From Mesorhizobium sp. STM 4661 (GTDB taxonomy: Bacteria; Pseudomonadota; Alphaproteobacteria; Rhizobiales; Rhizobiaceae): a DNA stretch of 64,000 nucleotides. Numbering within the stretch: position 1 is the first letter of the stretch; the number at the start of each line of letters is the position of its first letter. The notes under the pieces are model-generated. The model was given only the letters and a program-made list of their open reading frames with translations. It had not been told where the DNA came from and searched no databases. The stretch lies in the NCBI RefSeq assembly GCF_000359125.1, contig NZ_CAAF010000028.1, positions 124,001 to 188,000 of the forward strand, read 5' to 3'. Shown here piece by piece: positions 1 to 64,000 of this stretch. Made by a program: the position numbers and the translations under genes.

Positions 1-214
1 CCGGGATCAGCAGGTCGCCCCAATTGCCGTCGCCGCCATGGTGTCTTGCCGAACGCACGAGCTCCACCGACACGCCCGCCTCGACGGCCTTCATGACCGA
101 CTGGTTGAGCCTGTGCAGATCGTTCGCCAGCATGCGGATGGTCGCCTGCTGATCGACATTCATTGTGGTGGCCTGTTCTTCGGCCCGTTCCTTGACGCGA
201 CTGATCGATGCCAT
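1..214 (-). CDS. small conserved protein, 3' end outside window
   Basis: A reading frame starts at the ATG at 214, behind a good ribosome site (AAGGAGAAG, 7-8 bases upstream), and runs off the left edge. About 71 residues are visible. The start MASISRVKERAEEQ is charged and helix-prone, without a signal peptide or membrane segment. It lies 63 bases downstream of isocitrate lyase on the same strand, so it is probably cotranscribed with aceA. I do not recognise the family and assign no function. Confidence 0.6.
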   Translation of the reverse strand, partial: MASISRVKERAEEQATTMNVDQQATIRMLANDLHRLNQSVMKAVEAGVSVELVRSARHHGGDGNWGDLLIP

Positions 215-277
215 TGGTCTTCTCCTTGAGCGTATTTATACCCTTGTGGGGCGCTTCCTCTGTTTGTTGCGTTACTG

Positions 278-1567
278 CTATTCCGCGGCCGGCTTGAACT
301 GGGCGTGCTCGGTCGATTCATGCATGGCCGTGGTCGAGGACTGGCCGCCGGTGATCGCCATCGACACGGCGTCGAAATAGCCGGTGCCGACCTCGCGCTG
401 GTGCTTGGTCGCCGTGTAGCCATGGGCTTCGGCCGCGAACTCCGCTTCCTGCAGCTCGGAATAGGCAGCCATCTGCCGCGCCTTGTAGCCGCGGGCGAGC
501 TCGAACATGCCGAAATTGAGCTGGTGGAAACCGGCCAGCGTGATGAACTGGAATTTGTAGCCCATGGCGCCGAGTTCCCTTTGGAACTTGGCGATGGTGG
601 CCTCGTCGAGGTTCTTCTTCCAGTTGAACGACGGCGAGCAATTATAGGCGAGCAGCTTGCCCGGATGGTGCTTGCGCACGCCCTCGGCGAATTTTTTGGC
701 CTGCGCCAGATCGGGCTTCGAGGTCTCGCACCAGATCAGGTCCGCGTGAAGCGCGTAGGCGATAGCTCGCGCAATGCAAGGCTCGATGCCGTTCCTGACC
801 TGATAGAAGCCCTCCACCGTGCGGCCCGCGCCATAGTCGACGAAGGGCCGGTCGCGCTCGTCGATATCGGAAGTGAGCAGCTTTGCAGCCTCTGCGTCGG
901 TGCGGGCGACAACCAGCGTCGGCGTGCCCATCACGTCGGCGGCAAGCCGCGCGGCATTGAGGTTGCGGATATGCGCCGCCGTCGGGATCAGCACCTTGCC
1001 GCCGAGATGGCCGCATTTCTTCTCCGACGCCAGTTGGTCCTCATAGTGGACGCCGGCAGCACCGGCCTCGATGAAGGCCTTCATGATCTCGAAGGCGTTG
1101 AGCGGACCGCCGAAGCCAGCCTCCGCATCGGCCACGATCGGCGCGAACCAGGTGTCGACCGAAAGCCCCTTGCCTTCGGAGGTCTCGATCTGGTCGGCGC
1201 GCTGCAGCGTGCGGTTGATGCGCTTGACCAGCTCGGGCGCCGCATTGGCGGGATAGAGCGACTGGTCCGGATACATGGCTGATGCGGTGTTGGCATCGGC
1301 GGCGACCTGCCACCCCGACAGATAGATTGCCTTCAGGCCAGCCCGCACCTGCTGCATCGCCTGGTTGCCCGACATGGCGCCGAGCGCGTTGACGAAATCC
1401 TCCTCGTGGATGAGCTTCCACAACCGGTTGGCGCCCATTTCGGCGAGGCTCTGCCGGATCTGGACCGAACCGCGCAACCGCTTCGCATCCTCGGGCGAAT
1501 AGGGCCGTTCGATACCGTCAAACCGGCCTTCCGGCGCCGAGGGAACGAGGTTGTAAAAATCAGTCAT
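278..1567 (-). CDS. aceA: isocitrate lyase
   Basis: Cleaves isocitrate to glyoxylate and succinate, the first step of the glyoxylate shunt, needed for growth on acetate, fatty acids and the acetyl-CoA released from polyhydroxybutyrate. The protein is 429 residues, the usual length of the bacterial enzyme. The active-site signature KKCGHLGG lies at residues 183-190 with catalytic Cys185, and the substrate-binding NCSPSFNW motif follows in the C-terminal half. The ATG at 1567 gives the family's normal N terminus ([18 protein letters not shown]). It is divergent from an ScfR-type regulator at 1811 across a 243-base AT-rich spacer with repeated TGTAAA elements, which implies control by acyl-CoA or acetate status. 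Confidence 0.97.
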
Positions 1568-1645
1568 TGGTCACTCCGAATGGGTCTGCGTCGGGTTTTG
1601 AAAACGCCAAGTCATGGAAACGTCGCGTCGTCGGATGTGACATCA

Positions 1646-1664
1646 TTTACATTGCATTGCAAAA
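1646..1664. promoter_or_regulatory. candidate operator near aceA, TTTACA and TTGCATTGCA
   Basis: In the aceA-scfR spacer, TTTACA (1646-1651, reverse of TGTAAA) abuts TTGCATTGCA (1652-1661) and the half-site TTGCAAAA (1657-1664). The decamer TTGCATTGCA recurs exactly in the phasin promoter at 17010-17019. Actinobacterial RamB, a distant relative of the ScfR regulator, recognises TTGCAAA-type sites. The site is visible in the sequence; the binding protein is inference. Confidence 0.4.
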
Positions 1665-1734
1665 TAGGCCAGAAAAACCAAGGAGAAGATCGAAAAATAA
1701 AGGAAAACCTGTGTTGCGTTTGACTGCGTGCGGC

Positions 1735-1804
1735 TGTAAATTTGTAAATATTGTAAAGGCTAAACCGCAAATCGAAATGCACTCCTCGTGTAAATTCACG
1801 TAAA
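1735..1804. promoter_or_regulatory. cluster of TGTAAA direct repeats upstream of scfR
   Basis: TGTAAA occurs at 1735-1740, 1743-1748, 1752-1757 and 1789-1794, and CGTAAA at 1799-1804. The first three are spaced 8 and 9 bases apart. With the inverted TTTACA at 1646 they make an ordered array between aceA and the regulator gene. The likely role is autoregulation by the ScfR protein and control of aceA. The array also lies where the scfR promoter and leader should be, so promoter and operator probably overlap. Confidence 0.45.
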
Positions 1805-1810
1805 GAGACC

Positions 1811-3265
1811 ATGGCCGACCAGAAAATCTTCGCTGGACCGCGCATCCGCCGCATCCGCAATGCCAAGGGCCTGACGCAGACGGCGATGGCTGAAGGGCTC
1901 GGCATTTCGCCGTCCTATCTCAACCTCATCGAGCGCAACCAGCGGCCGCTGACGGTCCAGTTGATCCTGAAGCTGGCCTCCGTCTACAAGGTCGACCCGC
2001 ACGAATTGCAAGGCGAGGCGAAAGGGCAGGTCGCCGCCTTGCGGGAAGTCTTCTCGGATCCGTTGCTGGTCGGCGAATTGCCGGGTGATCAGGAACTGAT
2101 CGAGCTTGCCGAGGCGGCGCCCAATGCGTCGGCAGCGGTGGTGAAATTGTTCCGCGCCTATCGCGAGCAGGCAGAGCGGCTTTCCGATCTCAATGAGCTT
2201 CTGGCGCGGGAGGGCAGGGCTACCGCGCTTTCCGGCGCCCGCTTGCCGATCGACGAGATGCACGAGATTTTCGAGCGCCGGCCGAACCATTTTACGGCAC
2301 TCGAGGCGGAGGCCGAGGCGTTCACCTCGGTGCTCGATCCCGGCGACGATCTGTTCGGTGCGCTGAAGGCCTGGCTGAAGCGCGAATACGGCATTGTCGT
2401 CAAGGTGCTGCCGGTCGCCACCATGCCGAACTGGCGCCGCCGCTACGACCGCCATTCGCAGCGCCTGTTTCTGTCCGAGCGCCTGTCGCCATTCGACCAG
2501 TTGCGCGAAGTGGCGATGGAGGCCTGCCTGATCCGCATGACGGTCGCGGTGGCGGGCGAGATCCAGGCGCTGAAGCTGACCACGGACGAGGCCCGCCGGC
2601 TGGCGCGCTTCGAACTTGGCCGCTATGCCGCCCACGCGCTGATGATGCCTTATCAGGCCTTTCAGGCGGCCGCCCACCGCGCGCGCTACGATATAGACGT
2701 GTTGCGCTCGCGCTTCGGCGTCTCCTTCGAGCAGGCGGCAAACCGCCTGACCATGCTGCAACGGCCGGGCGCGTCGGGCGTGCCGTTCTTCATGCTGGAG
2801 GTCGACAATGCCGGTAACCGCTTCCGCAAGGCAGGCAGCCAGGGTTTTCCGCAGAGCCGCTTCGGCGGCGGCTGTCCGAAGCTGCCTGTCCATGCCGCCT
2901 TTGCCCAGCCCGGCCATGTCTTCGTCGAGGCAGTGGAAATGCCCGATGGCGCCGAGTTCCTGTGCGTCGCCCGCACGCTCGAAGGCCCGCAAGGCGCGTT
3001 TGCGGAACGCCCGCGCCGCACGGCACTTCTGCTGGGCTGCGACATCGGTTTTCGCGACGAGATCGTCTACGGCGGTGCACTTCCGGGCGCGGTTGCCGCC
3101 ACTGCCGGAAAACCTGGACAGGGCGCCAATCCGGCCACACCGATAGGCCCCGCCTGCCGGCTTTGCGAGCGCATCGGCTGTCTCGCCCGCGCCGAGCCGC
3201 CGGTCACGCGTCCGCTCGGCCTTGACGAGATGGTGACCGGGCTGAGCGCCTTCGATTTTCAGTAG
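1811..3265 (+). CDS. ScfR-type short-chain acyl-CoA regulator (XRE HTH)
   Basis: A 484-residue transcription factor. Residues 10-65 are an XRE-type helix-turn-helix, with the helices in GLTQTAMAEGLGISPSYLNL and NQRPLTVQLILKL. The middle (about 160-290) resembles the ImmA/IrrE-like domain of this family, and the C terminus (about 315-475) is the ScfRs (DUF2083) effector domain, including a conserved cysteine pair in CRLCERIGC. Relatives in actinobacteria (RamB) and alphaproteobacteria control acetate, propionate and glyoxylate-shunt genes. The divergent position to aceA supports aceA as target. The ATG follows AAAGAGA at 1802-1808. Whether it represses or activates here cannot be read from sequence. 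Confidence 0.85.
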   Translation: MADQKIFAGPRIRRIRNAKGLTQTAMAEGLGISPSYLNLIERNQRPLTVQLILKLASVYKVDPHELQGEAKGQVAALREVFSDPLLVGELPGDQELIELAEAAPNASAAVVKLFRAYREQAERLSDLNELLAREGRATALSGARLPIDEMHEIFERRPNHFTALEAEAEAFTSVLDPGDDLFGALKAWLKREYGIVVKVLPVATMPNWRRRYDRHSQRLFLSERLSPFDQLREVAMEACLIRMTVAVAGEIQALKLTTDEARRLARFELGRYAAHALMMPYQAFQAAAHRARYDIDVLRSRFGVSFEQAANRLTMLQRPGASGVPFFMLEVDNAGNRFRKAGSQGFPQSRFGGGCPKLPVHAAFAQPGHVFVEAVEMPDGAEFLCVARTLEGPQGAFAERPRRTALLLGCDIGFRDEIVYGGALPGAVAATAGKPGQGANPATPIGPACRLCERIGCLARAEPPVTRPLGLDEMVTGLSAFDFQ

Positions 3266-3392
3266 GATCGTGGCGGGGCGACCTGTTGTCTTGCCACAAC
3301 CGTCGCTGTTTGGTGGATCACGCCCCGCCATCGCCTTTGCGCTACGCGAATGCGGCACGTTTTCGTCGTCCGTTGCGCATCGCGCCGCCCTC

Positions 3393-3441
3393 GTGCATGT
3401 CGCGCAAAAGTGCGTGGCGGTTTTGCGACAACGACATGCAC
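3393..3441. repeat. RIME-like palindromic intergenic repeat
   Basis: A 49-base interrupted palindrome begins GTGCATGTCG and ends CGACATGCAC, with centre AAAAGTGCGTGGCGGTTTT. A sister copy lies at 37591-37635 and a variant at 52568-52635. Such elements are widespread between genes in Rhizobium and Mesorhizobium. The rest of the 252-base spacer 3266-3517 ends in a second short repeat-like stretch (GCGACGCGCTTTAG near 3483-3496). I see no gene in it. Confidence 0.65.
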
Positions 3442-3517
3442 AAAACAAGAACCTAAAGTGCGTCGCATGAATCCGTTCAAACGCGACGCGCTTTAGAAAT
3501 CGCCGACAGTCGCGCCC

Positions 3518-4471
3518 ATGACCGATACCGCATCAGCACCGATTGCCGTTTCGCCTGTTGTCTCGCCGCACGGCGAGCGCATCGGCTTCCTCCTGGTGTT
3601 CCTGTCGGCCCTGATGTGGAGTTTCGGCGGCGCCATCGCCCGCTTCATCGACGCCGGCGACAGTTGGACCGTGGTATTCTGGCGCTCGGTCTGGGCAGCG
3701 GCCTTCCTGGTCTGCTTCATGGCCTGGCGCGACGGCTGGCGCGGCACGCTGAGATTGTTTCGCGACATGGGCCTGCCTGGCCTTGCCGTGGCCTTCTGCT
3801 TCGCCACCGCATCGACCTGTTTCGTCGTGGCGCTTGCCTACACCACTGTCGCCAACATCCTCTTGATGCAGGCCGGCGTGCCGCTCCTGGCGGCGCTGTT
3901 CGCCTGGGCGCTGTTTCGCGAAAGGGTGGCCATGGCGACCTGGGTGGCGATTGGCGCCGTCATCGCCGGTGTCGCCATCATGGTGTCGGAATCTTTCGAT
4001 GGCGCCGTCTCGCCCATCGGCGACGGGCTGGCGCTGCTTATCGCCGTCATGTTTTCGATCGCCACCGTCATCACGCGGCGCTTTGCCCATGTGCGCATGA
4101 CGCCGGCGACCTGCCTCGGCACGATGCTCGCCGCCGCATTCGCGGCATCACAGGCATCGGAATTCGCCGTTTCCAGCCGCGACATGGGCTTCCTCTTTGC
4201 CTTCGGTGTGGTCAATCTGGGCCTCGGCCTTGCCTTCTTCGCCACCGGCGCCCGGCTCGTTCCGGCGGCAATCGCTGCCCTGCTCGGCACATTCGAGCCG
4301 ATCCTCGGCCCGATTTGGGTCTGGCTCATCCACTCCGAAGTGCCATCGGCGCGCACCATTGTCGGTGGCGCGGTCGTGGTCACGGCGCTGCTCGTCCATA
4401 TTGGGCTCGAATTCAAGCGTCAGGCACGGCCCGTGCGGCCGGGTGTTACCGGCATGCCGTCGCCTAATTGA
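3518..4471 (+). CDS. DMT-superfamily (EamA) membrane exporter
   Basis: A 317-residue inner-membrane protein with about ten hydrophobic segments arranged as two EamA repeats (about 20-150 and 165-300), the standard drug/metabolite transporter design. The first segment starts at FLLVFLSALMWSFGG and the second repeat at LLIAVMFSIATVI. The substrate cannot be predicted; relatives export amino acids, purines or polar metabolites. The gene stands alone between a repeat-bearing spacer and the polyamine operon. The ATG at 3518 has no strong ribosome site, but the first membrane segment begins about 20 residues later, as expected. Confidence 0.88.
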   Translation: MTDTASAPIAVSPVVSPHGERIGFLLVFLSALMWSFGGAIARFIDAGDSWTVVFWRSVWAAAFLVCFMAWRDGWRGTLRLFRDMGLPGLAVAFCFATASTCFVVALAYTTVANILLMQAGVPLLAALFAWALFRERVAMATWVAIGAVIAGVAIMVSESFDGAVSPIGDGLALLIAVMFSIATVITRRFAHVRMTPATCLGTMLAAAFAASQASEFAVSSRDMGFLFAFGVVNLGLGLAFFATGARLVPAAIAALLGTFEPILGPIWVWLIHSEVPSARTIVGGAVVVTALLVHIGLEFKRQARPVRPGVTGMPSPN

Positions 4472-4529
4472 TGCAGCGCGCAGGCCAAAGCGAGATGAGC
4501 CATTGACAACGCGGCGGCCGCGCGGGCAG

Positions 4530-4546
4530 GTTGCCAATACGGCAAC
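4530..4546. promoter_or_regulatory. small inverted repeat upstream of potF
   Basis: GTTGCC at 4530-4535 and GGCAAC at 4541-4546 form a perfect 6-bp inverted repeat with a 5-base spacer, about 200 bases before potF. It could be a repressor site for the transporter operon. A TTGACA box sits at 4503-4508, but no convincing -10 box follows, so the promoter is not assigned. Confidence 0.25.
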
Positions 4547-4744
4547 AACAAGACAGGCGTATCTTGCCAAGTCTCTCCGCCGGCCCGATCGAGACCGGAG
4601 CGCATCGTTGTATTTCTGCCCGCGCAGCGGCGAAAGCTTCTGACGGCGACGGAGCGCCTTCCCGACCACAAAATCTGAAGCAAATGCCGGCAGCGCGGAC
4701 GCTGCGACGGGCCCGCGACGGAACAATCACCAAAGGAGAATGGC

Positions 4745-5845
4745 ATGATCCGCAAAGCGCTCTGGCTTTCGGCGACTTCGGCATTGTTGACTCTGTTCGC
4801 GCCCGGCGCTCAAGCCCAGGATCGCGTCGTCAACGTCTTCAACTGGTCGGACTATATCGACAGTTCGATCATTGACGACTTCACCAAGGAAACCGGCATC
4901 AAGGTCGTCTACGACACCTATGATTCCAACGAAATTCTCGAAACCAAGCTGCTTGCCGGCGGCAGCGGCTATGATGTCGTGGTGCCGACGGCAAGCCCGT
5001 TCCTGGCCCGTCAGATCCAGGCCGGCGTTTACCAGAAGCTGGACAAGTCGAAGCTGCCCAACCTTACCAATATGTGGAGTGAAGTGGCGGACCGGGTTGC
5101 GAAGTTCGATCCCGGCAACGAATATTCGGTCAACTATATGTGGGGCACGACCGGCATCGGCTACAATACCAAGAAAGTGAAGGAAGCCCTTGGTGTCGAT
5201 GTGATCGACAGCTGGGATACGGTCCTGAAGCCGGAAAATATCGCCAAGCTCGCCAATTGTGGTGTGTACTTCCTGGATTCGCCGACGGACATCATTCCAA
5301 CCGTGCTGAATTATCTTGGCCTCAAGCCCGACTCGACCTCTCCCGATGACATCGCCAAGGCCACGGACCTGTTGCTGAGCATTCGGCCGTCGATCCGGAA
5401 ATTCCACTCGTCGGAATACATCAATGCGCTCGCCAATGGCGACATCTGTGTGGCGGTCGGGTTTTCCGGCGACCTTTTCCAGGCCCGCGACCGTGCGGCG
5501 GAAGCGAACAAGGGGGTCGAAATCGCCTATGCCATTCCAAAGGAAGGCGCGGAAATGTGGTTCGATCAGATGGCGATCCCGGCCGATGCGCCGCATGTCG
5601 CCGAGGCGCACGAATTCATCAACTACATGATGAAACCCGAAGTGATTGCCAAATCCACCAACTACGTTTTCTACGCCAATGGCAACAAGGCCTCGCAGCC
5701 ACTCGTCAGCAAGGAAATCCTTGATGACCCGGGCGTTTATCCAGACGATGCGATGCTGGCCAAGCTGTTCACCGTGGGTCCATACGACCCCAAGACGCAA
5801 CGTCTCGTCACCAGGTCGTGGACCAAGGTCATCACGGGACAATAG
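4745..5845 (+). CDS. potF: polyamine ABC transporter, periplasmic binding protein (PotF-like)
   Basis: Periplasmic receptor delivering putrescine or a related polyamine to the membrane complex encoded downstream. The 366-residue precursor has a signal peptide ending in AQA (22-24). The mature start VVNVFNWSDYID is the hallmark of the PotD/PotF family, and the length matches. The ATG is set by the ribosome site AAAGGAGA at 4732-4739. It is the first gene of potFGHI; the 74-base gap to potG contains a strong hairpin. The operon order F-G-H-I is that of the putrescine importer of enterobacteria. Substrate specificity is inferred from family and order only. Confidence 0.9.
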   Translation: MIRKALWLSATSALLTLFAPGAQAQDRVVNVFNWSDYIDSSIIDDFTKETGIKVVYDTYDSNEILETKLLAGGSGYDVVVPTASPFLARQIQAGVYQKLDKSKLPNLTNMWSEVADRVAKFDPGNEYSVNYMWGTTGIGYNTKKVKEALGVDVIDSWDTVLKPENIAKLANCGVYFLDSPTDIIPTVLNYLGLKPDSTSPDDIAKATDLLLSIRPSIRKFHSSEYINALANGDICVAVGFSGDLFQARDRAAEANKGVEIAYAIPKEGAEMWFDQMAIPADAPHVAEAHEFINYMMKPEVIAKSTNYVFYANGNKASQPLVSKEILDDPGVYPDDAMLAKLFTVGPYDPKTQRLVTRSWTKVITGQ

Positions 5846-5855
5846 CAATCCGACG

Positions 5856-5883
5856 CGACCCCGGCAGCTGGCTGCCGGGGTCG
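5856..5883 (+). promoter_or_regulatory. intercistronic hairpin between potF and potG
   Basis: CGACCCCGGCAG (5856-5867) pairs perfectly with CTGCCGGGGTCG (5872-5883) around a CTGG loop. No T-run follows, so it is not a complete intrinsic terminator. Hairpins directly after binding-protein genes commonly protect the upstream message from 3' decay and lower expression of the ATPase and permease genes. That role is inferred here. Confidence 0.6.
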
Positions 5884-5919
5884 AGTTCTTCAGGGGCAAG
5901 ATCAGGGACGGAGTGGGAC

Positions 5920-7059
5920 ATGAAATCGCTTGGCAGCATCCGCAGGGATTTCGCGCCGTGGAACGACCCGAACGCCAAGCCGTACATTCAGTTCGAAAAC
6001 GTCACCAAGAGGTTCGGTGACTTCACCGCTGTCAACAATCTGTCGCTGACTATCTTCGAGCGTGAGTTCTTCGCCCTGCTCGGCGCGTCGGGTTGCGGCA
6101 AGTCGACGCTGCTCAGGATGCTTGCCGGCTTCGAGGAGCCGACCGCCGGCCGCATCCTGCTCGATGGTCAGGATTTGCGCGGCATCCCGCCATACCGGCG
6201 ACCGGTCAACATGATGTTCCAGTCCTACGCCCTGTTCCCGCACATGACGGTCGAGAACAACATCGCCTTCGGCCTCAAGCAGGACGGCATGGCGAAACCC
6301 GAGATCGCGGCGCGCGTTGGCGAGATGCTGAAGCTGGTCAAGCTCGAGCAGTTCGCCAAGCGCAAGCCGCACCAATTGTCCGGCGGCCAGCGCCAGCGCG
6401 TCGCGCTCGCCCGCTCGGTCGCCAAGCGGCCGAAGGTCTTGCTGCTCGACGAGCCGCTTGGCGCGCTGGACAAGAAGTTGCGCGAGGAAACGCAGTTCGA
6501 ACTGATGGACCTGCAGCAGAACCTCGGCCTGACCTTCGTCGTCGTCACCCACGACCAGGAAGAGGCGATGACCATGGCCGACCGCATCGCCATCATCGAC
6601 AAGGGCGAGGTGATGCAGGTGGCGACGCCGGCGGAAGTCTACGAGGCGCCGGGCTCCCGTTTCGTCGCCGGCTTTGTCGGCAACGTGAACATGTTCGAAG
6701 GCAAGATCGCGCGTGGCGAGGCCGGCACGGCAAGCATCGATGCCGGCAACGGCATCACCATCCGCACCGAGAACGCCGGCGACGCCGCCGCTGGCGCGAC
6801 TGTCGCCTTCGCCATCAGGCCGGAGAAAATCAAGGTGTCGTCGACGAAGCCGGCCGGCGCCGTCAATGCCATCGAGGGCGAGGTCTACGACATCGCCTAT
6901 CTCGGCGATATGACCGTCTATCACGTCAGGCTGGACGATGGGCAGGTGGTGCGGGCGAGCACCATGAACGCGGCCCGCATCACCGAGGATCCGCTGACCT
7001 GGAACGATCGGGCCTGGGTGTCTTTCCGGCCGGACGCCGGCGTCGTGCTGACGCGATAG
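5920..7059 (+). CDS. potG: polyamine ABC transporter ATP-binding subunit
   Basis: A 379-residue ATPase that energises the PotFHI importer at the inner face of the membrane. Walker A GASGCGKST is at 55-63, the LSGGQ signature at 153-157 and Walker B LLLDEP at 174-179, followed by VTHDQEEA. The C-terminal about 100 residues form the TOBE regulatory domain typical of spermidine/putrescine ATPases. An upstream in-frame start exists inside the end of potF, but the ATG at 5920 has a ribosome site (GACGGAG) and yields the normal N terminus, so it is preferred. The potH ATG follows the stop codon by 9 bases. Confidence 0.93.
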   Translation: MKSLGSIRRDFAPWNDPNAKPYIQFENVTKRFGDFTAVNNLSLTIFEREFFALLGASGCGKSTLLRMLAGFEEPTAGRILLDGQDLRGIPPYRRPVNMMFQSYALFPHMTVENNIAFGLKQDGMAKPEIAARVGEMLKLVKLEQFAKRKPHQLSGGQRQRVALARSVAKRPKVLLLDEPLGALDKKLREETQFELMDLQQNLGLTFVVVTHDQEEAMTMADRIAIIDKGEVMQVATPAEVYEAPGSRFVAGFVGNVNMFEGKIARGEAGTASIDAGNGITIRTENAGDAAAGATVAFAIRPEKIKVSSTKPAGAVNAIEGEVYDIAYLGDMTVYHVRLDDGQVVRASTMNAARITEDPLTWNDRAWVSFRPDAGVVLTR

Positions 7060-7068
7060 GGGACAGTC

Positions 7069-8043
7069 ATGTCGAATGCCGCTGTCACCGCCGCAACAGC
7101 CTCTCGGGCCATCGATGCGGACAAATCTGCCCTGGCAAGGCTGGGCGCTGCCTTCGTCGGCCGTCTCGTTATCATCGTCCCCTATGTCTGGCTGCTGTTC
7201 TTCTTCCTCATTCCGTTCGTCATCGTCTTCAAGATTTCGCTGTCGCAGACGGCGATCGCGATACCGCCCTATACGCCGGTGCTGGATTTCAGCGACGGCA
7301 TTTCCGGTTTTTTCGCCCAGTTGAAACAGCTCAGCATCGATAATTACCTATGGCTGACGCAGGACGCGCTCTACTTCAACGCCTATGTGACGAGCGTCAT
7401 CATCGCCGCCATCTCGACGGTACTGACATTGCTCGTCGGCTATCCGATCGCCTATGGCATGGCGCGTGCGCCGGCGGCGATCCGGCCGACGCTGCTGATG
7501 CTGGTGATCCTGCCGTTCTGGACCTCGTTCCTCATCCGGGTCTACGCCTGGATCGGTATCCTCAAGCCCGAGGGGCTACTCAACCAGCTGCTGCTCGCCA
7601 CCGGCATCATCAGCCAGCCGCTGATCATCCTCAACACTTACACCGCGATCTTCATCGGCATCGTCTATTCCTATCTGCCATTCATGGTGCTGCCGCTCTA
7701 TTCCGCCCTTGAGAAAATGGATCATTCGCTGATCGAGGCAGCCAAGGATCTTGGCTGCCCGCCGACCAGCGCCTTCTGGAAGATCACTTTCCCCCTGTCG
7801 CTGCCCGGCGTCATCGCCGGTTGCCTTCTGGTGTTCATTCCGGCCGTCGGCGAGTTCGTCATCCCCGATCTGCTCGGCGGGTCGCAGACGCTGATGATCG
7901 GTAAGACGTTATGGAACGAGTTCTTCGCCAATCGCGACTGGCCAGTGTCGTCGGCCGTTGCCGTCATCCTGCTGCTGCTGTTGATCGTGCCGATCATGCT
8001 CTTCCAGCGGGCCCAGGCGCGCGCCCAGGAACAGGACCGGTGA
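7069..8043 (+). CDS. potH: polyamine ABC transporter permease PotH
   Basis: A 324-residue inner-membrane permease with about six transmembrane helices. Segment one is IIVPYVWLLFFFLIPFVIV, and the binding-protein-dependent permease motif (EAA loop: EAAKDLGCPPTSAFWKITFP) lies in the C-terminal half, where it docks on PotG. It pairs with PotI to form the channel. The ATG follows AGGGGAC in the ribosome-site position, and the next gene starts 4 bases after its stop, so translation is likely coupled. Confidence 0.93.
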   Translation: MSNAAVTAATASRAIDADKSALARLGAAFVGRLVIIVPYVWLLFFFLIPFVIVFKISLSQTAIAIPPYTPVLDFSDGISGFFAQLKQLSIDNYLWLTQDALYFNAYVTSVIIAAISTVLTLLVGYPIAYGMARAPAAIRPTLLMLVILPFWTSFLIRVYAWIGILKPEGLLNQLLLATGIISQPLIILNTYTAIFIGIVYSYLPFMVLPLYSALEKMDHSLIEAAKDLGCPPTSAFWKITFPLSLPGVIAGCLLVFIPAVGEFVIPDLLGGSQTLMIGKTLWNEFFANRDWPVSSAVAVILLLLLIVPIMLFQRAQARAQEQDR

Positions 8044-8047
8044 AACC

Positions 8048-8866
8048 ATGAACGCCACCTGGAGTCGCTTCAACATCACCTCGATCGTGCTGGGCTTTGC
8101 CTTTCTTTACCTGCCGATCGTCCTGCTCATCGTCTTCTCTTTCAACGAGTCGAAACTGGTCACCGTCTGGGGCGGCTTCTCGACCAAATGGTACGTCTCG
8201 CTGTTCCACAACCAGGGCCTGATGGACGCCGCCTGGGTAACCGCGCGCGTCGGCGTCATTTCGGCCACGGTGGCGACCGTGCTCGGCACGCTGGCGGCTC
8301 TCACCTTGACGCGCTACACGCGCTTCAGGGGCCGGATGCTGTTTTCCGGCATGGTCTTTGCGCCGCTGGTCATGCCGGAAGTCATCACCGGCCTGTCGCT
8401 GCTGCTGCTCTTCGTGGCTGTCGGTCTCGACCGCGGCTTTCTCACCGTTACCCTTGCCCACATCACATTGACCATGTGCTTCGTCGCCGTTGTCGTGCAG
8501 TCGCGCCTGGTCACCTTCGACCGCTCTCTGGAAGAGGCTGCGATGGATCTGGGCGCGCCGCCGGTAAGGACATTCTTCCAGATCACGCTTCCCGTCATCA
8601 TGCCGGCGATCGTGTCTGGCTGGATGCTGGCGTTCACATTGTCGCTCGACGATCTGGTTATCGCCAGCTTCACCTCCGGGCCTGGCGCCACCACGCTGCC
8701 GATGAAGATCTACAGCCAGGTCCGCCTCGGCGTGACGCCTGAGATCAACGCCGCCTGCACCATTTTGATCGCCGTGGTCGCGGTTGGCGTCATCGCCGCG
8801 TCGGTCGTCAACAAGCGTCGCGAGGTGCAGCGGCAACTGGACGAGCAGGCCGCGCAACGCGGCTGA
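8048..8866 (+). CDS. potI: polyamine ABC transporter permease PotI
   Basis: A 272-residue second permease of the same transporter. It has six predicted helices and the EAA loop EEAAMDLGAPPVRTFFQITL, followed by the helix LAFTLSLDDLVIASF, characteristic of PotC/PotI. It is the last gene of potFGHI and is followed 26 bases later by the convergent stop of the AsmA-like gene. No clear intrinsic terminator separates the two. Confidence 0.93.
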   Translation: MNATWSRFNITSIVLGFAFLYLPIVLLIVFSFNESKLVTVWGGFSTKWYVSLFHNQGLMDAAWVTARVGVISATVATVLGTLAALTLTRYTRFRGRMLFSGMVFAPLVMPEVITGLSLLLLFVAVGLDRGFLTVTLAHITLTMCFVAVVVQSRLVTFDRSLEEAAMDLGAPPVRTFFQITLPVIMPAIVSGWMLAFTLSLDDLVIASFTSGPGATTLPMKIYSQVRLGVTPEINAACTILIAVVAVGVIAASVVNKRREVQRQLDEQAAQRG

Positions 8867-8892
8867 AAATGGGAGCCGCCACCTTCAGCGGC

Positions 8893-10743
8893 TTATTCTC
8901 CTGAAACGCCGCGGCTTATCGGCGAGATGAACGGCGTGCTCCACGTTCCGCCGACGAAGAACGAAGATTGGCTGGGGCCTTGGCCGTTTGTCTGCGTCGC
9001 CGCCTGGTCCGGCTGGATGATGCCGCCGGACAGGGCCAACCCGCGTCCGGCATAGGTGGCGATGCCGGACAGCCAGAGCTTGTATTTCGCCGAATTGGCC
9101 TCGGCCTTGTCGATCTTCGCCACGCCGTTCGAAATGCTCGCCTTGAGTTCGGCTCCGTCGATCGGCAGCGTTCCGTCGGAGACATCGTCGAGCGCGAAGA
9201 ACCCGCCTTGTTCTGTGCGTTTGAGAAATGCCGGCAGATTGAGCTTGCTCAGCGCGCCCTGACCGAATGTCGCCGAGACCGAACCGTCCGCATTTTCGAA
9301 AATGGAATCCCAGGTTCTACCCGGCCCCTTGAGGATGACGGAGACGGTTCCCGTACCGATCGGCACCAGTTGCGTCATTCCGGCCGCGGTGCCGAACGCG
9401 CCGCCGTCGATGTCTGAGGCGAGCAGTTTGATCTCGACCTGCGTCCCTTCCGGCTTGCGGTCGAAGCGAAGACTGCTCTGGATGTTGCCGCCAAAGGCCG
9501 ATGCATCGGAAATGTCGAAGACGGCGAGACCGTTCTTGACCTGGGCGGTGGCGGCGACGTCGGCAAGCTGGATGGCGCCCGCGGTGGCGTGGGCCGCCGA
9601 CAGCCTGAGATCGAGATTGATCCGGTCGGCGAAGCTCGTGTCGATTTCGGCGGGGCCAGTTCCGCCAGTGGGCGCCAGGGGCGTGAAGGCGGAGAGAAAC
9701 GACCACAGATCGAGCGTGTCGAAGGCGAGCGTCCCGGCTATCACCGGCCGCGCCTCGCCGAAGGAGAGATCCAGGGCGCCCATTCCCGGATTGTTGTCCA
9801 GGGAAAGCGCGGTGTTTTCCAGTTTGACGCGGCCGGCGGTCGCCGTGACCTTGCTCGAAACGGAAATCGAGCCGATTGCCGCGCCCGGCGCGATGCCGGC
9901 CTGCGACCATTCGAGCACCCGCCTGAGCGAGGGGGCGGCAAATTTCGCCTGGCCGTCGAAATAGGCATTTTCGAACATGCTGGCCACGCCGTCGAAGGAA
10001 AAGCTGGCGGGGGCCGCCTTGAACGAAAGCGTGATCGGCGCCGCACCTCCCGCAAACAGCACCAGCGGGTTCGGCGATGCGGCATCGACGGCGATGCTTT
10101 CGCCGCGCCAGATCCCGGTCGCCGACAGCGTCGCATTGCTGTTCATCGCGGCCCAGTTCGCCTGGCCGGCCAGGCTGCTCAGGATCTCGGTGTCCTTGCC
10201 GCCGACCGAGGTCACCATGCGGCCGTCCCTGAACTCCACCGTACCGAACGGATCTGTCGGCAGCTTGCTCAGATCCGGCTTGGCCGGATCGGCGCTGACC
10301 ACGGCGCGAGCGGTGTCGATCGAGCGCGTAATGCGCCCGCCCGAAGGTATGGCGGGCAGGAAAAAGCCGTTTGCGGCGCGCTGAACCCGGATCGTCGGCC
10401 GCACCAACCGCGCCGTCGAAAACACCACGTCGCCGCGCAGCGCCGCCATGGCGGAGAGATCGACCTCGACCCGTTCGGCTTCGATCACCGGCGGCGCGTC
10501 GGTCTCCGTCCACTGCGAAAGCGTCACATCGGTCAGGATGGCGCGAAAATTCGGCCAGACTTCGATCCGCGGTGCGCCGTCGATGGTGACCCTGAAACCG
10601 CTCCACGCACTCATTTCCCAGGCGATGCGGTCGCGCACGATGCGGGTCGAGGCGACGAGCGGCAGGGCCGCGACGACCAGCGCGATGACGAGGACGGCAA
10701 CGCCGATCGCCCATATTCCGCGCCGGATAAAAGGTGATGCCAT
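8893..10743 (-). CDS. AsmA-family protein
   Basis: A protein of about 616 residues with one N-terminal membrane anchor (IWAIGVAVLVIALVVAALPL) followed by a large periplasmic part. The N-terminal AsmA domain contains GAPRIEVWPNFRAILTDVTL, and the C-terminal AsmA-like region is rich in beta-strands. AsmA-like proteins form elongated bridges implicated in phospholipid and envelope traffic. The start was placed at the ATG at 10743, directly before MASPFIRRG and the membrane anchor. An upstream ATG at 10806 would add 21 residues with no family support. It is divergent from acsA2 across about 180 bases. Confidence 0.85.
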   Translation of the reverse strand: MASPFIRRGIWAIGVAVLVIALVVAALPLVASTRIVRDRIAWEMSAWSGFRVTIDGAPRIEVWPNFRAILTDVTLSQWTETDAPPVIEAERVEVDLSAMAALRGDVVFSTARLVRPTIRVQRAANGFFLPAIPSGGRITRSIDTARAVVSADPAKPDLSKLPTDPFGTVEFRDGRMVTSVGGKDTEILSSLAGQANWAAMNSNATLSATGIWRGESIAVDAASPNPLVLFAGGAAPITLSFKAAPASFSFDGVASMFENAYFDGQAKFAAPSLRRVLEWSQAGIAPGAAIGSISVSSKVTATAGRVKLENTALSLDNNPGMGALDLSFGEARPVIAGTLAFDTLDLWSFLSAFTPLAPTGGTGPAEIDTSFADRINLDLRLSAAHATAGAIQLADVAATAQVKNGLAVFDISDASAFGGNIQSSLRFDRKPEGTQVEIKLLASDIDGGAFGTAAGMTQLVPIGTGTVSVILKGPGRTWDSIFENADGSVSATFGQGALSKLNLPAFLKRTEQGGFFALDDVSDGTLPIDGAELKASISNGVAKIDKAEANSAKYKLWLSGIATYAGRGLALSGGIIQPDQAATQTNGQGPSQSSFFVGGTWSTPFISPISRGVSGE

Positions 10744-10924
10744 ATCGCCCCGGTTGCTTCCATTCCGACAAAATCGCCCGATGGGTGTAACCCACGGCTG
10801 ACGCATTTCAAGTCTTTATGGCCCGGCTATGGCATTTGCGCACATCCATCGCGGCCGGCTTAACAAAATCTTGCTCTGCTGCGCCGCGATATGCATAAGC
10901 GACGATGACCGTGGAGGAACCATC

Positions 10925-12907
10925 ATGGCTGCCGACGCACCACTCTGGACACCGACGCAAGACCAGATCGACTCCGCCCCGATGACCGCCTTCATGAAGG
11001 CCGCCGAGGCGAAAACCGGTGGAACATTCTCCTCCTACGCCGAACTTCACCGCTGGTCGGTCGACGATCGCGAGGCGTTCTGGAGCCTGATCTGGGATTT
11101 TTGCGGGATCTTGGGCGATAAGGGGACCGGCGAGGGTGCCGGTGGGAGTGAACGCGTCCTTGTCGATGGCGAAAAGATGCCAGGCGCCGCCTTCTTTCCC
11201 GATGCGAAGCTGAACTTCGCCGAGAACCTCCTGAAGAAAACCGGCTCTGGCACGGCCATCGTCTTTCGCGGCGAGGACAAGGTCGAGCGACGGTTGTCCT
11301 GGAATGAGCTCCATGCGCTGACCTCGCGGCTGCAGCAGCTTTTCCTGTCGCTTGGGGTGAAAGAGGGCGACCGCGTCGCCGCCATGATGCCCAACATGCC
11401 GGAGACCGTCGCCGCCATGCTGGCGGCCGCCTCGATCGGCGCGGTCTGGTCGTCCTGCTCTCCCGATTTCGGCGAGCAGGGTGTGCTCGACCGTTTCGGC
11501 CAGATCGAGCCCGTCGTGTTCATCGCGCCCGATGGCTACTGGTACAATGGCAAGGCGATCGAGGTCGCCGACAAGATCGCGGCGGTGGCGGCAAAGCTTC
11601 CCACCGTCCGCAAGGTCCTCATCGTCGACTATCTCGGCACTTCGGCCGACGTGGCGGTGACCATCGACAAGGCAGCGGCGCTCGAAGAGGCGCTTTCTCC
11701 CTTTGCAGCCAAGCCCGTCGCCTTCGAACGGCTGCCGTTCTCGCATCCGCTCTACATCCTGTTTTCATCGGGAACGACCGGCATCCCCAAATGCATCGTC
11801 CATTCCGCCGGCGGCACGCTGATCCAGCACGTCAAGGAGGAGCGGCTGCATGCCGGCCTGCTCGACGGCGACCGCGTCTTCTACTTCACCACTTGCGGCT
11901 GGATGATGTGGAACTGGCTGGTATCGGGCCTCGCCTCCGGAGCGACGCTGCTGCTCTATGACGGCTCGCCGTTCTACCCCGACGGCAACGCACTGTTCGA
12001 TTTCGCCGATGCCGAGAAGATGACCTATTTCGGCACCTCGGCCAAATTCATCGATTCCGTGCGCAAGGCCGGCCTCAAGCCGATCAACACGCACGATCTT
12101 TCCACCGTGCGCACGATCTCCTCCACCGGCTCGCCGCTATCGCCGGAGGATTTCCGCTTCGTCTATGACGGTATCAAAAAGGACGTGCATCTCGCTTCGA
12201 TCTCGGGCGGCACTGACATCGTTTCCTGTTTCGTGCTCGGTGTGCCGACGCAGCCGGTGTGGACCGGTGAGATCCAGGGGCCTGGTCTTGGCCTTGCCGT
12301 CGACGTCTGGGACGATGACGGTCACCCGCTCCGCCAGGAGAAGGGTGAGCTCGTCTGCACGAAGGCGTTCCCGGCGATGCCGATCGGCTTCTGGAACGAC
12401 CCAGAGTGCAAGAAGTACCAGGCGGCCTATTTCGAGCGCTTCGACAATGTCTGGTGCCATGGCGACTTCGCCGAATGGACCGCGCATGGCGGACTGATCA
12501 TCCATGGCCGCTCCGACGCGACGCTCAATCCGGGTGGTGTGAGGATTGGCACGGCGGAGATCTACAACCAGGTGGAGCAGATGCCGGAAATCCTGGAAGC
12601 GCTGTGTATCGGCCAGGATTTCGACAATGACGTGCGCGTCGTGCTGTTCGTGCGGCTGGCCGCGGGCGTCCAGCTCGACGCCGAGCTGGAAAAAAGCATC
12701 CGCGCGAAAATCCGCACCGGGGCCAGCCCCCGTCACGTGCCGGCCAAAATCGTCGCCGTCGCCGACATTCCACGCACCAAGTCGGGCAAGATCACCGAGC
12801 TCGCGGTGCGCGATATGGTGCACGGCCGCGCCATCAAGAACAAGGAGGCGCTGGCCAATCCCGAGGCGCTCGAATTGTTCCGCAACCTGCCGGAGCTGGT
12901 CGACTGA
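10925..12907 (+). CDS. acsA2: acetoacetyl-CoA synthetase
   Basis: Activates acetoacetate to acetoacetyl-CoA using ATP, linking PHB breakdown and ketone use to acetyl-CoA. The protein is 660 residues, the normal length. It carries an ACAS N-terminal domain, the AMP-binding P-loop LFSSGTTGIPKC, the adenylate motif around YFTTCGWMMWNWLVSG, and the C-terminal catalytic lysine in PRTKSGKITE. The ATG at 10925 has the strong ribosome site GGAGG at 10913-10917; an earlier in-frame start is not used. In Sinorhizobium the equivalent gene lies near a phasin gene and is required for growth on PHB-cycle intermediates. The phasin at 17100 fits that neighbourhood. Confidence 0.93.
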   Translation: MAADAPLWTPTQDQIDSAPMTAFMKAAEAKTGGTFSSYAELHRWSVDDREAFWSLIWDFCGILGDKGTGEGAGGSERVLVDGEKMPGAAFFPDAKLNFAENLLKKTGSGTAIVFRGEDKVERRLSWNELHALTSRLQQLFLSLGVKEGDRVAAMMPNMPETVAAMLAAASIGAVWSSCSPDFGEQGVLDRFGQIEPVVFIAPDGYWYNGKAIEVADKIAAVAAKLPTVRKVLIVDYLGTSADVAVTIDKAAALEEALSPFAAKPVAFERLPFSHPLYILFSSGTTGIPKCIVHSAGGTLIQHVKEERLHAGLLDGDRVFYFTTCGWMMWNWLVSGLASGATLLLYDGSPFYPDGNALFDFADAEKMTYFGTSAKFIDSVRKAGLKPINTHDLSTVRTISSTGSPLSPEDFRFVYDGIKKDVHLASISGGTDIVSCFVLGVPTQPVWTGEIQGPGLGLAVDVWDDDGHPLRQEKGELVCTKAFPAMPIGFWNDPECKKYQAAYFERFDNVWCHGDFAEWTAHGGLIIHGRSDATLNPGGVRIGTAEIYNQVEQMPEILEALCIGQDFDNDVRVVLFVRLAAGVQLDAELEKSIRAKIRTGASPRHVPAKIVAVADIPRTKSGKITELAVRDMVHGRAIKNKEALANPEALELFRNLPELVD

Positions 12908-13027
12908 ACATGGTTAACAAGTTATCTCGCTCGAATTTACCTAGATTTCATGAGTGGTACACATTGGTAAATTTTCCGGCGCGCTGGTAAGGATTTGTTA
13001 AGGGCCGGCATCGATAGTCGTGCGTAA

Positions 13028-13138
13028 CTTGAGGGAGAAATCCCGTTCCTCGAAATCCCCGGAGGATCTGAATTCGCTCAAGCCCCGTTGTGACAGCAAT
13101 CTCATCATTCAAGGCGTCCTGTTGGACGCCTTTTTTCT
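13028..13138 (+). ncRNA. candidate structured small RNA between acsA2 and pdhS
   Basis: The stretch is non-coding but folds neatly by eye. CTTGA (13028-13032) pairs with TCAAG (13078-13082) and encloses two hairpins: GGGA-GAAA-TCCC at 13033-13044, and TCCTC (13047-13051) with GAGGA (13062-13066). An intrinsic terminator follows at 13112-13138. It could be an independent sRNA of about 110 bases or the structured 3' leader of acsA2. Rhizobial sRNAs of this size with two loops and a terminator, such as EcpR1, exist, but I cannot confirm identity. No clear -35/-10 pair was found upstream. Confidence 0.5.
13112..13138 (+). terminator. intrinsic terminator
   Basis: AGGCGTCC (13112-13119) pairs with GGACGCCT (13124-13131) around a TGTT loop and runs into a T-rich tail. 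It ends transcription rightward from acsA2 or from the small RNA, and protects the convergent kinase gene whose stop lies only a few bases beyond. Confidence 0.9.
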
Positions 13139-13143
13139 TTCTA

Positions 13144-16100
13144 TTACTCGGCCAGCACGCGCGTCGATGGAAAAGCGACCTCGACCAGCGTGCCTTCGCC
13201 GGGCGTCGAGTTGATGGTGAAGCGGGCCCGGTTCGCCTCGACCATGGCCTTGGTCAGCGGCAGCCCGAGACCGGTGCCGTCGCCGCGTCCGCGCTTCAGC
13301 GCGTTGATCTGCTTGAACGGCTTCAGCGCCTGTTCGATCTCCGACTGGCTCATGCCGATACCGGTGTCGCGCACGCGCATGACGACATCGCCCGAAGCCT
13401 CGTAGGCGGTCGAAACGATGACCTGGCCGCCGGCCTGCGTATAGCGGATGGCATTCGACAGGATGTTCAGCGCGATCTGGCGCACGCTGCGCAGGTCGGC
13501 CACCACCTCCGGCAGCCGCGATGCGAAGCTGGAGCGGATGATGACACGTTCGCGGTTGGCCTGCGGCTGCATCATCGCCACCGTTTCGGCGAGCGTATCG
13601 TTGAGCGACACCGCCTCGTAGGCCATCTCCTGCTGGCCGGCCTCGATCTTCGAAATGTCGAGCAGGTCGTTGACCAGGTCGAGCACGTGGTTGCCCGACC
13701 GGTTGATGTCGCGCAGATAGTCGCGGTAGCGGTCATTGGCGACCGGCCCGAATTTCTCGTCCACCATCAGCTCGGAAAAGCCGATGATGGCGTTGAGCGG
13801 CGTGCGGATCTCGTGACTGATGCGGGCGAGGAAGTCGGTTTTCTGCGAGGAAGCGCGCTCGGCCACCGCGCGCGCCTGGGTCAGATCCTCTTCGGCCCGC
13901 TTCCACTGCGTGATGTCGCGCACCACCGCGCAGAAGCCGCTGTCGTTGGGCAGCCTGCCGATGGTCATGAACAGCGGGATGAAGCGCCCTTGCGCCTCGC
14001 GTCCGATCACCTCGCGACCGTCGTTGAGCACGCTCGCCACGCCGGGTTCGGACAGCCCGTCGAGATAGTCCCGCGCCGCGCGCTGACTTTCGATCGCAAA
14101 CAGCGAGACGAAAGGCTTGCCGGTCACCTCGTCGCTGTCGAAGCCGAACAACGCTTCGGCCGGACGGCTGATCGAGCGGATCGTTCCGTCACGGCCGATC
14201 AGCACGACGCCGTCGGTCGCGGTGTCGATGATGGTGCGCATCTCGGCGATGCGTGCCTTGAGCTCGGGGATGTCCGGCTGCGTCTGGTCGTCGGCGGCAG
14301 CGTGCAGGGCCGCTGGCGGTGCGTCGTCGTCGCCGGAACGGCGCACGACCAGCATCAGCGCCTTGCCCGTACGCCACGGAACCGCGCGCAAGATGGCCTC
14401 GATGGGAAACTCCTGGCCGTCGCGCGTCTTCAACCGCAGCGCGTGATCGGTGCCCTCGGAGGCGCTGTCGTCGTAAGGATCGGCAAACAGTGCGCCGAGG
14501 CCGCCTGCCTCCGCCAGATCGTCGAGCGTGTCATAGCCGGTCAGGCCGAGGAATTCCTCATTCGCATAGTGAAGGTCGTCGCCGGAATGGATGAGCAGAG
14601 GCACCGGCAGCTTGCCGAGGATCGAAATATCCGGACCCTTGTCGTCTCCGGGCGAGAAAGCCGACGGCACGAACCCTTCGAGCTTGAGCGGCGGCACCTG
14701 GAGACGCGGCCTCCCGACGGGCGCCGGCTCCACGTCGCCGGCATTCGCGATGTCTTCGGTCGACGAACGGGTTTCGTCGCCATCGGCGCGCGCCCAATCC
14801 TCGCTGTCTTCCGCATCGCGAAAATCGTCGGCCGTCATGCTGTCGTCGTCTTCGGTGGCCCCGGCACTCTGTGGCGCTTCGCTAGCGATCGATCGGCTGT
14901 CCGTGTCCGTTGATTGGGCGATTTCCTGCGCTTCCGCCTTGTCCGGTTCGGAGAGAGGTGCCTCATCGCTGTTGTCGGCGACATTCTCCCGGCCGGCATA
15001 GTTAAGCAGCGAGCCCCAGATACTGGTCACGGTTGATTGGCCGGCCGGCTGTTCCTGGACAGCCTCCGGCTGTTCCTGCACGGCCTCGTCCTGCCGCTCG
15101 CTGTCGAGCCGTGCGACGTCCTTCTCGTCTTCGCCATCGGTTTCGACCGGTTCCGCCGCCAGTTCCACCGGCTTTTCGACACTGGGCTGTTCAGCTGGAA
15201 AATTGTCCTTCTTGAGCCGCTCGCCGATCTCACGGAATGCGCTGCGCTCCAGGGTCGACAGTCCCTTGTCGTTGGCGGGCTGCCTGTGCTCCGCCAGCCG
15301 GATCACCTTGTCGGCAAAGCGACGTTCCGGCTTTGGCACGATGGTCAGCGCCGGCACCTCGCCCTTGAACGGATCGGGTTCCTTCGGCGCTTCGGGCACG
15401 GTCTCCGGGATCTCAGGCTCGACGGCTGCCGGCGCCTGGTCATTGGGGACAAGCGCCATGCCGATCGCTTCCGGATCGACCGCCGCATCACCGGTACGGG
15501 CGACGCCGAAACCGCGGAAGCCTTCGAAGGCGCGGCTGCGGCCATAGACGGGCAGAGCCGCCAGATCGACGGGTATCTTGAGATCCGTGCCGGCAACCGG
15601 CCACAGCACGGAACGGCCGGACCAGGTGTCGCGCCGTTCGAGCAGGCCGGCGATTTCGCCGGATGCATCAAGGCCAAAGGCGGCCGCGACGTCCCTGAAA
15701 CGCCGGCCGATCACATCGGCGGCGGGCTTGCCGACGATCTCGGCGAATTCCGGCGAAAGGGCACTGAACTTGCCCTCGGCGTCGGTGCGCCAGACAAAGC
15801 GCAGCGGCGCCGAGGCGCGGTCGATGTCCCGCGTGGGGTGCTCGGCCGGGGAGGCGGCTTCGGCGGTTTCTTGCGTGCCCCCTTCTGCCAGAACATCCGG
15901 GCCGGCCGGTGCTTCGCCATGCGCGGGCGTATCCAGCCTTGGCGTCTCATCCTCGCTGGCGCTGAAATACCAATGGTCGTGCTGTGCCGGCGTTCCGCCG
16001 GCCGACGGGCGGGCGGCGCTATCGGCGGCTGGCGGGCTTTGGTTAGCCGCATCGGCAATGTCGTGCTCAACCGGTTCCGGGATCTCTTCGACAGTTGGCG

Positions 16101-16836
16101 GTACGGCTTCCGTCGCCATATCGGCGCCAGCTTCCGTCTCCGCCATGCCCTCGTCGCCAAGAGCCTCGCTGTCGAGCTGGTCCTCGTCGATCACCACCAG
16201 CAGGTGCCGCTCGTCCGTCAGCCGGGCGAGGCCGGCCGGATAGGAGATGGTGCCGCCTGGGACGAGGCGCTTGACGATGCGCTCGCTCTCGTTCGCCACG
16301 TCGGCCACAAGCGCTGCCAGCGTCTCGGGCAGGATGCCAAGCGCCGAAAAACCATCCGAAGCAGCCTCGATACCGCCCTTGGCGTCGACAAAGGCGATGA
16401 AGTGACCGTCCTCGGTAAAGCCGCTGATCGCCCGATCGGCGATCTCGGCGACGCTGCGCGAGCCAGCCTGTGCCGCCGGCACCGCCAGCATGATCGCGTC
16501 CTCGCCATCCGGCATGGTCACAGCGCTGGCCAGGAAGCCAATCGCGCGGCTGGTCAGGCCGGTGGCCAGCCGGACCGTGATGGCGCGGTCGCGGCCGATC
16601 TCCGGAAAACCGCTTGTCGCCATGATCTGTCGCCTGGCGATCAGCGGCAGCCCTGCCGAGGCGCCGATGATGGCCTCGATGTCCGGGTAGCCGAACACGG
16701 CCGCTCCTGGTCCGTTGGCCCAGATCACCTGTTCGAGGTCGATCGACAGAACGGCGATCGCGTCGCCGGCGGCAAAGCGCTGGCGGACCGCGTCGAGCAC
16801 GGCGACGTCGAGGAAGGAGTAGTTTTCGGACGGCAT
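13144..16836 (-). CDS. pdhS: PdhS-type PAS sensor histidine kinase
   Basis: A 1230-residue sensor kinase of the DivJ/PleC/PdhS type that in Rhizobiales acts on the cell-cycle regulator DivK. The H-box HEIRTPLNAIIGFSE begins at about residue 1008 (phospho-acceptor His). The N-box is NILSNAIRYT, the G1 box DTGIGM and the G2 box GTGLGLPL, and the protein ends soon after. PAS-like sensor regions occupy about 15-150, 340-440, 725-830 and 865-985. The span about 220-760 is long, acidic and Ala/Pro/Glu-rich with low-complexity stretches, so largely disordered. No membrane segment is seen, which fits a cytosolic, pole-localised kinase. Brucella PdhS is about 1035 residues; this one is longer because of the linker. 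Confidence 0.82.
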   Translation of the reverse strand: MPSENYSFLDVAVLDAVRQRFAAGDAIAVLSIDLEQVIWANGPGAAVFGYPDIEAIIGASAGLPLIARRQIMATSGFPEIGRDRAITVRLATGLTSRAIGFLASAVTMPDGEDAIMLAVPAAQAGSRSVAEIADRAISGFTEDGHFIAFVDAKGGIEAASDGFSALGILPETLAALVADVANESERIVKRLVPGGTISYPAGLARLTDERHLLVVIDEDQLDSEALGDEGMAETEAGADMATEAVPPTVEEIPEPVEHDIADAANQSPPAADSAARPSAGGTPAQHDHWYFSASEDETPRLDTPAHGEAPAGPDVLAEGGTQETAEAASPAEHPTRDIDRASAPLRFVWRTDAEGKFSALSPEFAEIVGKPAADVIGRRFRDVAAAFGLDASGEIAGLLERRDTWSGRSVLWPVAGTDLKIPVDLAALPVYGRSRAFEGFRGFGVARTGDAAVDPEAIGMALVPNDQAPAAVEPEIPETVPEAPKEPDPFKGEVPALTIVPKPERRFADKVIRLAEHRQPANDKGLSTLERSAFREIGERLKKDNFPAEQPSVEKPVELAAEPVETDGEDEKDVARLDSERQDEAVQEQPEAVQEQPAGQSTVTSIWGSLLNYAGRENVADNSDEAPLSEPDKAEAQEIAQSTDTDSRSIASEAPQSAGATEDDDSMTADDFRDAEDSEDWARADGDETRSSTEDIANAGDVEPAPVGRPRLQVPPLKLEGFVPSAFSPGDDKGPDISILGKLPVPLLIHSGDDLHYANEEFLGLTGYDTLDDLAEAGGLGALFADPYDDSASEGTDHALRLKTRDGQEFPIEAILRAVPWRTGKALMLVVRRSGDDDAPPAALHAAADDQTQPDIPELKARIAEMRTIIDTATDGVVLIGRDGTIRSISRPAEALFGFDSDEVTGKPFVSLFAIESQRAARDYLDGLSEPGVASVLNDGREVIGREAQGRFIPLFMTIGRLPNDSGFCAVVRDITQWKRAEEDLTQARAVAERASSQKTDFLARISHEIRTPLNAIIGFSELMVDEKFGPVANDRYRDYLRDINRSGNHVLDLVNDLLDISKIEAGQQEMAYEAVSLNDTLAETVAMMQPQANRERVIIRSSFASRLPEVVADLRSVRQIALNILSNAIRYTQAGGQVIVSTAYEASGDVVMRVRDTGIGMSQSEIEQALKPFKQINALKRGRGDGTGLGLPLTKAMVEANRARFTINSTPGEGTLVEVAFPSTRVLAE

Positions 16837-16990
16837 GCGGTTGGTGAACCCTCTGGGCGAACCCTCACGGACCGGGCAATTTTGAGTTAACGCTTTGTTA
16901 ATAAAAGCCTGCGGCGCGAAGGTCTACAAGCCATAACGTGCAGCCCTCGAAATCTCTAGGCGCTTGGTTAACGCCGCTTAAGATTTTATG

Positions 16991-17020
16991 GTGCATTGCA
17001 ACAAAGATGTTGCATTGCAC
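16991..17020. promoter_or_regulatory. PhaR-like operator upstream of the phasin gene
   Basis: GTGCATTGCAAC (16991-17002) and GTTGCATTGCAC (17009-17020) are inverted repeats with one mismatch and a 6-base spacer. TGC/GCA-rich palindromes of this kind are the known sites of the PHB-responsive repressor PhaR (AniA) at phasin promoters. The right arm overlaps the -35 box of the promoter at 17010-17038, which fits repression. Confidence 0.6.
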
Positions 17021-17038
17021 AAATTTTGCCTTTATATA
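17010..17038 (+). promoter_or_regulatory. phasin promoter
   Basis: The -35 box TTGCAT (17010-17015) is separated by exactly 17 bases from the -10 box TATATA (17033-17038). Transcription would start near 17045, about 55 bases before the phasin ATG. The -35 box lies inside the candidate PhaR palindrome. Confidence 0.6.
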
Positions 17039-17099
17039 GCCATCATACATGAACGAGACGGCTTTCCGTCAAAGCCGCTGCCACTACAAAGGATGGAAA

Positions 17100-17558
17100 A
17101 TGTCCAGGACCAAAACTGCCGAGACGATCGAAAACGTTGAATTCCCAAGCTTTGACGCTTCCAAGGCCACCGACCAGATCCGCGCTTTCGCCGAAAAGGG
17201 CGTCGAGCAGTCGAAAGAGGCCTATGCCAAGCTGAAGACCGGCGCCGAGGAGACCCAGAAGGCTCTGGAGTCGACCTTCGAGACCGCCAAGACCGTTTCC
17301 AGCGACCTGTCGCTCAAGACCATCGCTGCTCTGCGCGCCAATGCCGAAGCCGGGTTCTCGCATCTCGAGGCTCTGATCGGCGCGAAGTCGCTGTCGGAAG
17401 TCGTCGAACTGCAGACCGCATTCCTGCGCAAGCACGTCGAAATGACCGTCGAGCAGGCAAAGGACTTCCAAACCGTCGCCTCCAAGGCGGCCGAGGACGT
17501 CTCCAAGCCGATCAAGACCGCCTTCGAGAAGGCCGTAAAGGATATCAAGGCCGCCTAA
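17100..17558 (+). CDS. phaP: phasin (PHB granule-associated protein)
   Basis: A 152-residue helical protein that coats polyhydroxybutyrate granules and controls their size and number. The sequence is the typical phasin heptad-like amphipathic pattern: IRAFAEKGVEQSKEAYAKLK, then LIGAKSLSEVVELQTAFLRK, then VEQAKDFQTVASKAAEDV. It has no membrane helix and no cysteine. The ATG at 17100 has the ribosome site AAAGGA at 17088-17093. An in-frame ATG at 17049 lies close to the predicted transcription start, lacks a ribosome site and is rejected. An alpha-r14-like sRNA follows about 85 bases downstream. Confidence 0.92.
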   Translation: MSRTKTAETIENVEFPSFDASKATDQIRAFAEKGVEQSKEAYAKLKTGAEETQKALESTFETAKTVSSDLSLKTIAALRANAEAGFSHLEALIGAKSLSEVVELQTAFLRKHVEMTVEQAKDFQTVASKAAEDVSKPIKTAFEKAVKDIKAA

Positions 17559-17642
17559 TATTTACGCACAACTCGAAGATGCATCAAAACGTCGCATTTC
17601 GTCAGACAAATAGATATGCGATAGGAATGATGAAAGTGAATA

Positions 17643-17755
17643 CCCGGCGGGTGGAACCTCCTCCCTCTGCTCTCCGGGGTGACCAGCCAGCACCTCCTCC
17701 CGCTGGCTCGTAACAGGAAAAGGCCGGCACCTCCTCCCGCCGGCCTTTTTCTTTG
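17643..17755 (+). ncRNA. alpha-r14 family-like small RNA (NfeR1-type)
   Basis: Three successive hairpins each expose the same decamer ACCTCCTCCC, at 17656-17665, 17692-17701 and 17729-17738. Hairpin 1 uses CCCGG (17643-17647) with CCGGG (17674-17678). Hairpin 2 uses AGCCAGC (17685-17691) with GCTGGCT (17702-17708). Hairpin 3 uses GGCCGGC (17722-17728) with GCCGGCC (17739-17745) and runs into TTTTT, forming the terminator. The loops are perfect anti-Shine-Dalgarno sequences. This is the layout of the alphaproteobacterial alpha-r14 sRNAs (NfeR1 in Sinorhizobium), which repress many transporter mRNAs by pairing near the ribosome site. The 5' end is approximate. Confidence 0.85.
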
Positions 17756-17990
17756 CCCGGCGAAATGTGGCGAAACGGTCTTTGCCATAGCGCCGCGCGT
17801 CCTCTTCGACACGCAAAGGACGCTGTGGAACTTTGGATTTGCGCATCATCCCCAGCGGAAATCGATTCTGATTTTCGCTGTCATGCGCTGCCAAAAGCCT
17901 TGAATTAAACTCCGATAGCCCGTATGCACGCATCGCCGAACGACAGAGCGGATACAGGAGAATGAACCTCGATCCCGCTCAGGCAAATGT

Positions 17991-18067
17991 GCCGTTGTAG
18001 CTCAGCTGGTTAGAGCGCCGGATTGTGGATCCGGAGGTCGCTGGTTCGATCCCAGCCAACGGTACCA
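17991..18067 (+). tRNA. tRNA-His (GTG anticodon), CCA encoded
   Basis: A full cloverleaf is readable. Acceptor GCCGTTG pairs with CAACGGT (one G-T wobble); the D arm starts at TAGCTC; anticodon stem CCGGA/TCCGG encloses loop TTGTGGA with anticodon GTG; the T arm is GCTGG-TTCGATC-CCAGC; the discriminator is A73 and CCA is encoded. The base before position 1 is T, so the G-1 that is nearly universal in tRNA-His is not encoded. Loss of G-1 with A73 is a known trait of a large alphaproteobacterial clade whose HisRS is adapted to it; that hisS is in this window at 57376. The 3' end serves as the left end of the islet described below. Confidence 0.97.
18048..18067 (+). other. attL-like site (3' end of tRNA-His)
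   Basis: GATCCCAGCCAACGGTACCA: the 3' part of the T arm, acceptor strand and CCA of tRNA-His, a classic tyrosine-integrase target. The tRNA is intact on this side. Confidence 0.55.
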
Positions 18068-18107
18068 TCGGCTTCTTGCTGAATTTATTTTAAACGGCCC
18101 GAGCAGA

Positions 18108-19979
18108 TCAGCGGTGCGGCAAGCGGCCGGACTGCAAGCGAAGAACCGCGCATCGATATGGCGCCAATGGCTGGTTACGCCGGGGGTTCGCAAGCTCCGC
18201 ATTCTCATCAATGAGGCCGAGCAATTGGGCACTCCGCGGAACCGAGACCTCGACGGCATCGGGCGTAAGATTTGCTACCAGGACTCGGATGTCTTGGCCA
18301 AGACCGTATGCGATGGCTGCAATGCCCGGATGATCGACCACCACGTCGTAGCGCCTCGCACCGGCTGCGGCAGAGAGTTCGGCATGAACGGCCTGCAAAG
18401 GCCGCCTGCGGCCGAGATCATCCACAAGCCCAAAAACTCCGATCGGTGCCGCAAGAATGAGACGATCGACCTCAGCGGCGGCAGCTCGTGCCGCCACGCC
18501 GACAGCAAAGGCCGCGCCGAACAGGGCGCCCTGCCGGGGGTCGTTGCCCGCACCCGGCACACGCGAAAGAGCCGGGTTTGCGGCCACGGCCTGACCATAG
18601 GGATTGTGCCGCATGCCGATCGTGCAGGGCCCGAGCCAGATCGGCTTTCCCGGGCACAGGCGTCGCGCCGTGGCGATGACGGAAGGATAGACGCTCAGCG
18701 TTCCCATAACCGAGAGATCGTCGGCCGCATGAACGATGGCTGCGTTGCCGAAGAAGACGAAATCGGCGTCGCCGCTCGGTGGATTGCGGTTGAATTCGGT
18801 GAACAGGGACGGCGTTCCGGCGCCGATGGCGGCGCGTATCCCGGTCGCCTTGAGCGCATCCACCAGATCGCTGACCGGCCGTTCACCTGCCGGCACCAGG
18901 TTCGACTGTCGTGTCCTGAATTCGCGTCGCGGCGAAATGAGGACAGCGCTGGGTTCAATGCCTGATGAGCGGACCGCGTTGGCAACGGTCCTCGCCTCGG
19001 CTCTGGGGTCGACGGCATCGACGACCGCCTCGATCGCCAACCGGGCGTCAATAGTGGCGGCGAGATCCGCCGCCTTCCCCAACATGCGCCCGTCATGGCC
19101 GCGAGCGCTGTCGAAGCGAATGATGACATCCTGTGCGGGACCGAGCAGCGCGGCGCCGGCCAGGGCCGACGGCAACTCGTCGGGATCGAGGAACAGGGCC
19201 ATGGATGGCATTCGCCCAATTGGCCCGCCGAGCGTGAGCATGGCCTTTAAAGCCGTTCCGGGTCGGGCTGCCAAGGCCTTGGCCTCGATGGAGACGGTGA
19301 CGCGCTGGATGTCCTTCGCTCCCTTGGCGATGACATAGGGCCGCGGCTTCGACAGCGGACGGACATAGGTCTTGAACGAGGCATCGGTCCAGTTGCGCTG
19401 GTCTTCCATCTCGAAGGCATCGCCTTCCACGGCGACGGTGCAGATGAGGCCGGGCGCCGGCTCATGCGTCAGCGCGCTGATGTCGAAGGCCGGCTGGTCG
19501 GGGCTGACCGCCTCGGGAAAGACTGTCTCCTCGATCCGGCCGTCGCTGTGCCGGATGGTCAGCCGTCCGCCTGCGGCCTCCGAGGGATGGAGCACGACGA
19601 AACCGGTGCGGTTGGTCGGGAAGTCGCTGAGCGCGACGCCTTCCGCTTCCATCGTCAGCGCGCCGGACGCCTTACCCGTTATTTTCATCCGGTAGGAAAA
19701 TCTGCCCTGCGCACCAAGGCACAACCCGTCATAGGCGACCTCGAACGCGGCCTTGTCCTCCGATATCGTCAGGTTCGTAAGCTCGACCTTGTATGTTCCC
19801 CAGGACGCGTCGCGCGCCAGATAGTTTATCGCGCGCACCACTTCAACGCCGGCAAAGCGGATTGTACGAAGATTGCCGTCCTCGAGGATCGCGGTCAGCG
19901 GTCCGGCGGAGAGCATTCTGCGCTCGGCGACCTGTTCGTCGGTGCCGAACAGGTCGAGCCTGCTGGCTTCGCCGCTCAC
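18108..19979 (-). CDS. ApnL-like D-apionate lactonase family protein
   Basis: A 623-residue protein. The N-terminal region, with LSAGPLTAILEDGNLRTIRF and AINYLARDASWGTYK, matches my recollection of the D-apionate lactonase (ApnL) family, enzymes that open D-apionolactone to D-apionate during catabolism of the plant wall sugar D-apiose. The start is the GTG at 19979: it overlaps the preceding stop (GTGA), and extension upstream reads only the other frame of the ABM gene. It is the last gene of the operon and ends 41 bases from the tRNA-His. The neighbouring Gfo/Idh dehydrogenase would supply the lactone. Substrate is inferred from family and context. Confidence 0.75.
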   Translation of the reverse strand: MSGEASRLDLFGTDEQVAERRMLSAGPLTAILEDGNLRTIRFAGVEVVRAINYLARDASWGTYKVELTNLTISEDKAAFEVAYDGLCLGAQGRFSYRMKITGKASGALTMEAEGVALSDFPTNRTGFVVLHPSEAAGGRLTIRHSDGRIEETVFPEAVSPDQPAFDISALTHEPAPGLICTVAVEGDAFEMEDQRNWTDASFKTYVRPLSKPRPYVIAKGAKDIQRVTVSIEAKALAARPGTALKAMLTLGGPIGRMPSMALFLDPDELPSALAGAALLGPAQDVIIRFDSARGHDGRMLGKAADLAATIDARLAIEAVVDAVDPRAEARTVANAVRSSGIEPSAVLISPRREFRTRQSNLVPAGERPVSDLVDALKATGIRAAIGAGTPSLFTEFNRNPPSGDADFVFFGNAAIVHAADDLSVMGTLSVYPSVIATARRLCPGKPIWLGPCTIGMRHNPYGQAVAANPALSRVPGAGNDPRQGALFGAAFAVGVAARAAAAEVDRLILAAPIGVFGLVDDLGRRRPLQAVHAELSAAAGARRYDVVVDHPGIAAIAYGLGQDIRVLVANLTPDAVEVSVPRSAQLLGLIDENAELANPRRNQPLAPYRCAVLRLQSGRLPHR

Positions 19980-20350
19980 GTCGCTTCCCTGACCTTGGCG
20001 TTCTCCTCCACCCTGTAGGCGACGACCGTCTTGCTGATCACCAGATCGCGCGAGCGTTGGTCGAACTGACGGAAATGGTCCGAGGCAAGATGCAGGTCGA
20101 AAGCTGCGCGGTCCCGGTAGATCTCGTAGAGGAAGACATGGCTGGAAGCGGCCGCGTCCGCCGGTGTCAGCACGTCGAAGCGCAGGCAATCCGGCTCGAG
20201 TTCGACCGAGAGCGCAGCATTTTCGGTAACCAGCCGGTGGAATTCGGGAAAGGCGCCTTCGAGAAGCTCGAACGCAACGGTGATCGCGAATGCGGCTGCA
20301 CCAAGCCTTTCCGTGCCTCGTCTTTGCGCCTTTTCACGCCCCGCCGTCAT
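19976..20350 (-). CDS. small ABM-fold (putative monooxygenase-like) protein
   Basis: A 124-residue protein with the dimeric alpha/beta-barrel pattern of antibiotic-biosynthesis-monooxygenase (ABM) proteins: FHRLVTENAALSVELEPDCL, then SHVFLYEIYRDRAAFDLHL and SDHFRQF. Such small proteins act as quinol oxygenases or serve unknown roles in sugar operons. The ATG at 20350 overlaps the stop of the Gfo/Idh gene (ATGA) and its own stop overlaps the ApnL start (GTGA), so it is translationally coupled on both sides. Its step in the pathway is unknown; a sugar epimerase or mutarotase-like helper is also possible for this fold. Confidence 0.7.
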   Translation of the reverse strand: MTAGREKAQRRGTERLGAAAFAITVAFELLEGAFPEFHRLVTENAALSVELEPDCLRFDVLTPADAAASSHVFLYEIYRDRAAFDLHLASDHFRQFDQRSRDLVISKTVVAYRVEENAKVREAT

Positions 20351-21426
20351 TGCGCCCTCCGGCCTTTTGAGGCGGCGCCAACATTTTCCTCCCACTGCGC
20401 CGGAGCGATTGCCCGATGTTCCGCCGCCGCACGGTAGGCGGCGTCGACCAGTGCATAAGTCCTGAGATTGTCCCGGCCCGACGTTTCGGCGGCCACGCCG
20501 CGCTTGAGGCAGTCGAGGAAATGGCTGCAGGCAACGAACGCGCCTTCCTGTGCAACGTGCCAGGGCTGGCTGGTCCACGAGTGCAGCGGCGAGCCGATAT
20601 CTTCGTCCGTTGCTTTGCCGTGGCTGGTGACCCGCATGCGCAATCCCGGACGAACGACGATCGAGCCTTTGTCGCCCTCGATCTCCACCAGCGTTTGCGG
20701 GAACGGATCGGGGTCGCGCCGCGCCTCATAGGTGCACTCGACGACGCTGGCGCCGCCGCTCGTGTGGCGCAGCAGCATCGTCGCCGTGTCCTCGGCCTTC
20801 ACCTTGGGATTGCGGCGCTGGGTCTCGCAGGAAATCCGCTCGACCTCGCCCAGGAAATAGCGCGCAAGGTCGAGCATGTGGATACCGACATCGGCAATCG
20901 CCAGCCGTTCCTCGTCATAGAAATAGGGTTGCGTGCGATAGACGTCGAAGCCGGTTCGAAACGCCATCCGCGCCCAGTTCGGCGTCCCGATCGCCGCGCT
21001 GTCGATGACGCGCCTGATATGGCGCATCGGCGTCTGGAAGCGGAAGTTTTCATGCACCGCAAGCCACACGCCGGCTTTGCCTGCCGCCTCGACAATGGCG
21101 ACGCAGTCTTCCCAGCTCGGCGCGAGAGGCTTTTGCACGATGGTGGCGACGCCTCTCGCTATCGCCAGTTCGCAGAGTGCGCGATGCGTGTCGTGGCGGG
21201 TGACGATGTCGACGGCGTCCAGCCGCTCGCTTGCGAGCATCGATGTGGCGTCTGTGTAGGACGGAACGCCGAAGGCGCGGCCGGCGGCTGCGGCCTTGCC
21301 GGTATCGACATCGCAGACGGCGGCGAGCACCGCGCCTTCGCTCGCAAGCTCTTTCCACGCATGCAGATGGTTCTGCGCGTAGAAGCCGCAGCCGATCATT
21401 CCGATCCGGATCGCCCCCGCCGCCAT
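20347..21426 (-). CDS. Gfo/Idh/MocA dehydrogenase, probable D-apiose dehydrogenase
   Basis: A 359-residue NAD(P)-dependent sugar dehydrogenase. The Rossmann motif is GMIGCGFYAQNH (about 9-20). The family's EKP motif appears as QKP in IVQKPLAP, keeping the catalytic lysine, and the D-x-x-x-H motif is in ADVGIHMLDL. The C-terminal domain is the usual GFO_IDH beta-sheet. In D-apiose catabolism a dehydrogenase of this superfamily (ApsD) oxidises D-apiose to D-apionolactone, the substrate of ApnL; close linkage to an ApnL-like gene makes this the best guess. Other sugar substrates cannot be excluded. The ATG lies 3 bases after the preceding stop. Confidence 0.7.
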   Translation of the reverse strand: MAAGAIRIGMIGCGFYAQNHLHAWKELASEGAVLAAVCDVDTGKAAAAGRAFGVPSYTDATSMLASERLDAVDIVTRHDTHRALCELAIARGVATIVQKPLAPSWEDCVAIVEAAGKAGVWLAVHENFRFQTPMRHIRRVIDSAAIGTPNWARMAFRTGFDVYRTQPYFYDEERLAIADVGIHMLDLARYFLGEVERISCETQRRNPKVKAEDTATMLLRHTSGGASVVECTYEARRDPDPFPQTLVEIEGDKGSIVVRPGLRMRVTSHGKATDEDIGSPLHSWTSQPWHVAQEGAFVACSHFLDCLKRGVAAETSGRDNLRTYALVDAAYRAAAEHRAIAPAQWEENVGAASKGRRAQ

Positions 21427-21429
21427 TTT

Positions 21430-22284
21430 CTATCCTGCAACGATGGGCGTTCTGAGGATGCCGATACCATCGGCCTCGATCTCGACGAGGTCGCCGGCCT
21501 TCATGAAGACCGGCGGCTTCTGGAAGATGCCGACGCCGGCCGGCGTTCCCGTCGACACGATGTCGCCGGGTTCGAGCGGGATATATTGCGACAGGAAGGA
21601 AATCAGCTGCGGCAGCGAGAACAGCCAGTCCGAGGTGCTGCCGTCCTGCAGCGTCTTGCCGTTGAGCCGCGTCTTCAGCGCGACATTGTCCGGATGCGGC
21701 ATCGCATCGGCGGTGACGATGCATGGGCCGATCGGCGCGAAGCCGGCAAAGTTCTTGCCGATGGTGATCTGGTTGTCCTTGAACTGCACGTCGCGCGCCG
21801 AAATGTCGTTGAGCAGCGTGTAGCCGAAGATCGCCGGCATCACCTCGGCCTCCGTCGCCTTGTGCAACTCCTCGCCGATGACGGCCGAGAACTCCACCTC
21901 GTAATCCATCTGCTCGGTCCTGACAGGCTTTTCGACCGGCACATCGGGGCCGACCACCGAAGTCGGCAATTTGGTGAAGAAGAACGGCTCGGTCGGCATT
22001 TTCGCGTTCGGGTTCTCCTCGGCATGGCCCTTGTAGTTGATGCCGGAGCACAGCACCTTGCCCGGCCGGATCGGGGCTTCCAGCCTCACATCGGCGAGCG
22101 CGTAGCGCGGCGCCTTGGCGAGACCGGCCCGAATGCGGCTCAACGTCTCTTTGCCGCCGAGCACGACCTCCATCACGCTCTCCGCAAGTCCGGCCTCGGT
22201 CAGGCAGGCGACGTGGTCGCCGTCCAGCACGCCGGCGTGATGATCATGGCCTCCCTTGCGGTGGGAAAAGGTAACGAGCTTCAT
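21430..22284 (-). CDS. fumarylacetoacetate hydrolase (FAH) family protein
   Basis: A 284-residue FAH-superfamily enzyme. Members hydrolyse or decarboxylate 2,4-dioxo or acylpyruvate compounds with a divalent metal. The signature runs LCSGINYKGHAEENP, then the metal-binding MDYEVEFSAVIG, then SARDVQFKDNQ and the C-terminal GDIVSTGTPAGVG. It would be cytosolic and is likely to act late in the pathway on a dioxo acid. The known D-apionate routes do not use this family, so its substrate here is open. The ATG abuts the stop of the alcohol dehydrogenase gene. Confidence 0.88.
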   Translation of the reverse strand: MKLVTFSHRKGGHDHHAGVLDGDHVACLTEAGLAESVMEVVLGGKETLSRIRAGLAKAPRYALADVRLEAPIRPGKVLCSGINYKGHAEENPNAKMPTEPFFFTKLPTSVVGPDVPVEKPVRTEQMDYEVEFSAVIGEELHKATEAEVMPAIFGYTLLNDISARDVQFKDNQITIGKNFAGFAPIGPCIVTADAMPHPDNVALKTRLNGKTLQDGSTSDWLFSLPQLISFLSQYIPLEPGDIVSTGTPAGVGIFQKPPVFMKAGDLVEIEADGIGILRTPIVAG

Positions 22285-23301
22285 CTAGTCCTCCGAAACG
22301 AATACGGCCTTGTGCAGGGCCATTGGATTGTCTGCGAGTTTCTGGAAGACGCCGGGGGCTTCGCCGAGCGCGAAGGAACTGGCGATTCTGGGATAGTGGA
22401 TCTTGCCGGAGGCGAGCAGCTCAAGCGCCTCGGGAAAACAGTCGACCGAGGCGCGCGAGCCGAGGATCGTCACTTCCTTGCGGGTGAAGTCGAGGCCCGG
22501 GAAGGTGATGCCTTGCCCCTTCTTGACCAGTCCGAGAATGATGATGCGTCCGCCGGCGGCGACCAGATCGATGGTCTGCTCCATTGCCGGCGCAGCGCCC
22601 GTCGCCTCCATGACCACCGGCATGCCTTCGCCATTGCTGAGTTCCAGCACACGTTCCAGCAGGCCGGCGCCGCTGGCGATCGGTATCGCGCCGAGCTCGG
22701 CCGCCGTGGACAGGCGCTCCGCCGAGAGATCGGTGGCGTAGACCTTTGCGCCATGCGCGCGCGCCACTTCGACGATGGCCAGTCCGATCGGCCCGGCGCC
22801 GAGCACCAGTATCGTGTCCTGCGTGGTGACCATGCCGCGGCGGCAGCCCTGCACGCCGATGGCCACCGGCTCGGCGAACGCCGCCTCGAAGTCGGTCAGC
22901 CCATCCGGCACGACATTGAGATTCCCGACCGGCGCCGTCACGAAATCAGCGAAACCGCCCTCGCGATGAACGCCGACAATGGTGAGATTGGCGCAGCAAT
23001 TGCGCTTGCCGACCCGGCACGGATAACAGTGGCCGCAGCCGATGAACGGATCGACGACGACGCGCGTGCCGATGGCCGGACCGTTGGTGCTGGGGCCGTA
23101 GGCCTCGACCACGCCGGCAATCTCGTGGCAGCCGATCCTGGGATAGGTCACATAGGGGTTCTTGCCGGTGTAGATGTAGAGGTCGCCGGCGCAAAGCCCG
23201 GCAGCCTTGACCCGGACCAGCGCCTCTCCAGCCTGTGGCTCGGGCTTCGGCGCCTCTGCCATGCGGATCGAAAACGGCGCATCGAAGATCGCTGCACGCA
23301 T
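22285..23301 (-). CDS. zinc-dependent medium-chain alcohol dehydrogenase
   Basis: A 338-residue polyol or sugar-acid dehydrogenase of the MDR superfamily. Catalytic zinc ligands are in GLCAGD and GCHE. The structural zinc loop GCGHCYPCRVGKRNCC has its four cysteines, and the NAD site is LGAGPIGLAIVEVARAHGAK. The ATG at 23301 gives the family start MRAAIFDAP; longer in-frame extensions read through the end of the MBL gene and are rejected. It probably oxidises a hydroxyl group of the operon's sugar acid. It starts 4 bases after the preceding stop. Confidence 0.88.
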   Translation of the reverse strand: MRAAIFDAPFSIRMAEAPKPEPQAGEALVRVKAAGLCAGDLYIYTGKNPYVTYPRIGCHEIAGVVEAYGPSTNGPAIGTRVVVDPFIGCGHCYPCRVGKRNCCANLTIVGVHREGGFADFVTAPVGNLNVVPDGLTDFEAAFAEPVAIGVQGCRRGMVTTQDTILVLGAGPIGLAIVEVARAHGAKVYATDLSAERLSTAAELGAIPIASGAGLLERVLELSNGEGMPVVMEATGAAPAMEQTIDLVAAGGRIIILGLVKKGQGITFPGLDFTRKEVTILGSRASVDCFPEALELLASGKIHYPRIASSFALGEAPGVFQKLADNPMALHKAVFVSED

Positions 23302-23305
23302 TTGG

Positions 23306-24124
23306 TCAGGCCGCCTTGGCCGGCCGCACGACCTTGCCGTCGCCGTCGAACTCGATCCAGTCGCCGGCACGCAGCAGATAGGGGTCGGCGATCGCCTCGC
23401 CGCGCGCCCTGGCTTGCCGATGGTGCTCCATATATTCGGCGACGTCCTTGTCGCCATCGAGTTTGATGTAGTGGCAGGGCAGCACCGTCTCGAGGCCGAG
23501 CCATTGCGTGGCAAGCACCCCTTCATACGGGCTCATCTCGCCGGTCAGCATTTCGCCCGGCATCGGGTTGAGATGCAGGATCTCCTGCGGATTGGCGATG
23601 CCGATACAGCCAACATTCGGCTTGTAGAGCTCGGCCTGCAGCTTGAGATCGGAGAAGATGGCGGTATCGCCATAGTGGTAGAAGCGCAGATTGTCGTCGG
23701 CATAGACGATGAAGGCCATCGGCACGCCTGAAATGAAGGAATTGTCCTTCAGCCTGATCTGCGACCAGTGATGGGATTCGAGCGGCTGGATCTCGATGCC
23801 CGCCACCTTGACGCGAATGCCCCAGGTGGTGGCCCGGATCTGATTGGCCGGAATGCCGCGATCCATCAGCCAGGCCTTCACCTCGCCACCGCAGACGACC
23901 GGACAGCCATATTTCTGCGCGATCTTGTCGGTGTCGCCGAGATGATCGAAGGCCGCGTGGCTGACGATGACCAGATCGACGTGATCGAATTCGGTCGACT
24001 TGGTCGCCGCGCCGGGATTCTGGTCCAGAAACGGATCGCACAGGATACGCAGTCCGTCGCGCGTCAGGATCTCATACGCGGCGACGCCGTGGAAGCGCAT
24101 GCGGGTGGTGGGGTGACGTGCCAT
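23306..24124 (-). CDS. metallo-beta-lactamase-fold hydrolase (UlaG-like)
   Basis: A 272-residue MBL-fold protein. The metal-binding loop is SHAAFDHLGD (H-x-x-x-D-H), with further ligands in LESHHW, YHYGDTAIF and LPCHY. The closest named relatives are L-ascorbate-6-phosphate lactonase (UlaG) and similar metal-dependent lactonases. With an ApnL-type lactonase in the same operon, two lactone hydrolases may act on different intermediates or on different anomers. It has no signal peptide, so it is cytosolic. The 128-base gap to the binding-protein gene holds no gene, only two near-copies of GAACCTTGAACCAAG near 24200-24231 on the plus strand. Confidence 0.85.
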   Translation of the reverse strand: MARHPTTRMRFHGVAAYEILTRDGLRILCDPFLDQNPGAATKSTEFDHVDLVIVSHAAFDHLGDTDKIAQKYGCPVVCGGEVKAWLMDRGIPANQIRATTWGIRVKVAGIEIQPLESHHWSQIRLKDNSFISGVPMAFIVYADDNLRFYHYGDTAIFSDLKLQAELYKPNVGCIGIANPQEILHLNPMPGEMLTGEMSPYEGVLATQWLGLETVLPCHYIKLDGDKDVAEYMEHHRQARARGEAIADPYLLRAGDWIEFDGDGKVVRPAKAA

Positions 24125-24252
24125 TTTATGTCCTTGGCCATTTTGGTGTGATTGGCCATCCGGCGGCGAGGGAGATCGCGCCGCCGGAGGCTGCCTGAAC
24201 CTTGAACCAAGACTGAACCTTGAACCAAGGCTCCGGCATGGATCGGTGCAGC

Positions 24253-25272
24253 CTATTTCACATTCAGCGCGGTCAGCACCTTGTCGACATTGTCCTTGGT
24301 GATCAGGATCACGCCCGTATCGAGCGTGTCCGGGATCGGGCGGCCGCCATCCTTCGACGAGAGACCCGCCGACTTCAGCGTGTTGTTGTTGTAGTCGTGC
24401 AGGAGCTTGACGGCGTAGTAGATGAACAATTCACGGTTCTGCACGACGATGCCGTCGACCCAGCCTTCCTTGGCCGACTTGAAGAAGTCGGGCGTCTGCT
24501 CCATCGCCGTCACCTTGATGTCGCCGGGGTTTTTGCCGGCTTCCCGCAGCGCGGTGACGATGCCGGCGCCGGATTCGGAATCGAAGCCCGCAAGGCCGGC
24601 GATATCGGGATTGGCTGCAAGGATCGCCGCGGTCACCTGCGCTGCCTTCTGCGCGTCACCGCCATCGTCCTCATTGGCGACGATGGTGTATTTGCCACCG
24701 CCATTGGCCTCGATATAGGCTTTGAAGCCGGCCACTGCCTCGCGCATGTTGCCGGCGTTGATGATCGACATCGACGCGAGCTTGCCGCCGTTCGGCAGCA
24801 TTTCCATCAGCTTCTTGGCCTGGGCGACACCGACCTGCGTCCAGTTCGTGCCGATATAGGCAAGGCGGCCGGAGTCCGGCAGGTCGCCGTCGTCGACCAC
24901 CGTCGGGACGCCTTGCTCCATGCATTTCTTGACGGATTCGGTCAGCGACGGATCCCAGCCGCCGACCACCGAGACGCCGCTCGGCTTCTGCGCGCAGACC
25001 TGGTCGACGGCGGAGATGAAGCCCGGCACGTCGAAGTCGGTCGGCCCGGCGACAATCACCCTGACGCCCAGTTCCTCGGCAATCCGCTTCATGCCGACAT
25101 AGTCGTACTGCACGAACAGCGGCAGATTGGCCTTGTTGGAGATCCAGTAGTAGGTCTCCTTGGCGTCGGCCGGCCCGAAGGATGATTCCTGCGCGCTGGC
25201 CGGAAAACTATTGAGCAATGCCGTGGCAGCGAGCGCTGCGCCGGAGAGTATCGTTCTCACTATCGATTTCAT
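24253..25272 (-). CDS. sugar ABC transporter periplasmic binding protein
   Basis: A 339-residue receptor of the ribose/xylose (Peripla_BP_4) type. The signal peptide ends in FPASA; the mature part has the pattern FVQYDYVGMKRIAEELGVRV and GGWDPSLTESVKKCMEQGVP. Family members in apn/aps loci bind D-apiose; others bind ribose, xylose or allose. The ATG at 25272 has the ribosome site AGGAGGAAAC and begins the signal peptide; a longer in-frame start upstream is rejected. It is the third transport gene, after the ATPase and the permease. Confidence 0.9.
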   Translation of the reverse strand: MKSIVRTILSGAALAATALLNSFPASAQESSFGPADAKETYYWISNKANLPLFVQYDYVGMKRIAEELGVRVIVAGPTDFDVPGFISAVDQVCAQKPSGVSVVGGWDPSLTESVKKCMEQGVPTVVDDGDLPDSGRLAYIGTNWTQVGVAQAKKLMEMLPNGGKLASMSIINAGNMREAVAGFKAYIEANGGGKYTIVANEDDGGDAQKAAQVTAAILAANPDIAGLAGFDSESGAGIVTALREAGKNPGDIKVTAMEQTPDFFKSAKEGWVDGIVVQNRELFIYYAVKLLHDYNNNTLKSAGLSSKDGGRPIPDTLDTGVILITKDNVDKVLTALNVK

Positions 25273-25357
25273 GCCCGTTTCCTCCTGATGTTTTTTGTAT
25301 TCCAGTTCCTGCATGTCATCCGGTTGTCCGAATGCCTCCTCCCGTCCGCACCTGGAC

Positions 25358-26377
25358 TCAGGCGCGGCCGCTGGTCTTGAAACGATCGAGCGAGACGGCG
25401 AACAGCAGGACCAGACCCACCACCAGCCCCTGCCAGAACACGCCGATCGCATTGATGATCATGGCGTTCTCGATCAGCGCGATGAACAGCACGCCGAGAA
25501 TGCCGCCGAGGATCGTGCCCTCACCGCCTTTCAGGCTCGCTCCTCCGAGCACCGTGGCGGTGATGACCTTGAGCTCGATGCCGACGCCCGCGTTGACGAC
25601 GGCGCTGTTGAGGCGAGCCGCGCCCAGCACGCCGGCGAGACCCGCCAGCGCTCCCATGATGACGAAGCCGATCAGGATGAGCCGGTCGACGCGGATGCCC
25701 GAAAGCTGGGCCGCGCGAGGATTGCCGCCGATGAAATAGAACTGCCGGAAGAAGCGTGTCCGTGCCACCAGCCAGCCGCCGACGAGCACCAGCACGAGCA
25801 TCGCCCAGAACGGCGACTGGATCCTGAACAGCGGATCGGCGGCGCGACCATAGGCGGCGAAGGCATCGGTGATCGGGGTGACGCCGGTGCCGGCGGTGAC
25901 ATAGGTCAGGCTGCGATAGATGGTGAGCGTGCCAAGGGTTGCGATCAGCGCGTTGATGCCGATGCGCGTCACGATCAGCCCGTTGACGAGGCCGCACAGC
26001 GCGCCGACCAGGATGCCGACGAGGACCGCAATTTCGGCCGGCCAGCCCCACCAGCCGGCGACGACCGCCGCCCAGACGCCGGAGAAGGCCAGCGTCGAAC
26101 CTACGGACAGGTCGAAGGTGCCGCCGATCATCAGCAGCATCATGCCGCAGACAAGGATGCCGACCGGCGCCAGGTTGAGCAGCACGGCCCGCATGTTGGA
26201 AGCGGTCGGGAAATTGTTCGGATAGACGATGCTCATCGCCAGCGCCAGCGCGACGACGAGCACGAAGAGCGTCAGTTCCCTGGAATCGGCAAGGCGCCGC
26301 ACGATGCGCACGAAGAGGTTCTCGCGCCGGCGTTCGGCAGTCTCTGCCATCGGTTGCGTGATCTGCATCGCCATCAT
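25358..26377 (-). CDS. sugar ABC transporter permease (RbsC-like)
   Basis: A 339-residue membrane protein with about ten hydrophobic segments and the BPD_transp_2 pattern, including GGTFDLSVGSTLAFSG and TRIGINALIATLGTLTIYRS. It would form the homodimeric channel for the sugar delivered by the binding protein. Its ATG overlaps the stop of the ATPase gene by four bases (ATGA), so translation is coupled. Confidence 0.92.
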   Translation of the reverse strand: MMAMQITQPMAETAERRRENLFVRIVRRLADSRELTLFVLVVALALAMSIVYPNNFPTASNMRAVLLNLAPVGILVCGMMLLMIGGTFDLSVGSTLAFSGVWAAVVAGWWGWPAEIAVLVGILVGALCGLVNGLIVTRIGINALIATLGTLTIYRSLTYVTAGTGVTPITDAFAAYGRAADPLFRIQSPFWAMLVLVLVGGWLVARTRFFRQFYFIGGNPRAAQLSGIRVDRLILIGFVIMGALAGLAGVLGAARLNSAVVNAGVGIELKVITATVLGGASLKGGEGTILGGILGVLFIALIENAMIINAIGVFWQGLVVGLVLLFAVSLDRFKTSGRA

Positions 26378-27906
26378 GCCTCTGCCATTCCCGGTTGCTT
26401 GCGGACCTCGGCCACGGAAGCCGTGTATCTGGTGGCCAGCCGCAGCACCTGTTCCTCGCTCGCCCCATCGCCCGGCAGTTCGCCGACCGTCCTGCCTTCC
26501 GCCATCACGACGATGCGGTCGGCAAGCGCCAGCACCTCCGGCAGGTCCGAGGACACGACGAGCAGGGCGACGCCCTTGTCGGCGAGCGCCCTGAGCAGCC
26601 GGTAGATTTCGGAACGCGCGCCGACATCGACGCCGCGTGTCGGCTCATCGACGATCAACAGGCGCGGCTCCATCGCCAGCCATTTGGCCAGGAGCACTTT
26701 CTGCTGATTGCCGCCGGAAAGATTGCCGACGATCTGGCGAACGCTCGGCGTCGCGATGCGCAGCTCGTCGACGAAATTCCTGGCCAGCGCCTCGGCCTTG
26801 CGGTTGGAAAAGTTCGCACCCGACGAGACCCTGGACAGAACCGTCGCGGCGACGTTGTTGACGATGTCCATGCCGAGGAACAGCCCGGCCGCCTTGCGGT
26901 CTTCCGGCACCATGCCGATGCCGGCATGCTTGCCGTCCCATGGACCTTTCGGATCGATCGCTTTGCCACCGATCCGAATCGAGCCGCCGTGCCGGCGGCG
27001 GGCACCGAAGATCGCCTCGCAGAATTCGCTGCGGCCCGACCCGATGAGACCGGCAAGGCAGACGATCTCGCCGGCCCGCACGGTGATCGATGCCGACCGG
27101 ACCAAAGGCGGCGCATCCAAATCTTGCGCCTCGAGCACGATTTCGCCGATTTTCCGCCCGGCCGCCGAGCGCGAGAAATGCACGTCGCGTCCGACCATCA
27201 GGCGGATCAACTCGTCGGTCGATGTCTCGGCGACCCTGCGTGTTCCGGCAAGCCTGCCGTCCTTGAGCACGGTCACCGAATGGCAAAGCGAGAAGATCTC
27301 GGCGAGGCGGTGCGAAACGTAGATGACCGAGACACCGTTGCCGGCCAGCCGGCGCACCACATCGAACAGTTTTTCGGTTTCGGTAAGGGTGAGTGCCGCC
27401 GTCGGCTCGTCGAGGATCAAGATCCTGAGGTCGCGCGACAACGCCTTGGCGATCTCGACGATCTGGGCCTGCGCCGGCGACAGCCCCGACACTTTCAGCG
27501 CCGGGTCGATGGCAACACCAAGCTGCGCGATCAGCGCCTTTGCCTGATCCCGCATGGCGCGGACATTGACCTGGCCAAGCCATTGCGTCGGCTGCCGACC
27601 GGCGAAAATGTTTTCGGCAACCGAAAGCTGCGGCACGAGCGAGCCTTCCTGATGCACGATGCCGATGCCGAGGTCGCCGGCGGCCTTTTCATCGAGCGTA
27701 CCGATCTCGGCGCCGTCGACCAGGACGGTGCCCTGGTCGCGCGAATAGACGCCGGCGACGATCTTGCCGAGTGTCGATTTGCCGGCTCCATTTTCACCGA
27801 GCAGGGCGCGGATTTCACCGCCCTCGACGTTCATCGACACGTCGTCGAGCGCCCGCACGCCGGGGAAGAACTTGGAAAGGCCGTTGATTTCGAGGCGCGG
27901 CGCCAT
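26374..27906 (-). CDS. sugar ABC transporter ATPase (RbsA/XylG-like)
   Basis: A 510-residue tandem ATPase. The first cassette has Walker A GENGAGKST (about 37-45), signature LSPAQAQ and Walker B ILDEPTAAL. The second has a degenerate P-loop (GLIGSGRSEF), signature LSGGNQQK and Walker B IVDEPTRGVD. This asymmetric pair is typical of ribose-type importers. The start lies 4 bases after the stop of the PanE-like gene. Confidence 0.94.
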   Translation of the reverse strand: MAPRLEINGLSKFFPGVRALDDVSMNVEGGEIRALLGENGAGKSTLGKIVAGVYSRDQGTVLVDGAEIGTLDEKAAGDLGIGIVHQEGSLVPQLSVAENIFAGRQPTQWLGQVNVRAMRDQAKALIAQLGVAIDPALKVSGLSPAQAQIVEIAKALSRDLRILILDEPTAALTLTETEKLFDVVRRLAGNGVSVIYVSHRLAEIFSLCHSVTVLKDGRLAGTRRVAETSTDELIRLMVGRDVHFSRSAAGRKIGEIVLEAQDLDAPPLVRSASITVRAGEIVCLAGLIGSGRSEFCEAIFGARRRHGGSIRIGGKAIDPKGPWDGKHAGIGMVPEDRKAAGLFLGMDIVNNVAATVLSRVSSGANFSNRKAEALARNFVDELRIATPSVRQIVGNLSGGNQQKVLLAKWLAMEPRLLIVDEPTRGVDVGARSEIYRLLRALADKGVALLVVSSDLPEVLALADRIVVMAEGRTVGELPGDGASEEQVLRLATRYTASVAEVRKQPGMAEA

Positions 27907-27910
27907 GGCC

Positions 27911-28849
27911 CTATTGTGCCCTAGCCTGGAGGTAGTGGGCCTGCTTGGCCTGGATCATCCAGACCATGGTGTCGTTGACAGGCGTGGCCACGCCGGTGCG
28001 CTTGCCTGCTTCGACGATCGCACCGTTGATCACCTCGATCTCGGTCTGGCGCCTGGCCTCGACATCCTGCAGCATCGAAGCCTTGCCGCCGACCGCCTTC
28101 TCCAGCAGGCCGGTGATCGCGGCCCAGCGTTCGTCATAGTCGAGCGCGATGCCTTGCGCCTTCGCGACTGCCACAACCTCCTTGAGGATGGCGGCCATCA
28201 AGCTCTTGGTGCCATCGAAGGCGACGAGTTCGTGCGACATGAAATGCAACAGCCCCGCGACCGGCAGTGTGCAGGCATTCAGCGACAGTTTCTTCCAGAC
28301 CTCGTCGAGGATTCTGTCAGACTGGGTCGTCTCGATCTGCGCCGCGCGAAACACCTCGATAACCTTGCCGAGGCGCTCGGTCGGCTGGCCGGTCAGCTCG
28401 CCGATATAGGTCATACCGGAGCCGGGATGCTTGACGCGACCCGGCGCCAGCAGCGTGCCGCCATGATAGGTGAGCCCGACCAGCACGCGATCTTCGCCGA
28501 CGATCGAGGCGATACGCGGCGCGTTGCCCCAGCCATTCTGCAGGCTGAGCACGGCGGTCTCACTGGCGATCATCGGTTTGGCGGCCCGGACGGCAGCCTC
28601 GGTGTGATAGCATTTGACGAAATTGATGATGAGATCGACCGGGCCGACGCTTGCCGGATTGTCGCTTGCCGGCACCCTGATCACCGGCTGCGAACCATCC
28701 TTCTCCTCGATGGTGAGTCCGTTGTCGTTGATCGCCGTCACCGCTGCCTTGGAGACGTCGATCAAGGTCACGTCGTTGCCGGCACGGGCCAGATAGCCCC
28801 CAAATATCCCGCCCATGGCTCCGCCGCCGCCCAGAATGGCGATTTTCAT
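27911..28849 (-). CDS. 2-dehydropantoate 2-reductase (PanE/ApbA) family oxidoreductase
   Basis: A 312-residue NAD(P)-dependent dehydrogenase, first gene of the ten-gene operon. The nucleotide site ILGGGGAMGGIFGG starts at residue 4; the C-terminal helical ApbA domain contains VWKKLSLNACTLPVAGLL with the conserved lysine and asparagine. In pantothenate synthesis this family reduces ketopantoate, a branched hydroxymethyl keto acid; apionate is also a branched hydroxymethyl acid. A role as hydroxy-acid dehydrogenase or oxidoisomerase in the sugar pathway is therefore attractive but unproven. The ATG at 28849 follows GGGAGGAAG, which decides the start over one 26 codons upstream. Confidence 0.8.
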   Translation of the reverse strand: MKIAILGGGGAMGGIFGGYLARAGNDVTLIDVSKAAVTAINDNGLTIEEKDGSQPVIRVPASDNPASVGPVDLIINFVKCYHTEAAVRAAKPMIASETAVLSLQNGWGNAPRIASIVGEDRVLVGLTYHGGTLLAPGRVKHPGSGMTYIGELTGQPTERLGKVIEVFRAAQIETTQSDRILDEVWKKLSLNACTLPVAGLLHFMSHELVAFDGTKSLMAAILKEVVAVAKAQGIALDYDERWAAITGLLEKAVGGKASMLQDVEARRQTEIEVINGAIVEAGKRTGVATPVNDTMVWMIQAKQAHYLQARAQ

Positions 28850-28999
28850 GCATCTTCCTCCCTTGGCGATCGCAACCGCCGTCGCAAAGCGTTGATTTGC
28901 CGGCTTTGGGTTATGCCAAACCGGCACCGGCCGATGCTCGTTGAGCCCGGTCCCCTCTTTCCGCTTTCAAGCCTTCGCGCTTTCAATCTTGTGATTTCA

Positions 29000-29032
29000 G
29001 CATTACAAGCTGTTGCATGGTTGTCAAGCATG
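29000..29032 (-). promoter_or_regulatory. promoter and operator of the ApnL operon
   Basis: On the minus strand TTGACA (29022-29027) is followed after 16 bases by TAATGC (29000-29005). The -35 box sits in the near-perfect palindrome CATGGTTGTCAAGCATG (29016-29032; arms CATGnTTG and CAAnCATG). The site lies 17 bases before the divergent gntR start, so one bound GntR could control both directions. The protein-site link is inferred. Confidence 0.5.
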
Positions 29033-29048
29033 ATGGTATGAAAGGTCT

Positions 29049-29786
29049 ATGGTCGACCCACTAGTCATAGAACGAAAGAAGCTCTTCGAGCATGTTGCCA
29101 CGCATCTCGAAGGGCAGATCCTCTCCGGCAAACTGAAGCCCGGGGACCAATTGCCGCCCGAGCGCGATCTGCAGTCGCGCTTCGGCGTCGGCCGCCCGGC
29201 CATTCGCGAGGCGTTGATCTCCTTGCAGAAGGCCGGCCTCGTCGAACTCACCAATGGCGCCCGCGCCAAGGTGCTGATGCCGACAGCCAGCCATATCTTC
29301 ACCGGCATGGCGCCGGCCGTCAGGCAGATGCTGTCGACCGAGGAAGGGCAGCGCTCCTTTCAGGGCGCCCGTATGTTCTTCGAAGTCGGCCTCGCCCGCG
29401 AGGCGGCCCGCACGGCAACGCCTGCCGACCTGGAATCGCTGCGCACCGCGCTCGAGGCCAACCGCCTGGCGATCGGCGACCGAGACGGCTTCACCAGCAC
29501 GGACATCGCTTTCCACTTCGAGTTGGCGCGCATTGCCCGCAATCTCGTCTTCGTGGCGTTGCACGACCAGATATCGGAATGGCTCAAGGAGCAGCGCATC
29601 GTCACGCTGGCCGCCGACGGCCAGGAACAGACGGCGTATGAAGCGCACCGTGCGATCTATGAGGGCATCGCGGCACGCGACCCCGATCGTGCCGAGCAGG
29701 CGATGCGGGAGCATCTGGATCAGCTGACGACGATGTTCTGGCGCCAGCGGGCAAGTGAGCCCGAGGCTGGCGGCCACGACGAATGA
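29049..29786 (+). CDS. GntR-family (FadR subfamily) regulator of the sugar operon
   Basis: A 245-residue regulator. The winged helix-turn-helix is at about 12-75 (LKPGDQLPPERDLQSRFGVG, then RPAIREALISLQKAGLVELT), followed by an FCD ligand domain with metal-binding residues in FHFELARIA and EAHRAIYEGI. FCD regulators sense sugar acids or carboxylates. It is divergent from the PanE-ABC-ApnL operon with the palindrome at 29016-29032 between them, so it is the probable pathway-specific repressor. The ribosome site is weak (AAAGG). Confidence 0.85.
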   Translation: MVDPLVIERKKLFEHVATHLEGQILSGKLKPGDQLPPERDLQSRFGVGRPAIREALISLQKAGLVELTNGARAKVLMPTASHIFTGMAPAVRQMLSTEEGQRSFQGARMFFEVGLAREAARTATPADLESLRTALEANRLAIGDRDGFTSTDIAFHFELARIARNLVFVALHDQISEWLKEQRIVTLAADGQEQTAYEAHRAIYEGIAARDPDRAEQAMREHLDQLTTMFWRQRASEPEAGGHDE

Positions 29787-29834
29787 AGGCCGCAGATGGA
29801 CAGAACTTCAGTAAGTGAGAATCTGCCGATGATT

Positions 29835-30620
29835 CTATTTCACGCCGATGCCGGCGGTCAGGCCGCCATCGATCTTGTAGTCGGCGCCGGTGCAGAACCC
29901 GGCTTTCGCCGAGCACAGGAAGGCGATCAGCTCCGCCACTTCCTCCGGCTCGCCGATGCGCCCGATGGGGTGCGCTTCGCCGAAGCGCCGGTAGGCCTCT
30001 TCGACATCGGCGTCGCTGCCGTGGTCGCCACGCGCGGCCTTCTCCAGAATCGGCGTGCGGATCGAGCCTGGGCTGACGGAATTGACGCGGATGCCGGAGC
30101 GCGCGTGGTCAAGCGCCAGAGCGCGCGTCAGCGTGTGGATGGCGCCTTTGGTCGTGGCGTAGGCGGCGACGTTCTGCTGGCAGGCGAAGCCTTGCACCGA
30201 CGCCACGTTGACGATGGCGCCGCCGCCCCGGCGGGTCATTTCCGGGATGCCGAAATGCGCCGTCAGGTAGATCGAACCGACATTGACCGACATCGCCTTG
30301 TTCCAGGTGTCGAAATCGGTGCTAACAGCGGTTCCGTATGGATGGACCGCCGCCGAATTGACGATGATATCGAGCCCGCCGAACCGCTCGACACCGGCCG
30401 CGACCGCGCCGCGAACCTGATCCGGCACGGAGACGTCGGCGTCCATGACCAGTGCTTCTGCTCCGGAGCTTGCCAGTTCCGCTTTCATCGCTGCATTGGC
30501 CGCGCGGTCGATGCCGCAGGCGATGATCGCAGCACCCCCTGCCGCAAGGCGTCTGGCGGTTGCGAGACCAATCCCGGTCGTCCCCGTCACCAATGCCACT
30601 TTGCCGTCGAAATCCTTCAT
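29835..30620 (-). CDS. short-chain dehydrogenase/reductase
   Basis: A 261-residue classical SDR. The cofactor motif is TGTTGIGLA (about 13-21), NSAA is the NNAG equivalent, the catalytic Ser lies in NVASVQ, and YATTKG provides the Tyr and Lys. It lies 13 bases downstream of the GntR gene at 30634 on the same strand, with mannonate dehydratase divergent. Rhizobial uronate loci often pair UxuA with an SDR-type fructuronate reductase or keto-acid reductase, so a role in hexuronate catabolism is plausible. Substrate is not provable from sequence. Confidence 0.85.
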   Translation of the reverse strand: MKDFDGKVALVTGTTGIGLATARRLAAGGAAIIACGIDRAANAAMKAELASSGAEALVMDADVSVPDQVRGAVAAGVERFGGLDIIVNSAAVHPYGTAVSTDFDTWNKAMSVNVGSIYLTAHFGIPEMTRRGGGAIVNVASVQGFACQQNVAAYATTKGAIHTLTRALALDHARSGIRVNSVSPGSIRTPILEKAARGDHGSDADVEEAYRRFGEAHPIGRIGEPEEVAELIAFLCSAKAGFCTGADYKIDGGLTAGIGVK

Positions 30621-30633
30621 TGCGGGAACTCCT

Positions 30634-31401
30634 TCATTCGCTATCGGACGCCGGCTCTTCCGGCAGGAATCGCAGGGCGAAATCGAGATGGCGGCTCATC
30701 AGGTAGGCGTAAGCCAGCCTGTCGCGCGCCCGAAGCGCGGCGACGATCTGGCCATGCGCGGCCTTTGTATCGGCCAGCACCGGGCGCCTTTCCTTCCCGA
30801 TGGTCATGATCCGCAGGATCACGGGGGAAAGGAAGGAATACATGTCCGCCAGCATGCGATTGTCCGCCAGCCTGATCAGCGCCATGTGGAAATTGAAATC
30901 GTTCTCGGCGGCCTCCTCGATCGAGCGGCTCGTCACGATCCGGGCGTTGATCTCATCGAGAGCCTCGATCTGTTCGTTCGAGGCATGCAGCACGATATGG
31001 TCGCCGATGCCGACTTCGATGATGCGCCTGTAGCCTTGTATGTCGGCGAAGGACGAGCGCGAGACATCCATATGCGCGGCGAAAAAATTCTGGATGGCGA
31101 TGCTCCGCCCATCGGCAAGGACAGCACCGACGCGGGGTTTCGGTTCGATAAGTCCGTAGGTGCGGATGGTGCGCAACGCCTCGCGCACCGTATTGCGGCT
31201 GGCGCCGGTGAGTTCGCTGAGCTTGCGCTCGGTCGGCAGCACGTCGCCGACATTCAGCTGCCGCGCGCGGATGAGATCAAGAATCCGCACGGCCGTTGTG
31301 TCGACCGCGGACCTGCCGCTGATACGCCGCGCGGCGGCGTTCTCGCGCACGGCTCGAGAGTTTCCCAATGTCGAGTCTTTCCTGAATTGTTGGACCAACA
31401 T
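30634..31401 (-). CDS. GntR-family (FadR subfamily) regulator, probable uxu control
   Basis: A FadR-type regulator of about 255 residues. The winged HTH is at about 40-100 (VLPTERKLSELTGASRNTVR) and an FCD domain follows (NDFNFHMALIRLADN). Two starts are possible. The ATG at 31401 has no ribosome site and overlaps a palindromic operator. A TTG at 31368 has AGGAAAG 8 bases upstream and would leave the operator in the leader. I keep the longer form but think the TTG start equally likely. It is divergent from uxuA, and both promoters carry the same 12-base operator. Confidence 0.82.
   Translation of the reverse strand: MLVQQFRKDSTLGNSRAVRENAAARRISGRSAVDTTAVRILDLIRARQLNVGDVLPTERKLSELTGASRNTVREALRTIRTYGLIEPKPRVGAVLADGRSIAIQNFFAAHMDVSRSSFADIQGYRRIIEVGIGDHIVLHASNEQIEALDEINARIVTSRSIEEAAENDFNFHMALIRLADNRMLADMYSFLSPVILRIMTIGKERRPVLADTKAAHGQIVAALRARDRLAYAYLMSRHLDFALRFLPEEPASDSE
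31386..31400. promoter_or_regulatory. GntR operator 1 (near gntR start)
   Basis: ATTGTTGGACCAACA contains the perfect 13-base palindrome TGTTGGACCAACA (31388-31400). Its 12-mer ATTGTTGGACCA is repeated inverted at 31525-31536. It lies about 30-43 bases downstream of the predicted gntR transcription start, so binding would act as a roadblock and autoregulate. Confidence 0.6.
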
Positions 31402-31435
31402 AACGCAGGCTTTGAGGAAAACAACCGGTTTTGCC

Positions 31436-31463
31436 CTATAACTCCGGATTTCAATAGTTTCAA
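31436..31463 (-). promoter_or_regulatory. promoter of gntR (30634-31401)
   Basis: On the minus strand TTGAAA (31458-31463) is followed after 16 bases by TTATAG (31436-31441). The start would fall near 31429. Confidence 0.5.
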
Positions 31464-31511
31464 TAGAAAGTTGACGCAGCGTGTCTCGTAAAATCGACCC
31501 GAATTTTTAGT

Positions 31512-31540
31512 TTGACTCTCATTATGGTCCAACAATAATT
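31512..31540 (+). promoter_or_regulatory. uxuA promoter with GntR operator 2
   Basis: TTGACT (31512-31517) and ATAATT (31535-31540) are 17 bases apart. The operator TGGTCCAACAAT (31525-31536) fills the spacer and overlaps the -10 box, a standard repressor position. It is the reverse complement of the 12-mer at 31386-31397. Confidence 0.6.
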
Positions 31541-31568
31541 TGCCGTTCTCTCACAGAAGGAAGCGGCA

Positions 31569-32753
31569 ATGGAACAGTGCTGGCGCTGGTATGGACCGGA
31601 CGACCCGGTGACACTCGATCATGTCAAGCAGGCAGGTGCGACAGGCGTGGTCTCGGCCCTGCACAATATCTATGACGGGCGCGCCTGGCCGCTCGAGAGC
31701 ATTCAGGAGCGCAAGCGGATCATCGAGGCGGCAGGGCTGACCTGGTCGGTCGTCGAGAGCATTCCCGTCCACAATTCGATCAAGATCGGCTCGGCGGAAA
31801 GGCTGCGTTATGTCGGCTGGTACAAGGATACGATCCGAGCGCTTGCCAAGGCCGGCATCGCGACGATCTGCTACAATTTCATGCCCGTGGTCGACTGGAC
31901 CCGCACGGATCTGGCCTACCGGCTGCCGACGACGGGTTATGCCTTGCGTTTCGATGCGATCGATTTCGCGGCCTACGACCTGTTCGTGCTGAAGCGCGGG
32001 AATGCCGACGCCGGCTACAGCGCCGCCCGCATCGCCGAGGCGCAATCGCGGCTGAAGGAGCTGAGCAGCGAGAAGATCGACAGGATCGAACGCAACCTCA
32101 TCGCCGGCCTGCCGGCAACCGAGCGCAGCTACGTTAGGGACAGTTTTCGCGAGGCATTGGCTGAATACGATGCGATCGGGCCGAAGGAACTGCGCGACAA
32201 CCTTGCCTGGTTCCTGCGCGAGATCGTTCCGGTGGCCGAAGAGGAGGGGGTGCGCATGTGCATCCATCCCGACGACCCGCCATTCTCGCTCTATGGCTTG
32301 CCACGCATCGTTTCGACCGCCGAGGATGCGCGCTTCATCCTCAACGTCCTCGACAGCCCAGCCAACGGCCTGACGTTTTGTACCGGCTCCTATGGCACAC
32401 GCGCCGACAACGACATTGTCGCCATGGTCAAGGAATTCGCCGACCGCATCCATTTCGTCCATCTGCGCAATGTAACCATCGAGGAAGACGGCTCGTTCTA
32501 TGAAGCCGAGCATCTCGAGGGCGGCACCGACATGGCGCATGTCATCCTCGCCTTGATGCAGGAAGAGGCGCGCCGCAGCAGGGAAGGCCGCGCCGACTGG
32601 CAAATTCCGATGCGGCCGGACCATGGCCATCTGCTCGCCGACGATATCGGCAAGACCAGGATCAACCCCGGCTACTCGCTGATCGGCCGGCTGAAAGGCC
32701 TCGCCGAACTGCGCGGCATCATGCGCGCCGTGGAGCGGTTCGGGCTGGCTTGA
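31569..32753 (+). CDS. uxuA: mannonate dehydratase
   Basis: Dehydrates D-mannonate to 2-keto-3-deoxygluconate in glucuronate catabolism. At 394 residues it has the length of the enterobacterial enzyme. The start [21 protein letters not shown] and the segments [31 protein letters not shown] and CIHPDDPP are characteristic of UxuA; the His and Asp of the last motif are among the metal ligands. The ribosome site AGAAGGAAG precedes the ATG. It is monocistronic as far as visible and controlled by the divergent GntR. Confidence 0.95.
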
Positions 32754-32788
32754 GGGTCTCGGCGGACAGGCTGCCCGGGCAGGGCGGC

Positions 32789-33010
32789 ATGGCCGACGTC
32801 GCCAACATGCATCGCGACTATCTGCTCTACATTCCCGGCCAGTCGCTGGTGGGAGACGTCGAGATCGTCAGTTCAGCCCGTGGGCAACCGATGGGCTATC
32901 GCACCGGTAGACACGGGTCTTCACCGACCTTTATGTGTTTCAGCTCGATCAAGCATCCTGGGAATTGACCGTTGTCGAAACCCTGCGGCGCGGCGGAAGG
33001 AAGCAGGATG
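32789..33010 (+). pseudogene. possible CoA-transferase beta-subunit remnant
   Basis: The 630-base interval 32754-33383 holds no intact gene. A short frame from 32789 (HRDYLLYIPGQSLVGDVEIV) and, in another frame from 32914, RVFTDLYVFQLD followed by LTVVETLRRGG both look protein-like. The second resembles the VTDL-x-VF and VV-x-x-x-PG region near the end of CoA-transferase beta subunits. A frameshift and missing ends would make it a decayed gene at the right end of the islet. Resemblance is by eye and weak. Confidence 0.25.
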
Positions 33011-33111
33011 GCGAGCAGAGTCGACATTGCATGGGGATGTCACTATATAGCGGCGGCCCCGACGGCTCAGCTTGGGTTGTGTCTGCGGAGCCACCGTAAA
33101 TGCGCTACATA

Positions 33112-33132
33112 TTGTGATACCTTTTGTGATAC
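33112..33132. repeat. TTGTGATAC direct repeats near the islet right end
   Basis: TTGTGATAC at 33112-33120 and again at 33124-33132, 12 bases apart, in an AT-rich stretch about 60 bases inside the attR-like site. Integrase arm sites often look like this. Confidence 0.35.
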
Positions 33133-33192
33133 ATATCGGTCTTAAAAACCGGGAAAAAAGCGAATAGAAACAATAGCGCGGGATTCGCTATG

Positions 33193-33212
33193 GATCCCAG
33201 TCAACGGTATCA
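33193..33212 (+). other. attR-like site
   Basis: GATCCCAGTCAACGGTATCA matches the 3' end of tRNA-His at 18 of 20 positions. The rest of a tRNA is absent, so this is a target-site copy, not a second tRNA gene. Confidence 0.55.
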
Positions 33213-33383
33213 GTCTCCTCAAGTATCAAAACGTGCTCCTTGAACCTGTGTTTCCTTCGGCTCTGTGGAGCTTGGACAAGATCGGCTTGCCGGGTGACGA
33301 CGACTCGGTTGGAATGGGAACATGCATCCTTTTGCGGGAATTGACGTTTATACCAACCGGCATAGCCGCCAGGGAACAGCAGT

Positions 33384-33638
33384 ATGAGTGAACACGCGAT
33401 CGAGTTCTTGCGCGGGTGGATCGGCGAAAAGGTCCAGTGCCAGCCCTCGCCGGAGAGGATCGAGAAGCAGGCCGAGACCCTCGCCAGGGAGTGCGCGGCC
33501 AAGGCTGCGGAAGCCGGCATACCCCTGGAGGATATCCAGGAAGAGGTCGGCGACATCCAGGAGCTTATCGCGTCGAGGCTGGAAGAGGCCGCCGAGGCCG
33601 ACGAGGACGAAAAGAACTCGAGCAAGCCTGCCGAGTGA
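33384..33638 (+). CDS. DUF768 family small protein
   Basis: An 84-residue acidic protein with the DUF768 pattern (MSEHAIEFLRGWIGEKVQ, LARECAAKAAEAGIPLEDIQ), a family abundant in Mesorhizobium and of unknown function. It is probably helical and cytosolic. The ATG follows AGGGAA. It lies 172 bases right of the attR-like site and its stop is 70 bases from the convergent peptidase gene. Confidence 0.75.
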   Translation: MSEHAIEFLRGWIGEKVQCQPSPERIEKQAETLARECAAKAAEAGIPLEDIQEEVGDIQELIASRLEEAAEADEDEKNSSKPAE

Positions 33639-33708
33639 TAATGCCGAACCCGGCGAACGAGGCCGGGAAGGGCAGCCATTTCCGGCCTGTCTGAAGGGCC
33701 TCGCGGCT

Positions 33709-34839
33709 CTATTCCTTTGAACCTCCGCCAAATCTATCCTTGAGCCATGCCTTCGGCAGCGCCGGCACGAAATTGCCGTCGCGCCCGGTCATGTCGTCAT
33801 TGGTTGTGAGCGCATTGAGGATCGCTTCCTCCACGCCCTGGATCACCGCATCGAAGAACGGATCGATATCGGTATCGGGGATGAAATCGGCCCTGGCGAT
33901 GCGGCCTGACGGCGCCAGCGCCGCCTCCGGGTTGGCCGTCGAAAAGGCCAGAAAAATATCGCCCGAACTGTGATAGCCGAACCCGCCGGTCATGGCTATG
34001 CCGAGCGGCACCCGCCGCGCCAGCCGCTTCATCTGATGTGGCAGGAATGGCGCGTCCGTGGCGACGATGGCGATGATCGAGCCCTTTTCGGCGCGCGGCG
34101 TGCCTTCGCGGATCGCCGGCTCCTTGAGATCGGGCCCGGCGCGCTCGCCGCGAATGGTCAAATTGTGCCGCTTGCCGAAATTCGCCTGCACGAACATGCC
34201 GACCGTGTATGGCTTGCCTTGCCATTCCACGATGCGCGAGGCGGTGCCGGAGCCCGCCTTGAAGCCGAAGCTGATCATGCCGGTGCCACCACCGACACTG
34301 CCTTCCTCGATCGGCCCGCTTTCAGCCGCATCGAGAGCGGAAAAGACATGCTCGACACCAAGATGGTGGCCGTTGATGTCATTGAGGAAGCCATCATAGG
34401 TTTCGCCCGCCACCGGTAGCGCCCAGGCGCTTTCGAGCGATTGCGGCAGCGTCTGCTGCATCCAGCGCAAGGTTGCGTCGCGGCTGACGCCGCAGGAATG
34501 CGTGTTGGTGATGGTGATCGGAAAATTGAAGGCGCCGGTTTCCTCGATGATATGCGAGCCGCTCAATTCGCCATTGCCGTTCTGGCTGAACATGCCGGCG
34601 AAGACCGGTGTGGCGAGATCGGCGCGCGGTCTGGGCAGGATAGCGGTGACGCCGGTGCGCACCGGCCCCTTGCCGACCAACAGCGGCCCGTCGCCCACAA
34701 TCAGTGTCGTGTAACCCACCGCGATGCCAGGCACGTCGGTGATGGCGTTGAACCGGCCGGGCGTACCGTCAAAATCGATGCCGAAGGCTCTTGCGCGCCA
34801 TTTGCCGGATGGCGTCTGGTGGTGCGGATTGCCGGTCAT
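33709..34839 (-). CDS. P1-family (DmpA) aminopeptidase
   Basis: A 376-residue self-cleaving N-terminal nucleophile peptidase of the DmpA type, which releases N-terminal residues from small peptides, some acting on D- or beta-aminoacyl substrates. The processing site is in EEGSVGGGTGM: cleavage before the Ser creates the nucleophile of the beta chain. The glycine-rich NTHSCGVSRDATL motif precedes it. The ATG at 34839 removes an unsupported N-terminal extension. It follows xseA on the same strand by 40 bases. Confidence 0.9.
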   Translation of the reverse strand: MTGNPHHQTPSGKWRARAFGIDFDGTPGRFNAITDVPGIAVGYTTLIVGDGPLLVGKGPVRTGVTAILPRPRADLATPVFAGMFSQNGNGELSGSHIIEETGAFNFPITITNTHSCGVSRDATLRWMQQTLPQSLESAWALPVAGETYDGFLNDINGHHLGVEHVFSALDAAESGPIEEGSVGGGTGMISFGFKAGSGTASRIVEWQGKPYTVGMFVQANFGKRHNLTIRGERAGPDLKEPAIREGTPRAEKGSIIAIVATDAPFLPHQMKRLARRVPLGIAMTGGFGYHSSGDIFLAFSTANPEAALAPSGRIARADFIPDTDIDPFFDAVIQGVEEAILNALTTNDDMTGRDGNFVPALPKAWLKDRFGGGSKE

Positions 34840-34879
34840 CGGTGCACAGAAGTCATGGGTGTTCAAAAGCCATGGCTGT

Positions 34880-36475
34880 TCAGAAAAGGGAACCCTGGTT
34901 GCCAGGCTCCCTGGATTTGGCGGCCGGTCTCGCAATTGCCTTCGGTCTTGCCGGTTGTGCCGTACCGCCGGTCGGTGTTGCCGTACCGCTGGTGGCAATG
35001 GCATCCGCGGCGCCGTCGGCGAACTCCAGCGAAAGCGCCATCCCCGGCGCCACCTCCGCCGCGTGCTTGACCACCGCGCCGTCGGCGTCCTTCACCAGGG
35101 CGAAGCCCCGCGCCAGCACGGCCTTGTGCGAGAGCGTCGCCAGCAGCCGGTCGGCTTGGGTCAGTTTCCCGCGCAGGCGGTCCAGCCGCCGCGAAATCGC
35201 CTGGTCCTGTCGCCGCGTCAGCCTCGTCAGCGCATCCGCCTGCAATTTCTGCCGCCTTGCAATCGGCGCGGGCGACAGCCGCGCCGCGTTGCGCGAAAAC
35301 CGCGCCCGCCGCTCGCGCACGATGGCGAAGAAGGCAGCCTGCGCGCGGGCGAGGTCGCGGCCGGTCAGCGTGCGGGCCTCGTTCATGCGTCGCGACAAGG
35401 TAGCCGGCGTCAGCCTTTGTCCTTGCAGCCTGGCCCGCTTGCGCTCGATGCTGACCGACAGCGCCCGGCCGAGTCGGCTCGTCGCCTCGTCGAAGCGTCG
35501 GCGCGGCAGCGCCAGCAACTGGTCGGGCGAGGGCAGCGCACGGGCCGCCGCGCGCACGACCTGCCGCTTGCGTTCGAAATTGCGCGAGACGGCAGCCTTG
35601 AGCCGCGCGCCGAGACTCGCAAGCGTCGCTTCGAGATCAGCTTTGACCGGCACGGCAATTTCGGCTGCACCCGTCGGCGTCGGCGCCCGCACATCCGCCA
35701 CCAGGTCGATCAGCGTCCAGTCCGTCTCATGGCCGACGGCGGAAATCAGCGGAATGCGTGAGGCAGCCGCGGCGCGGGCGAGCGCTTCGTCGTTGAACCC
35801 CCAGAGGTCCTCGAGGCTGCCGCCGCCGCGCGCCACGATCAACAGGTCGGGATGCGGTACGGCGCCATCCCTGGCAAGCGCGTTGAAGCCGTTGACGGCG
35901 GCGGTCACTTCCTTGGCCGTCGTCTCGCCCTGCACCCTGACCGGCCAGACAAGCACATGAAGCGGAAACCGGTCCTTGATGCGGTGGATGATGTCGCGGA
36001 TGACCGAACCTGTCGGCGAGGTGATGACGCCGATGACGCGCGGCATGAACGGCAGCCGCCGCTTGCGCCCGGCATCGAACAGGCCTTCGGCCTGCAGCCG
36101 GCGCTTGCGCTCCTCCAGCAGGGCCATCAGTGCGCCGGCGCCGGCGGGTTCGAGATTGTCGATGACGATCTGGTAGTTGGACTTTCCCGGATAGGTGGTG
36201 AGCCTGCCGGTGGCGATCACCTCCATGCCTTCTTCGGGACGGAATTTCAGCCGGCTCATCGTGGTCTTCCACACCACGGCATCGAGCCGCGCGCGGTCGT
36301 CCTTCAGCGCGAAATAGGCATGGCCGGAAGAATGCGGCCCGCGATAGCCTGATATTTCGCCCCGCACCCGCACATTGCCGAAGACATCCTCGACCGTGCG
36401 CTTCAGCGCGCCGGAGATATCGCTCACCGTGTATTCGGTGGCGTTGGTGCGTGATTCGGATGTAGCGTCGCTCAT
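34880..36475 (-). CDS. xseA: exodeoxyribonuclease VII large subunit
   Basis: The 531-residue large subunit of exonuclease VII, which degrades single-stranded DNA from either end. The N-terminal OB-fold is at about 14-110 ([23 protein letters not shown] is split by the fold's loop). The nuclease core contains [25 protein letters not shown] and [13 protein letters not shown], followed by the long coiled-coil region rich in Arg (about 290-470). The length is slightly above the E. coli protein because of the C-terminal Ala/Pro tail. The small subunit gene xseB is not in the window. Confidence 0.95.
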
Positions 36476-36533
36476 GGACCGATTGAGAGACGGTTGTCCG
36501 CCCGCGTCAAGGCGGCTGATGCCGACATCTGTC

Positions 36534-37490
36534 TCACCAGCCCGGCAGGATCTGGTTCGGCTTGCTCCGCTTCATCTTCGAAAAGGCGAGCGCGGCGAAG
36601 TCGAAGGTTCCCGTCTCTTCGCCAAGCGGCACCGAAATATTGTCCAGGCTTTCCGAGATATGGCGGGCCAGCGCGTCGACGATCTCCGGTCGCGATGTCT
36701 GGCCACGCATGATGCCGATGCGGCAATCGGGCAGGACGCCGAACCCGTCGGCATCGCCCAGCACCCGCATGCCGGGCCTGAGCGCGCATTCCGGCAGCAC
36801 CGAGATTGCCAGGCCGGACAGCACGGCAGCGGTGATGACGGTTGCCGAGAAGCTGGTGAACAGGATGCGATAGTCGCGGTTCTGCCGGTCGAGCACATCG
36901 ACGGCGGCGCGTCGCCAGATGCAGTTCGGCCGGCCGAAAGCCATTGGTAGTACGTCCTGCTCGTGTGTCGCATGGTTGGCCGAGGTGACCCATAGCAACG
37001 GCTCGCGCCGCACCACTTCCGATTGGCCGTGCGCATCATTGTGCGTCACCAAGGCCAGATCGAGATTGCCGCGCTTGATATGCTCGACCAGCCCCGGTGT
37101 CGGCTCGCAGATCACGGTCAGCTCGACACGCGGATTGGAGCGTGCGAACCGCGCCATGATCTCGGGCAGGAAGCGATCGGCATAGTCGTCCGGCGTGCCG
37201 ATGCGGATCGTGCCTTCGAGCCGCCGGTCATCGAAGGCGGCCAGCGTTTCCCGGTTGAGGAACAGCATCCGTCTTGCGTAGGAGAGCAGCCTGTCGCCTT
37301 CCTCGGTCAGCCTGTTGGTGCGCCCGTCCTTTTGGAACAGCGGCTTGCCGATCCGCTCTTCCAGCCGGCGCATCTGCATGGACACCGCCGACTGGGTGCG
37401 GTGCACTTCTTCGGCTGCGCGGGTGAAGCTGCCGGTGTCGGCGATCGAGATGAAGGTCTGCAACTGATCGAGATCGAGTGGCGCTTTCAT
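36534..37490 (-). CDS. LysR-family transcriptional regulator
   Basis: A 318-residue LysR regulator. The winged HTH at residues 6-65 reads [20 protein letters not shown] then [20 protein letters not shown], and the LysR substrate domain follows from about 92. It is divergent from the DUF1127 gene at 37724 with a repeat-bearing spacer between them. It is not the VtlR/LsrB regulator that controls DUF1127 genes elsewhere in Rhizobiales, whose N terminus differs. Target and inducer are unknown. Confidence 0.9.
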
Positions 37491-37590
37491 CGGTCCAATC
37501 CATCACTAGTGTTGATGCCTAGGATTAGAAACATTCGTTGGATTAATCAATCGAGTGATGGCAAATTAGCACTATCCACATGAAGCCACT

Positions 37591-37635
37591 GCATGTCGCC
37601 CAAAAGTGGGCACCGGTTTTGGGACAACGACATGC
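37591..37635. repeat. RIME-like palindromic intergenic repeat
   Basis: A 45-base palindrome from GCATGTCGCC to CGACATGC with centre AAAAGTGGGCACCGGTTTT, sister of the copy at 3393-3441. It sits in the spacer between the LysR gene and the DUF1127 gene. Confidence 0.7.
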
Positions 37636-37723
37636 ATCACTTTAAGTGAATCGGGACCGGAGCGGCCGCTGTTATCAGCGCCGATCGGCCTGTTTCGTCC
37701 GTTCGAATCCGAAGGAGATCGAC

Positions 37724-38011
37724 ATGACCACGTATGATTTCGCTACCGAGACCTCGCGCATCACCACGCGTCCGGCCGTTGCGACGCGCGTGGCCAATGC
37801 AGTCGCCAATGCCTACCAGGCCTGGAAAAATCGCCGCGCCTTTTATCGCCTTGGCGAGATGTCCGACGCCGAACTCGCCGACATCGGCTTGACGCGCGCC
37901 GACCTACACGTCGCCAATGTGCCGTTCGGCCGCGATCCGACGGTCAGGTTGCGTGCGATCGCCGCCGACCGCGCGGACACGATCGAGGATCTGGCCCGCA
38001 AGGTGGCCTGA
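37724..38011 (+). CDS. DUF1127 (YjiS-like) small protein
   Basis: A 95-residue protein with the DUF1127 core AWKNRRAFYRLGEMSDAELA followed by DIGLTRADL. In Rhizobiales such Arg-rich small proteins are often sRNA- or LysR-controlled and some influence phosphate or stress responses by RNA binding. The ATG at 37724 has the ribosome site AAGGAG at 37712-37717. It is monocistronic. Confidence 0.82.
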   Translation: MTTYDFATETSRITTRPAVATRVANAVANAYQAWKNRRAFYRLGEMSDAELADIGLTRADLHVANVPFGRDPTVRLRAIAADRADTIEDLARKVA

Positions 38012-38154
38012 TCGCGTTGCTGTTTCGGTCGCGTTGAACCTTTTGAGGTTCGACGTCACCAAAGACTATCGCAGGCTCCCACTCCCTGCCGGATCCCCCC
38101 GGCCGCCTGCATCCCGCCCGGTCCCGCGAGGACCGGGCATTTTCTTTCTTGAGG

Positions 38155-38379
38155 TCAGGCGAACGCCAGCTTTCGCGACGGCCTTGGTATCGATCTGCCC
38201 AGCTCATGCGCGGCTTCTATCCAGCTCGCGATGGCGTCCTGGACATTCGCGATGGCCTCTTCAGGAGTGTCGCCGTCACTTATGCAGCCTGGTAAATCAG
38301 GTACCAGGGCCGAAAATCCGCCCCCGTCTTCTGCAGAGAGCGGCGCGATGACAACCGGATATTCAAGTCTGTCCGTCAT
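38155..38379 (-). CDS. hicB: HicB-family antitoxin
   Basis: A 74-residue protein with the partial RNase H fold of HicB: YPVVIAPLSAEDGGGFSALV, PDLPGCISDGDTPEEAIANV and the following helix AIASWIEAAHELG. HicB proteins neutralise HicA by occluding its active site. No separate DNA-binding domain is visible after residue 65, so autoregulation may be weak or need the toxin. It overlaps hicA by 17 bases. Confidence 0.88.
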   Translation of the reverse strand: MTDRLEYPVVIAPLSAEDGGGFSALVPDLPGCISDGDTPEEAIANVQDAIASWIEAAHELGRSIPRPSRKLAFA

Positions 38380-38614
38380 GTCTCTTTGCCTCGTCGATGA
38401 ATGCCACGAGTTTCCGAATATATACGGGTTTGATAGGACGTTTGAAAGGCACGGTCAAAATGTCAGCCATCGCGGAATGATAGACCTTGTAATGCGATCC
38501 ACCTGACCTCGGCGGCATGCATTGGACGCCGGCCTCGTCACAAACTGCTTTTACATCCGTTATCGACCAATCGCCGCGAGGGTTGCGGCGCATCTGTTCC
38601 AGTCTCTTGCTCAC
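38363..38614 (-). CDS. hicA: HicA-family mRNA interferase toxin
   Basis: An 83-residue double-stranded-RNA-binding-fold toxin that cleaves translated mRNA. The catalytic His lies in SGGSHYKVYH; VPFKRPIKPVYIRKLVAFID is the end of the fold. The order toxin then antitoxin is typical of hicAB. The start at 38614 is GTG without a clear ribosome site; an ATG at 38593 would give 76 residues and is an alternative. Confidence 0.85.
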   Translation of the reverse strand: MSKRLEQMRRNPRGDWSITDVKAVCDEAGVQCMPPRSGGSHYKVYHSAMADILTVPFKRPIKPVYIRKLVAFIDEAKRHDGQT

Positions 38615-38641
38615 AGCATGCCGACCAGGACGCCGGCAATC

Positions 38642-39727
38642 CTATCGCCGACCCATTCCTTGCTTGAACTGGTCGAAGATCGACTCCATGCCCTTCTGGT
38701 AGTCGTCGCGCTGCTGCGCACCCGTCTCGAACATCTTGCCGAACAGATCGTCGAATGGATTGCTCGGCCTGCCGCTCGGATTGGGCGCCGGCTGCGGCGC
38801 CTGGCGCTGCTGCGGCGCCGGCTGCCCACCAGCCATTCCACCTCCTTGGCCGCCGCCGAACATGTCCTGCAGCACCTTGCCGAGCGGATTGTCGCCCATG
38901 GGGTTCTGCGTCTGCTGCGTCCGGCCCTGCGGCTGCTGCGCACCGCCGCCAAACATATCCTGCAGCACCTTGCCGAGCGGATTGTCGCCCATGGGGTTCT
39001 GCGTCTGCTGCGGTTGGCCTTGCGGCTGCTGGCCACCACCGCCGAACATGTCCTGCAGCACCCTGCCGAGCGGATTGTCGCCCATGGGGTTCTGTGTCTG
39101 CTGTGGCTGGCCTTGTGGCTGCTGGCCACCACCGCCGAAAATGTCCTGCAGCACCTTGCCAAGCGGATTGTCGACCGGGCTTGCAGGCTGCGGCGCCTGG
39201 CGTTGCTGTGGAGCCTGGGCGCCGCCGCCCGCTTGTCGCATCATCTGCTCGATGAGTTCGCCGAGCGGATTGCCGCTGCCGCCGAAGCCGCCGGCCGCCT
39301 GCATCTGGTTGTTGGTCTGCTTGAACAGTCCGCCCATGACCATGGAAGCGACCGAGGGCAGCATCTGCTGCAAGACCTGCTGGCTGACGCCGCTCGCCTG
39401 CGCGGCCTGACTGGCAACGGCGCGGGACAGATCCTTCGAGCCGAACAGGTGCCCGAGAATGCCGTTGCCTTCGTCGACACCAGGTTGCGAAAAGGCCGCT
39501 GCCGGGTTCTCGAAATATTTGGCGTGCTGGCCGCTGGCCATCGCCGTCACGAAGGAGCCGAGCCCATAAGGGTCGGACGTGTTGCGCTTCAGCCCTTGTG
39601 AAAAGGCAGGCAGCAGCGCCTCGACCGCCGACTGCGTCTGCTGTTGCGAAAGCCCGAACTGTTGGGCAAGCGCCTGCATGCCATTGCCGTTCTGGGACTG
39701 CGCCAGAATGTCGAACAAGGAAGGCAT
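38642..39727 (-). CDS. DUF937 family protein with 31-residue tandem repeats
   Basis: A 361-residue protein. The N-terminal DUF937 domain (about 1-155) reads MPSLFDILAQSQNGNGMQAL then QFGLSQQQTQSAVEALLPAF, and the C-terminal part is Gln/Gly/Pro-rich. Four near-identical units of 31 residues carry DNPLGKVLQDMFGGGGQQPQ. The function is unknown; the low-complexity part suggests assembly or phase-separating behaviour. The ATG at 39727 has the ribosome site GAGGAG; a start at 39814 would add 29 acidic residues without support. Confidence 0.8.
   Translation of the reverse strand: MPSLFDILAQSQNGNGMQALAQQFGLSQQQTQSAVEALLPAFSQGLKRNTSDPYGLGSFVTAMASGQHAKYFENPAAAFSQPGVDEGNGILGHLFGSKDLSRAVASQAAQASGVSQQVLQQMLPSVASMVMGGLFKQTNNQMQAAGGFGGSGNPLGELIEQMMRQAGGGAQAPQQRQAPQPASPVDNPLGKVLQDIFGGGGQQPQGQPQQTQNPMGDNPLGRVLQDMFGGGGQQPQGQPQQTQNPMGDNPLGKVLQDMFGGGAQQPQGRTQQTQNPMGDNPLGKVLQDMFGGGQGGGMAGGQPAPQQRQAPQPAPNPSGRPSNPFDDLFGKMFETGAQQRDDYQKGMESIFDQFKQGMGRR
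38866..39237. repeat. four 93-bp tandem repeats inside the DUF937 gene
   Basis: CCTGCAGCACC begins at 38866, 38959, 39052 and 39145, an exact 93-base period, equal to 31 codons. Because the period is a multiple of three, copy-number change would keep the frame. Confidence 0.85.
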
Positions 39728-39829
39728 TGATTTCTCCTCGGGAAAATCCTCGTTGGAGAAGTCTAGTTCGTTTCCATGACCGTTTGAAGCGACTTCTGCC
39801 GAGTAGTCGGCCAAGCGGATAGCGAAACG

Positions 39830-41203
39830 TCAATACGCATATTCCATGAACACCGGCTCGATCGACCCACCCCAGCGCGTATGATAGGCGGAGAGCATCT
39901 CCTCGGCACTGGTCGTGCCGCGCGCGACGACTTCGTCCAATGTGTTGAGGAATGAGGTTTCGTCGTAGCCGTCGCGGTTCTTCCGGTCGCGGTTCTTCAG
40001 TCCCGTGCGCGAGATGACGAGCACGTCGCGGGCGATCTCGCGCAAGGTGCTGTTGCGGAAGGGCGCCGAAATGCCTTGTTCCGGCACGGCGTTGCGCATC
40101 GCCAGCACCTCTTCATAGGCCCAATTCGACGTCAGCGCTTCGGCTGCCTCGAGCGCTGCCTCGTCATAGAGCAACCCAACCCAGAAGGCCGGCAGCGCGC
40201 AGATGCGCCGCCACGGCCCGCCATCGGCGCCGCGCATTTCAAGGAAGCGCTTCAGCCGCACGTCGGGGAACAGAGTCGACAAATGGTTCGCCCAGTCGCC
40301 CATCGTCGGCAGCCCGTCCGGTATCTCGTTGCGGGCCGCACCCGCCATGAACTGACGGAAGGTGACATGCGTCATGTCGTGATAGTGGCCGTCGCGGATG
40401 ACGAAATACATCGGCACGTCGAGCGCCCATTCGACATAGTCGGCAAAGCCGAAATCGGGCGAGAAGCAGAACTCGAGCAGGCCCGAGCGCTGGTTGTCGG
40501 TGTCGCGCCAGATGTCGCCGCGCCAGCTCTGCAATCCGTTGGGCCGGCCTTCGGTGAAAGGCGAGTTGGCGAACAGCGCCGTCGACAGCGGCTGCAGCTT
40601 CAGCGACACCTGCATCTTGCGGCGCATGTCCGCCTCGCTCTCGAAGTCGAGATTCACCTGGATGGTGCAGGTGCGGTACATCATGTCGAGGCCCTTGCTG
40701 CCGACCTTGGGCATGTAGCGCGTCATGATCTCGTAGCGCGACTTCGGCATTTTCGGCGTCTCGGCCAGCGACCATTTCGGGCTGCCGCCGAGGCCGAGAA
40801 AACGGATGCCCATCGGCTCGGCGATCTCGCGCACCTGCGCCAGATGCGCATTGCCCTCGCGGCAGGTCTGGTGGATCGTTTCCAGCGGCGCGCCGGACAG
40901 CTCGAATTGGCCACCGGGTTCCAGCGAAATCGCCCCTTGGCCGGTCGGCTCGACCAGGCCGATGATGCGGCCGTCATCGATGATCGGATCCCAGCCGAGT
41001 TTCTCCTGCATGCCTTCGAGGATGGCGCGTATGCCGCGCTCGCCGCCATAGGGCACCGGCGCGTCGCCGTCGACATAGAACGGAAATTTTTCGTGTTCGG
41101 TGCCGATCCGCCATTTGTCGCGCGGCTTGTTGCCCTCGGCCAGATACTCGACAAGCTCGTCGACGCCTTCAATAGGCCTGAAATCGGTTGTATCGCGCGC
41201 CAT
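39830..41203 (-). CDS. gshA: glutamate-cysteine ligase
   Basis: First enzyme of glutathione synthesis, joining glutamate and cysteine. The 457-residue protein belongs to the plant/alphaproteobacterial type (GCS2). Recognisable segments are WRIGTEHEKFPF, EPGGQFELSGAP, YRTCTIQVNLDFESEADMRR and RGADGGPWRRICALPAFWVG. The ATG at 41203 opens MARDTTDFRPIEGV, the family start; a longer in-frame extension through a repeat is rejected. Glutathione is required for efficient nodulation in rhizobia. Confidence 0.95.
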   Translation of the reverse strand: MARDTTDFRPIEGVDELVEYLAEGNKPRDKWRIGTEHEKFPFYVDGDAPVPYGGERGIRAILEGMQEKLGWDPIIDDGRIIGLVEPTGQGAISLEPGGQFELSGAPLETIHQTCREGNAHLAQVREIAEPMGIRFLGLGGSPKWSLAETPKMPKSRYEIMTRYMPKVGSKGLDMMYRTCTIQVNLDFESEADMRRKMQVSLKLQPLSTALFANSPFTEGRPNGLQSWRGDIWRDTDNQRSGLLEFCFSPDFGFADYVEWALDVPMYFVIRDGHYHDMTHVTFRQFMAGAARNEIPDGLPTMGDWANHLSTLFPDVRLKRFLEMRGADGGPWRRICALPAFWVGLLYDEAALEAAEALTSNWAYEEVLAMRNAVPEQGISAPFRNSTLREIARDVLVISRTGLKNRDRKNRDGYDETSFLNTLDEVVARGTTSAEEMLSAYHTRWGGSIEPVFMEYAY

Positions 41204-41220
41204 GACAAGTCCTTTGGCAC

Positions 41221-41321
41221 ATGACCCCGAAAATCGGCTTCGATTTTCGCTGGGGATCATATGCCCAATCAAAGTGCTACAGCGGGCCTTTGCGCGTCCG
41301 AAAGGACGCACGGCGCTGTAG
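41221..41321. repeat. compound palindromic repeat upstream of gshA
   Basis: Two palindromes in tandem: ATGACCCCGAAAATCG pairs with CGATTTTCG and GGATCAT (41221-41260), then CTACAGCG (41277-41284) pairs with CGCTGTAG (41314-41321), with inner GCGTCC-GAAA-GGACGC. This is a common rhizobial intergenic element. It lies within the likely gshA leader or promoter. Confidence 0.65.
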
Positions 41322-41422
41322 GCGGTCGGACGACCGCCGGCGCTAGATGGACGAAATGTCAGTAGCCGATCAAGAGAAAAATCCTGAGCCACAGGTCAAG
41401 AGGAATTGATTCATGCCGGCTC

Positions 41423-42157
41423 TCACCAATCGCCGATCGTCGCCTGCATCACCGCCAGCGCGGCCACCGCGGCCGTGTCGGCGCGCAGGATGCGGGGCCC
41501 GAGCGGAATGGCGGTGACGAACGGCAGCGCCCGCAGCATCCTGCGCTCGTCGTCGGAAAAGCCGCCCTCCGGCCCGACCAGCAGCCCGAGCTTGCTTTTC
41601 CTCAACCCTTGCAACGCGGGCAGGGGATTGTTGGTCGAGGCGTCCTCGTCGCAGAAGATCAGCCGCCGCTCTCTGTCCCAGTTGTTGAGCAGGCGTTCGA
41701 ACTTTTCCGCTTCACGCAACTCCGGCACCGCCAATATGCCGCATTGTTCGGCCGCCTCGACGACATTGGCGCGCAGGCGGTCGATGCCGGGCTTTGCCAC
41801 TTGCGTGTGCTGGGTGATGACCGGCTGCAGGATGCCGGCGCCCATTTCGACCGCCTTCTGCACGAGATAATCGAGCCGCCCTTGCTTGAGCGGCGCAAAG
41901 CAGTAGACGAGATCGGGCAGCGGCGGCTGCGGCCGCTGCAGGGTCAGCACCCTAAAGCGTACCGCCCTTTTCGACTTGGCGGCGATTGTCGCCGACCACT
42001 CGCCGTCGCGGCCGTTGAACAACAGGATTTCGGCGCCTTCGCCAAGCCGCAGCACATGCATCAGATAGTGGCTTTGCTGCTGGCTCGCTTCGATCTCGAT
42101 GTCGGGTCCGAGGTCGTCCGGCACGAACAGCCGCTGCATCTTGTAATTGGCGCGCAT
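41423..42157 (-). CDS. rsmE: 16S rRNA m3U1498 methyltransferase
   Basis: Methylates N3 of U1498 in 16S rRNA. The 244-residue protein has the RsmE PUA-like N-terminal part ([25 protein letters not shown]) and the SPOUT knot with [13 protein letters not shown] and [17 protein letters not shown] shorter start at 42139 (MQRLFV) is possible. In many alphaproteobacteria rsmE lies beside gshA, as here. Confidence 0.95.
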
Positions 42158-42188
42158 TGTCGAGGAATGGGCGAGCCGGCCGCTGCCG

Positions 42189-42830
42189 TCAAGCCTCGGC
42201 GGTGGGATGCCAGACCGGCTCGTAGCCTTGCCTCAGCACGGCAAGAGTGGTTGCCGGCGTAAGCAGGCTGAGCGGCCGGCCGGCAAAGCGATCGAACCCC
42301 ACCGGTTCGCTATAGCCGGCAAACGACCAGCGCAATGCCTTGCCGTTGTGCAGGGCAAATGCAATGCCGCCGTCGGCAATCATGACGCCGTCCGGCAGCC
42401 CGGCAAGCTCATCCGCCGCCGGCGGTCGCCCGCCCGACGCCAGCCGCTCCCGATGCAGCCGCTTGTCGACCATCGGCGCGCGCGGCTCGGCGATGCCGAA
42501 GGCCGCGCCAAAGCGCCCGACGAAATCCGTCGCCCGTTCGCGCCGGCAGAAGAAGCAGGGCCGATGCCCGGCAGCGAGCGCCGTCACCTCGTCGAGGAAA
42601 AACAGCTCGGTCCAGCCTGCCTTGCCTCCCGGCCTGTTTCTACCCATCGGCTCGCGTCGCACATCGCGGAACTTGCAGACGCAGATGATCCAGGCCTGAA
42701 GCGCCCAGCGCTTCTTCAGCAGCGTCTTGGTCTCAGGATCGTGGATGATACCGCGATTGCCCGTAAACAGGCCGCGTTCGGGCACGGCATGGATGGCGCC
42801 GAACGGATCGACGCGGTTTTGCAGTGGCAT
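42189..42830 (-). CDS. conserved hypothetical protein with PCFFC motif
   Basis: A 213-residue protein that I do not assign. It has a cysteine pair in [13 protein letters not shown] that could bind a metal, plus a KFRDVRRE segment and a hydrophobic end. No signal peptide or membrane helix is visible. The ATG at 42830 has the ribosome site GGAGAAA. It is divergent from the amidotransferase gene at 42919 and follows no obvious operon partner; rsmE lies 32 bases downstream. Confidence 0.75.
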
Positions 42831-42918
42831 AGCTTTCTCCCCGAATACGCATCTTGGCTGGAACGCCGGCGCCATGATATCGCTCGTGACATCATTTTCA
42901 TGTCAGCAGGTTTCTTCG

Positions 42919-43617
42919 ATGCGGGTGCTGGTGGTCCAGAATTACGACAACACCGGCCTTGGCCAGGTCGGCGCCGCACTCGCTGAAGCGGGCGCCGATC
43001 TCGATCTGCGCCGCCCCTATCAAGGCGAAGCCCTGCCGGAGGATGCCGACCAGCATGACGCCATGGTGGTGCTTGGCGGCGGCCAGAATGCGCTGGCCGA
43101 CGACGACTATCCCTATTTTCCCGCACTGCTCGACTTGACTCGCGATTTCGCCGACAAGGACCGCGCCGTGCTCGGCATCTGCCTCGGCAGCCAGCTGGTC
43201 GCCCGCGCCTTTGGCGGCGAGAATCGCATCGGCGCGGCCAATGAATTCGGCTGGTGTGGCGTATCGCTGACGCCCGATGCCAAGACCGATCCAGTGCTCG
43301 GCGCGCTGCCCGAAAACTTTCCCATCTTCCAATGGCATGACGACACGTTTGCGCTGCCTGAAAACGCCGTGCGGCTGGCCGGCAATGACGTCGCCGAGAA
43401 CCAGGCGTTCCGCATCGGCCGCGCGGTCTACGGCTTCCAGTTTCATTTCGAGGCCGACCGGCCGATGGTCCGCGACTGGAGCACGTCCTTCGCCCCGCTC
43501 ATCGCCGCCCGGCATCCGGACTGGGCCGGCAAGCTCGATGACGAAATGGCCAGCAACGGACCGCAGGCCGATGCTGCCGGCCTCGCCATCGCCCGCGCCT
43601 GGGTGGCGACTATCTAG
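42919..43617 (+). CDS. class I glutamine amidotransferase-like protein
   Basis: A 232-residue stand-alone GATase1 domain. The nucleophile Cys88 is in GICLGSQ, and His176 and Glu178 in FQFHFE complete the catalytic triad. A mobile synthase domain is absent, so it either works with a partner or hydrolyses a small substrate such as gamma-glutamyl compounds. The ATG at 42919 starts MRVLVVQNYD, which is the fold's first strand. It is monocistronic. Confidence 0.9.
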   Translation: MRVLVVQNYDNTGLGQVGAALAEAGADLDLRRPYQGEALPEDADQHDAMVVLGGGQNALADDDYPYFPALLDLTRDFADKDRAVLGICLGSQLVARAFGGENRIGAANEFGWCGVSLTPDAKTDPVLGALPENFPIFQWHDDTFALPENAVRLAGNDVAENQAFRIGRAVYGFQFHFEADRPMVRDWSTSFAPLIAARHPDWAGKLDDEMASNGPQADAAGLAIARAWVATI

Positions 43618-43925
43618 CTGGAAGATGTTTGTGCGCGTAAAGGCGCGGCGCTCGGATTCCATACAGGACGTTGCATATTTAGCACGCGGGCGAAAATCCG
43701 CTGTGGACAGCTTGTTTCATCCTTGGCTTGTGTCCGCCTGCCATCCTAGAAGGCGCGCACTCTGCATCTTCCGCGCAACGCGATGAACCTTTTTTCGTCG
43801 CTGAGCGACACACGGCCGATACAGGAAATGTCTAGAAGCGCGAAATCTTGAAAGATCTTGGTAACTCGCTTCTTCAACAGATTCGTAACAGTCTTCGTGC
43901 ACAGATGCAGAAAGCTCAACAAGAG
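43618..43925. other. 308-base spacer without a recognised gene
   Basis: No protein-like frame, tRNA or complete terminator was seen. A weak CGCG-CAA-CGCG hairpin followed within 7 bases by TTTTTT lies near 43772-43796 and may end the amidotransferase transcript. The promoter of the small gene at 43926 should be here but is not identified. Confidence 0.4.
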
Positions 43926-44066
43926 ATGACGTCCGTGAAAGCAGCGCTTCTGTCCTTTGCCATGCTGTCCGCCATCGTGCTTTTCGGCCTTGGAACCTAT
44001 GCCGGCGACGTTGCCAACAACCACAATGCCGTCGACGGTTACGGTGTTACCGCCGCGCTTCGCTGA
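43926..44066 (+). CDS. putative 46-residue single-span membrane protein
   Basis: A small frame encodes MTSVKAALLSFAMLSAIVLF and continues GLGTYAGDVANNHNAVDGYG. It has one hydrophobic segment with two flanking Lys-free residues and a short outside tail. AAGAG precedes the ATG. A longer in-frame start at 43848 adds a basic Gln-rich helix. No family is recognised and expression is unproven. Confidence 0.4.
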   Translation: MTSVKAALLSFAMLSAIVLFGLGTYAGDVANNHNAVDGYGVTAALR

Positions 44067-44141
44067 TTGCCCAAAAACCAGCTCTTGGACTACATTCCAT
44101 AAGCGACGACTTGAGCGTAGCCCCCCTCAGAAGCCGCTGCT

Positions 44142-44936
44142 CTAGCCCTTTTCACCCGACATCGCCAGAATGCGCTTGTCCGCCCCGTCAACGACGAGCG
44201 CGGTAAGGTTTCCCGACTGCCAGGCGAGCGTGTCGACATTGACGCGGTTGGCCATCACTTCCGCCTCCGGCACCGGCGTGTGGCCGTGCACCACGATCTT
44301 TGGGTAGAGGCCGGGATGGTTGTGGAAGATGTCGCGAATCCACATCAGGTCCTGCGTGTCCTGCTCCTCCAGCGCAACGCCGGGCCGGATGCCGGCATGA
44401 CAGAAGAAGAAGTCGCCGAAAGTCAGTGAAAACGGCAGCGACCGCAGGAAGTCGACATGGCTTTTCGGCACCGCCTCGACAAGTGCGGCGTGTCTCTGGC
44501 GGAGCGCCGCCTCGGCCCTGCTAAACCAAATGCCGCTCTCGGGCAGCGCCACGCCATAGGACTGGGCAGTCTGGATGCCACCGTAGCGCATGAACAGCCC
44601 ATCCGGTTCGGGGGCGTCGAGAAATTCGAGAAAGCCGATGTCGTGGTTGCCGGCAAGCATCAGGTAACGCGGATCGCGCTTCCGCACCTCGATCAGGAAG
44701 TCGATGACGCCCTTCGAGGCCGGCCCGCGGTCGACATAGTCGCCAAGATGGATGACACGCCAGTCGGCCGGGCGTTCCTTGCTGATCTCCGCCGCGATCC
44801 CTCGATGCATGGCGGCCAGCAGATCGAGCCGGCCATGCACGTCGCCGATCGCATAGAGCCGCACGCCGTCAGGTCCGCGCGCGTCGAGGAAGTGGATGCC
44901 TGGCTCCGTCAATGCTTGTGTCGTCTCCGTCATCAT
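44142..44936 (-). CDS. metallophosphoesterase (serine/threonine protein phosphatase-like)
   Basis: A 264-residue PPP-type phosphatase. The dinuclear metal motifs are YAIGDVHGRLD, HLGDYVDRGP, LAGNHDIG and VHGHTPV, all intact. The family includes bacterial PrpA-type protein phosphatases and diadenosine tetraphosphatases. It is cytosolic and without a partner gene nearby. Confidence 0.93.
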   Translation of the reverse strand: MMTETTQALTEPGIHFLDARGPDGVRLYAIGDVHGRLDLLAAMHRGIAAEISKERPADWRVIHLGDYVDRGPASKGVIDFLIEVRKRDPRYLMLAGNHDIGFLEFLDAPEPDGLFMRYGGIQTAQSYGVALPESGIWFSRAEAALRQRHAALVEAVPKSHVDFLRSLPFSLTFGDFFFCHAGIRPGVALEEQDTQDLMWIRDIFHNHPGLYPKIVVHGHTPVPEAEVMANRVNVDTLAWQSGNLTALVVDGADKRILAMSGEKG

Positions 44937-44954
44937 ACCGTCACCGTCACAAAG

Positions 44955-45058
44955 ACTCTTAGAGCGGTTCCGGTTCTCTTGGAACCGGCAACTCGCCCTA
45001 ACTATTTGTTTTGCCGCATTTATGCGGACGCTGAATGATTCCGTCTGGCTACGAAAAG
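44955..45058. repeat. degenerate rhizobial intergenic repeat
   Basis: Begins with the hairpin GGTTCCGGTTCTC-TTGGAACC and continues with TAACTATTTGTTTTGCCGC and TTTATGCGG. The boundary TTAGAGCGG at left and AGCTCTAA at right resembles the ends of known rhizobial intergenic elements. Confidence 0.4.
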
Positions 45059-45060
45059 CT

Positions 45061-46197
45061 CTAACGCCGAAGCTGATCCTTGCCCATGTCCGTCACCAGG
45101 CGCTTTCCGCACAGCGCCAGTGTGATGTCCATCTCCTTGCGGATGATATCAAGGGCCTTGGTAACACCTTCCTTACCAAGCGCGCCCAGGCCGTAAAGGA
45201 AGGGCCGGCCGATATAGGTGCCCTTGGCGCCGAGGCACAGTGCCTTCAGCACGTCCTGGCCCGAGCGGATGCCGCCATCCATATGCACTTCGATGGTGTC
45301 GCCGACCGCATCGGCGATCTCTTCCAGCGCCATGATCGACGACGACGCGCCGTCGAGCTGGCGTCCGCCATGGTTCGAAACGATGATCGCATCGGCGCCG
45401 GTCTTGGCCGCCATCAGCGCGTCTTCCTTGTCGAGGATGCCTTTCAGGATCAGCTTGCCGCCCCAGCGCTCCTTGATCCAGGCGACATCCTTCCAAGATA
45501 GCTGCGGGTCGAACTGCTCCGTCGTCCATGATGACAGCGAGGCAACATCGCCGACGCCCTTGGCGTGGCCGACAATGTTGCGGAACGTCCGGCGTGGCGT
45601 GCCAGCCATTCCCAGGCACCAGCGCGGGCGGATGGCCATGTCGAGAATGTTCGCAAGCGTCATCTTGGGCGGCGCCGTAAGCCCGTTGCGGACATCCTTG
45701 TGGCGCTGGCCGAGGATCTGCAGGTCGAGCGTCAGCACCAGCGCCGAGCATTTCGCCGCCTTCGCCCGGTCGATCAGGTTGAGCACGAAGTCCTTGTCGC
45801 GCAGCACGTAAAGCTGGAACCAGAACGGCTTCTTCGTCACCGAGGCGACGTCCTCGATCGAACAGATGCTCATCGTCGAGAGCGTGAACGGTACGCCGAA
45901 TTCCTCCGCCGCCTGCGCCGCCAGCATCTCGCCATCGGCATGCTGCATGCCGGTCAGGCCGGTCGGCGCCAGCGCCACCGGCATCGCCACCTTTTCGCCG
46001 ATCATGGTCGATTCCAGCGAGCGGTTGCTCATGTCGACCAGCACGCGCTGGCGAAACTTGATTTTCTGGAAATCGTCCTCGTTGGCGCGGTAGGTGCTTT
46101 CGGTCCAGGCGCCGGAATCGGCATAGTCGAAGAACATCTTCGGCACCCGGCGGCGCGCGAGGTTCTTGAGATCGGCGATGGTGAGGATGTCGCTCAT
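45061..46197 (-). CDS. lldD: L-lactate dehydrogenase (FMN-dependent)
   Basis: A 378-residue flavoprotein that oxidises L-lactate to pyruvate, feeding electrons to the quinone pool. It is related to glycolate oxidase. The active-site motif is SNHGGRQLDGA with the catalytic His; FMN-binding segments include VALAPTGLTGMQHADGE and VHMDGGIRSGQDVLKAL. It forms an operon with lldR (25-base gap) and lies near glcDEF, which oxidise the related acid glycolate. Confidence 0.95.
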   Translation of the reverse strand: MSDILTIADLKNLARRRVPKMFFDYADSGAWTESTYRANEDDFQKIKFRQRVLVDMSNRSLESTMIGEKVAMPVALAPTGLTGMQHADGEMLAAQAAEEFGVPFTLSTMSICSIEDVASVTKKPFWFQLYVLRDKDFVLNLIDRAKAAKCSALVLTLDLQILGQRHKDVRNGLTAPPKMTLANILDMAIRPRWCLGMAGTPRRTFRNIVGHAKGVGDVASLSSWTTEQFDPQLSWKDVAWIKERWGGKLILKGILDKEDALMAAKTGADAIIVSNHGGRQLDGASSSIMALEEIADAVGDTIEVHMDGGIRSGQDVLKALCLGAKGTYIGRPFLYGLGALGKEGVTKALDIIRKEMDITLALCGKRLVTDMGKDQLRR

Positions 46198-46221
46198 GGT
46201 GGTCCCCGCTTATTTCGATGG

Positions 46222-47025
46222 CTAGGAGCGTTTGCGTGTGGGTTCGATGTCGCCGGCTTCGGAGCGTTGCCTCAGCCTCAGCCGCGACACGCGCTGCCAG
46301 TCGCCGCTGCGCTCGGCTTCGGCCATTGATCGTTCGACATAGGTGATGTGGTCCATCGCCGCCTGCCGCGCCGCGGCCGGATCGCCGGCCTTCACGGCGG
46401 CATGGATCGCCCGGTGCTGTGCCAGCAACGCCTCGCGTGCGCCCGGCACGCTGAACACCAGAAGCCGGTTCTGGAACACGCCTTCGGACAGCAGCCGGTA
46501 GCAGGCGCGCAGCGTGTGCAAAAGGATGATGTTGTGCGCGCATTCGCAGATCGCATGATGGAACTCGACGTCGATTTCCGCTTCGTCGTCGAAGTCGCCG
46601 GTCCGGTGCGCTTCGTCCATGCGCGCCATGATGCGGTCAAGCAGCGCCAGATCATCCGGCGTGGCACGCCGCGCCGCGTATTCGGCGGCAACTGCCTCGA
46701 TCTCTCGGCGGTATTCCAGATAGTCGGTCACCGCCTTGCGGTGCATGGAGATCAGATCCGTCACCGGCTTGGTGAACAATTGGCCGATGACGTCGGCGAC
46801 ATGGGTGCCGCCACCCGGCCGTGTCGTCAAAAGCCCGCGGCCTTCGAGCATTTTGAGCGCGTCGCGCAGGATCGGCCGCGACACTTCGAACTGGCGCGCC
46901 AGCTCGCGCTCGCCGGGCAGCCGGTCGCCGGTGCGCAGCACGCCTTCGAGGATCAGGTTTTCGATCTGCTGCACCACCTCGTCGGCGGTGCGCGAATGCT
47001 CGATCCTGGAGAAAATGTCGCTCAA
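46222..47025 (-). CDS. lldR: GntR-family (FadR subfamily) regulator, LldR-like
   Basis: A 267-residue regulator. The winged HTH is at about 8-75 (LRTGDRLPGERELARQFEVS, RPILRDALKMLEGRGLLTT) and the FCD domain carries metal ligands in DVEFHHAICEC and QHRAIHAAV. The start is a TTG at 47025 because no ATG or GTG lies between it and the predicted transcription start. It is the first gene of lldR-lldD and probably represses its own operon in the absence of lactate. Confidence 0.88.
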   Translation of the reverse strand: MSDIFSRIEHSRTADEVVQQIENLILEGVLRTGDRLPGERELARQFEVSRPILRDALKMLEGRGLLTTRPGGGTHVADVIGQLFTKPVTDLISMHRKAVTDYLEYRREIEAVAAEYAARRATPDDLALLDRIMARMDEAHRTGDFDDEAEIDVEFHHAICECAHNIILLHTLRACYRLLSEGVFQNRLLVFSVPGAREALLAQHRAIHAAVKAGDPAAARQAAMDHITYVERSMAEAERSGDWQRVSRLRLRQRSEAGDIEPTRKRS

Positions 47026-47060
47026 CGGAGGCGCCTGGGAATTTGAACCGGTGTCGCGCA

Positions 47061-47101
47061 GGATAAAGCCAGTGTCGCCAACTGGTCAAATTATTTATCC
47101 A
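47061..47101 (-). promoter_or_regulatory. lldRD promoter with candidate LldR operator
   Basis: On the minus strand TTGACC (47084-47089) and TTATCC (47061-47066) are 17 bases apart. The imperfect palindrome TGGTCAAAT-T-ATTTATCCA (47083-47101, 7 of 9 paired) covers the -35 box, as expected for autorepression. Confidence 0.5.
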
Positions 47102-47232
47102 ATTCGCCCGATCGGGTCGTTTCGACGCCAGGGTGCAATATCGCCTTCGGCTAAACTTTGTTGTTTGCGTCTCCGGGCGATTGTCTCTAGAGGACGCCAT
47201 TGCACGCAGGGTCAAAAAGAGGGGGACCAGCC

Positions 47233-48555
47233 GTGTCGGACGATCCGTCCAACCTCGAATTCCAGCCGCGCGCCAAGGGCGCCGTCATGGGCTTCCCGGC
47301 GCATGAGGGAAGGCCCGGCGCGCTCGGCGAGGTTCATGCCCGGCCGCACCCGCTGGTCGAGAAGCCGCGCGTTCTGATCCAGCTTTCCTTCATGACCGAG
47401 GGCGGCTCCGGCGTCGACATGGCGGTGCTGTCCGAACTGTCGCGCCGCCTCGGCATCGCCACGCCCGACCGTCATGCCCGCCACCACGCCATGAAATGGG
47501 GCCAGGGCTCGCTGCGCTGGGAGCGGCACACGGAATTCTCGACCTATCTGTGGGAAGGGCCGCTTTCCGAAAGCGGCAGGGCGCAGGAGGACTCTCCCTT
47601 CGGCAACGGATTTTCGCCGCCGGGAACGGTCATTTCAGGCATCAGACTCGAAATCCGCAAATGGACGCAGGCGAGCGAGAGGCTGATCGCCGGTTTCGAC
47701 CCGACCAGCCTGTGCTACTCGCTGGTCGAGCGCGGCAACGCCGCTATTGTCACCGATTTCCGCCAGGATGGCGACGGCCTGACCCGCATGCTGGTGCTCG
47801 ATCGCGGCCTGACGCCGGCGCGAACCGGCGCGCTGTCGCAGCGGCTGATCGACATCGAGACCTACCGCACGCTCGCCATGCTCGGCCTGCCGTTGGCGCT
47901 GACGTTGTCGGGCCGCGCCCGCCGCATCGAGGACAGGCTGGCCCAGACGACGCTGGAAATGAAGGTGGCAGAGACCCGCGACAGCCAGACGCTGCTTGCC
48001 GACCTGACCGAGCTTGCCGCCGAACTCGAGGCCGACGCCGCCTCCAGCCTCTACCGCTTCGGCGCCAGCCGCGCCTATGACGGCATCGTCGTCGAGCGGC
48101 TGGAGGCGCTGGAGGAAGAGGCCGTGCCGGGCTACGACACCTGGGGCGGTTTCCTGCAGCGGCGCGTCGCGCCCGCCATGCGCACCTGTCGTTCGGTCGA
48201 GGAACGCCAGGCCAACCTGTCGCGCAAGCTCACCCGCGCCACCACGCTGCTGCGCACCTGGGTCGATGTCGAGGTCGAGAAGCAGAACCGCGATCTGCTG
48301 GCATCGATGAACAACCGCGCCCGCTTGCAGCTTCGTTTGCAGCAGACGGTGGAAGGCCTGTCCGTCGCCGCCGTCTCCTACTATGTCGTCGGCCTCATCA
48401 GCTACGTCGCCAAGGGCGCCTCGATCTTCGGCCATGCCATCGCACCGGAAGTCGTCACCGCCGCCTCGGTGCCGTTGGCCATCCTGCTCGTCTGGTGGGG
48501 CGTGCGCCGGGTCCGCCGGATGCACTCCGAGCCGGCCAAGCAGCCGGGCGAGTAA
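47233..48555 (+). CDS. DUF3422 family membrane-anchored protein
   Basis: A 440-residue protein with GTG start behind GGGGGA. The N terminus has REVHARP-like LGEVHARPHPLVEKPR, typical of DUF3422. The central part is helical and rich in coiled-coil pattern, and the C terminus carries two hydrophobic segments (YYVVGLISYVAKGASIFGHA, VPLAILLVWWGV). The family is conserved in proteobacteria with unknown role. A TTG at 47200 would add 11 residues and lacks a ribosome site. Confidence 0.85.
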   Translation: MSDDPSNLEFQPRAKGAVMGFPAHEGRPGALGEVHARPHPLVEKPRVLIQLSFMTEGGSGVDMAVLSELSRRLGIATPDRHARHHAMKWGQGSLRWERHTEFSTYLWEGPLSESGRAQEDSPFGNGFSPPGTVISGIRLEIRKWTQASERLIAGFDPTSLCYSLVERGNAAIVTDFRQDGDGLTRMLVLDRGLTPARTGALSQRLIDIETYRTLAMLGLPLALTLSGRARRIEDRLAQTTLEMKVAETRDSQTLLADLTELAAELEADAASSLYRFGASRAYDGIVVERLEALEEEAVPGYDTWGGFLQRRVAPAMRTCRSVEERQANLSRKLTRATTLLRTWVDVEVEKQNRDLLASMNNRARLQLRLQQTVEGLSVAAVSYYVVGLISYVAKGASIFGHAIAPEVVTAASVPLAILLVWWGVRRVRRMHSEPAKQPGE

Positions 48556-48566
48556 TCCACGCCCTT

Positions 48567-48690
48567 ACCCTCCCCCTTGTGGGGAGGGTCGATCCGCATA
48601 GCGAATCGGGGTGGGGGTGCTCGTAAAGCGCTTTCGTCGCGCGGACCCCCACCCCGCTCACTTTGTTCGCGACCCTCCCCACAAGGGGTA
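48567..48690. repeat. MITE-like long inverted repeat
   Basis: The arms ACCCTCCCCCTTGTGGGGAG and its near-complement near 48671-48690 enclose GGGGTGGGGGT and ACCCCCACCCC, about 124 bases that fold back on themselves. Relatives in this window lie at 56784-56910 and 58937-59094. There is no coding capacity. Confidence 0.75.
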
Positions 48691-48781
48691 AAACCGCAGC
48701 GGCAGATTGCCGCTGCGGAAGCCGTCCCGGCATTGGTTCCCGGTTTTCGCCCAAAGCAGGATTTGCAACCGACGCTCGTCG

Positions 48782-48802
48782 CTGGTAAAACATTTTTACC
48801 AG
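48782..48802. promoter_or_regulatory. perfect 21-base operator upstream of glcD
   Basis: CTGGTAAAA (48782-48790) and TTTTACCAG (48794-48802) form a perfect 9-bp inverted repeat around CAT. The TGGT/ACCA ends suit FadR-type GntR regulators, and the half-site resembles that in the lldR promoter. It lies 20 bases before the glcD ATG. Confidence 0.6.
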
Positions 48803-48822
48803 TCGAGCGAAGGAGGCTGCTG

Positions 48823-50319
48823 ATGTCCGGCCTTGCCATGCCGAAGCCAGACGATGCCACGATGCGCCGTCGCGACGAGATCGTCGCCGACATGCGCATC
48901 ATCGTGCCGGGCGAGGGCGTCGTCGACGCCGCCAATTCAATGCGTGCCTTCGAGAGCGACGGGCTTACCGCCTATCGGCAGTTGCCGCTGGTCGTGGTGC
49001 TGCCGGAAACGGTGGCGCAGGTCTCGCGCGTGCTGAAATATTGCAACGATCGCAACATTCGTGTCGTGCCGCGCGGTTCCGGCACCTCTTTGTCCGGCGG
49101 CGCGCTGCCGCTCGAAGACGCGGTGCTGCTGGTCATGAGCCGGTTCAATCGTATCCTCGAGATCGACTTTCCCGATCGCATCGTCGTCGCCCAGCCGGGC
49201 GTCACCAATCTCGGCATCACCACCGCCGTCGAGCAGGAGGGCTTCTACTACGCCCCCGATCCATCCTCCCAGATCGCCTGCTCGATCGGCGGCAATGTCG
49301 CGGAAAATTCCGGTGGCGTGCACTGCCTGAAATACGGCCTCACCGCCAACAACGTCCTCGGCATCGAGATGGTGCTGATGAATGGCGAGGTGGTGCGCCT
49401 CGGCGGCAGCCATCTCGACTGCGAGGGCTACGACCTGCTTGGCGTGATGACCGGTTCCGAAGGCCTGCTCGGCGTCGTCACCGAGGTCACCGTGCGCATC
49501 CTGAAGAAACCGGAGACGGCGCGCGCGCTGCTGATCGGCTTTCCGACCAGCGAGCAGGGCGGCCAATGCGTCGCCGACATTATCGGCGCCGGCATCATCC
49601 CGGGCGGCATGGAGATGATGGACCGCCCGGCGATCCATGCGGCCGAGGATTTCGTCCATGCCGGCTATCCCCTGGATGTCGAGGCGCTGTTGATCGTCGA
49701 GCTCGACGGGCCGGGCGTCGAGGTCGATCATCTGATCGGCCTTGTCGAGGCCATCGCCTACCGCAACGGCTCGACCACCTGCCGCATCTCGCAGTCGGAG
49801 CAGGAGCGGCTGAGCTTCTGGGCCGGCCGCAAGGCGGCCTTCCCGGCGGTCGGCCGCATCTCGCCCGACTATTACTGCATGGACGGCACCATCCCACGCA
49901 AGGAACTGCCGCGCGTGCTCGCCGGCATGCGCGAACTCTCGGAGAAATATGGCCTCGGCGTCGCCAATGTCTTCCATGCCGGCGACGGCAATCTGCACCC
50001 GCTGATCCTGTACGACGCCAATGTGCCGGGCGAGCTCGACAAGGCCGAGAGTTTTGGCGCCGACATCTTGCGGCTCTGCGTCAAGGTCGGCGGCGTCCTG
50101 ACCGGCGAGCACGGGGTGGGCGTCGAGAAGCGCGACCTGATGCCGGAAATGTTCAACCAGATCGACCTCGACCAGCAGATGCGGGTCAAATGCGCCTTCG
50201 ATCCCAACCATCTTTTGAATCCCGGCAAGGTCTTCCCGCAACTGCGCCGCTGCGCCGAACTGGGCCGCATGCATGTGCATCGGGGCCAGGTGGCGTTTCC
50301 GGACATTCCGAGGTTTTGA
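48823..50319 (+). CDS. glcD: glycolate oxidase FAD subunit
   Basis: A 498-residue FAD-linked subunit that oxidises glycolate to glyoxylate. The FAD-binding PCMH domain has PRGSGTSLSGGALP and GGNVAENSGGVHCLKYG; the C-terminal FAD-oxidase domain contains NVFHAGDGNLHP and GEHGVGVEK. The ribosome site AAGGAGG at 48810-48816 sets the ATG. First gene of glcDEF. The next frame, the DUF559 nuclease, starts within its stop codon (TGATG). Confidence 0.95.
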   Translation: MSGLAMPKPDDATMRRRDEIVADMRIIVPGEGVVDAANSMRAFESDGLTAYRQLPLVVVLPETVAQVSRVLKYCNDRNIRVVPRGSGTSLSGGALPLEDAVLLVMSRFNRILEIDFPDRIVVAQPGVTNLGITTAVEQEGFYYAPDPSSQIACSIGGNVAENSGGVHCLKYGLTANNVLGIEMVLMNGEVVRLGGSHLDCEGYDLLGVMTGSEGLLGVVTEVTVRILKKPETARALLIGFPTSEQGGQCVADIIGAGIIPGGMEMMDRPAIHAAEDFVHAGYPLDVEALLIVELDGPGVEVDHLIGLVEAIAYRNGSTTCRISQSEQERLSFWAGRKAAFPAVGRISPDYYCMDGTIPRKELPRVLAGMRELSEKYGLGVANVFHAGDGNLHPLILYDANVPGELDKAESFGADILRLCVKVGGVLTGEHGVGVEKRDLMPEMFNQIDLDQQMRVKCAFDPNHLLNPGKVFPQLRRCAELGRMHVHRGQVAFPDIPRF

Positions 50320-50837
50320 TGGCAACGTCTCACAATGGCGGTTCCTCGCCCCCGCGAAGCGGGGGAGAGGTGGCTCGGGCGAAGCCCGAGACGGAGAGGG
50401 GGCCTGCGGCCGACGTGCCAAGCCGACGCTCACCTGAAAGGATCGCGCGCGCCCGCGCGCTTCGCCATGGCGACAATCCGGCGGAAGCAACCCTCTGGAA
50501 CGAACTGAAGGCCAAGAAGCTAGGCGGATACAAATTCGTGCGTCAGATGCCGATCGGGCCGTATTTCGCCGACTTCGCCTGCCGAAGCGAAAAGCTGGTC
50601 GTTGAGCTGGACGGAAGTCAGCATGCCGGGAGTCCTTACGACAGGCGACGCGATGAATTCATGCGTGGCGAAGGGTTCTCGGTCGTGCGGTTCTGGAACG
50701 TCGACGTACTCAAGGGCCGGACGAGCGTTTGCGAGACTGTCCTTGCGGCGCTGGAAGGGCGATTGGCCGAAGACGTGATCGCCTCGGACCTGAGGTTCGT
50801 TTTTGCGGCCAAGAAGGTTGGAGGTGGCGTTCTATGA
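50319..50837 (+). CDS. DUF559 family nuclease
   Basis: A 172-residue protein with the PD-(D/E)XK-like core of DUF559, related to very-short-patch repair endonucleases: ALRHGDNPAEATLW, then GPYFADFACRSEKL, then VVELDGSQH (acidic pair) and FSVVRFWNVDV. The first about 30 residues are encoded by the left copy of an intergenic repeat and are probably not part of the fold. The gene lies between glcD and glcE, in frame with neither pathway, and is bracketed by 63-bp inverted repeats. Expression would be through the glc operon. Confidence 0.85.
   Translation: MATSHNGGSSPPRSGGEVARAKPETERGPAADVPSRRSPERIARARALRHGDNPAEATLWNELKAKKLGGYKFVRQMPIGPYFADFACRSEKLVVELDGSQHAGSPYDRRRDEFMRGEGFSVVRFWNVDVLKGRTSVCETVLAALEGRLAEDVIASDLRFVFAAKKVGGGVL
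50341..50403 (+). repeat. left 63-bp inverted repeat of the DUF559 cassette
   Basis: Starts GTTCCTCGCC and ends GGAGAGGGGGC, with two internal hairpins (CCCCCGCGAAGCGGGGG and CTCGGGCGAAGCCCGAG). It matches the reverse complement of 50840-50902 at 62 of 63 positions. It lies inside the coding sequence of the DUF559 protein. Confidence 0.9.
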
Positions 50838-50839
50838 TT

Positions 50840-50902
50840 GCCCCCTCTCCGTCTCGGGCTTCGCCCGAGCCACCTCTCCCCCGCTTTGCGGGGGCGAGGA
50901 AC
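50840..50902 (-). repeat. right 63-bp inverted repeat of the DUF559 cassette
   Basis: Inverted copy of 50341-50403 with a single difference (CGCAAAGCG versus CGCGAAGCG, read in the same sense). It begins 3 bases after the DUF559 stop and ends 15 bases before the glcE ATG. Confidence 0.9.
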
Positions 50903-50916
50903 CTGGGTTCGGCGCC

Positions 50917-52176
50917 ATGACCACCTTCACCCCCTCCACATCAGACGAGGTCCTCTCCACCGTCGCCTGGGCAGCAGCGGAAGAATCGCCGCTCGAAATC
51001 CTCGGTCATGGCTCCAAGCGCGGCATTGGCCGTCCACAGCAGAGCGAACACTCACTCGACGTTTCCAAACTCACCGGCGTCACCCTTTACGAACCGGCCG
51101 AGCTGGTGCTGTCGGCCAAGGCCGGAACGCCGCTCGTCGAGATCGAAGCACTGCTTGCCGAAAACGGCCAGCAGCTTGCCTTTGAACCGATGGATTACGG
51201 CCCGCTGCTTGGCGGCAAACCGGGGAAAGGCACCATCGGCGGCGCACTTGCCGCCAACCTTTCCGGTCCGCGCCGGCTGAAGGCAGGTGCGGCGCGCGAC
51301 CATATCCTCGGCATCAGTGCCGTTTCCGGCCGTGGCGAGGCCTTCAAGTCAGGCGGCCGCGTCGTCAAGAACGTCACCGGCTACGATCTCTCCAAGCTGA
51401 TGGCCAACAGTTGGGGCACGCTGGCCGTGTTCACCGATGTCACCTTCAAGGTGCTGCCGGCGGCCGAGACCGAAGTCACGCTCGCCATACGCGGCCTGCT
51501 CGACGATCATGCCGCGGCCGCCATGGCGCTGGCGCTGGGTTCCAGCGCGGAGGTATCGAGCGCTGCACATCTTCCTGAACGCGTCGCGGCGCGGGTTGCC
51601 GGCGGCCATCTCGGCGGCAATCCGGCGACGCTGCTGCGCGTCGAGGGTTTCGGGCCGTCGGTCGCCTATCGCGTCGCCGCGCTGAAAGATCTGCTCCGCA
51701 ATGCCGGCCCGCTGGAGGAGATTGCGGGCGAAGCCTCGCATTCCATCTGGCGCAATGTCAGGGATTGCGCCCCATTCGCGGACGGCTCGGAAAAACCGGT
51801 ATGGCGCGTCTCCATGGCGCCGTCGCAAGGCCACCAGATGGTGCTGGCGCTGCGCATGCAGGCGGCGGTCGACGCCTTCTACGACTGGCAGGGCGGGCTG
51901 ATCTGGTTGCGCATGGAGCATGGCGATCCTGAGGGTGACCTGCTGCGCGGGCTGATCGGGAGACATGGCGGCGGCCACGCGACGCTGGTGCGCGCCGCGC
52001 CTTCGCATCGCGCCGCCGTGCCGGTATTCGAACCACAGGCGCCGGCGTTGGCGGCGCTGTCAGCAAGGCTGAAAGCCGAATTCGACCCCAAGGCGATCCT
52101 CAACCCCGGCCGTATGACGCCGGGTGCCGGCTCTGCTACTCTCGGCCCGCTAACCGAGGAGGGAGGATCACAATGA
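50917..52176 (+). CDS. glcE: glycolate oxidase FAD-binding subunit GlcE
   Basis: A 419-residue second FAD subunit of glycolate oxidase. The PCMH-type region has GGKPGKGTIGGALAANLSGP and SGGRVVKNVTGYDLSKLM; the C terminus DPKAILNPGRM is the family's. The ATG at 50917 lies just after the right repeat and has no good ribosome site, so its expression may have been affected by the insertion. It overlaps the next gene by four bases (ATGA). Confidence 0.94.
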   Translation: MTTFTPSTSDEVLSTVAWAAAEESPLEILGHGSKRGIGRPQQSEHSLDVSKLTGVTLYEPAELVLSAKAGTPLVEIEALLAENGQQLAFEPMDYGPLLGGKPGKGTIGGALAANLSGPRRLKAGAARDHILGISAVSGRGEAFKSGGRVVKNVTGYDLSKLMANSWGTLAVFTDVTFKVLPAAETEVTLAIRGLLDDHAAAAMALALGSSAEVSSAAHLPERVAARVAGGHLGGNPATLLRVEGFGPSVAYRVAALKDLLRNAGPLEEIAGEASHSIWRNVRDCAPFADGSEKPVWRVSMAPSQGHQMVLALRMQAAVDAFYDWQGGLIWLRMEHGDPEGDLLRGLIGRHGGGHATLVRAAPSHRAAVPVFEPQAPALAALSARLKAEFDPKAILNPGRMTPGAGSATLGPLTEEGGSQ

Positions 52177-52568
52177 GCGACATCAATTCCGGCCGGAGCG
52201 ACAAGCCCACGCCGCGCCAGACCGACCGCTGGCTGGAACCAGGTCCGACCAATGCGCTGGTCATTTACATCCTCTACCTCGCCAGCCTGGTCATCGGCAT
52301 CACCAGCATTGTCGGCATCGTTCTGGCCTATATCAACCGCGGCAAATCAGGCGGCTTTGTCGAGAGCCACTACACCTTCCTGATCCGCACCTTCTGGATC
52401 GGCCTGCTCTATGCGCTGATCTCGGTGGTGCTGATGATGGCGGTGGTCGGCGTCGTGCTGATGTTCGCCGTCGCCGTCTGGTTCATCGCCCGCTGCATTC
52501 TCGGCCTGCAGGCGTTGCAGCGCGGCGAGCCTGTCAAAAACCCGGAAAGCTGGTTCCTGGGATTATAG
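52173..52568 (+). CDS. DUF4870-like small membrane protein
   Basis: A 131-residue protein with three hydrophobic segments (ALVIYILYLASLVIGI, FWIGLLYALISVVLMMAVVG, VLMFAVAVWFIARCILGLQA), as in the Tic20/DUF4870 group. It is translationally coupled to glcE and precedes glcF, so it belongs to the glc operon. It may help membrane attachment of the oxidase or act on an unrelated membrane process; the sequence does not decide. Confidence 0.8.
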   Translation: MSDINSGRSDKPTPRQTDRWLEPGPTNALVIYILYLASLVIGITSIVGIVLAYINRGKSGGFVESHYTFLIRTFWIGLLYALISVVLMMAVVGVVLMFAVAVWFIARCILGLQALQRGEPVKNPESWFLGL

Positions 52569-52635
52569 AGCATGATCCCGAACCGAAGGACCGCGCCAGC
52601 GAAAAGTGGGGACCGGTTTTCGGAAAAGATCATGG
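52568..52635. repeat. RIME-like palindrome between DUF4870 and glcF
   Basis: GAGCATGATCCCGAA (52568-52582) pairs with the right flank GGAAAAGATCATG, with centre AAAAGTGGGGACCGGTTTTC. It is a variant of the elements at 3393 and 37591, here inside a probable operon. Confidence 0.7.
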
Positions 52636-52656
52636 TCAGGCAGTAAGGATTTTCTA

Positions 52657-53985
52657 GTGCAGACTAATTTTTCGCTTGCCCAGCTTGCCGATCCGCATGT
52701 CGCGGAATCGGAGAAGATCCTGCGCAAATGCGTGCATTGCGGCTTCTGCACCGCCACCTGCCCGACCTATGTGACGCTCGGCAACGAGCTGGATTCGCCG
52801 CGCGGACGGATCTACCTGATCAAGGACATGCTGGAGAACGGCCGTCCGGCCGACAGGGAGATCGTCACCCATATCGACCGCTGCCTGTCCTGCCTTGCCT
52901 GCATGACCACTTGCCCGTCGGGCGTCAATTACATGCATCTGGTCGACCATGCCCGCGCTCATATCGAGGAGACCTACAGGCGGCCACTGCTCGATCGGCT
53001 GACGCGCGCCGTGCTGGCCTTGGTGCTGCCCTACCCGTCGCGCTTCCGCGCCGCGCTGAAACTGGCTAAGCTGGGCAAGCCATTCATCGGTCTGTTCGAA
53101 AAAATCCCCGCGCTGAAGCCGCTAGTCTCGATGCTCAGGCTTGCGCCGGCATCGATACCCGCAGCATCGCCCATGGCCTCTCCGGGCGTCCATGCCGGGC
53201 AGGGGGCAAAAAGAGGCCGCGTCGCGATCCTCACCGGCTGCGCCCAATCGGTGCTCGATCCGGCCATCAACGACACGACGATTGCGCTGCTGACGCGGCT
53301 CGGCATCGAGGTGGTCGTGCCTGAGGGCGAGGCCTGCTGCGGCGCGCTGGTGCATCACATGGGGCGGGAGGAGGCTGCCCTTGCCTCAGCGAGGCGCAAT
53401 GTCGACGCCTGGACGCGCGCCATCGAGAATGGCGGATTGGATGCCATCGTCATCACGGCGTCGGGCTGCGGCACCACTATCAAGGATTACGGTTTCATGC
53501 TGCGCCTCGACCCGGCCTATGCCGACAAGGCGGCGCGCGTCTCGGCGCTCGCCAAGGACATCACCGAATATCTGGCTGTTCTCGACCTGCCGGAGCCGGT
53601 GCGCAAGCCCGGCACCATCGTTGCCTATCATTCCGCCTGCTCGATGCAGCACGGCCAGAAGATCACCCGCCAGCCGAAAGAGCTGCTGGCCAAGGCCGGC
53701 TTCGTCGTGCGCGAGCCGCGCGAGGGCCATTTATGCTGCGGCTCGGCCGGCACCTACAACATCCTGCAATCCGAGATCTCGGCAAAGCTGCGTGACCGCA
53801 AGGTGAAAAACATCGAGGCGACCGGCGCGGAAGTCGTCGCCACCGGCAATATCGGCTGCATCACCCAGATCGCGTCCGCCGCGAAACTGCCGGTCGTGCA
53901 TACGATAAAACTGCTCGACTGGGCCTATGGTGGGCCGAAGCCGGAAGGCGTTGCGGAAGACAGTGCGATCTTGGCAGCCGAGTGA
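52657..53985 (+). CDS. glcF: glycolate oxidase iron-sulfur subunit
   Basis: A 442-residue iron-sulfur subunit passing electrons from GlcDE to quinone. Two ferredoxin motifs are present (CVHCGFCTATCP and CLSCLACMTTCP), then two CCG domains with GEACCGAL and HLCCGSAGTYN. The start is a GTG at 52657 with AAGGA upstream; an in-frame ATG at 52606 would begin inside the repeat and is rejected. Last gene of the glc operon. Confidence 0.95.
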   Translation: MQTNFSLAQLADPHVAESEKILRKCVHCGFCTATCPTYVTLGNELDSPRGRIYLIKDMLENGRPADREIVTHIDRCLSCLACMTTCPSGVNYMHLVDHARAHIEETYRRPLLDRLTRAVLALVLPYPSRFRAALKLAKLGKPFIGLFEKIPALKPLVSMLRLAPASIPAASPMASPGVHAGQGAKRGRVAILTGCAQSVLDPAINDTTIALLTRLGIEVVVPEGEACCGALVHHMGREEAALASARRNVDAWTRAIENGGLDAIVITASGCGTTIKDYGFMLRLDPAYADKAARVSALAKDITEYLAVLDLPEPVRKPGTIVAYHSACSMQHGQKITRQPKELLAKAGFVVREPREGHLCCGSAGTYNILQSEISAKLRDRKVKNIEATGAEVVATGNIGCITQIASAAKLPVVHTIKLLDWAYGGPKPEGVAEDSAILAAE

Positions 53986-54007
53986 AGTCCACCACTCGGC
54001 CAGGCGC

Positions 54008-54928
54008 CTATTCCGCCGCGAGCTTGTCCACCACGCCGTAGGTCGCCTGGTAGAGCGCGCGCTGGCGGCTGAGCGCCACCATCGTGTTGCGCAGCAGGAT
54101 CGCCACGGTGAGCGGGCCGACACCGCCCGGCACCGGCGTGATCCAGGAGGCGACTTCCTTGACGCTGTCGGTATCGACGTCGCCGACGATGCGGCTCTCG
54201 CCGTCCGGCCCGATCTCCGAATTGATGCCGATGTCGATCACTGCGGCGCCCGGCTTGACCATGTCGGCCTTGATCAATCGCGGCCGGCCGACGGCCACGA
54301 ACAACGCATCGGCACGGCGCGCATGGGCGGCCACCGAGCGCGTCATGTGATGGCAGACCGTCACGGTTGCGCCCTCGCTCATCAGCAGGAAGGCGATCGG
54401 CTTGCCGACGATTTCGGAGTGGCCGACGATGACGACTTCGAGCCCCTTGAGGTCGAGGCCGGTCTCCTTGAGCAGTTCCACCGAAGCGGCGGCCGTGCAG
54501 GGGGCAAGATCGAGCTGGTTGTAGACGATGTTGCCGATCGAGGCCGGATGCATGCCCTCGACGTCCTTGAGCGGATGCACCGCCGCCTGCAGCGTCTTGA
54601 TCGGGATATGCGCCGGCACCGGCCGCTGGATGATGATGCCGGTGACACGCGGATCGGCGTTCAGCCCATGGATCGCCGCTTCCAGTTCGCCGGCGGTGAT
54701 GTCGGCGGGAAAGCGCCGCTCCTCGAATTCGATGCCGGCCAATGCCGCCTTGGCGCGCTGGTTGCGCACATAAACATCCACCGCCGCCGTGTCGCCGACG
54801 GTGATCGACACGAGCTTGGGCGGAAAACCCTCGGCGATCGCGATCGCTGCGTCCTCGCGCACAGCGGCGATGATACGTTGGGCGACCGGGCCGCCCCGGA
54901 GATAGCGGCTGTCGTCGGGCAGGGACAT
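54008..54928 (-). CDS. folD: methylene-tetrahydrofolate dehydrogenase/cyclohydrolase
   Basis: A 306-residue bifunctional one-carbon enzyme. The substrate site has VYVRNQRAKAALAGI (catalytic Lys shifted by one relative to YVKNK-type enzymes: the motif reads YVRNQRAK), and GIIIQRPVPAHI, VVIVGHSEIVGKP and the C-terminal TPVPGGVGPLTVAILLRNT are standard FolD motifs. The common QLPLP is QRPVP here. The ATG at 54928 is preferred; an ATG at 54967 lacks a ribosome site. Confidence 0.9.
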   Translation of the reverse strand: MSLPDDSRYLRGGPVAQRIIAAVREDAAIAIAEGFPPKLVSITVGDTAAVDVYVRNQRAKAALAGIEFEERRFPADITAGELEAAIHGLNADPRVTGIIIQRPVPAHIPIKTLQAAVHPLKDVEGMHPASIGNIVYNQLDLAPCTAAASVELLKETGLDLKGLEVVIVGHSEIVGKPIAFLLMSEGATVTVCHHMTRSVAAHARRADALFVAVGRPRLIKADMVKPGAAVIDIGINSEIGPDGESRIVGDVDTDSVKEVASWITPVPGGVGPLTVAILLRNTMVALSRQRALYQATYGVVDKLAAE

Positions 54929-55063
54929 GAACGTCTGACCTTTGTCTGGAAGCGTTGCCGCCGACATAGCAAAAGAACGGGCAAAAGGGCAGCGTGAAAA
55001 GCGAACCGCTATGCCTCGCGCGCGACCTGCCGGCGCAGGCTTGCCTCGATCAGCCGGAAACGA

Positions 55064-55095
55064 AAAGGGCAGCACGGTTTCCCATGCTGCCCTTT
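55064..55095 (-). terminator. terminator after the L,D-transpeptidase gene
   Basis: AAAGGGCAGCA (55064-55074) and TGCTGCCCTTT (55085-55095) form an 11-bp stem with a 10-base loop. On the minus strand the stem runs into TTTTC. It stops transcripts leaving 55187 before folD. Confidence 0.8.
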
Positions 55096-55186
55096 CGTGA
55101 CTGACCGTATCCCCACACGGCCCGTCCCCCGTTATCCCTATTCCAGAAATCTTCTGGACAGAATCACCAGTAAAATCAACCGGAGA

Positions 55187-55936
55187 TTACATCACCACAA
55201 CCGTCGTGCCAACATTGACCCGTTCGTAGAGATCGACGACGTCCTCGTTGCGCATGCGGATGCAGCCCGACGACACCGCGCCGCCGATCGTCCAGGGCTC
55301 GTTGGTGCCGTGGATACGGTATTCCGTCGAGCCGAGATAGAGCGCGCGCGCGCCGAGCGGGTTTTCCATGCCGCCGGCGAGATAGGTTGGCAGGTAACGG
55401 CCCTTGGCGGCCTCGCGTTTGATCATCGCCGCCGGTGGACGCCAGTCCGGCCACACCCTTTTGTTGGTGATCTTGTGCGCGCCCGACCATTCGAAGCCCG
55501 GCTTGCCGGTGCCGACGCCGTAGCGCCGCGCCTTGCCGTTCTTCCCGACCAGATAGAGGAAATTCTGCGTCGTATCGATGACGATCGTGCCCGGCTTCTG
55601 CGGGCCGTCATAGGCGACTTGCTGCGGCAGGTAGACCGGGTTCATCTGCGGCCGCGCGACCATGCGCTTGGCCGGCGCCTGCACCGCCGCCGTGCGCAGC
55701 CGGTCGGGCTGCTCCGGTTGCGCTTGCCGCCGATAACGCCGCTGCGGCTGCACCTCTTGCCGGCTTTGCCGGACGATGCCCGGGGCGTCGCCGAGCTGCA
55801 GCACCCAGGGCGCCGAAAGGTCGGGGCTCACCATCACCGGCGGCCTGTCGGCATAGCGGTCATTGGCGCTGGAGGCGGTGACGCCGGCGGCAACCATGGC
55901 CGCGGCGCCGAACAGGGAAAGGAACACTGACTTCAT
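55187..55936 (-). CDS. L,D-transpeptidase (YkuD/ErfK family)
   Basis: A 249-residue secreted enzyme that cross-links peptidoglycan 3-3 or anchors proteins to it. The signal peptide is MKSVFLSLFGAAAMVAAGVT. The catalytic YkuD domain spans about 120-249 with HGTNEPWTIGGAVSSGCIRM carrying the His and the nucleophile Cys. A basic Gln/Arg-rich linker lies between. The ATG at 55936 is set by the signal peptide; the long upstream extension is rejected. Mesorhizobium has many paralogues. Confidence 0.92.
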   Translation of the reverse strand: MKSVFLSLFGAAAMVAAGVTASSANDRYADRPPVMVSPDLSAPWVLQLGDAPGIVRQSRQEVQPQRRYRRQAQPEQPDRLRTAAVQAPAKRMVARPQMNPVYLPQQVAYDGPQKPGTIVIDTTQNFLYLVGKNGKARRYGVGTGKPGFEWSGAHKITNKRVWPDWRPPAAMIKREAAKGRYLPTYLAGGMENPLGARALYLGSTEYRIHGTNEPWTIGGAVSSGCIRMRNEDVVDLYERVNVGTTVVVM

Positions 55937-56143
55937 CGGAACGCACCTTGATCGTCGAACACGCGGGGAAAAGCCCCCGATTTCGCGAGCATTGGCGCGA
56001 AGCCGCAACCGAAACATGAATCGGAATGCGTAAAATGCCGAAGTGTCAGTAAACCTTTTGGTGTGGTTACCGGCCGGTTCAGGAATCTGGTAAAGCCGGG
56101 GTAAAAAGCGGCGCAAAGCCTATTAACGAACGGATTTCAAGTG

Positions 56144-56782
56144 ATGGAAAGTGAAAACACAGGCCTGCTCGCCGGTCCCGATGGTGTGAAGCGCTGCTTC
56201 TGGCACGGCAATCTGCCGGACTATCTGCACTACCACGACCATGAATGGGGCCGACCGGTCACCGATGACCGCAGGCTGTTCGAAAAGATCTGTCTCGAAG
56301 GTTTTCAGTCGGGCCTGTCCTGGCTGACCATATTGCGCAAGCGCGAGAATTTTCGCGCCGCCTTCGCCGGGTTCGATTTCGACAAGGTCGCCGCCTTCAC
56401 CGACAAGGACGTCGAGCGCCTGCTCGGCGATGCCGGCATCATCCGCCACCGTGGCAAGATCGTCTCGACCATCAACAACGCCAAACGCGCGCGCGAAATG
56501 GTCGATGTGTCAGGCTCAATGGCCGCCTGGTTCTGGAAGTTCGAACCAGGCCCCGACGAGCGGCCCGCAACCGTCGACCTCGCCCATCTGCGCGCCAACC
56601 CGACCACGGCGGTCTCGGTGCGCATTTCGAAGGAACTGAAAAAACGCGGCTGGAGCTTCGTCGGCCCGACCACCGTCTACGCCTTCATGCAGGCGATGGG
56701 GTTGGTCAACGACCATCTCGAGGGCTGCGTCTGCCGGGCGCAGGTGGAGAAGGAGCGGAAGGCGTTCAAACGGCCGAAATAG
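56144..56782 (+). CDS. tag: DNA-3-methyladenine glycosylase I
   Basis: A 212-residue base-excision enzyme removing 3-methyladenine. The start RCFWHG, HDHEWGRPV, FEKICLEGFQSGLSW and the end CVCRAQ, which contributes zinc ligands, match Tag. A GTG three bases earlier (56141) is an alternative start. It is monocistronic and followed by a MITE-like repeat. Confidence 0.95.
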   Translation: MESENTGLLAGPDGVKRCFWHGNLPDYLHYHDHEWGRPVTDDRRLFEKICLEGFQSGLSWLTILRKRENFRAAFAGFDFDKVAAFTDKDVERLLGDAGIIRHRGKIVSTINNAKRAREMVDVSGSMAAWFWKFEPGPDERPATVDLAHLRANPTTAVSVRISKELKKRGWSFVGPTTVYAFMQAMGLVNDHLEGCVCRAQVEKERKAFKRPK

Positions 56783-56783
56783 C

Positions 56784-56910
56784 ACCCTACCTCCCCCTTG
56801 TGGGCCCTTGTGGGGAGGTCGCGCCGAAGGCGCGGGTGGGGGTAAGACAAAGTTTTTTCGACCCCCACCCCGACGCTGCGCGTCGACCCTCCCCGCAAGG
56901 GGGAGGGTAG
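56784..56910. repeat. MITE-like long inverted repeat
   Basis: ACCCTACCTCCCCCTTGTGG at left pairs with GGGGGAGGGTAGG at right; the inside contains GGGTGGGGGT and ACCCCCACCCC, as in the element at 48567. A duplicated CCCTTGTGGG gives the left arm a small internal tandem copy. Confidence 0.75.
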
Positions 56911-56918
56911 GACAAAAC

Positions 56919-57170
56919 TCAAGCGCCGCTGGCGCCCGCGAGAAAGAGCCCGGCAACGATGGCCGCCACAGTGGCAAGGGCGGGGTAGATCACCAGCAGG
57001 CCGGTCATCAGCGCATCGCGCATAGTCGGGCCTTGGCGTTCTTCAGCGGCGGCTTCGAACGGACCCGCCATCTGGCTTACCACCCTCAGCGCATGGTCAT
57101 CGGCCGAACGCAGCCTGGCGGGCATGGCGTGGGCAGAGCCGTTGATGTTTGTTCCTTGTGCCGTGGTCAT
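56919..57170 (-). CDS. small membrane protein of unknown function
   Basis: An 83-residue protein with a polar N terminus (MTTAQGTNINGSAHAMPARL) and a C-terminal hydrophobic hairpin (LLVIYPALATVAAIVAGLFL). The ATG is preceded by GGGG-type purines. No family is recognised. The gene lies between a MITE-like repeat and hisS. Confidence 0.45.
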   Translation of the reverse strand: MTTAQGTNINGSAHAMPARLRSADDHALRVVSQMAGPFEAAAEERQGPTMRDALMTGLLVIYPALATVAAIVAGLFLAGASGA

Positions 57171-57375
57171 TGCCCCGAACCCCTTGTTTCGGCGCGCTTA
57201 TCGGCCCTGATTGTGTCGGCACGGTGCCGCGTTGATGGCGGAATTGTTTCAGCTTATTTCCTTCTGCGCAAAGGGAGAAGGCCAGGTGCAAACCCTTGCC
57301 GGTCAAGATCGCATCGGTTAGGACACGCCCACTCGAAATGAAGTCATCGATTACTTAGCAAAAAGACCCATCCCC

Positions 57376-58935
57376 ATGGCCGACAAATCGGAAAAGACGA
57401 AAGCGCGGCTGCCGCGCGGCTTTGCCGACCGCAGCGCCGACGACATCCGCGCCGTCGAGAAGATGATGGCGACGATCCGTGGCGTCTACGAGCTTTACGG
57501 CTTCGAGCCGGTCGAGCAGCCGCTGATCGAATACACCGATGCGCTGGGCAAATTCCTGCCCGACCAGGACCGGCCGAACGAAGGCGTGTTCTCGTTCCAG
57601 GACGATGACGACCAGTGGCTGTCGCTGCGCTACGACCTGACCGCGCCGACGGCGCGTTTCGTCGCCGAGAATTATGACAAGCTGCCGAAACCCTATCGCA
57701 GCTATCGCTCCGGCTGGGTGTTCCGCAACGAGAAGCCCGGCCCCGGCCGCTTCCGCCAGTTCATGCAGTTCGATGCCGACACGGTGGGTACGCCGGGCGT
57801 TGCCGCGGACGCCGAGATGGCGATGATGATGGCCGACGTGATGGAAGCGCTTGGCATCAAGCGCGGCGACTATGTCATCCGGGTCAACAATCGGAAGGTT
57901 CTCGACGGCGTGCTGGAGGCGATCGGCCTTGGCGGCGATCAGAATGCCGGGCGCCGGCTGACCGTGCTTCGCGGCATCGACAAACTGGACAAGATCGGCC
58001 CCGAAGGCATCGGGCAGTTGCTCGGCGCCGGGCGCAAGGATGAAAGCGGCGACTTCACTAAGGGTGCCGGTCTTGAGCGCAAGGCCATTGAGACGGTGCT
58101 TTATTTCATGAATTACGAGCCGGGTCCGGAAGCCGGTTCATGGCGGAAGCTGGAGACCGCCACCGACATTTCGCCCAACGCCGCCCAAATCCGCTGGCTG
58201 AAGACGCTCGATTACTTCGCCGAGACCGGCCGCGAAGGCGTTGAGGAGCTCGCCGCCATAGGCTCTATCGTCGATAGCGCCGGTTATCATGATGGCCGTG
58301 TCGTCATCGATACCTCGGTCGTGCGCGGCCTCGAATATTACACCGGCCCGGTCTTCGAGGCCGAACTGTTGGCCGAGATCCCCAATGAGGACGGCCAGAT
58401 CGTCCGCTTCGGTTCCGTCGGCGGCGGTGGCCGCTATGACGGACTGGTCTCGCGCTTCCGTGGCGAGCCGGTGCCGGCGACCGGCTTTTCCATCGGCGTC
58501 TCCCGCCTGATGACGGCGCTGAAGAACCTCGGCAAGCTCGACACGTCGGACGTGATCGCCCCCATCGTCGTGCTGGTGATGGACAAGGACACCGAAAGCC
58601 TCGGCCGTTACCAGAAGATGGTCAGCGAGCTGCGCGCTGCCGGCATCCGCTCCGAAATGTATCTCGGCGGCGCCGGCATGAAGGCACAACTCAAATATGC
58701 CGACCGCCGCGGCAGCCCCGTCGCCATCATCCAGGGCGGCGACGAGCGTGCCAGGGGCGAGGTGCAGATCAAGGACCTGATCGAAGGCGCGCGCATGTCG
58801 GCCGAGATATCGGACAACGCCGAATGGCGCGCGGCCCGGCCGGCGCAGGTGACGGTTGCGGAGAGCGGGCTGGTCGGTGAGGTCAAGAAGATCCTGGCGG
58901 CGCAGGCGGCTGATCGCGCGAAAGGTGGCGCTTGA
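57376..58935 (+). CDS. hisS: histidyl-tRNA synthetase
   Basis: Charges tRNA-His. The 519-residue protein is longer than the E. coli enzyme (about 424) and is of the divergent alphaproteobacterial type. Motifs: [20 protein letters not shown] at the start, [20 protein letters not shown] (motif 2 area), [14 protein letters not shown] (histidine site) and GGGGRYDGL with [11 protein letters not shown] (motif 3). The enzyme group recognises a tRNA-His without G-1 and with A73, exactly the form encoded at 17991. It starts a hisS-hisZ-hisG cluster. Confidence 0.95.
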
Positions 58936-58936
58936 A

Positions 58937-59094
58937 CACCCCCCTCTGGCCTGCCGGCCATCTCCCCCGCAAGGGGGGAGATCGGCAGCTTCAGGCCCGG
59001 CGCCTCTTCGCAAAGGCTGGAGATTGGCGAAAGCCCATGCGACATCTAATCTCCCCCCTTGCGGGGGAGATGGCCGGCTGGCCAGAGGGGGGTG
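58937..59094. repeat. MITE-like inverted repeat between hisS and hisZ
   Basis: CACCCCCCTCTGGCCTGCCG at left is nearly the reverse complement of the right end (GGCTGGCCAGAGGGGGGTG), and ATCTCCCCCGCAAGGGGGGA is matched by CTCCCCCCTTGCGGGGGAGA. About 158 bases fold into one long stem with a 70-base unpaired middle. It separates hisS from hisZ. Confidence 0.75.
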
Positions 59095-59113
59095 CCTCGC
59101 GCCCATCTTGCCA

Positions 59114-60235
59114 ATGACCTCCCGCTATCCCGCCATCGCCGCCGACATCACCAGCCTCTTCGCCGCGCGCAACACCCATGCTGTTGAGGTCGCGGTGCTG
59201 CAACCCGCAGACCCCTTCCTCGACATGGCCGGCGAGGATCTGCGCCGCCGTATCTTTCTCACCGAAAGCGAGACGGGAAAGACGCTGTGCCTGCGGCCGG
59301 AATTCACCATTCCCGTCTGCCTCGACCACATCAGCTCGCAGGCCGGCACGCCGCGCCGCTATTCCTATCTCGGCGAGGTCTTCCGCCAGCGCCGCGAAGG
59401 TGGCAATGAGTTCTTCCAGGCCGGCATCGAGGATCTCGGCGACCGCGACACGGCCGCCGCCGACGCCCGTTCGCTGGCCGATGCGCATGCTTTGCTGTCA
59501 CTTGTGCTGCCGGGCCAGGCCCTGACGATCACGCTGGGCGACCAGACCATATTCGAGGCGGTGCTGGCGGCGCTTGGCCTGCCGCGGGGCTGGCGCATGC
59601 GACTGGCGCGGGCCTTCGGCTCGGCGGCGATGCTGGAGGCGGCCCTTGCCGATCTCGCCAATCCGCCGCGCAACGGCCAGATCTCCGGTCCGGTCGCGTC
59701 TCTTGTGCTGGACGGTGATCTGGAAGGGCTCTCGGCGCATATCGCCGGCGGCATGGAGGAGGCCGGGCTGTCGGCATCGGCCGGGCGCTCGCCTGCCGAC
59801 ATCGCGCGGCGGCTGATCGAGAAGGCCGAATTGCGCAGTGTGCGGCTATCGAACGAGGCGTTTTCGGCGCTGAAGACATTTCTGGCGATCGACGTGCCGC
59901 TCGATGGCGCGGCCCAGGCGCTCGAAGCCTTTGCATCGGGTTCCGGCCTTTCACTGGGCGCGGCGCTGGAGAATTTCGCCGCCCGCGCCCGCGCGATCGA
60001 AGCGCATGGCCTGCCGGTCAAAAAAATCCGCTACGACGCCGCCTTCGGCCGTCCGCTCGATTACTACACCGGCCTCGTCTTCGAGATCGCGGCGGAAAAT
60101 GGCGACCGGCCGCTGGCCGGCGGCGGCCGCTACGACCGCCTGCTGACGCTGCTTGGCGCAAAAACGCCGATCCCCGGCGTCGGCTTTTCCGTCTGGCTCG
60201 ACCGCATCGAGGCGCTGCGGGAGAAGGCGCCATGA
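59114..60235 (+). CDS. hisZ: ATP phosphoribosyltransferase regulatory subunit
   Basis: A 373-residue HisRS-like protein lacking aminoacylation function, required for the short form of HisG. It has the class II core ([45 protein letters not shown]) but no anticodon-binding domain. The ATG at 59114 lies after the repeat; longer in-frame forms read through repeat sequence and are rejected. It overlaps hisG by four bases. Confidence 0.94.
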
Positions 60236-60930
60236 TCACGCTGGCGATCCCGTCGAAAGGCCGGCTCAAGGAGCAGGCGCTGGAGGTGCTGGCCAAGGCC
60301 GGGCTTGCCGTCAACCTGTCCGGCGACGAGCGCAAATACCGCGCCCGCATCGAAGGCGCCAAAAACATCGAGGTGGCGTTCCTGTCGGCCTCCGAAATCG
60401 CCGGCGAAATCGGCCAGGGCGCGGTCGATCTCGGCATCACAGGCGAGGACCTGCTGCGCGAGAGCCTTGCAGACTGGGAGACGCGTGCCGAGATTGTTGC
60501 CCGCCTTGGCTTCGGCAATGCCGATGTGGTGGTGGCGGTGCCCGACATCTGGCTCGATGTCGACAGCATGGCCGATCTCGACGACGTTGCCGCCGATTTC
60601 CGCCAGCGCCACGGAAGGCGGCTCAGGATCGCCACCAAATACTGGCGGCTGGCCCAACAATTCTTTTCGCAAAAGCACGGCATCCAGGTCTACCGCATCG
60701 TCGAGAGCCTCGGCGCCACCGAGGGCGCGCCGGCGGCGGGATTGGCCGATGTCATCGTCGATATCACCACCACCGGCTCGACGCTGCGCGCCAATCACCT
60801 GAAGGTGCTGGGTGACGGCGTCGTGCTGCGCTCGCAGGCCTGCCTTGTCGCATCGAGGAAGCAGCGTGCGGCCGCCGATGAGGCGGTTCTCCGCGACATT
60901 GCCGCGAAGATGACGGCGCTGGTTAGATAG
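60232..60930 (+). CDS. hisG: ATP phosphoribosyltransferase catalytic subunit, short form
   Basis: First enzyme of histidine synthesis. The 232-residue length is that of the short HisG (HisGs), which lacks the C-terminal feedback domain and needs HisZ, encoded just upstream with an ATGA overlap. Motifs: [31 protein letters not shown] and the PRPP loop [16 protein letters not shown]. Confidence 0.96.
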
Positions 60931-60942
60931 CGGTGGCGCAAT

Positions 60943-60982
60943 CCCCCTCTCCGTCTCGGCTTCGCCCGAGACGGAGAGGGGG
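60943..60982. repeat. hairpin related to the DUF559-cassette repeat
   Basis: CCCCCTCTCCGTCTCGG (60943-60959) pairs perfectly with CCGAGACGGAGAGGGGG (60966-60982) around CTTCGC. Its left arm equals the outer end of the repeats at 50341 and 50840. Without a T-run it is not a clear terminator, though it lies after hisG. Confidence 0.8.
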
Positions 60983-61062
60983 CCTCTGCCTCCACTACCA
61001 TCGACGGGATTTCCACCACCCGGCAGGGCTGATAGGCTCGGCCGTCTGCGGAGGAGACGGCG

Positions 61063-62835
61063 ATGGCGATCAATCTCGACGAGTTGAAGAATGCCACCCA
61101 CCTGCGCGGTCGCGGCCCCCGCAATGGCGGGACGTTCGTCGCGCCGGTCGACGGCAGGGCGCATGTCTCGGGCGAGCGCACGGTGCCGCTGCTCAACCAG
61201 ACGATCCCGGCGCTGTTTTCGGACACCGTCAGCAAATACGGCACGCTCGATGCCGCCGTGTTCGTCGCTCAGGACAAGCGCTTCACCTGGAGCGAACTGT
61301 CGGACACGGTGGACGCGCTGGCCGCCGGTTTCCTGGCGCTCGGCCTGGAAAAGGGCGAGCGTGTCGGTATCTGGTCGCCGAACCGCTGGGAATGGCTGGT
61401 GACGCAGTTCGCCACCGCGCGCATCGGCCTGATCCTGGTCAACATCAACCCGGCCTACCGGCTGACCGAACTGGAATACGCCTTGAACAAGGTCGCTTGC
61501 CGAGCGCTGGTCACGGCCGCCAAATTCAAGACTTCCGACTATCTCGGCATGATCGAGACACTGGCGCCGGAGATCGCCAAGGCGACACCCGGCAAGCTCA
61601 AGGCGCAAAAACTGCCGGCGCTGAAGATCGTCATCCGCATGGGCGAGGAGCATTCGCCCGGCATGTTCAATTTCGCCGACGTGCTGGCGATGGCCGGGCG
61701 CGACGAGCATGACAGCCTCGACCGCATTTCCGAGGGACTGAAGCCCGGCGAGGCCATCAACATCCAGTTCACCTCAGGCACCACAGGCGCGCCGAAGGGC
61801 GCGACGCTGACCCATACCAACATCGTCAACAACGGCAATTTCGTCACCTCGGCGATCAGGCTCACCGTCGACGATCGGCTCTGCATTCCGGTGCCGCTCT
61901 ACCACTGCTTCGGCATGTCGATGGGCACGATGGGCTGCGTCACCAAGGGCGCGACCATGGTTTTCCCGGGCGAGGGGTTCGATGCCGGCGCCACGCTGAA
62001 GGCGGTGGCAGCAGAGTGCTGCACCGGCCTCTATGGCGTGCCGACCATGTTCGTCGGCCTGCTCGACCATCCGGATTTTGGGTCGTTCGACCTTACCAGC
62101 CTCAGAACCGGCATCATGGCCGGCTCGCCCTGTCCGATCGAGGTGATGAAGAAGGTGGTGTCGCTGATGCATATGGCAGAGGTGACCATCGCCTATGGCA
62201 TGACCGAGACCAGCCCGGTCTCGTTCCAGAGCGGCGTCGACGACCCGCTGGAAAAACGTGTCTCGACGGTCGGGCGCATCCACCCGCATGTCGAGGTCAA
62301 GGCCATCGACGCCAAGGGCGCCACCGTTGCGGTCGGCGCGCCGGGCGAGCTCTGCACGCGCGGCTATTCCGTGATGAAGGGCTACTGGGACGACGCCGAA
62401 AAAACCCGCGAGGCAATCGACAGTGACGGCTGGATGCACACCGGCGACCTCGCCACCATCGACGCCGAGGGCTATTGCAACATCGTCGGCCGGGTCAAGG
62501 ACATGGTCATCCGCGGCGGCGAAAATGTCTATCCGCGCGAGGTCGAGGAGTTCCTTTATCGCCATCCCAAGGTGAAGGAGGTGCAGGTGTTCGGCATTCC
62601 CGATCCGAAATATGGCGAGGAGCTATGCGCCTGGATCGTGCTGAAACCCGGCCAGATCGCCACCGCTGAGGAGATCAAGGCCTTCTGCGCCGGCCAGATC
62701 GCCCACTACAAGATCCCGCGCTACATCCGCTTCCACACCGAACTGCCGATGACGGTGACCGGCAAGCCGCAGAAGTTTTTGATGCGCCAAGCTATGGTCG
62801 AGGAACTGGGGCTGGTGGCGCAGAAGACCGCTTGA
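61063..62835 (+). CDS. AMP-binding acyl-CoA ligase
   Basis: A 590-residue fatty-acid or short-branched acyl-CoA synthetase. P-loop [26 protein letters not shown], the hinge [20 protein letters not shown] and the C-terminal catalytic lysine in TVTGKPQKF are all present. Chain length cannot be stated; medium-chain or 2-methyl branched acids are common for this subgroup. The ribosome site is GGAGGAGA. It is monocistronic. Confidence 0.9.
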
Positions 62836-62854
62836 GCGGGGGAGGCGTCTCAAT

Positions 62855-63331
62855 CTAGCTTGCCGCGGTGAGTTCGATCTGCTCGACCCCCGCCGCGATG
62901 TTGATACCCGTTTCGCCCTCGACTGCGAGCGGTTGAAGTGCAAAGGCCTTCTCGGTGCCGCCGAGCAGGACATCGGCGCCAAGTCCAAGGCCCGCGGCCG
63001 CTTCAGCATCGACGCCATCGTATTTTCCGCTCAGCAGGCCATTGTCCTTGGCAGTCGAGCCGCTGACGACGGCCCATATGAGATGGCCTTCTTTCACCTC
63101 GCCAAGTTCGATGCCGAATTCGTGGATCGAGCCGGTGTAATTTTCCGTCGTGCCGTCATTCCTGGTGAATACGCAGGTCATTGTCTGCTTGCGCGTAATG
63201 ATCTCGCCGATGCCGGTCGAGGTGTCGCATTTCAGGATACCGACCTGGGCGTTCACCGCCCAGGCAGGTGCTGCCGCGAAAAGCAGAAATGAAGCGCCCG
63301 CAAGAGCGAAGAGGCGGATGTGGAAAAGCAT
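62855..63331 (-). CDS. DUF992 family secreted protein
   Basis: A 158-residue precursor with signal peptide MLFHIRLFALAGASFLLFAA ending in AWA. The mature part has VGILKCDTSTGIGEIITRKQ and TCVFTRNDGTTENYTG, which define DUF992, a periplasmic family of unknown function in Rhizobiales. The two cysteines could form a disulfide. The ATG at 63331 has AAGGAAA; the upstream extension is rejected. Confidence 0.88.
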   Translation of the reverse strand: MLFHIRLFALAGASFLLFAAAPAWAVNAQVGILKCDTSTGIGEIITRKQTMTCVFTRNDGTTENYTGSIHEFGIELGEVKEGHLIWAVVSGSTAKDNGLLSGKYDGVDAEAAAGLGLGADVLLGGTEKAFALQPLAVEGETGINIAAGVEQIELTAAS

Positions 63332-63420
63332 GTCGGATTTTCCTTGGTTGAGTTGCGAAGCTGCTGCGTTCGATAAGAGGCAAATCTCCCTGGTTTCGTT
63401 TGACTCCACTCTTGCCGTGC

Positions 63421-64000
63421 CTAGCCAGGAAGCGTGGACGTGACCTCGGGCTTTGTCTTGCGCGCGGCGCGCCATTCCTCGAACCGTTGCAGGATGACGA
63501 AGAAGGAAGGCACGAAGAGCACGGCGAGGCAGGTCGAGGCGATCATGCCGGAAAAGACCGTGATGCCGATCGACTTGCGTGCGCTGGCCCCGGCGCCTGT
63601 CGCCACCACCAGCGGCGCGACACCGAGGATAAAGGCGAAGGACGTCATCAGGATCGGGCGGAAACGCGCACGGGCCGCCTCGACCGCCGCTTCGACGATC
63701 GGTTTGCCGGCGGCGCGCAATTCGCGCGCCACCTCGACGATCAGGATCGCGTTCTTGGCCGATAGCGCGATCAGCAGGATCAGGCCGATCTGGACGTAGA
63801 GATTGTTGTCGATGCCGAGGCCGTTCAGGACCAGCACCGGACCCACCAGCGACAGTGGCGCGGCAAGCAAGATCGAGATCGGGGCCAGCCAGCTTTCATA
63901 TTGGCCTGCCAGCACCAGATAGACCAAGAGCAGCGCCAGGCCGAAGACCAGATAGATCTGGCTGCCGACGAGCTTTTCCTGGAAGGACAGCGCCGTCCAG
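63421..64000 (-). CDS. RND efflux permease, C-terminal part (5' end outside window)
   Basis: The last about 192 residues of an AcrB/MexB-type (HAE1) inner-membrane pump. Visible helices are LVFGLALLLVYLVLAGQYES, LYVQIGLILLIALSAKNAIL and ITVFSGMIASTCLAVLFVPS. The segment RFRPILMTSFAFILGVAPLV is the conserved loop and helix before the C terminus. The frame is open to the window edge. It would work with a membrane-fusion protein and an outer-membrane channel not seen here. Confidence 0.93.
   Translation of the reverse strand, partial: WTALSFQEKLVGSQIYLVFGLALLLVYLVLAGQYESWLAPISILLAAPLSLVGPVLVLNGLGIDNNLYVQIGLILLIALSAKNAILIVEVARELRAAGKPIVEAAVEAARARFRPILMTSFAFILGVAPLVVATGAGASARKSIGITVFSGMIASTCLAVLFVPSFFVILQRFEEWRAARKTKPEVTSTLPG

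Follow-up and report, generated by a model that had tools for sequence, protein, structure and literature searches.

Proteins of the DUF559 type form a widespread nuclease family of uncharacterised function. In the literature searched, as far as its text is accessible, no repeat partner is described for DUF559, YcjD or NGO0050. The closest described repeats are the TM/PIT sequences (PMC4666352, Holder et al. 2015). According to the accessible part of that paper, their unit consists of a hairpin, a 2–3 nt turn and a purine tail with the mirror symmetry of a purine-motif triplex; the second loop measures 3 nt in the E. coli TM consensus and 1–6 nt in the database search. Neither a gene function linked to the repeats nor mobility genes in their gene contexts are reported there. 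The paper also describes a control carrying four G-to-C changes, which is not expected to form the triplex.

The closest gene–repeat partnership is that of REPINs and RAYTs, in which a stable gene encoding an HUH Y1 transposase is flanked by inverted palindromic repeats that are dispersed elsewhere as close inverted pairs. Several RAYT clades with different repeat families may share a genome (in part from the accessible text of PMC3733652). The CGTC-tagged REPs, in the same text, are mostly alphaproteobacterial head-to-head dimers with CGTC and CCA around the stem, and have no dedicated transposase.

The locus between glcD and glcE

The window, by which we mean the whole stretch of 64,000 nucleotides analysed, carries a DUF559 gene and two arms of a repeat (Table 1). 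An earlier note had placed this gene between glcD and glcE, which the reading frames and Pfam domains bear out; the glcD, glcE and glcF names are those of the note and agree with the domains found here, CCG and Fer4 in the case of the glcF-like neighbour. The note was also right that the nuclease ATG begins at the final base of the glcD stop (TGA) and that the left repeat copy encodes the N terminus of the protein, namely residues 8–28, within a stretch predicted to be disordered (residues 1–40, pLDDT 54–62). The inverted flanking copies are real and are spaced by 436 nt, but their length had to be corrected from 63 to 64 nt and the end of the element to 50903. The lone related hairpin noticed at 60943 is real as well, and consists of two half-arms placed head to head.

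Table 1. Features of the window at and around the nuclease gene
Feature	Position	Strand	Remarks
glcD-like gene, upstream neighbour	48673..50319 (start approximate)	+	FAD_binding_4 and FAD-oxidase_C
DUF559 (Vsr-like PD-(D/E)XK) nuclease gene	50319..50837	+	172 aa; nuclease core at about residues 42-150; PF04480, AlphaFold fold match
Left repeat arm, triplex-type REP	50340..50403	+	Agrees with the inverted right arm at 63 of 64 positions
First hairpin of left arm	50344..50370	+	DNA fold; purine arm GGGGGAGAGG at 50361-50370; one G-A mismatch in the stem
Second, variable hairpin of left arm	50372..50392	+	DNA fold
Purine tail GGAGAGGGGG of left arm	50393..50402	+	Exact mirror of the purine arm; towards the gene; unpaired in the DNA fold
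Right repeat arm, left-arm unit inverted, tail towards gene	50840..50903	-	63/64 (98%) complementary to the left arm
glcE-like gene, downstream neighbour	50917..52176	+	FAD_binding_4
Repeat-pair remnant, two tail plus second-hairpin halves fused into one 17-bp hairpin	60943..60985	undefined	DNA fold

The protein matches PF04480 (DUF559) with 113 bits against a cut-off of 20.6, and DUF559 and MTES_1575 are the only Pfam families that it matches at E <= 0.001; neither the Vsr profile PF03852 nor the HUH domain Y1_Tnp is among them. Compared at the same threshold as a candidate defence or phage gene, it matched no family among the PADLOC-DB models and none in PHROGs. The AlphaFold model aligns with NGO0050 (PDB 3HRL) at Z 14.5 (rmsd 2.2 over 94 residues, 42% identity), so that sequence and predicted fold both place the protein with the NGO0050/YcjD family. 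I-Bth0305I (Z 11.0) and Vsr (Z 9.7) have a related fold but belong to another sequence family, and the resemblance to the resolvase Hjc (Z 6.7) is at a level that could reflect no more than a shared arrangement. As modelled, the fold is that of a DNA nuclease.

The repeat arm is not a chance sequence, since a 69-nt query around it matched the host genome at 30 places with E < 0.001 (the two arms and two half-arms of the window among them) and its fold as single-stranded DNA has a z of -4.1, with 0 of 200 shuffles equally good. Among the other 26 places, 20 make up 10 close inverted pairs, as read from the match list. The mismatched G of the first-hairpin stem is nearly invariant in 20 aligned host copies, taken from 28 sequences. 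Judged by eye, the second hairpin varies in sequence and retains its stem in the copies of the host and its relatives. This hairpin occupies the 22 nt between purine arm and tail, and takes the place of the short second loop of a TM/PIT unit, a spacing that lies outside the short-loop definition of that class. Like the CGTC-tagged REPs of PMC3733652, it reads CGTC-stem-CCA; the stems of those REPs, however, almost invariably start with A-T pairs, which this hairpin lacks, and the accessible text mentions no mirror tail.

A rho-independent terminator was rejected, as no T run follows the arms. Many repeat units have the potential to form a G-quadruplex (GGGAGAGGGTTGGGTGAGGGG), which could be an additional structure. 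It was rejected as the reason for the tail, because units such as GGGGGAAGG/GGATGGGGG have no more than two long G runs and still show the mirror.

Inheritance of the gene and dispersal of the repeat in the genus

Of 99 genomes of the same genus, 21 have a window-type copy of the gene between glcD and glcE (the C-terminal frame is broken in one of them, L087), while a 22nd genome retains a more degraded copy there; the gene is thus not present at this spot in all relatives, as the reading of the earlier note requires. All 21 window-type loci are at this one site, and some losses of the gene have left remnants of the arms. A point beyond the earlier note is that the window-type gene is inherited at a single site and often lost, and does not hop. 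It also differs from an insertion sequence in having no transposase domain.

Identity between species is 96% for the left arm, 91% for the right arm, 76% for the gene core and 83% for the end of glcD, figures drawn from 20 of the 21 loci (L087 left out) and favouring the arms, because these were picked out by aligning each locus with the arm of the window. In the same 20 loci the identity of left and right arm is 93.5% within a locus and 92.6% between loci, a difference that falls short of significance (p = 0.09), and consequently we claim no concerted evolution.

Across the genus, a repeat of families A–F stands no more than 200 nt away from 36 of 43 DUF559 genes, as against 82 of 638 control genes. 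Where repeats stand on both sides of a DUF559 gene they are of one family, in 18 of 18 loci, and a second DUF559 clade has its own arm variant; the repeat families of the genus are clade-specific. With cognate repeats at its flanks and dispersal of the repeat as inverted pairs, the window gene resembles the REPIN–RAYT systems, as do the DUF559 genes in having several clades per genome with different repeat families. It differs from them in its enzyme, a PD-(D/E)XK Vsr-like nuclease in place of the HUH Y1 transposase, and in the triplex-type mirror tail of its repeat.

DUF559 genes and triplex-type repeats in other bacteria

Beyond what the earlier note saw, the association extends to several phyla and to E. 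coli. Pyrimidine/purine hairpins occur within 200 nt of 72 of 78 DUF559 genes in a class-wide sample, compared with 15 of 173 other genes, and of 73 of 77 in a sample of named genes from several phyla, compared with 10 of 117; 6 and 4 DUF559 genes, respectively, have no hairpin within this distance. Hairpins on both sides were found for 41 of the 78 and 51 of the 77 DUF559 genes, and for none of the 173 and 117 others. The preference holds among gaps of at least 80 nt: those beside DUF559 genes carry a hairpin in 62 of 83 cases at the class loci and 70 of 87 at the named loci, other intergenic gaps in 8 of 92 and 5 of 77. Genes for Vsr (0/29) and for Y1_Tnp transposases (0/25) in the class sample were free of adjacent hairpins. 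The weight of these two controls is below what their numbers imply, since genomes with at least three hairpin copies supply just 15 of the 30 Vsr loci and 8 of the 30 Y1_Tnp ones. The earlier note had likened the link to that of REPs and RAYTs, with a PD-(D/E)XK nuclease, an idea that would have failed if most DUF559 genes lacked such flanks or if all Rhizobiales had the gene at this spot by descent. It is supported on both counts, by the adjacency found from genus to phyla and by the relatives in which the gene is not at the glcD–glcE site.

The presence of the gene also goes with the abundance of the repeat. At least three hairpin copies were found in 41 of 48 genomes with DUF559 and in 13 of 141 without, counts in which kinship is not taken into account; among genomes of at least 2.3 Mb the numbers are 36 of 39 and 10 of 64. 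The hairpin pattern searched for is absent from 7 of the 48 DUF559-bearing genomes. Because the gene adjoins the repeat and genomes with DUF559 tend to hold far more copies, the nuclease probably maintains or spreads the repeat.

In these repeats a purine tail comes after the pyrimidine/purine hairpin and is a mirror image of its purine arm under the code of the purine-motif triplex. Perfect mirrors were found for 302 of 349 hairpins near DUF559 genes, against 136 in the direct-copy control and about 65 when flanks of other loci were used. An anchored test with no offset search was weaker and pointed in the same direction, A of the purine arm standing opposite A or T at 190 of 433 positions and G at 190 of 1200. 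In its sequence pattern, the repeat matches the class published as 'intrastrand triplex' or TM/PIT, as described in the accessible part of PMC4666352.

The DUF559 gene of E. coli K-12, ycjD, has TM no. 9 as its immediate downstream neighbour, a copy with the short loop of a TM/PIT unit. The putative catalytic site of YcjD comprises the aspartate and glutamate of a DF-E-DG motif. Among 59 E. coli chromosomes the median number of further TM places is 19 with ycjD and 7 without, a difference confounded by phylogroup, which the presence of ycjD tracks. Counterexamples are an O157:H7 strain and three others that have 12 TM copies each and no ycjD, and one ycjD-free strain with 20. Four E. coli sites were compared for gain or loss of repeats, and only fepB–entC offers a clean presence or absence of a TM pair (186 bp); adk–hemH, hrpB–mrcB and tauD–hemB proved to be replacements or partial deletions. 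At a fifth site, ygfF–gcvP, 3018 of 5426 E. coli genomes cover 80%. TAA flanks one TM insert, which does not establish a target-site duplication.

Possible roles of the nuclease

On balance we favour the view that the window contains a single representative of a widespread system with two parts, a YcjD/DUF559 nuclease and the TM/PIT-type intrastrand-triplex repeat on which it would act. The purine tail would fold back on the pyrimidine–purine hairpin and supply the third strand of a triplex, the second hairpin forming the turn in the window family. The window-type gene itself would be a lasting resident, passed on vertically and bordered by copies of its repeat. Its product may recognise the hairpin-triplex in single-stranded DNA, for example on the lagging strand, and nick or cut there, and the ensuing repair or copying would maintain the repeats and occasionally insert new pairs elsewhere, in the manner proposed for RAYT enzymes and REPINs. 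Repeats would then last where the nuclease lasts and decay where it is lost. A broader claim can be advanced only tentatively, at somewhat less than even confidence: that DUF559/YcjD proteins are dedicated enzymes of intrastrand-triplex repeats throughout bacteria, which recognise the folded triplex as the site specific to them and copy it or make it mobile independently of RAYTs and transposases, and which would explain the origin of the orphan TM/PIT repeats, those of E. coli included.

Alternatively, DUF559 could be a structure-specific repair nuclease that clears the triplex or hairpin DNA of repeats arising or spreading by other means. Genomes rich in repeats would keep such an enzyme, so that co-occurrence is equally expected, and copies beside the gene could provide feedback control. 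Among the neighbours of the fold are the repair enzyme Vsr and, more weakly, Hjc. The accessible part of PMC4666352 links small deletions to TM/PIT repeats, and a 64-bp deletion within a TM pair was found here (L400). We nevertheless regard this role as unlikely, as clearance alone does not explain why hairpins stand on both sides of 51 of 77 DUF559 genes and of none of 117 others, nor why both sides carry one family in all 18 loci.

It is less probable still that the gene is a homing-type element to which repeat pairs already present offer a safe place to insert, with the repeats as its target and not its product. A bracketed gene does have the look of a repeat pair whose spacer contains a gene, the fold resembles that of the homing endonuclease I-Bth0305I, and REPs serve as insertion targets of IS elements (PMC3733652, accessible text). 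However, the window-type genes have remained at a single locus through inheritance, remnants of the arms persist after some losses, and E. coli strains with ycjD hold more TM copies, not merely some. Vsr-like very-short-patch repair tied to a cytosine methyltransferase has been proposed for the Caulobacter DUF559 protein VsrA, which causes an SOS response in cells lacking the methyltransferase ScmA (PMC12907096, available part), and the YcjD profile detects Vsr (PMC1189080, available part). We find such a role, in which the repeats would be bystanders, very improbable for DUF559 proteins, given that the Vsr genes of the class sample stand apart from repeats and that bystanders would not be expected beside 72 of 78 DUF559 genes.

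The intrastrand-triplex repeats of E. coli and many other bacteria have so far been without an assigned enzyme or origin, to judge from the accessible part of PMC4666352. Joining DUF559 to the TM/PIT repeats, if correct, would explain both, and would add a second, unrelated repeat–nuclease partnership to that of REPINs and RAYTs. To our knowledge, proteins that have a DNA triplex as their natural site are rare, and DUF559 would be such a case if the enzyme reads the triplex. No earlier report of a link between DUF559 and repeats appeared in the literature searched, which covered the accessible text of open sources and few subscription journals or preprints. The link between DUF559 and triplex repeats now becomes a question that can be tested in E. 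coli K-12 through one gene, ycjD.

The window gene, its arms and the glcD–glcE junction

The DUF559 gene of the window lies between two inverted arms and in part inside them (see table). The inverted copies announced in the earlier note are real, with 63 of 64 nt identical where it had 62 of 63 bp, and the ATG does overlap the glcD stop; glcE starts at 50917. The arm, as single-stranded DNA, is predicted to fold into two hairpins and a free purine tail (z -4.1, equalled by 0 of 200 shuffles), and its purine arm GGGGGAGAGG and tail GGAGAGGGGG are exact mirrors. The separate related hairpin seen near 60943 is present, reaches 60985 and proves to be a fusion of two half-arms.

Features of the window and of the Escherichia coli ycjD region
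Feature	Sequence	Coordinates	Strand	Description
DUF559 gene	window	50319-50837		172 aa; 113 bits against PF04480
Left arm	window	50340-50403		inverted copy of right arm, 64 nt, 63 identical
Right arm	window	50840-50903		inverted copy of left arm, 64 nt, 63 identical
Lone hairpin	window	60943-60985		two half-arms fused
TM no. 9 of PMC4666352	E. coli	1,351,239-1,351,204		about 170 bp downstream of ycjD
ycjD	E. coli	1,351,407-1,351,760	minus	DUF559, 167 bits

In the protein model (mean pLDDT 77.5) the core is predicted well and the N-terminal start poorly; the left arm encodes part of that start. The closest solved structures to the protein are 3HRL (Neisseria gonorrhoeae, same family), I-Bth0305I and Vsr; a relation between YcjD and Vsr was already drawn in PMC1189080. 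Residues invariant in 42 aligned sequences include D85-F86, E96, D98-G99 and Q101-H102, a set to be expected of a nuclease centre. The final codons of ycjD (L325) merge into a degenerate repeat copy (CCCTCTCCCTGAAAGAGCGAGGG), and some DUF559 proteins of other genera have apparently repeat-coded C-terminal tails, e.g. PPPSRGRAT. Caulobacter VsrA is a DUF559 protein studied genetically and tied to DNA damage without a methyltransferase (PMC12907096).

The earlier note had weighed descent of the gene at this spot in all Rhizobiales; we found it between glcD and glcE in 21 of 99 genomes of the genus, host included, and as a degraded copy in a 22nd (G081). The copies other than the host's are 65–97% identical to the window gene, and arms flank both sides in 21/21 loci; in one of these (L087) the left arm is shortened and the C-terminal frame is broken. 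Between species, identity is 96% for the left arm, 91% for the right arm, 83% for the glcD end and 76% for the gene core (20/21 loci); the arms were located by aligning the loci with the window arm, a procedure biased in their favour. Junctions without a full gene copy were taken from 20 genomes, 19 being usable (L098–L116), and their contents are our own reading. By eye, 14 of the 19 carry a pair of repeat family C; a right half-arm remnant occurs in five, three of them among these 14, and the remaining states are a left arm only, most of a right arm only and a degraded gene (one junction each). This single intergenic site is therefore host to more than one repeat family across relatives. The window-type gene is thus inherited at one site, with apparently repeated losses. 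A second DUF559 clade, about 60% identical, occupies another fixed site next to its own arm variant (nine loci, L089–L097).

Association of the repeats with DUF559 genes

A 69-nt query around the arm matched 30 places in the host genome at E < 0.001. Besides the two arms and both half-arms at 60943 there are 26 such places, of which 20 group into ten close inverted pairs, their starts 96–162 nt apart (own reading of the search). The host has eight DUF559 genes; self-comparison revealed inverted repeats of other families bracketing three of them (L004, L005, L007), and an inverted pair was seen by eye immediately upstream of three (L001, L002, L003). On host contig C23 (L034, about 22137-22292), a window-family pair in opposite orientation lies within an extended inverted repeat and adjoins a family-C-type repeat (by eye), suggesting a nested insertion.

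The genus sample comprised 40 regions of 20 kb picked among the matches listed; the 43 DUF559 genes in them represent about 15 flanking contexts. Inverted flanks with an alignment score of at least 30 bracket 17/43 DUF559 genes against 9/638 control genes. Repeats of families A–F are at most 200 nt away from 36/43 DUF559 genes and 82/638 controls. They stand on both sides in 18/43 and 8/638 cases, and for these DUF559 genes the two sides always belong to one family (18/18); since these families were defined from DUF559 flanks, the test shows proximity, not family discovery. A family-independent hairpin test gave 40/42 against 91/578. A clade of 117–127 aa (L120, L142, L143) has on both sides arms of a long family (alignment scores 84–98) with an internal palindrome, AGCGATTTC...GAAATCGC; genome G086 has two genes of this clade with similar arms at different sites, which might reflect movement.

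The hairpin test required an 8-nt arm made only of pyrimidines, five or more of them C, with a loop of 3–12 and no more than one mismatch; the span examined began 200 nt outside the gene and reached 90 nt into its start or 30 nt into its end. The class sample held 190 genomes, 49 with DUF559 in 47 genera, host included; 87 loci were listed outside the host, and 10 of their 88 genes were dropped (weak score or short flank). The earlier note's worry that most DUF559 genes might lack such flanks was not borne out: hairpins accompany 72/78 DUF559 genes against 15/173 other genes of the class loci listed (both sides, 41/78 against 0/173). A convenience sample of named loci, drawn from several phyla, took the best 80 among 560 relatives found with two peptide patterns (82 genes, 77 fully flanked); there the hairpin accompanies 73/77 DUF559 genes and 10/117 others, on both sides 51/77 and 0/117. 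Among intergenic gaps 80 nt or longer, a hairpin occurs in 62/83 of those beside DUF559 genes and 8/92 of the others in the class loci listed; for the named loci the figures are 70/87 and 5/77. No hairpin was found beside Vsr genes (0/29 usable loci) or Y1_Tnp genes (0/25), 30 of each having been taken from the same class sample, 15 and 8 respectively from genomes with at least three hairpin copies. A DUF559 gene of Rhodopseudomonas faecalis (L317) has CGTC-type REPs (CGTCATTGCGAGG...GAAGCAATCCA) in the 150 nt upstream of it; PMC3733652 describes this class, too, as having no dedicated transposase.

We also counted the pattern CCTCYCCCN{3,9}GGGRGAGG in the same 190 genomes, host removed. At least three copies occur in 41/48 genomes with DUF559 (median 16) and in 13/141 that lack it (median 0), and in 36/39 against 10/64 among genomes of at least 2.3 Mb, many families being included and kinship ignored in the statistics.

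The mirror tail and the TM repeats of E. coli

In the purine-motif (reverse Hoogsteen) triplex code, G is matched by G, and A by either A or T; the mirror code of DUF559-linked hairpins is the same. We searched the ~60 nt next to each of 353 DUF559-linked hairpins (349 unique) under this rule. In 302/349 the purine arm has a perfect mirror there, against 136/349 for a direct copy under the same rule and a mean of 65 (maximum of 30 shuffles, 80) for mirrors with flanks swapped between loci; for arms that are not self-mirrors the values are 245/285, 79 and 49. With the tail at most 4 nt away, arm A faces A 164 times, T 146 times and C or G 6 times, and arm G faces G in 1322/1334, counts that describe the code rather than test it, the offsets having been chosen to fit.

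Single strands of the TM repeats of E. coli MG1655 form stable triplexes in vitro, and more sequence change is found close to them among strains (PMC4666352). The same source reports double-stranded DNA without characteristic triplex signals, in vivo footprints without protection and gene contexts without mobility functions. E. coli ‘mm’ type TM repeats and the window arms share a G-A stem mismatch. In an O111:H8 strain of E. coli (L400), a TM pair at hrpB–mrcB is shorter than in L395 by exactly 64 bp between its purine arms, which leaves one hybrid hairpin; by analogy, such an internal deletion may be the origin of the lone hairpin of the window.

The ycjD gene with its downstream region (at least 80% of the query) occurs in 3362/5426 E. 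coli genomes. It occupies the site of eefRABCD in other lineages and is kept in phylogroups A, B1 and C, plus ST69 and ST182 (PMC12817139). TM repeats were counted in 59 of 60 records sampled across the ranking, the one omitted being 231,544 bases long; further TM places had a median of 19 (12–28) in 37 genomes with ycjD versus 7 (1–20) in 22 without (Mann–Whitney p = 2e-9), lineage being confounded with ycjD. Between fepB and entC, 2752/5426 genomes (80% coverage) have a 186-bp unit that contains an inverted TM pair; the unit is cleanly absent from 3/3 shorter alleles aligned. TAA flanks the insert on both sides, a candidate duplication. Three other E. coli sites considered as clean presence/absence turned out to be replacements or partial deletions.

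A nuclease and the repeat on which it probably acts

Adjacency, specificity, co-occurrence, matching families, the mirror rule and dispersal in pairs are shown by the data, and the association of DUF559 with the repeats is virtually certain. That the enzyme acts on the repeats is very probable; whether it spreads them is an even question. A two-part system of DUF559 nuclease and triplex-type repeat is, with moderate confidence, the best explanation as a whole: the nuclease would recognise the folded single strand and cut at the repeat, and the repeats would then be maintained or spread. The resemblance to the REP–RAYT link with a different nuclease, proposed in the earlier note, holds for the architecture; enzyme and repeat are here of other kinds. 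In the literature searched, most subscription papers and all preprints being outside its scope, we found no report of a DUF559–repeat link. The window protein lacks the Y1 domain of RAYT and so falls outside that family, though the partnership perhaps works in the manner of REPIN-RAYT.
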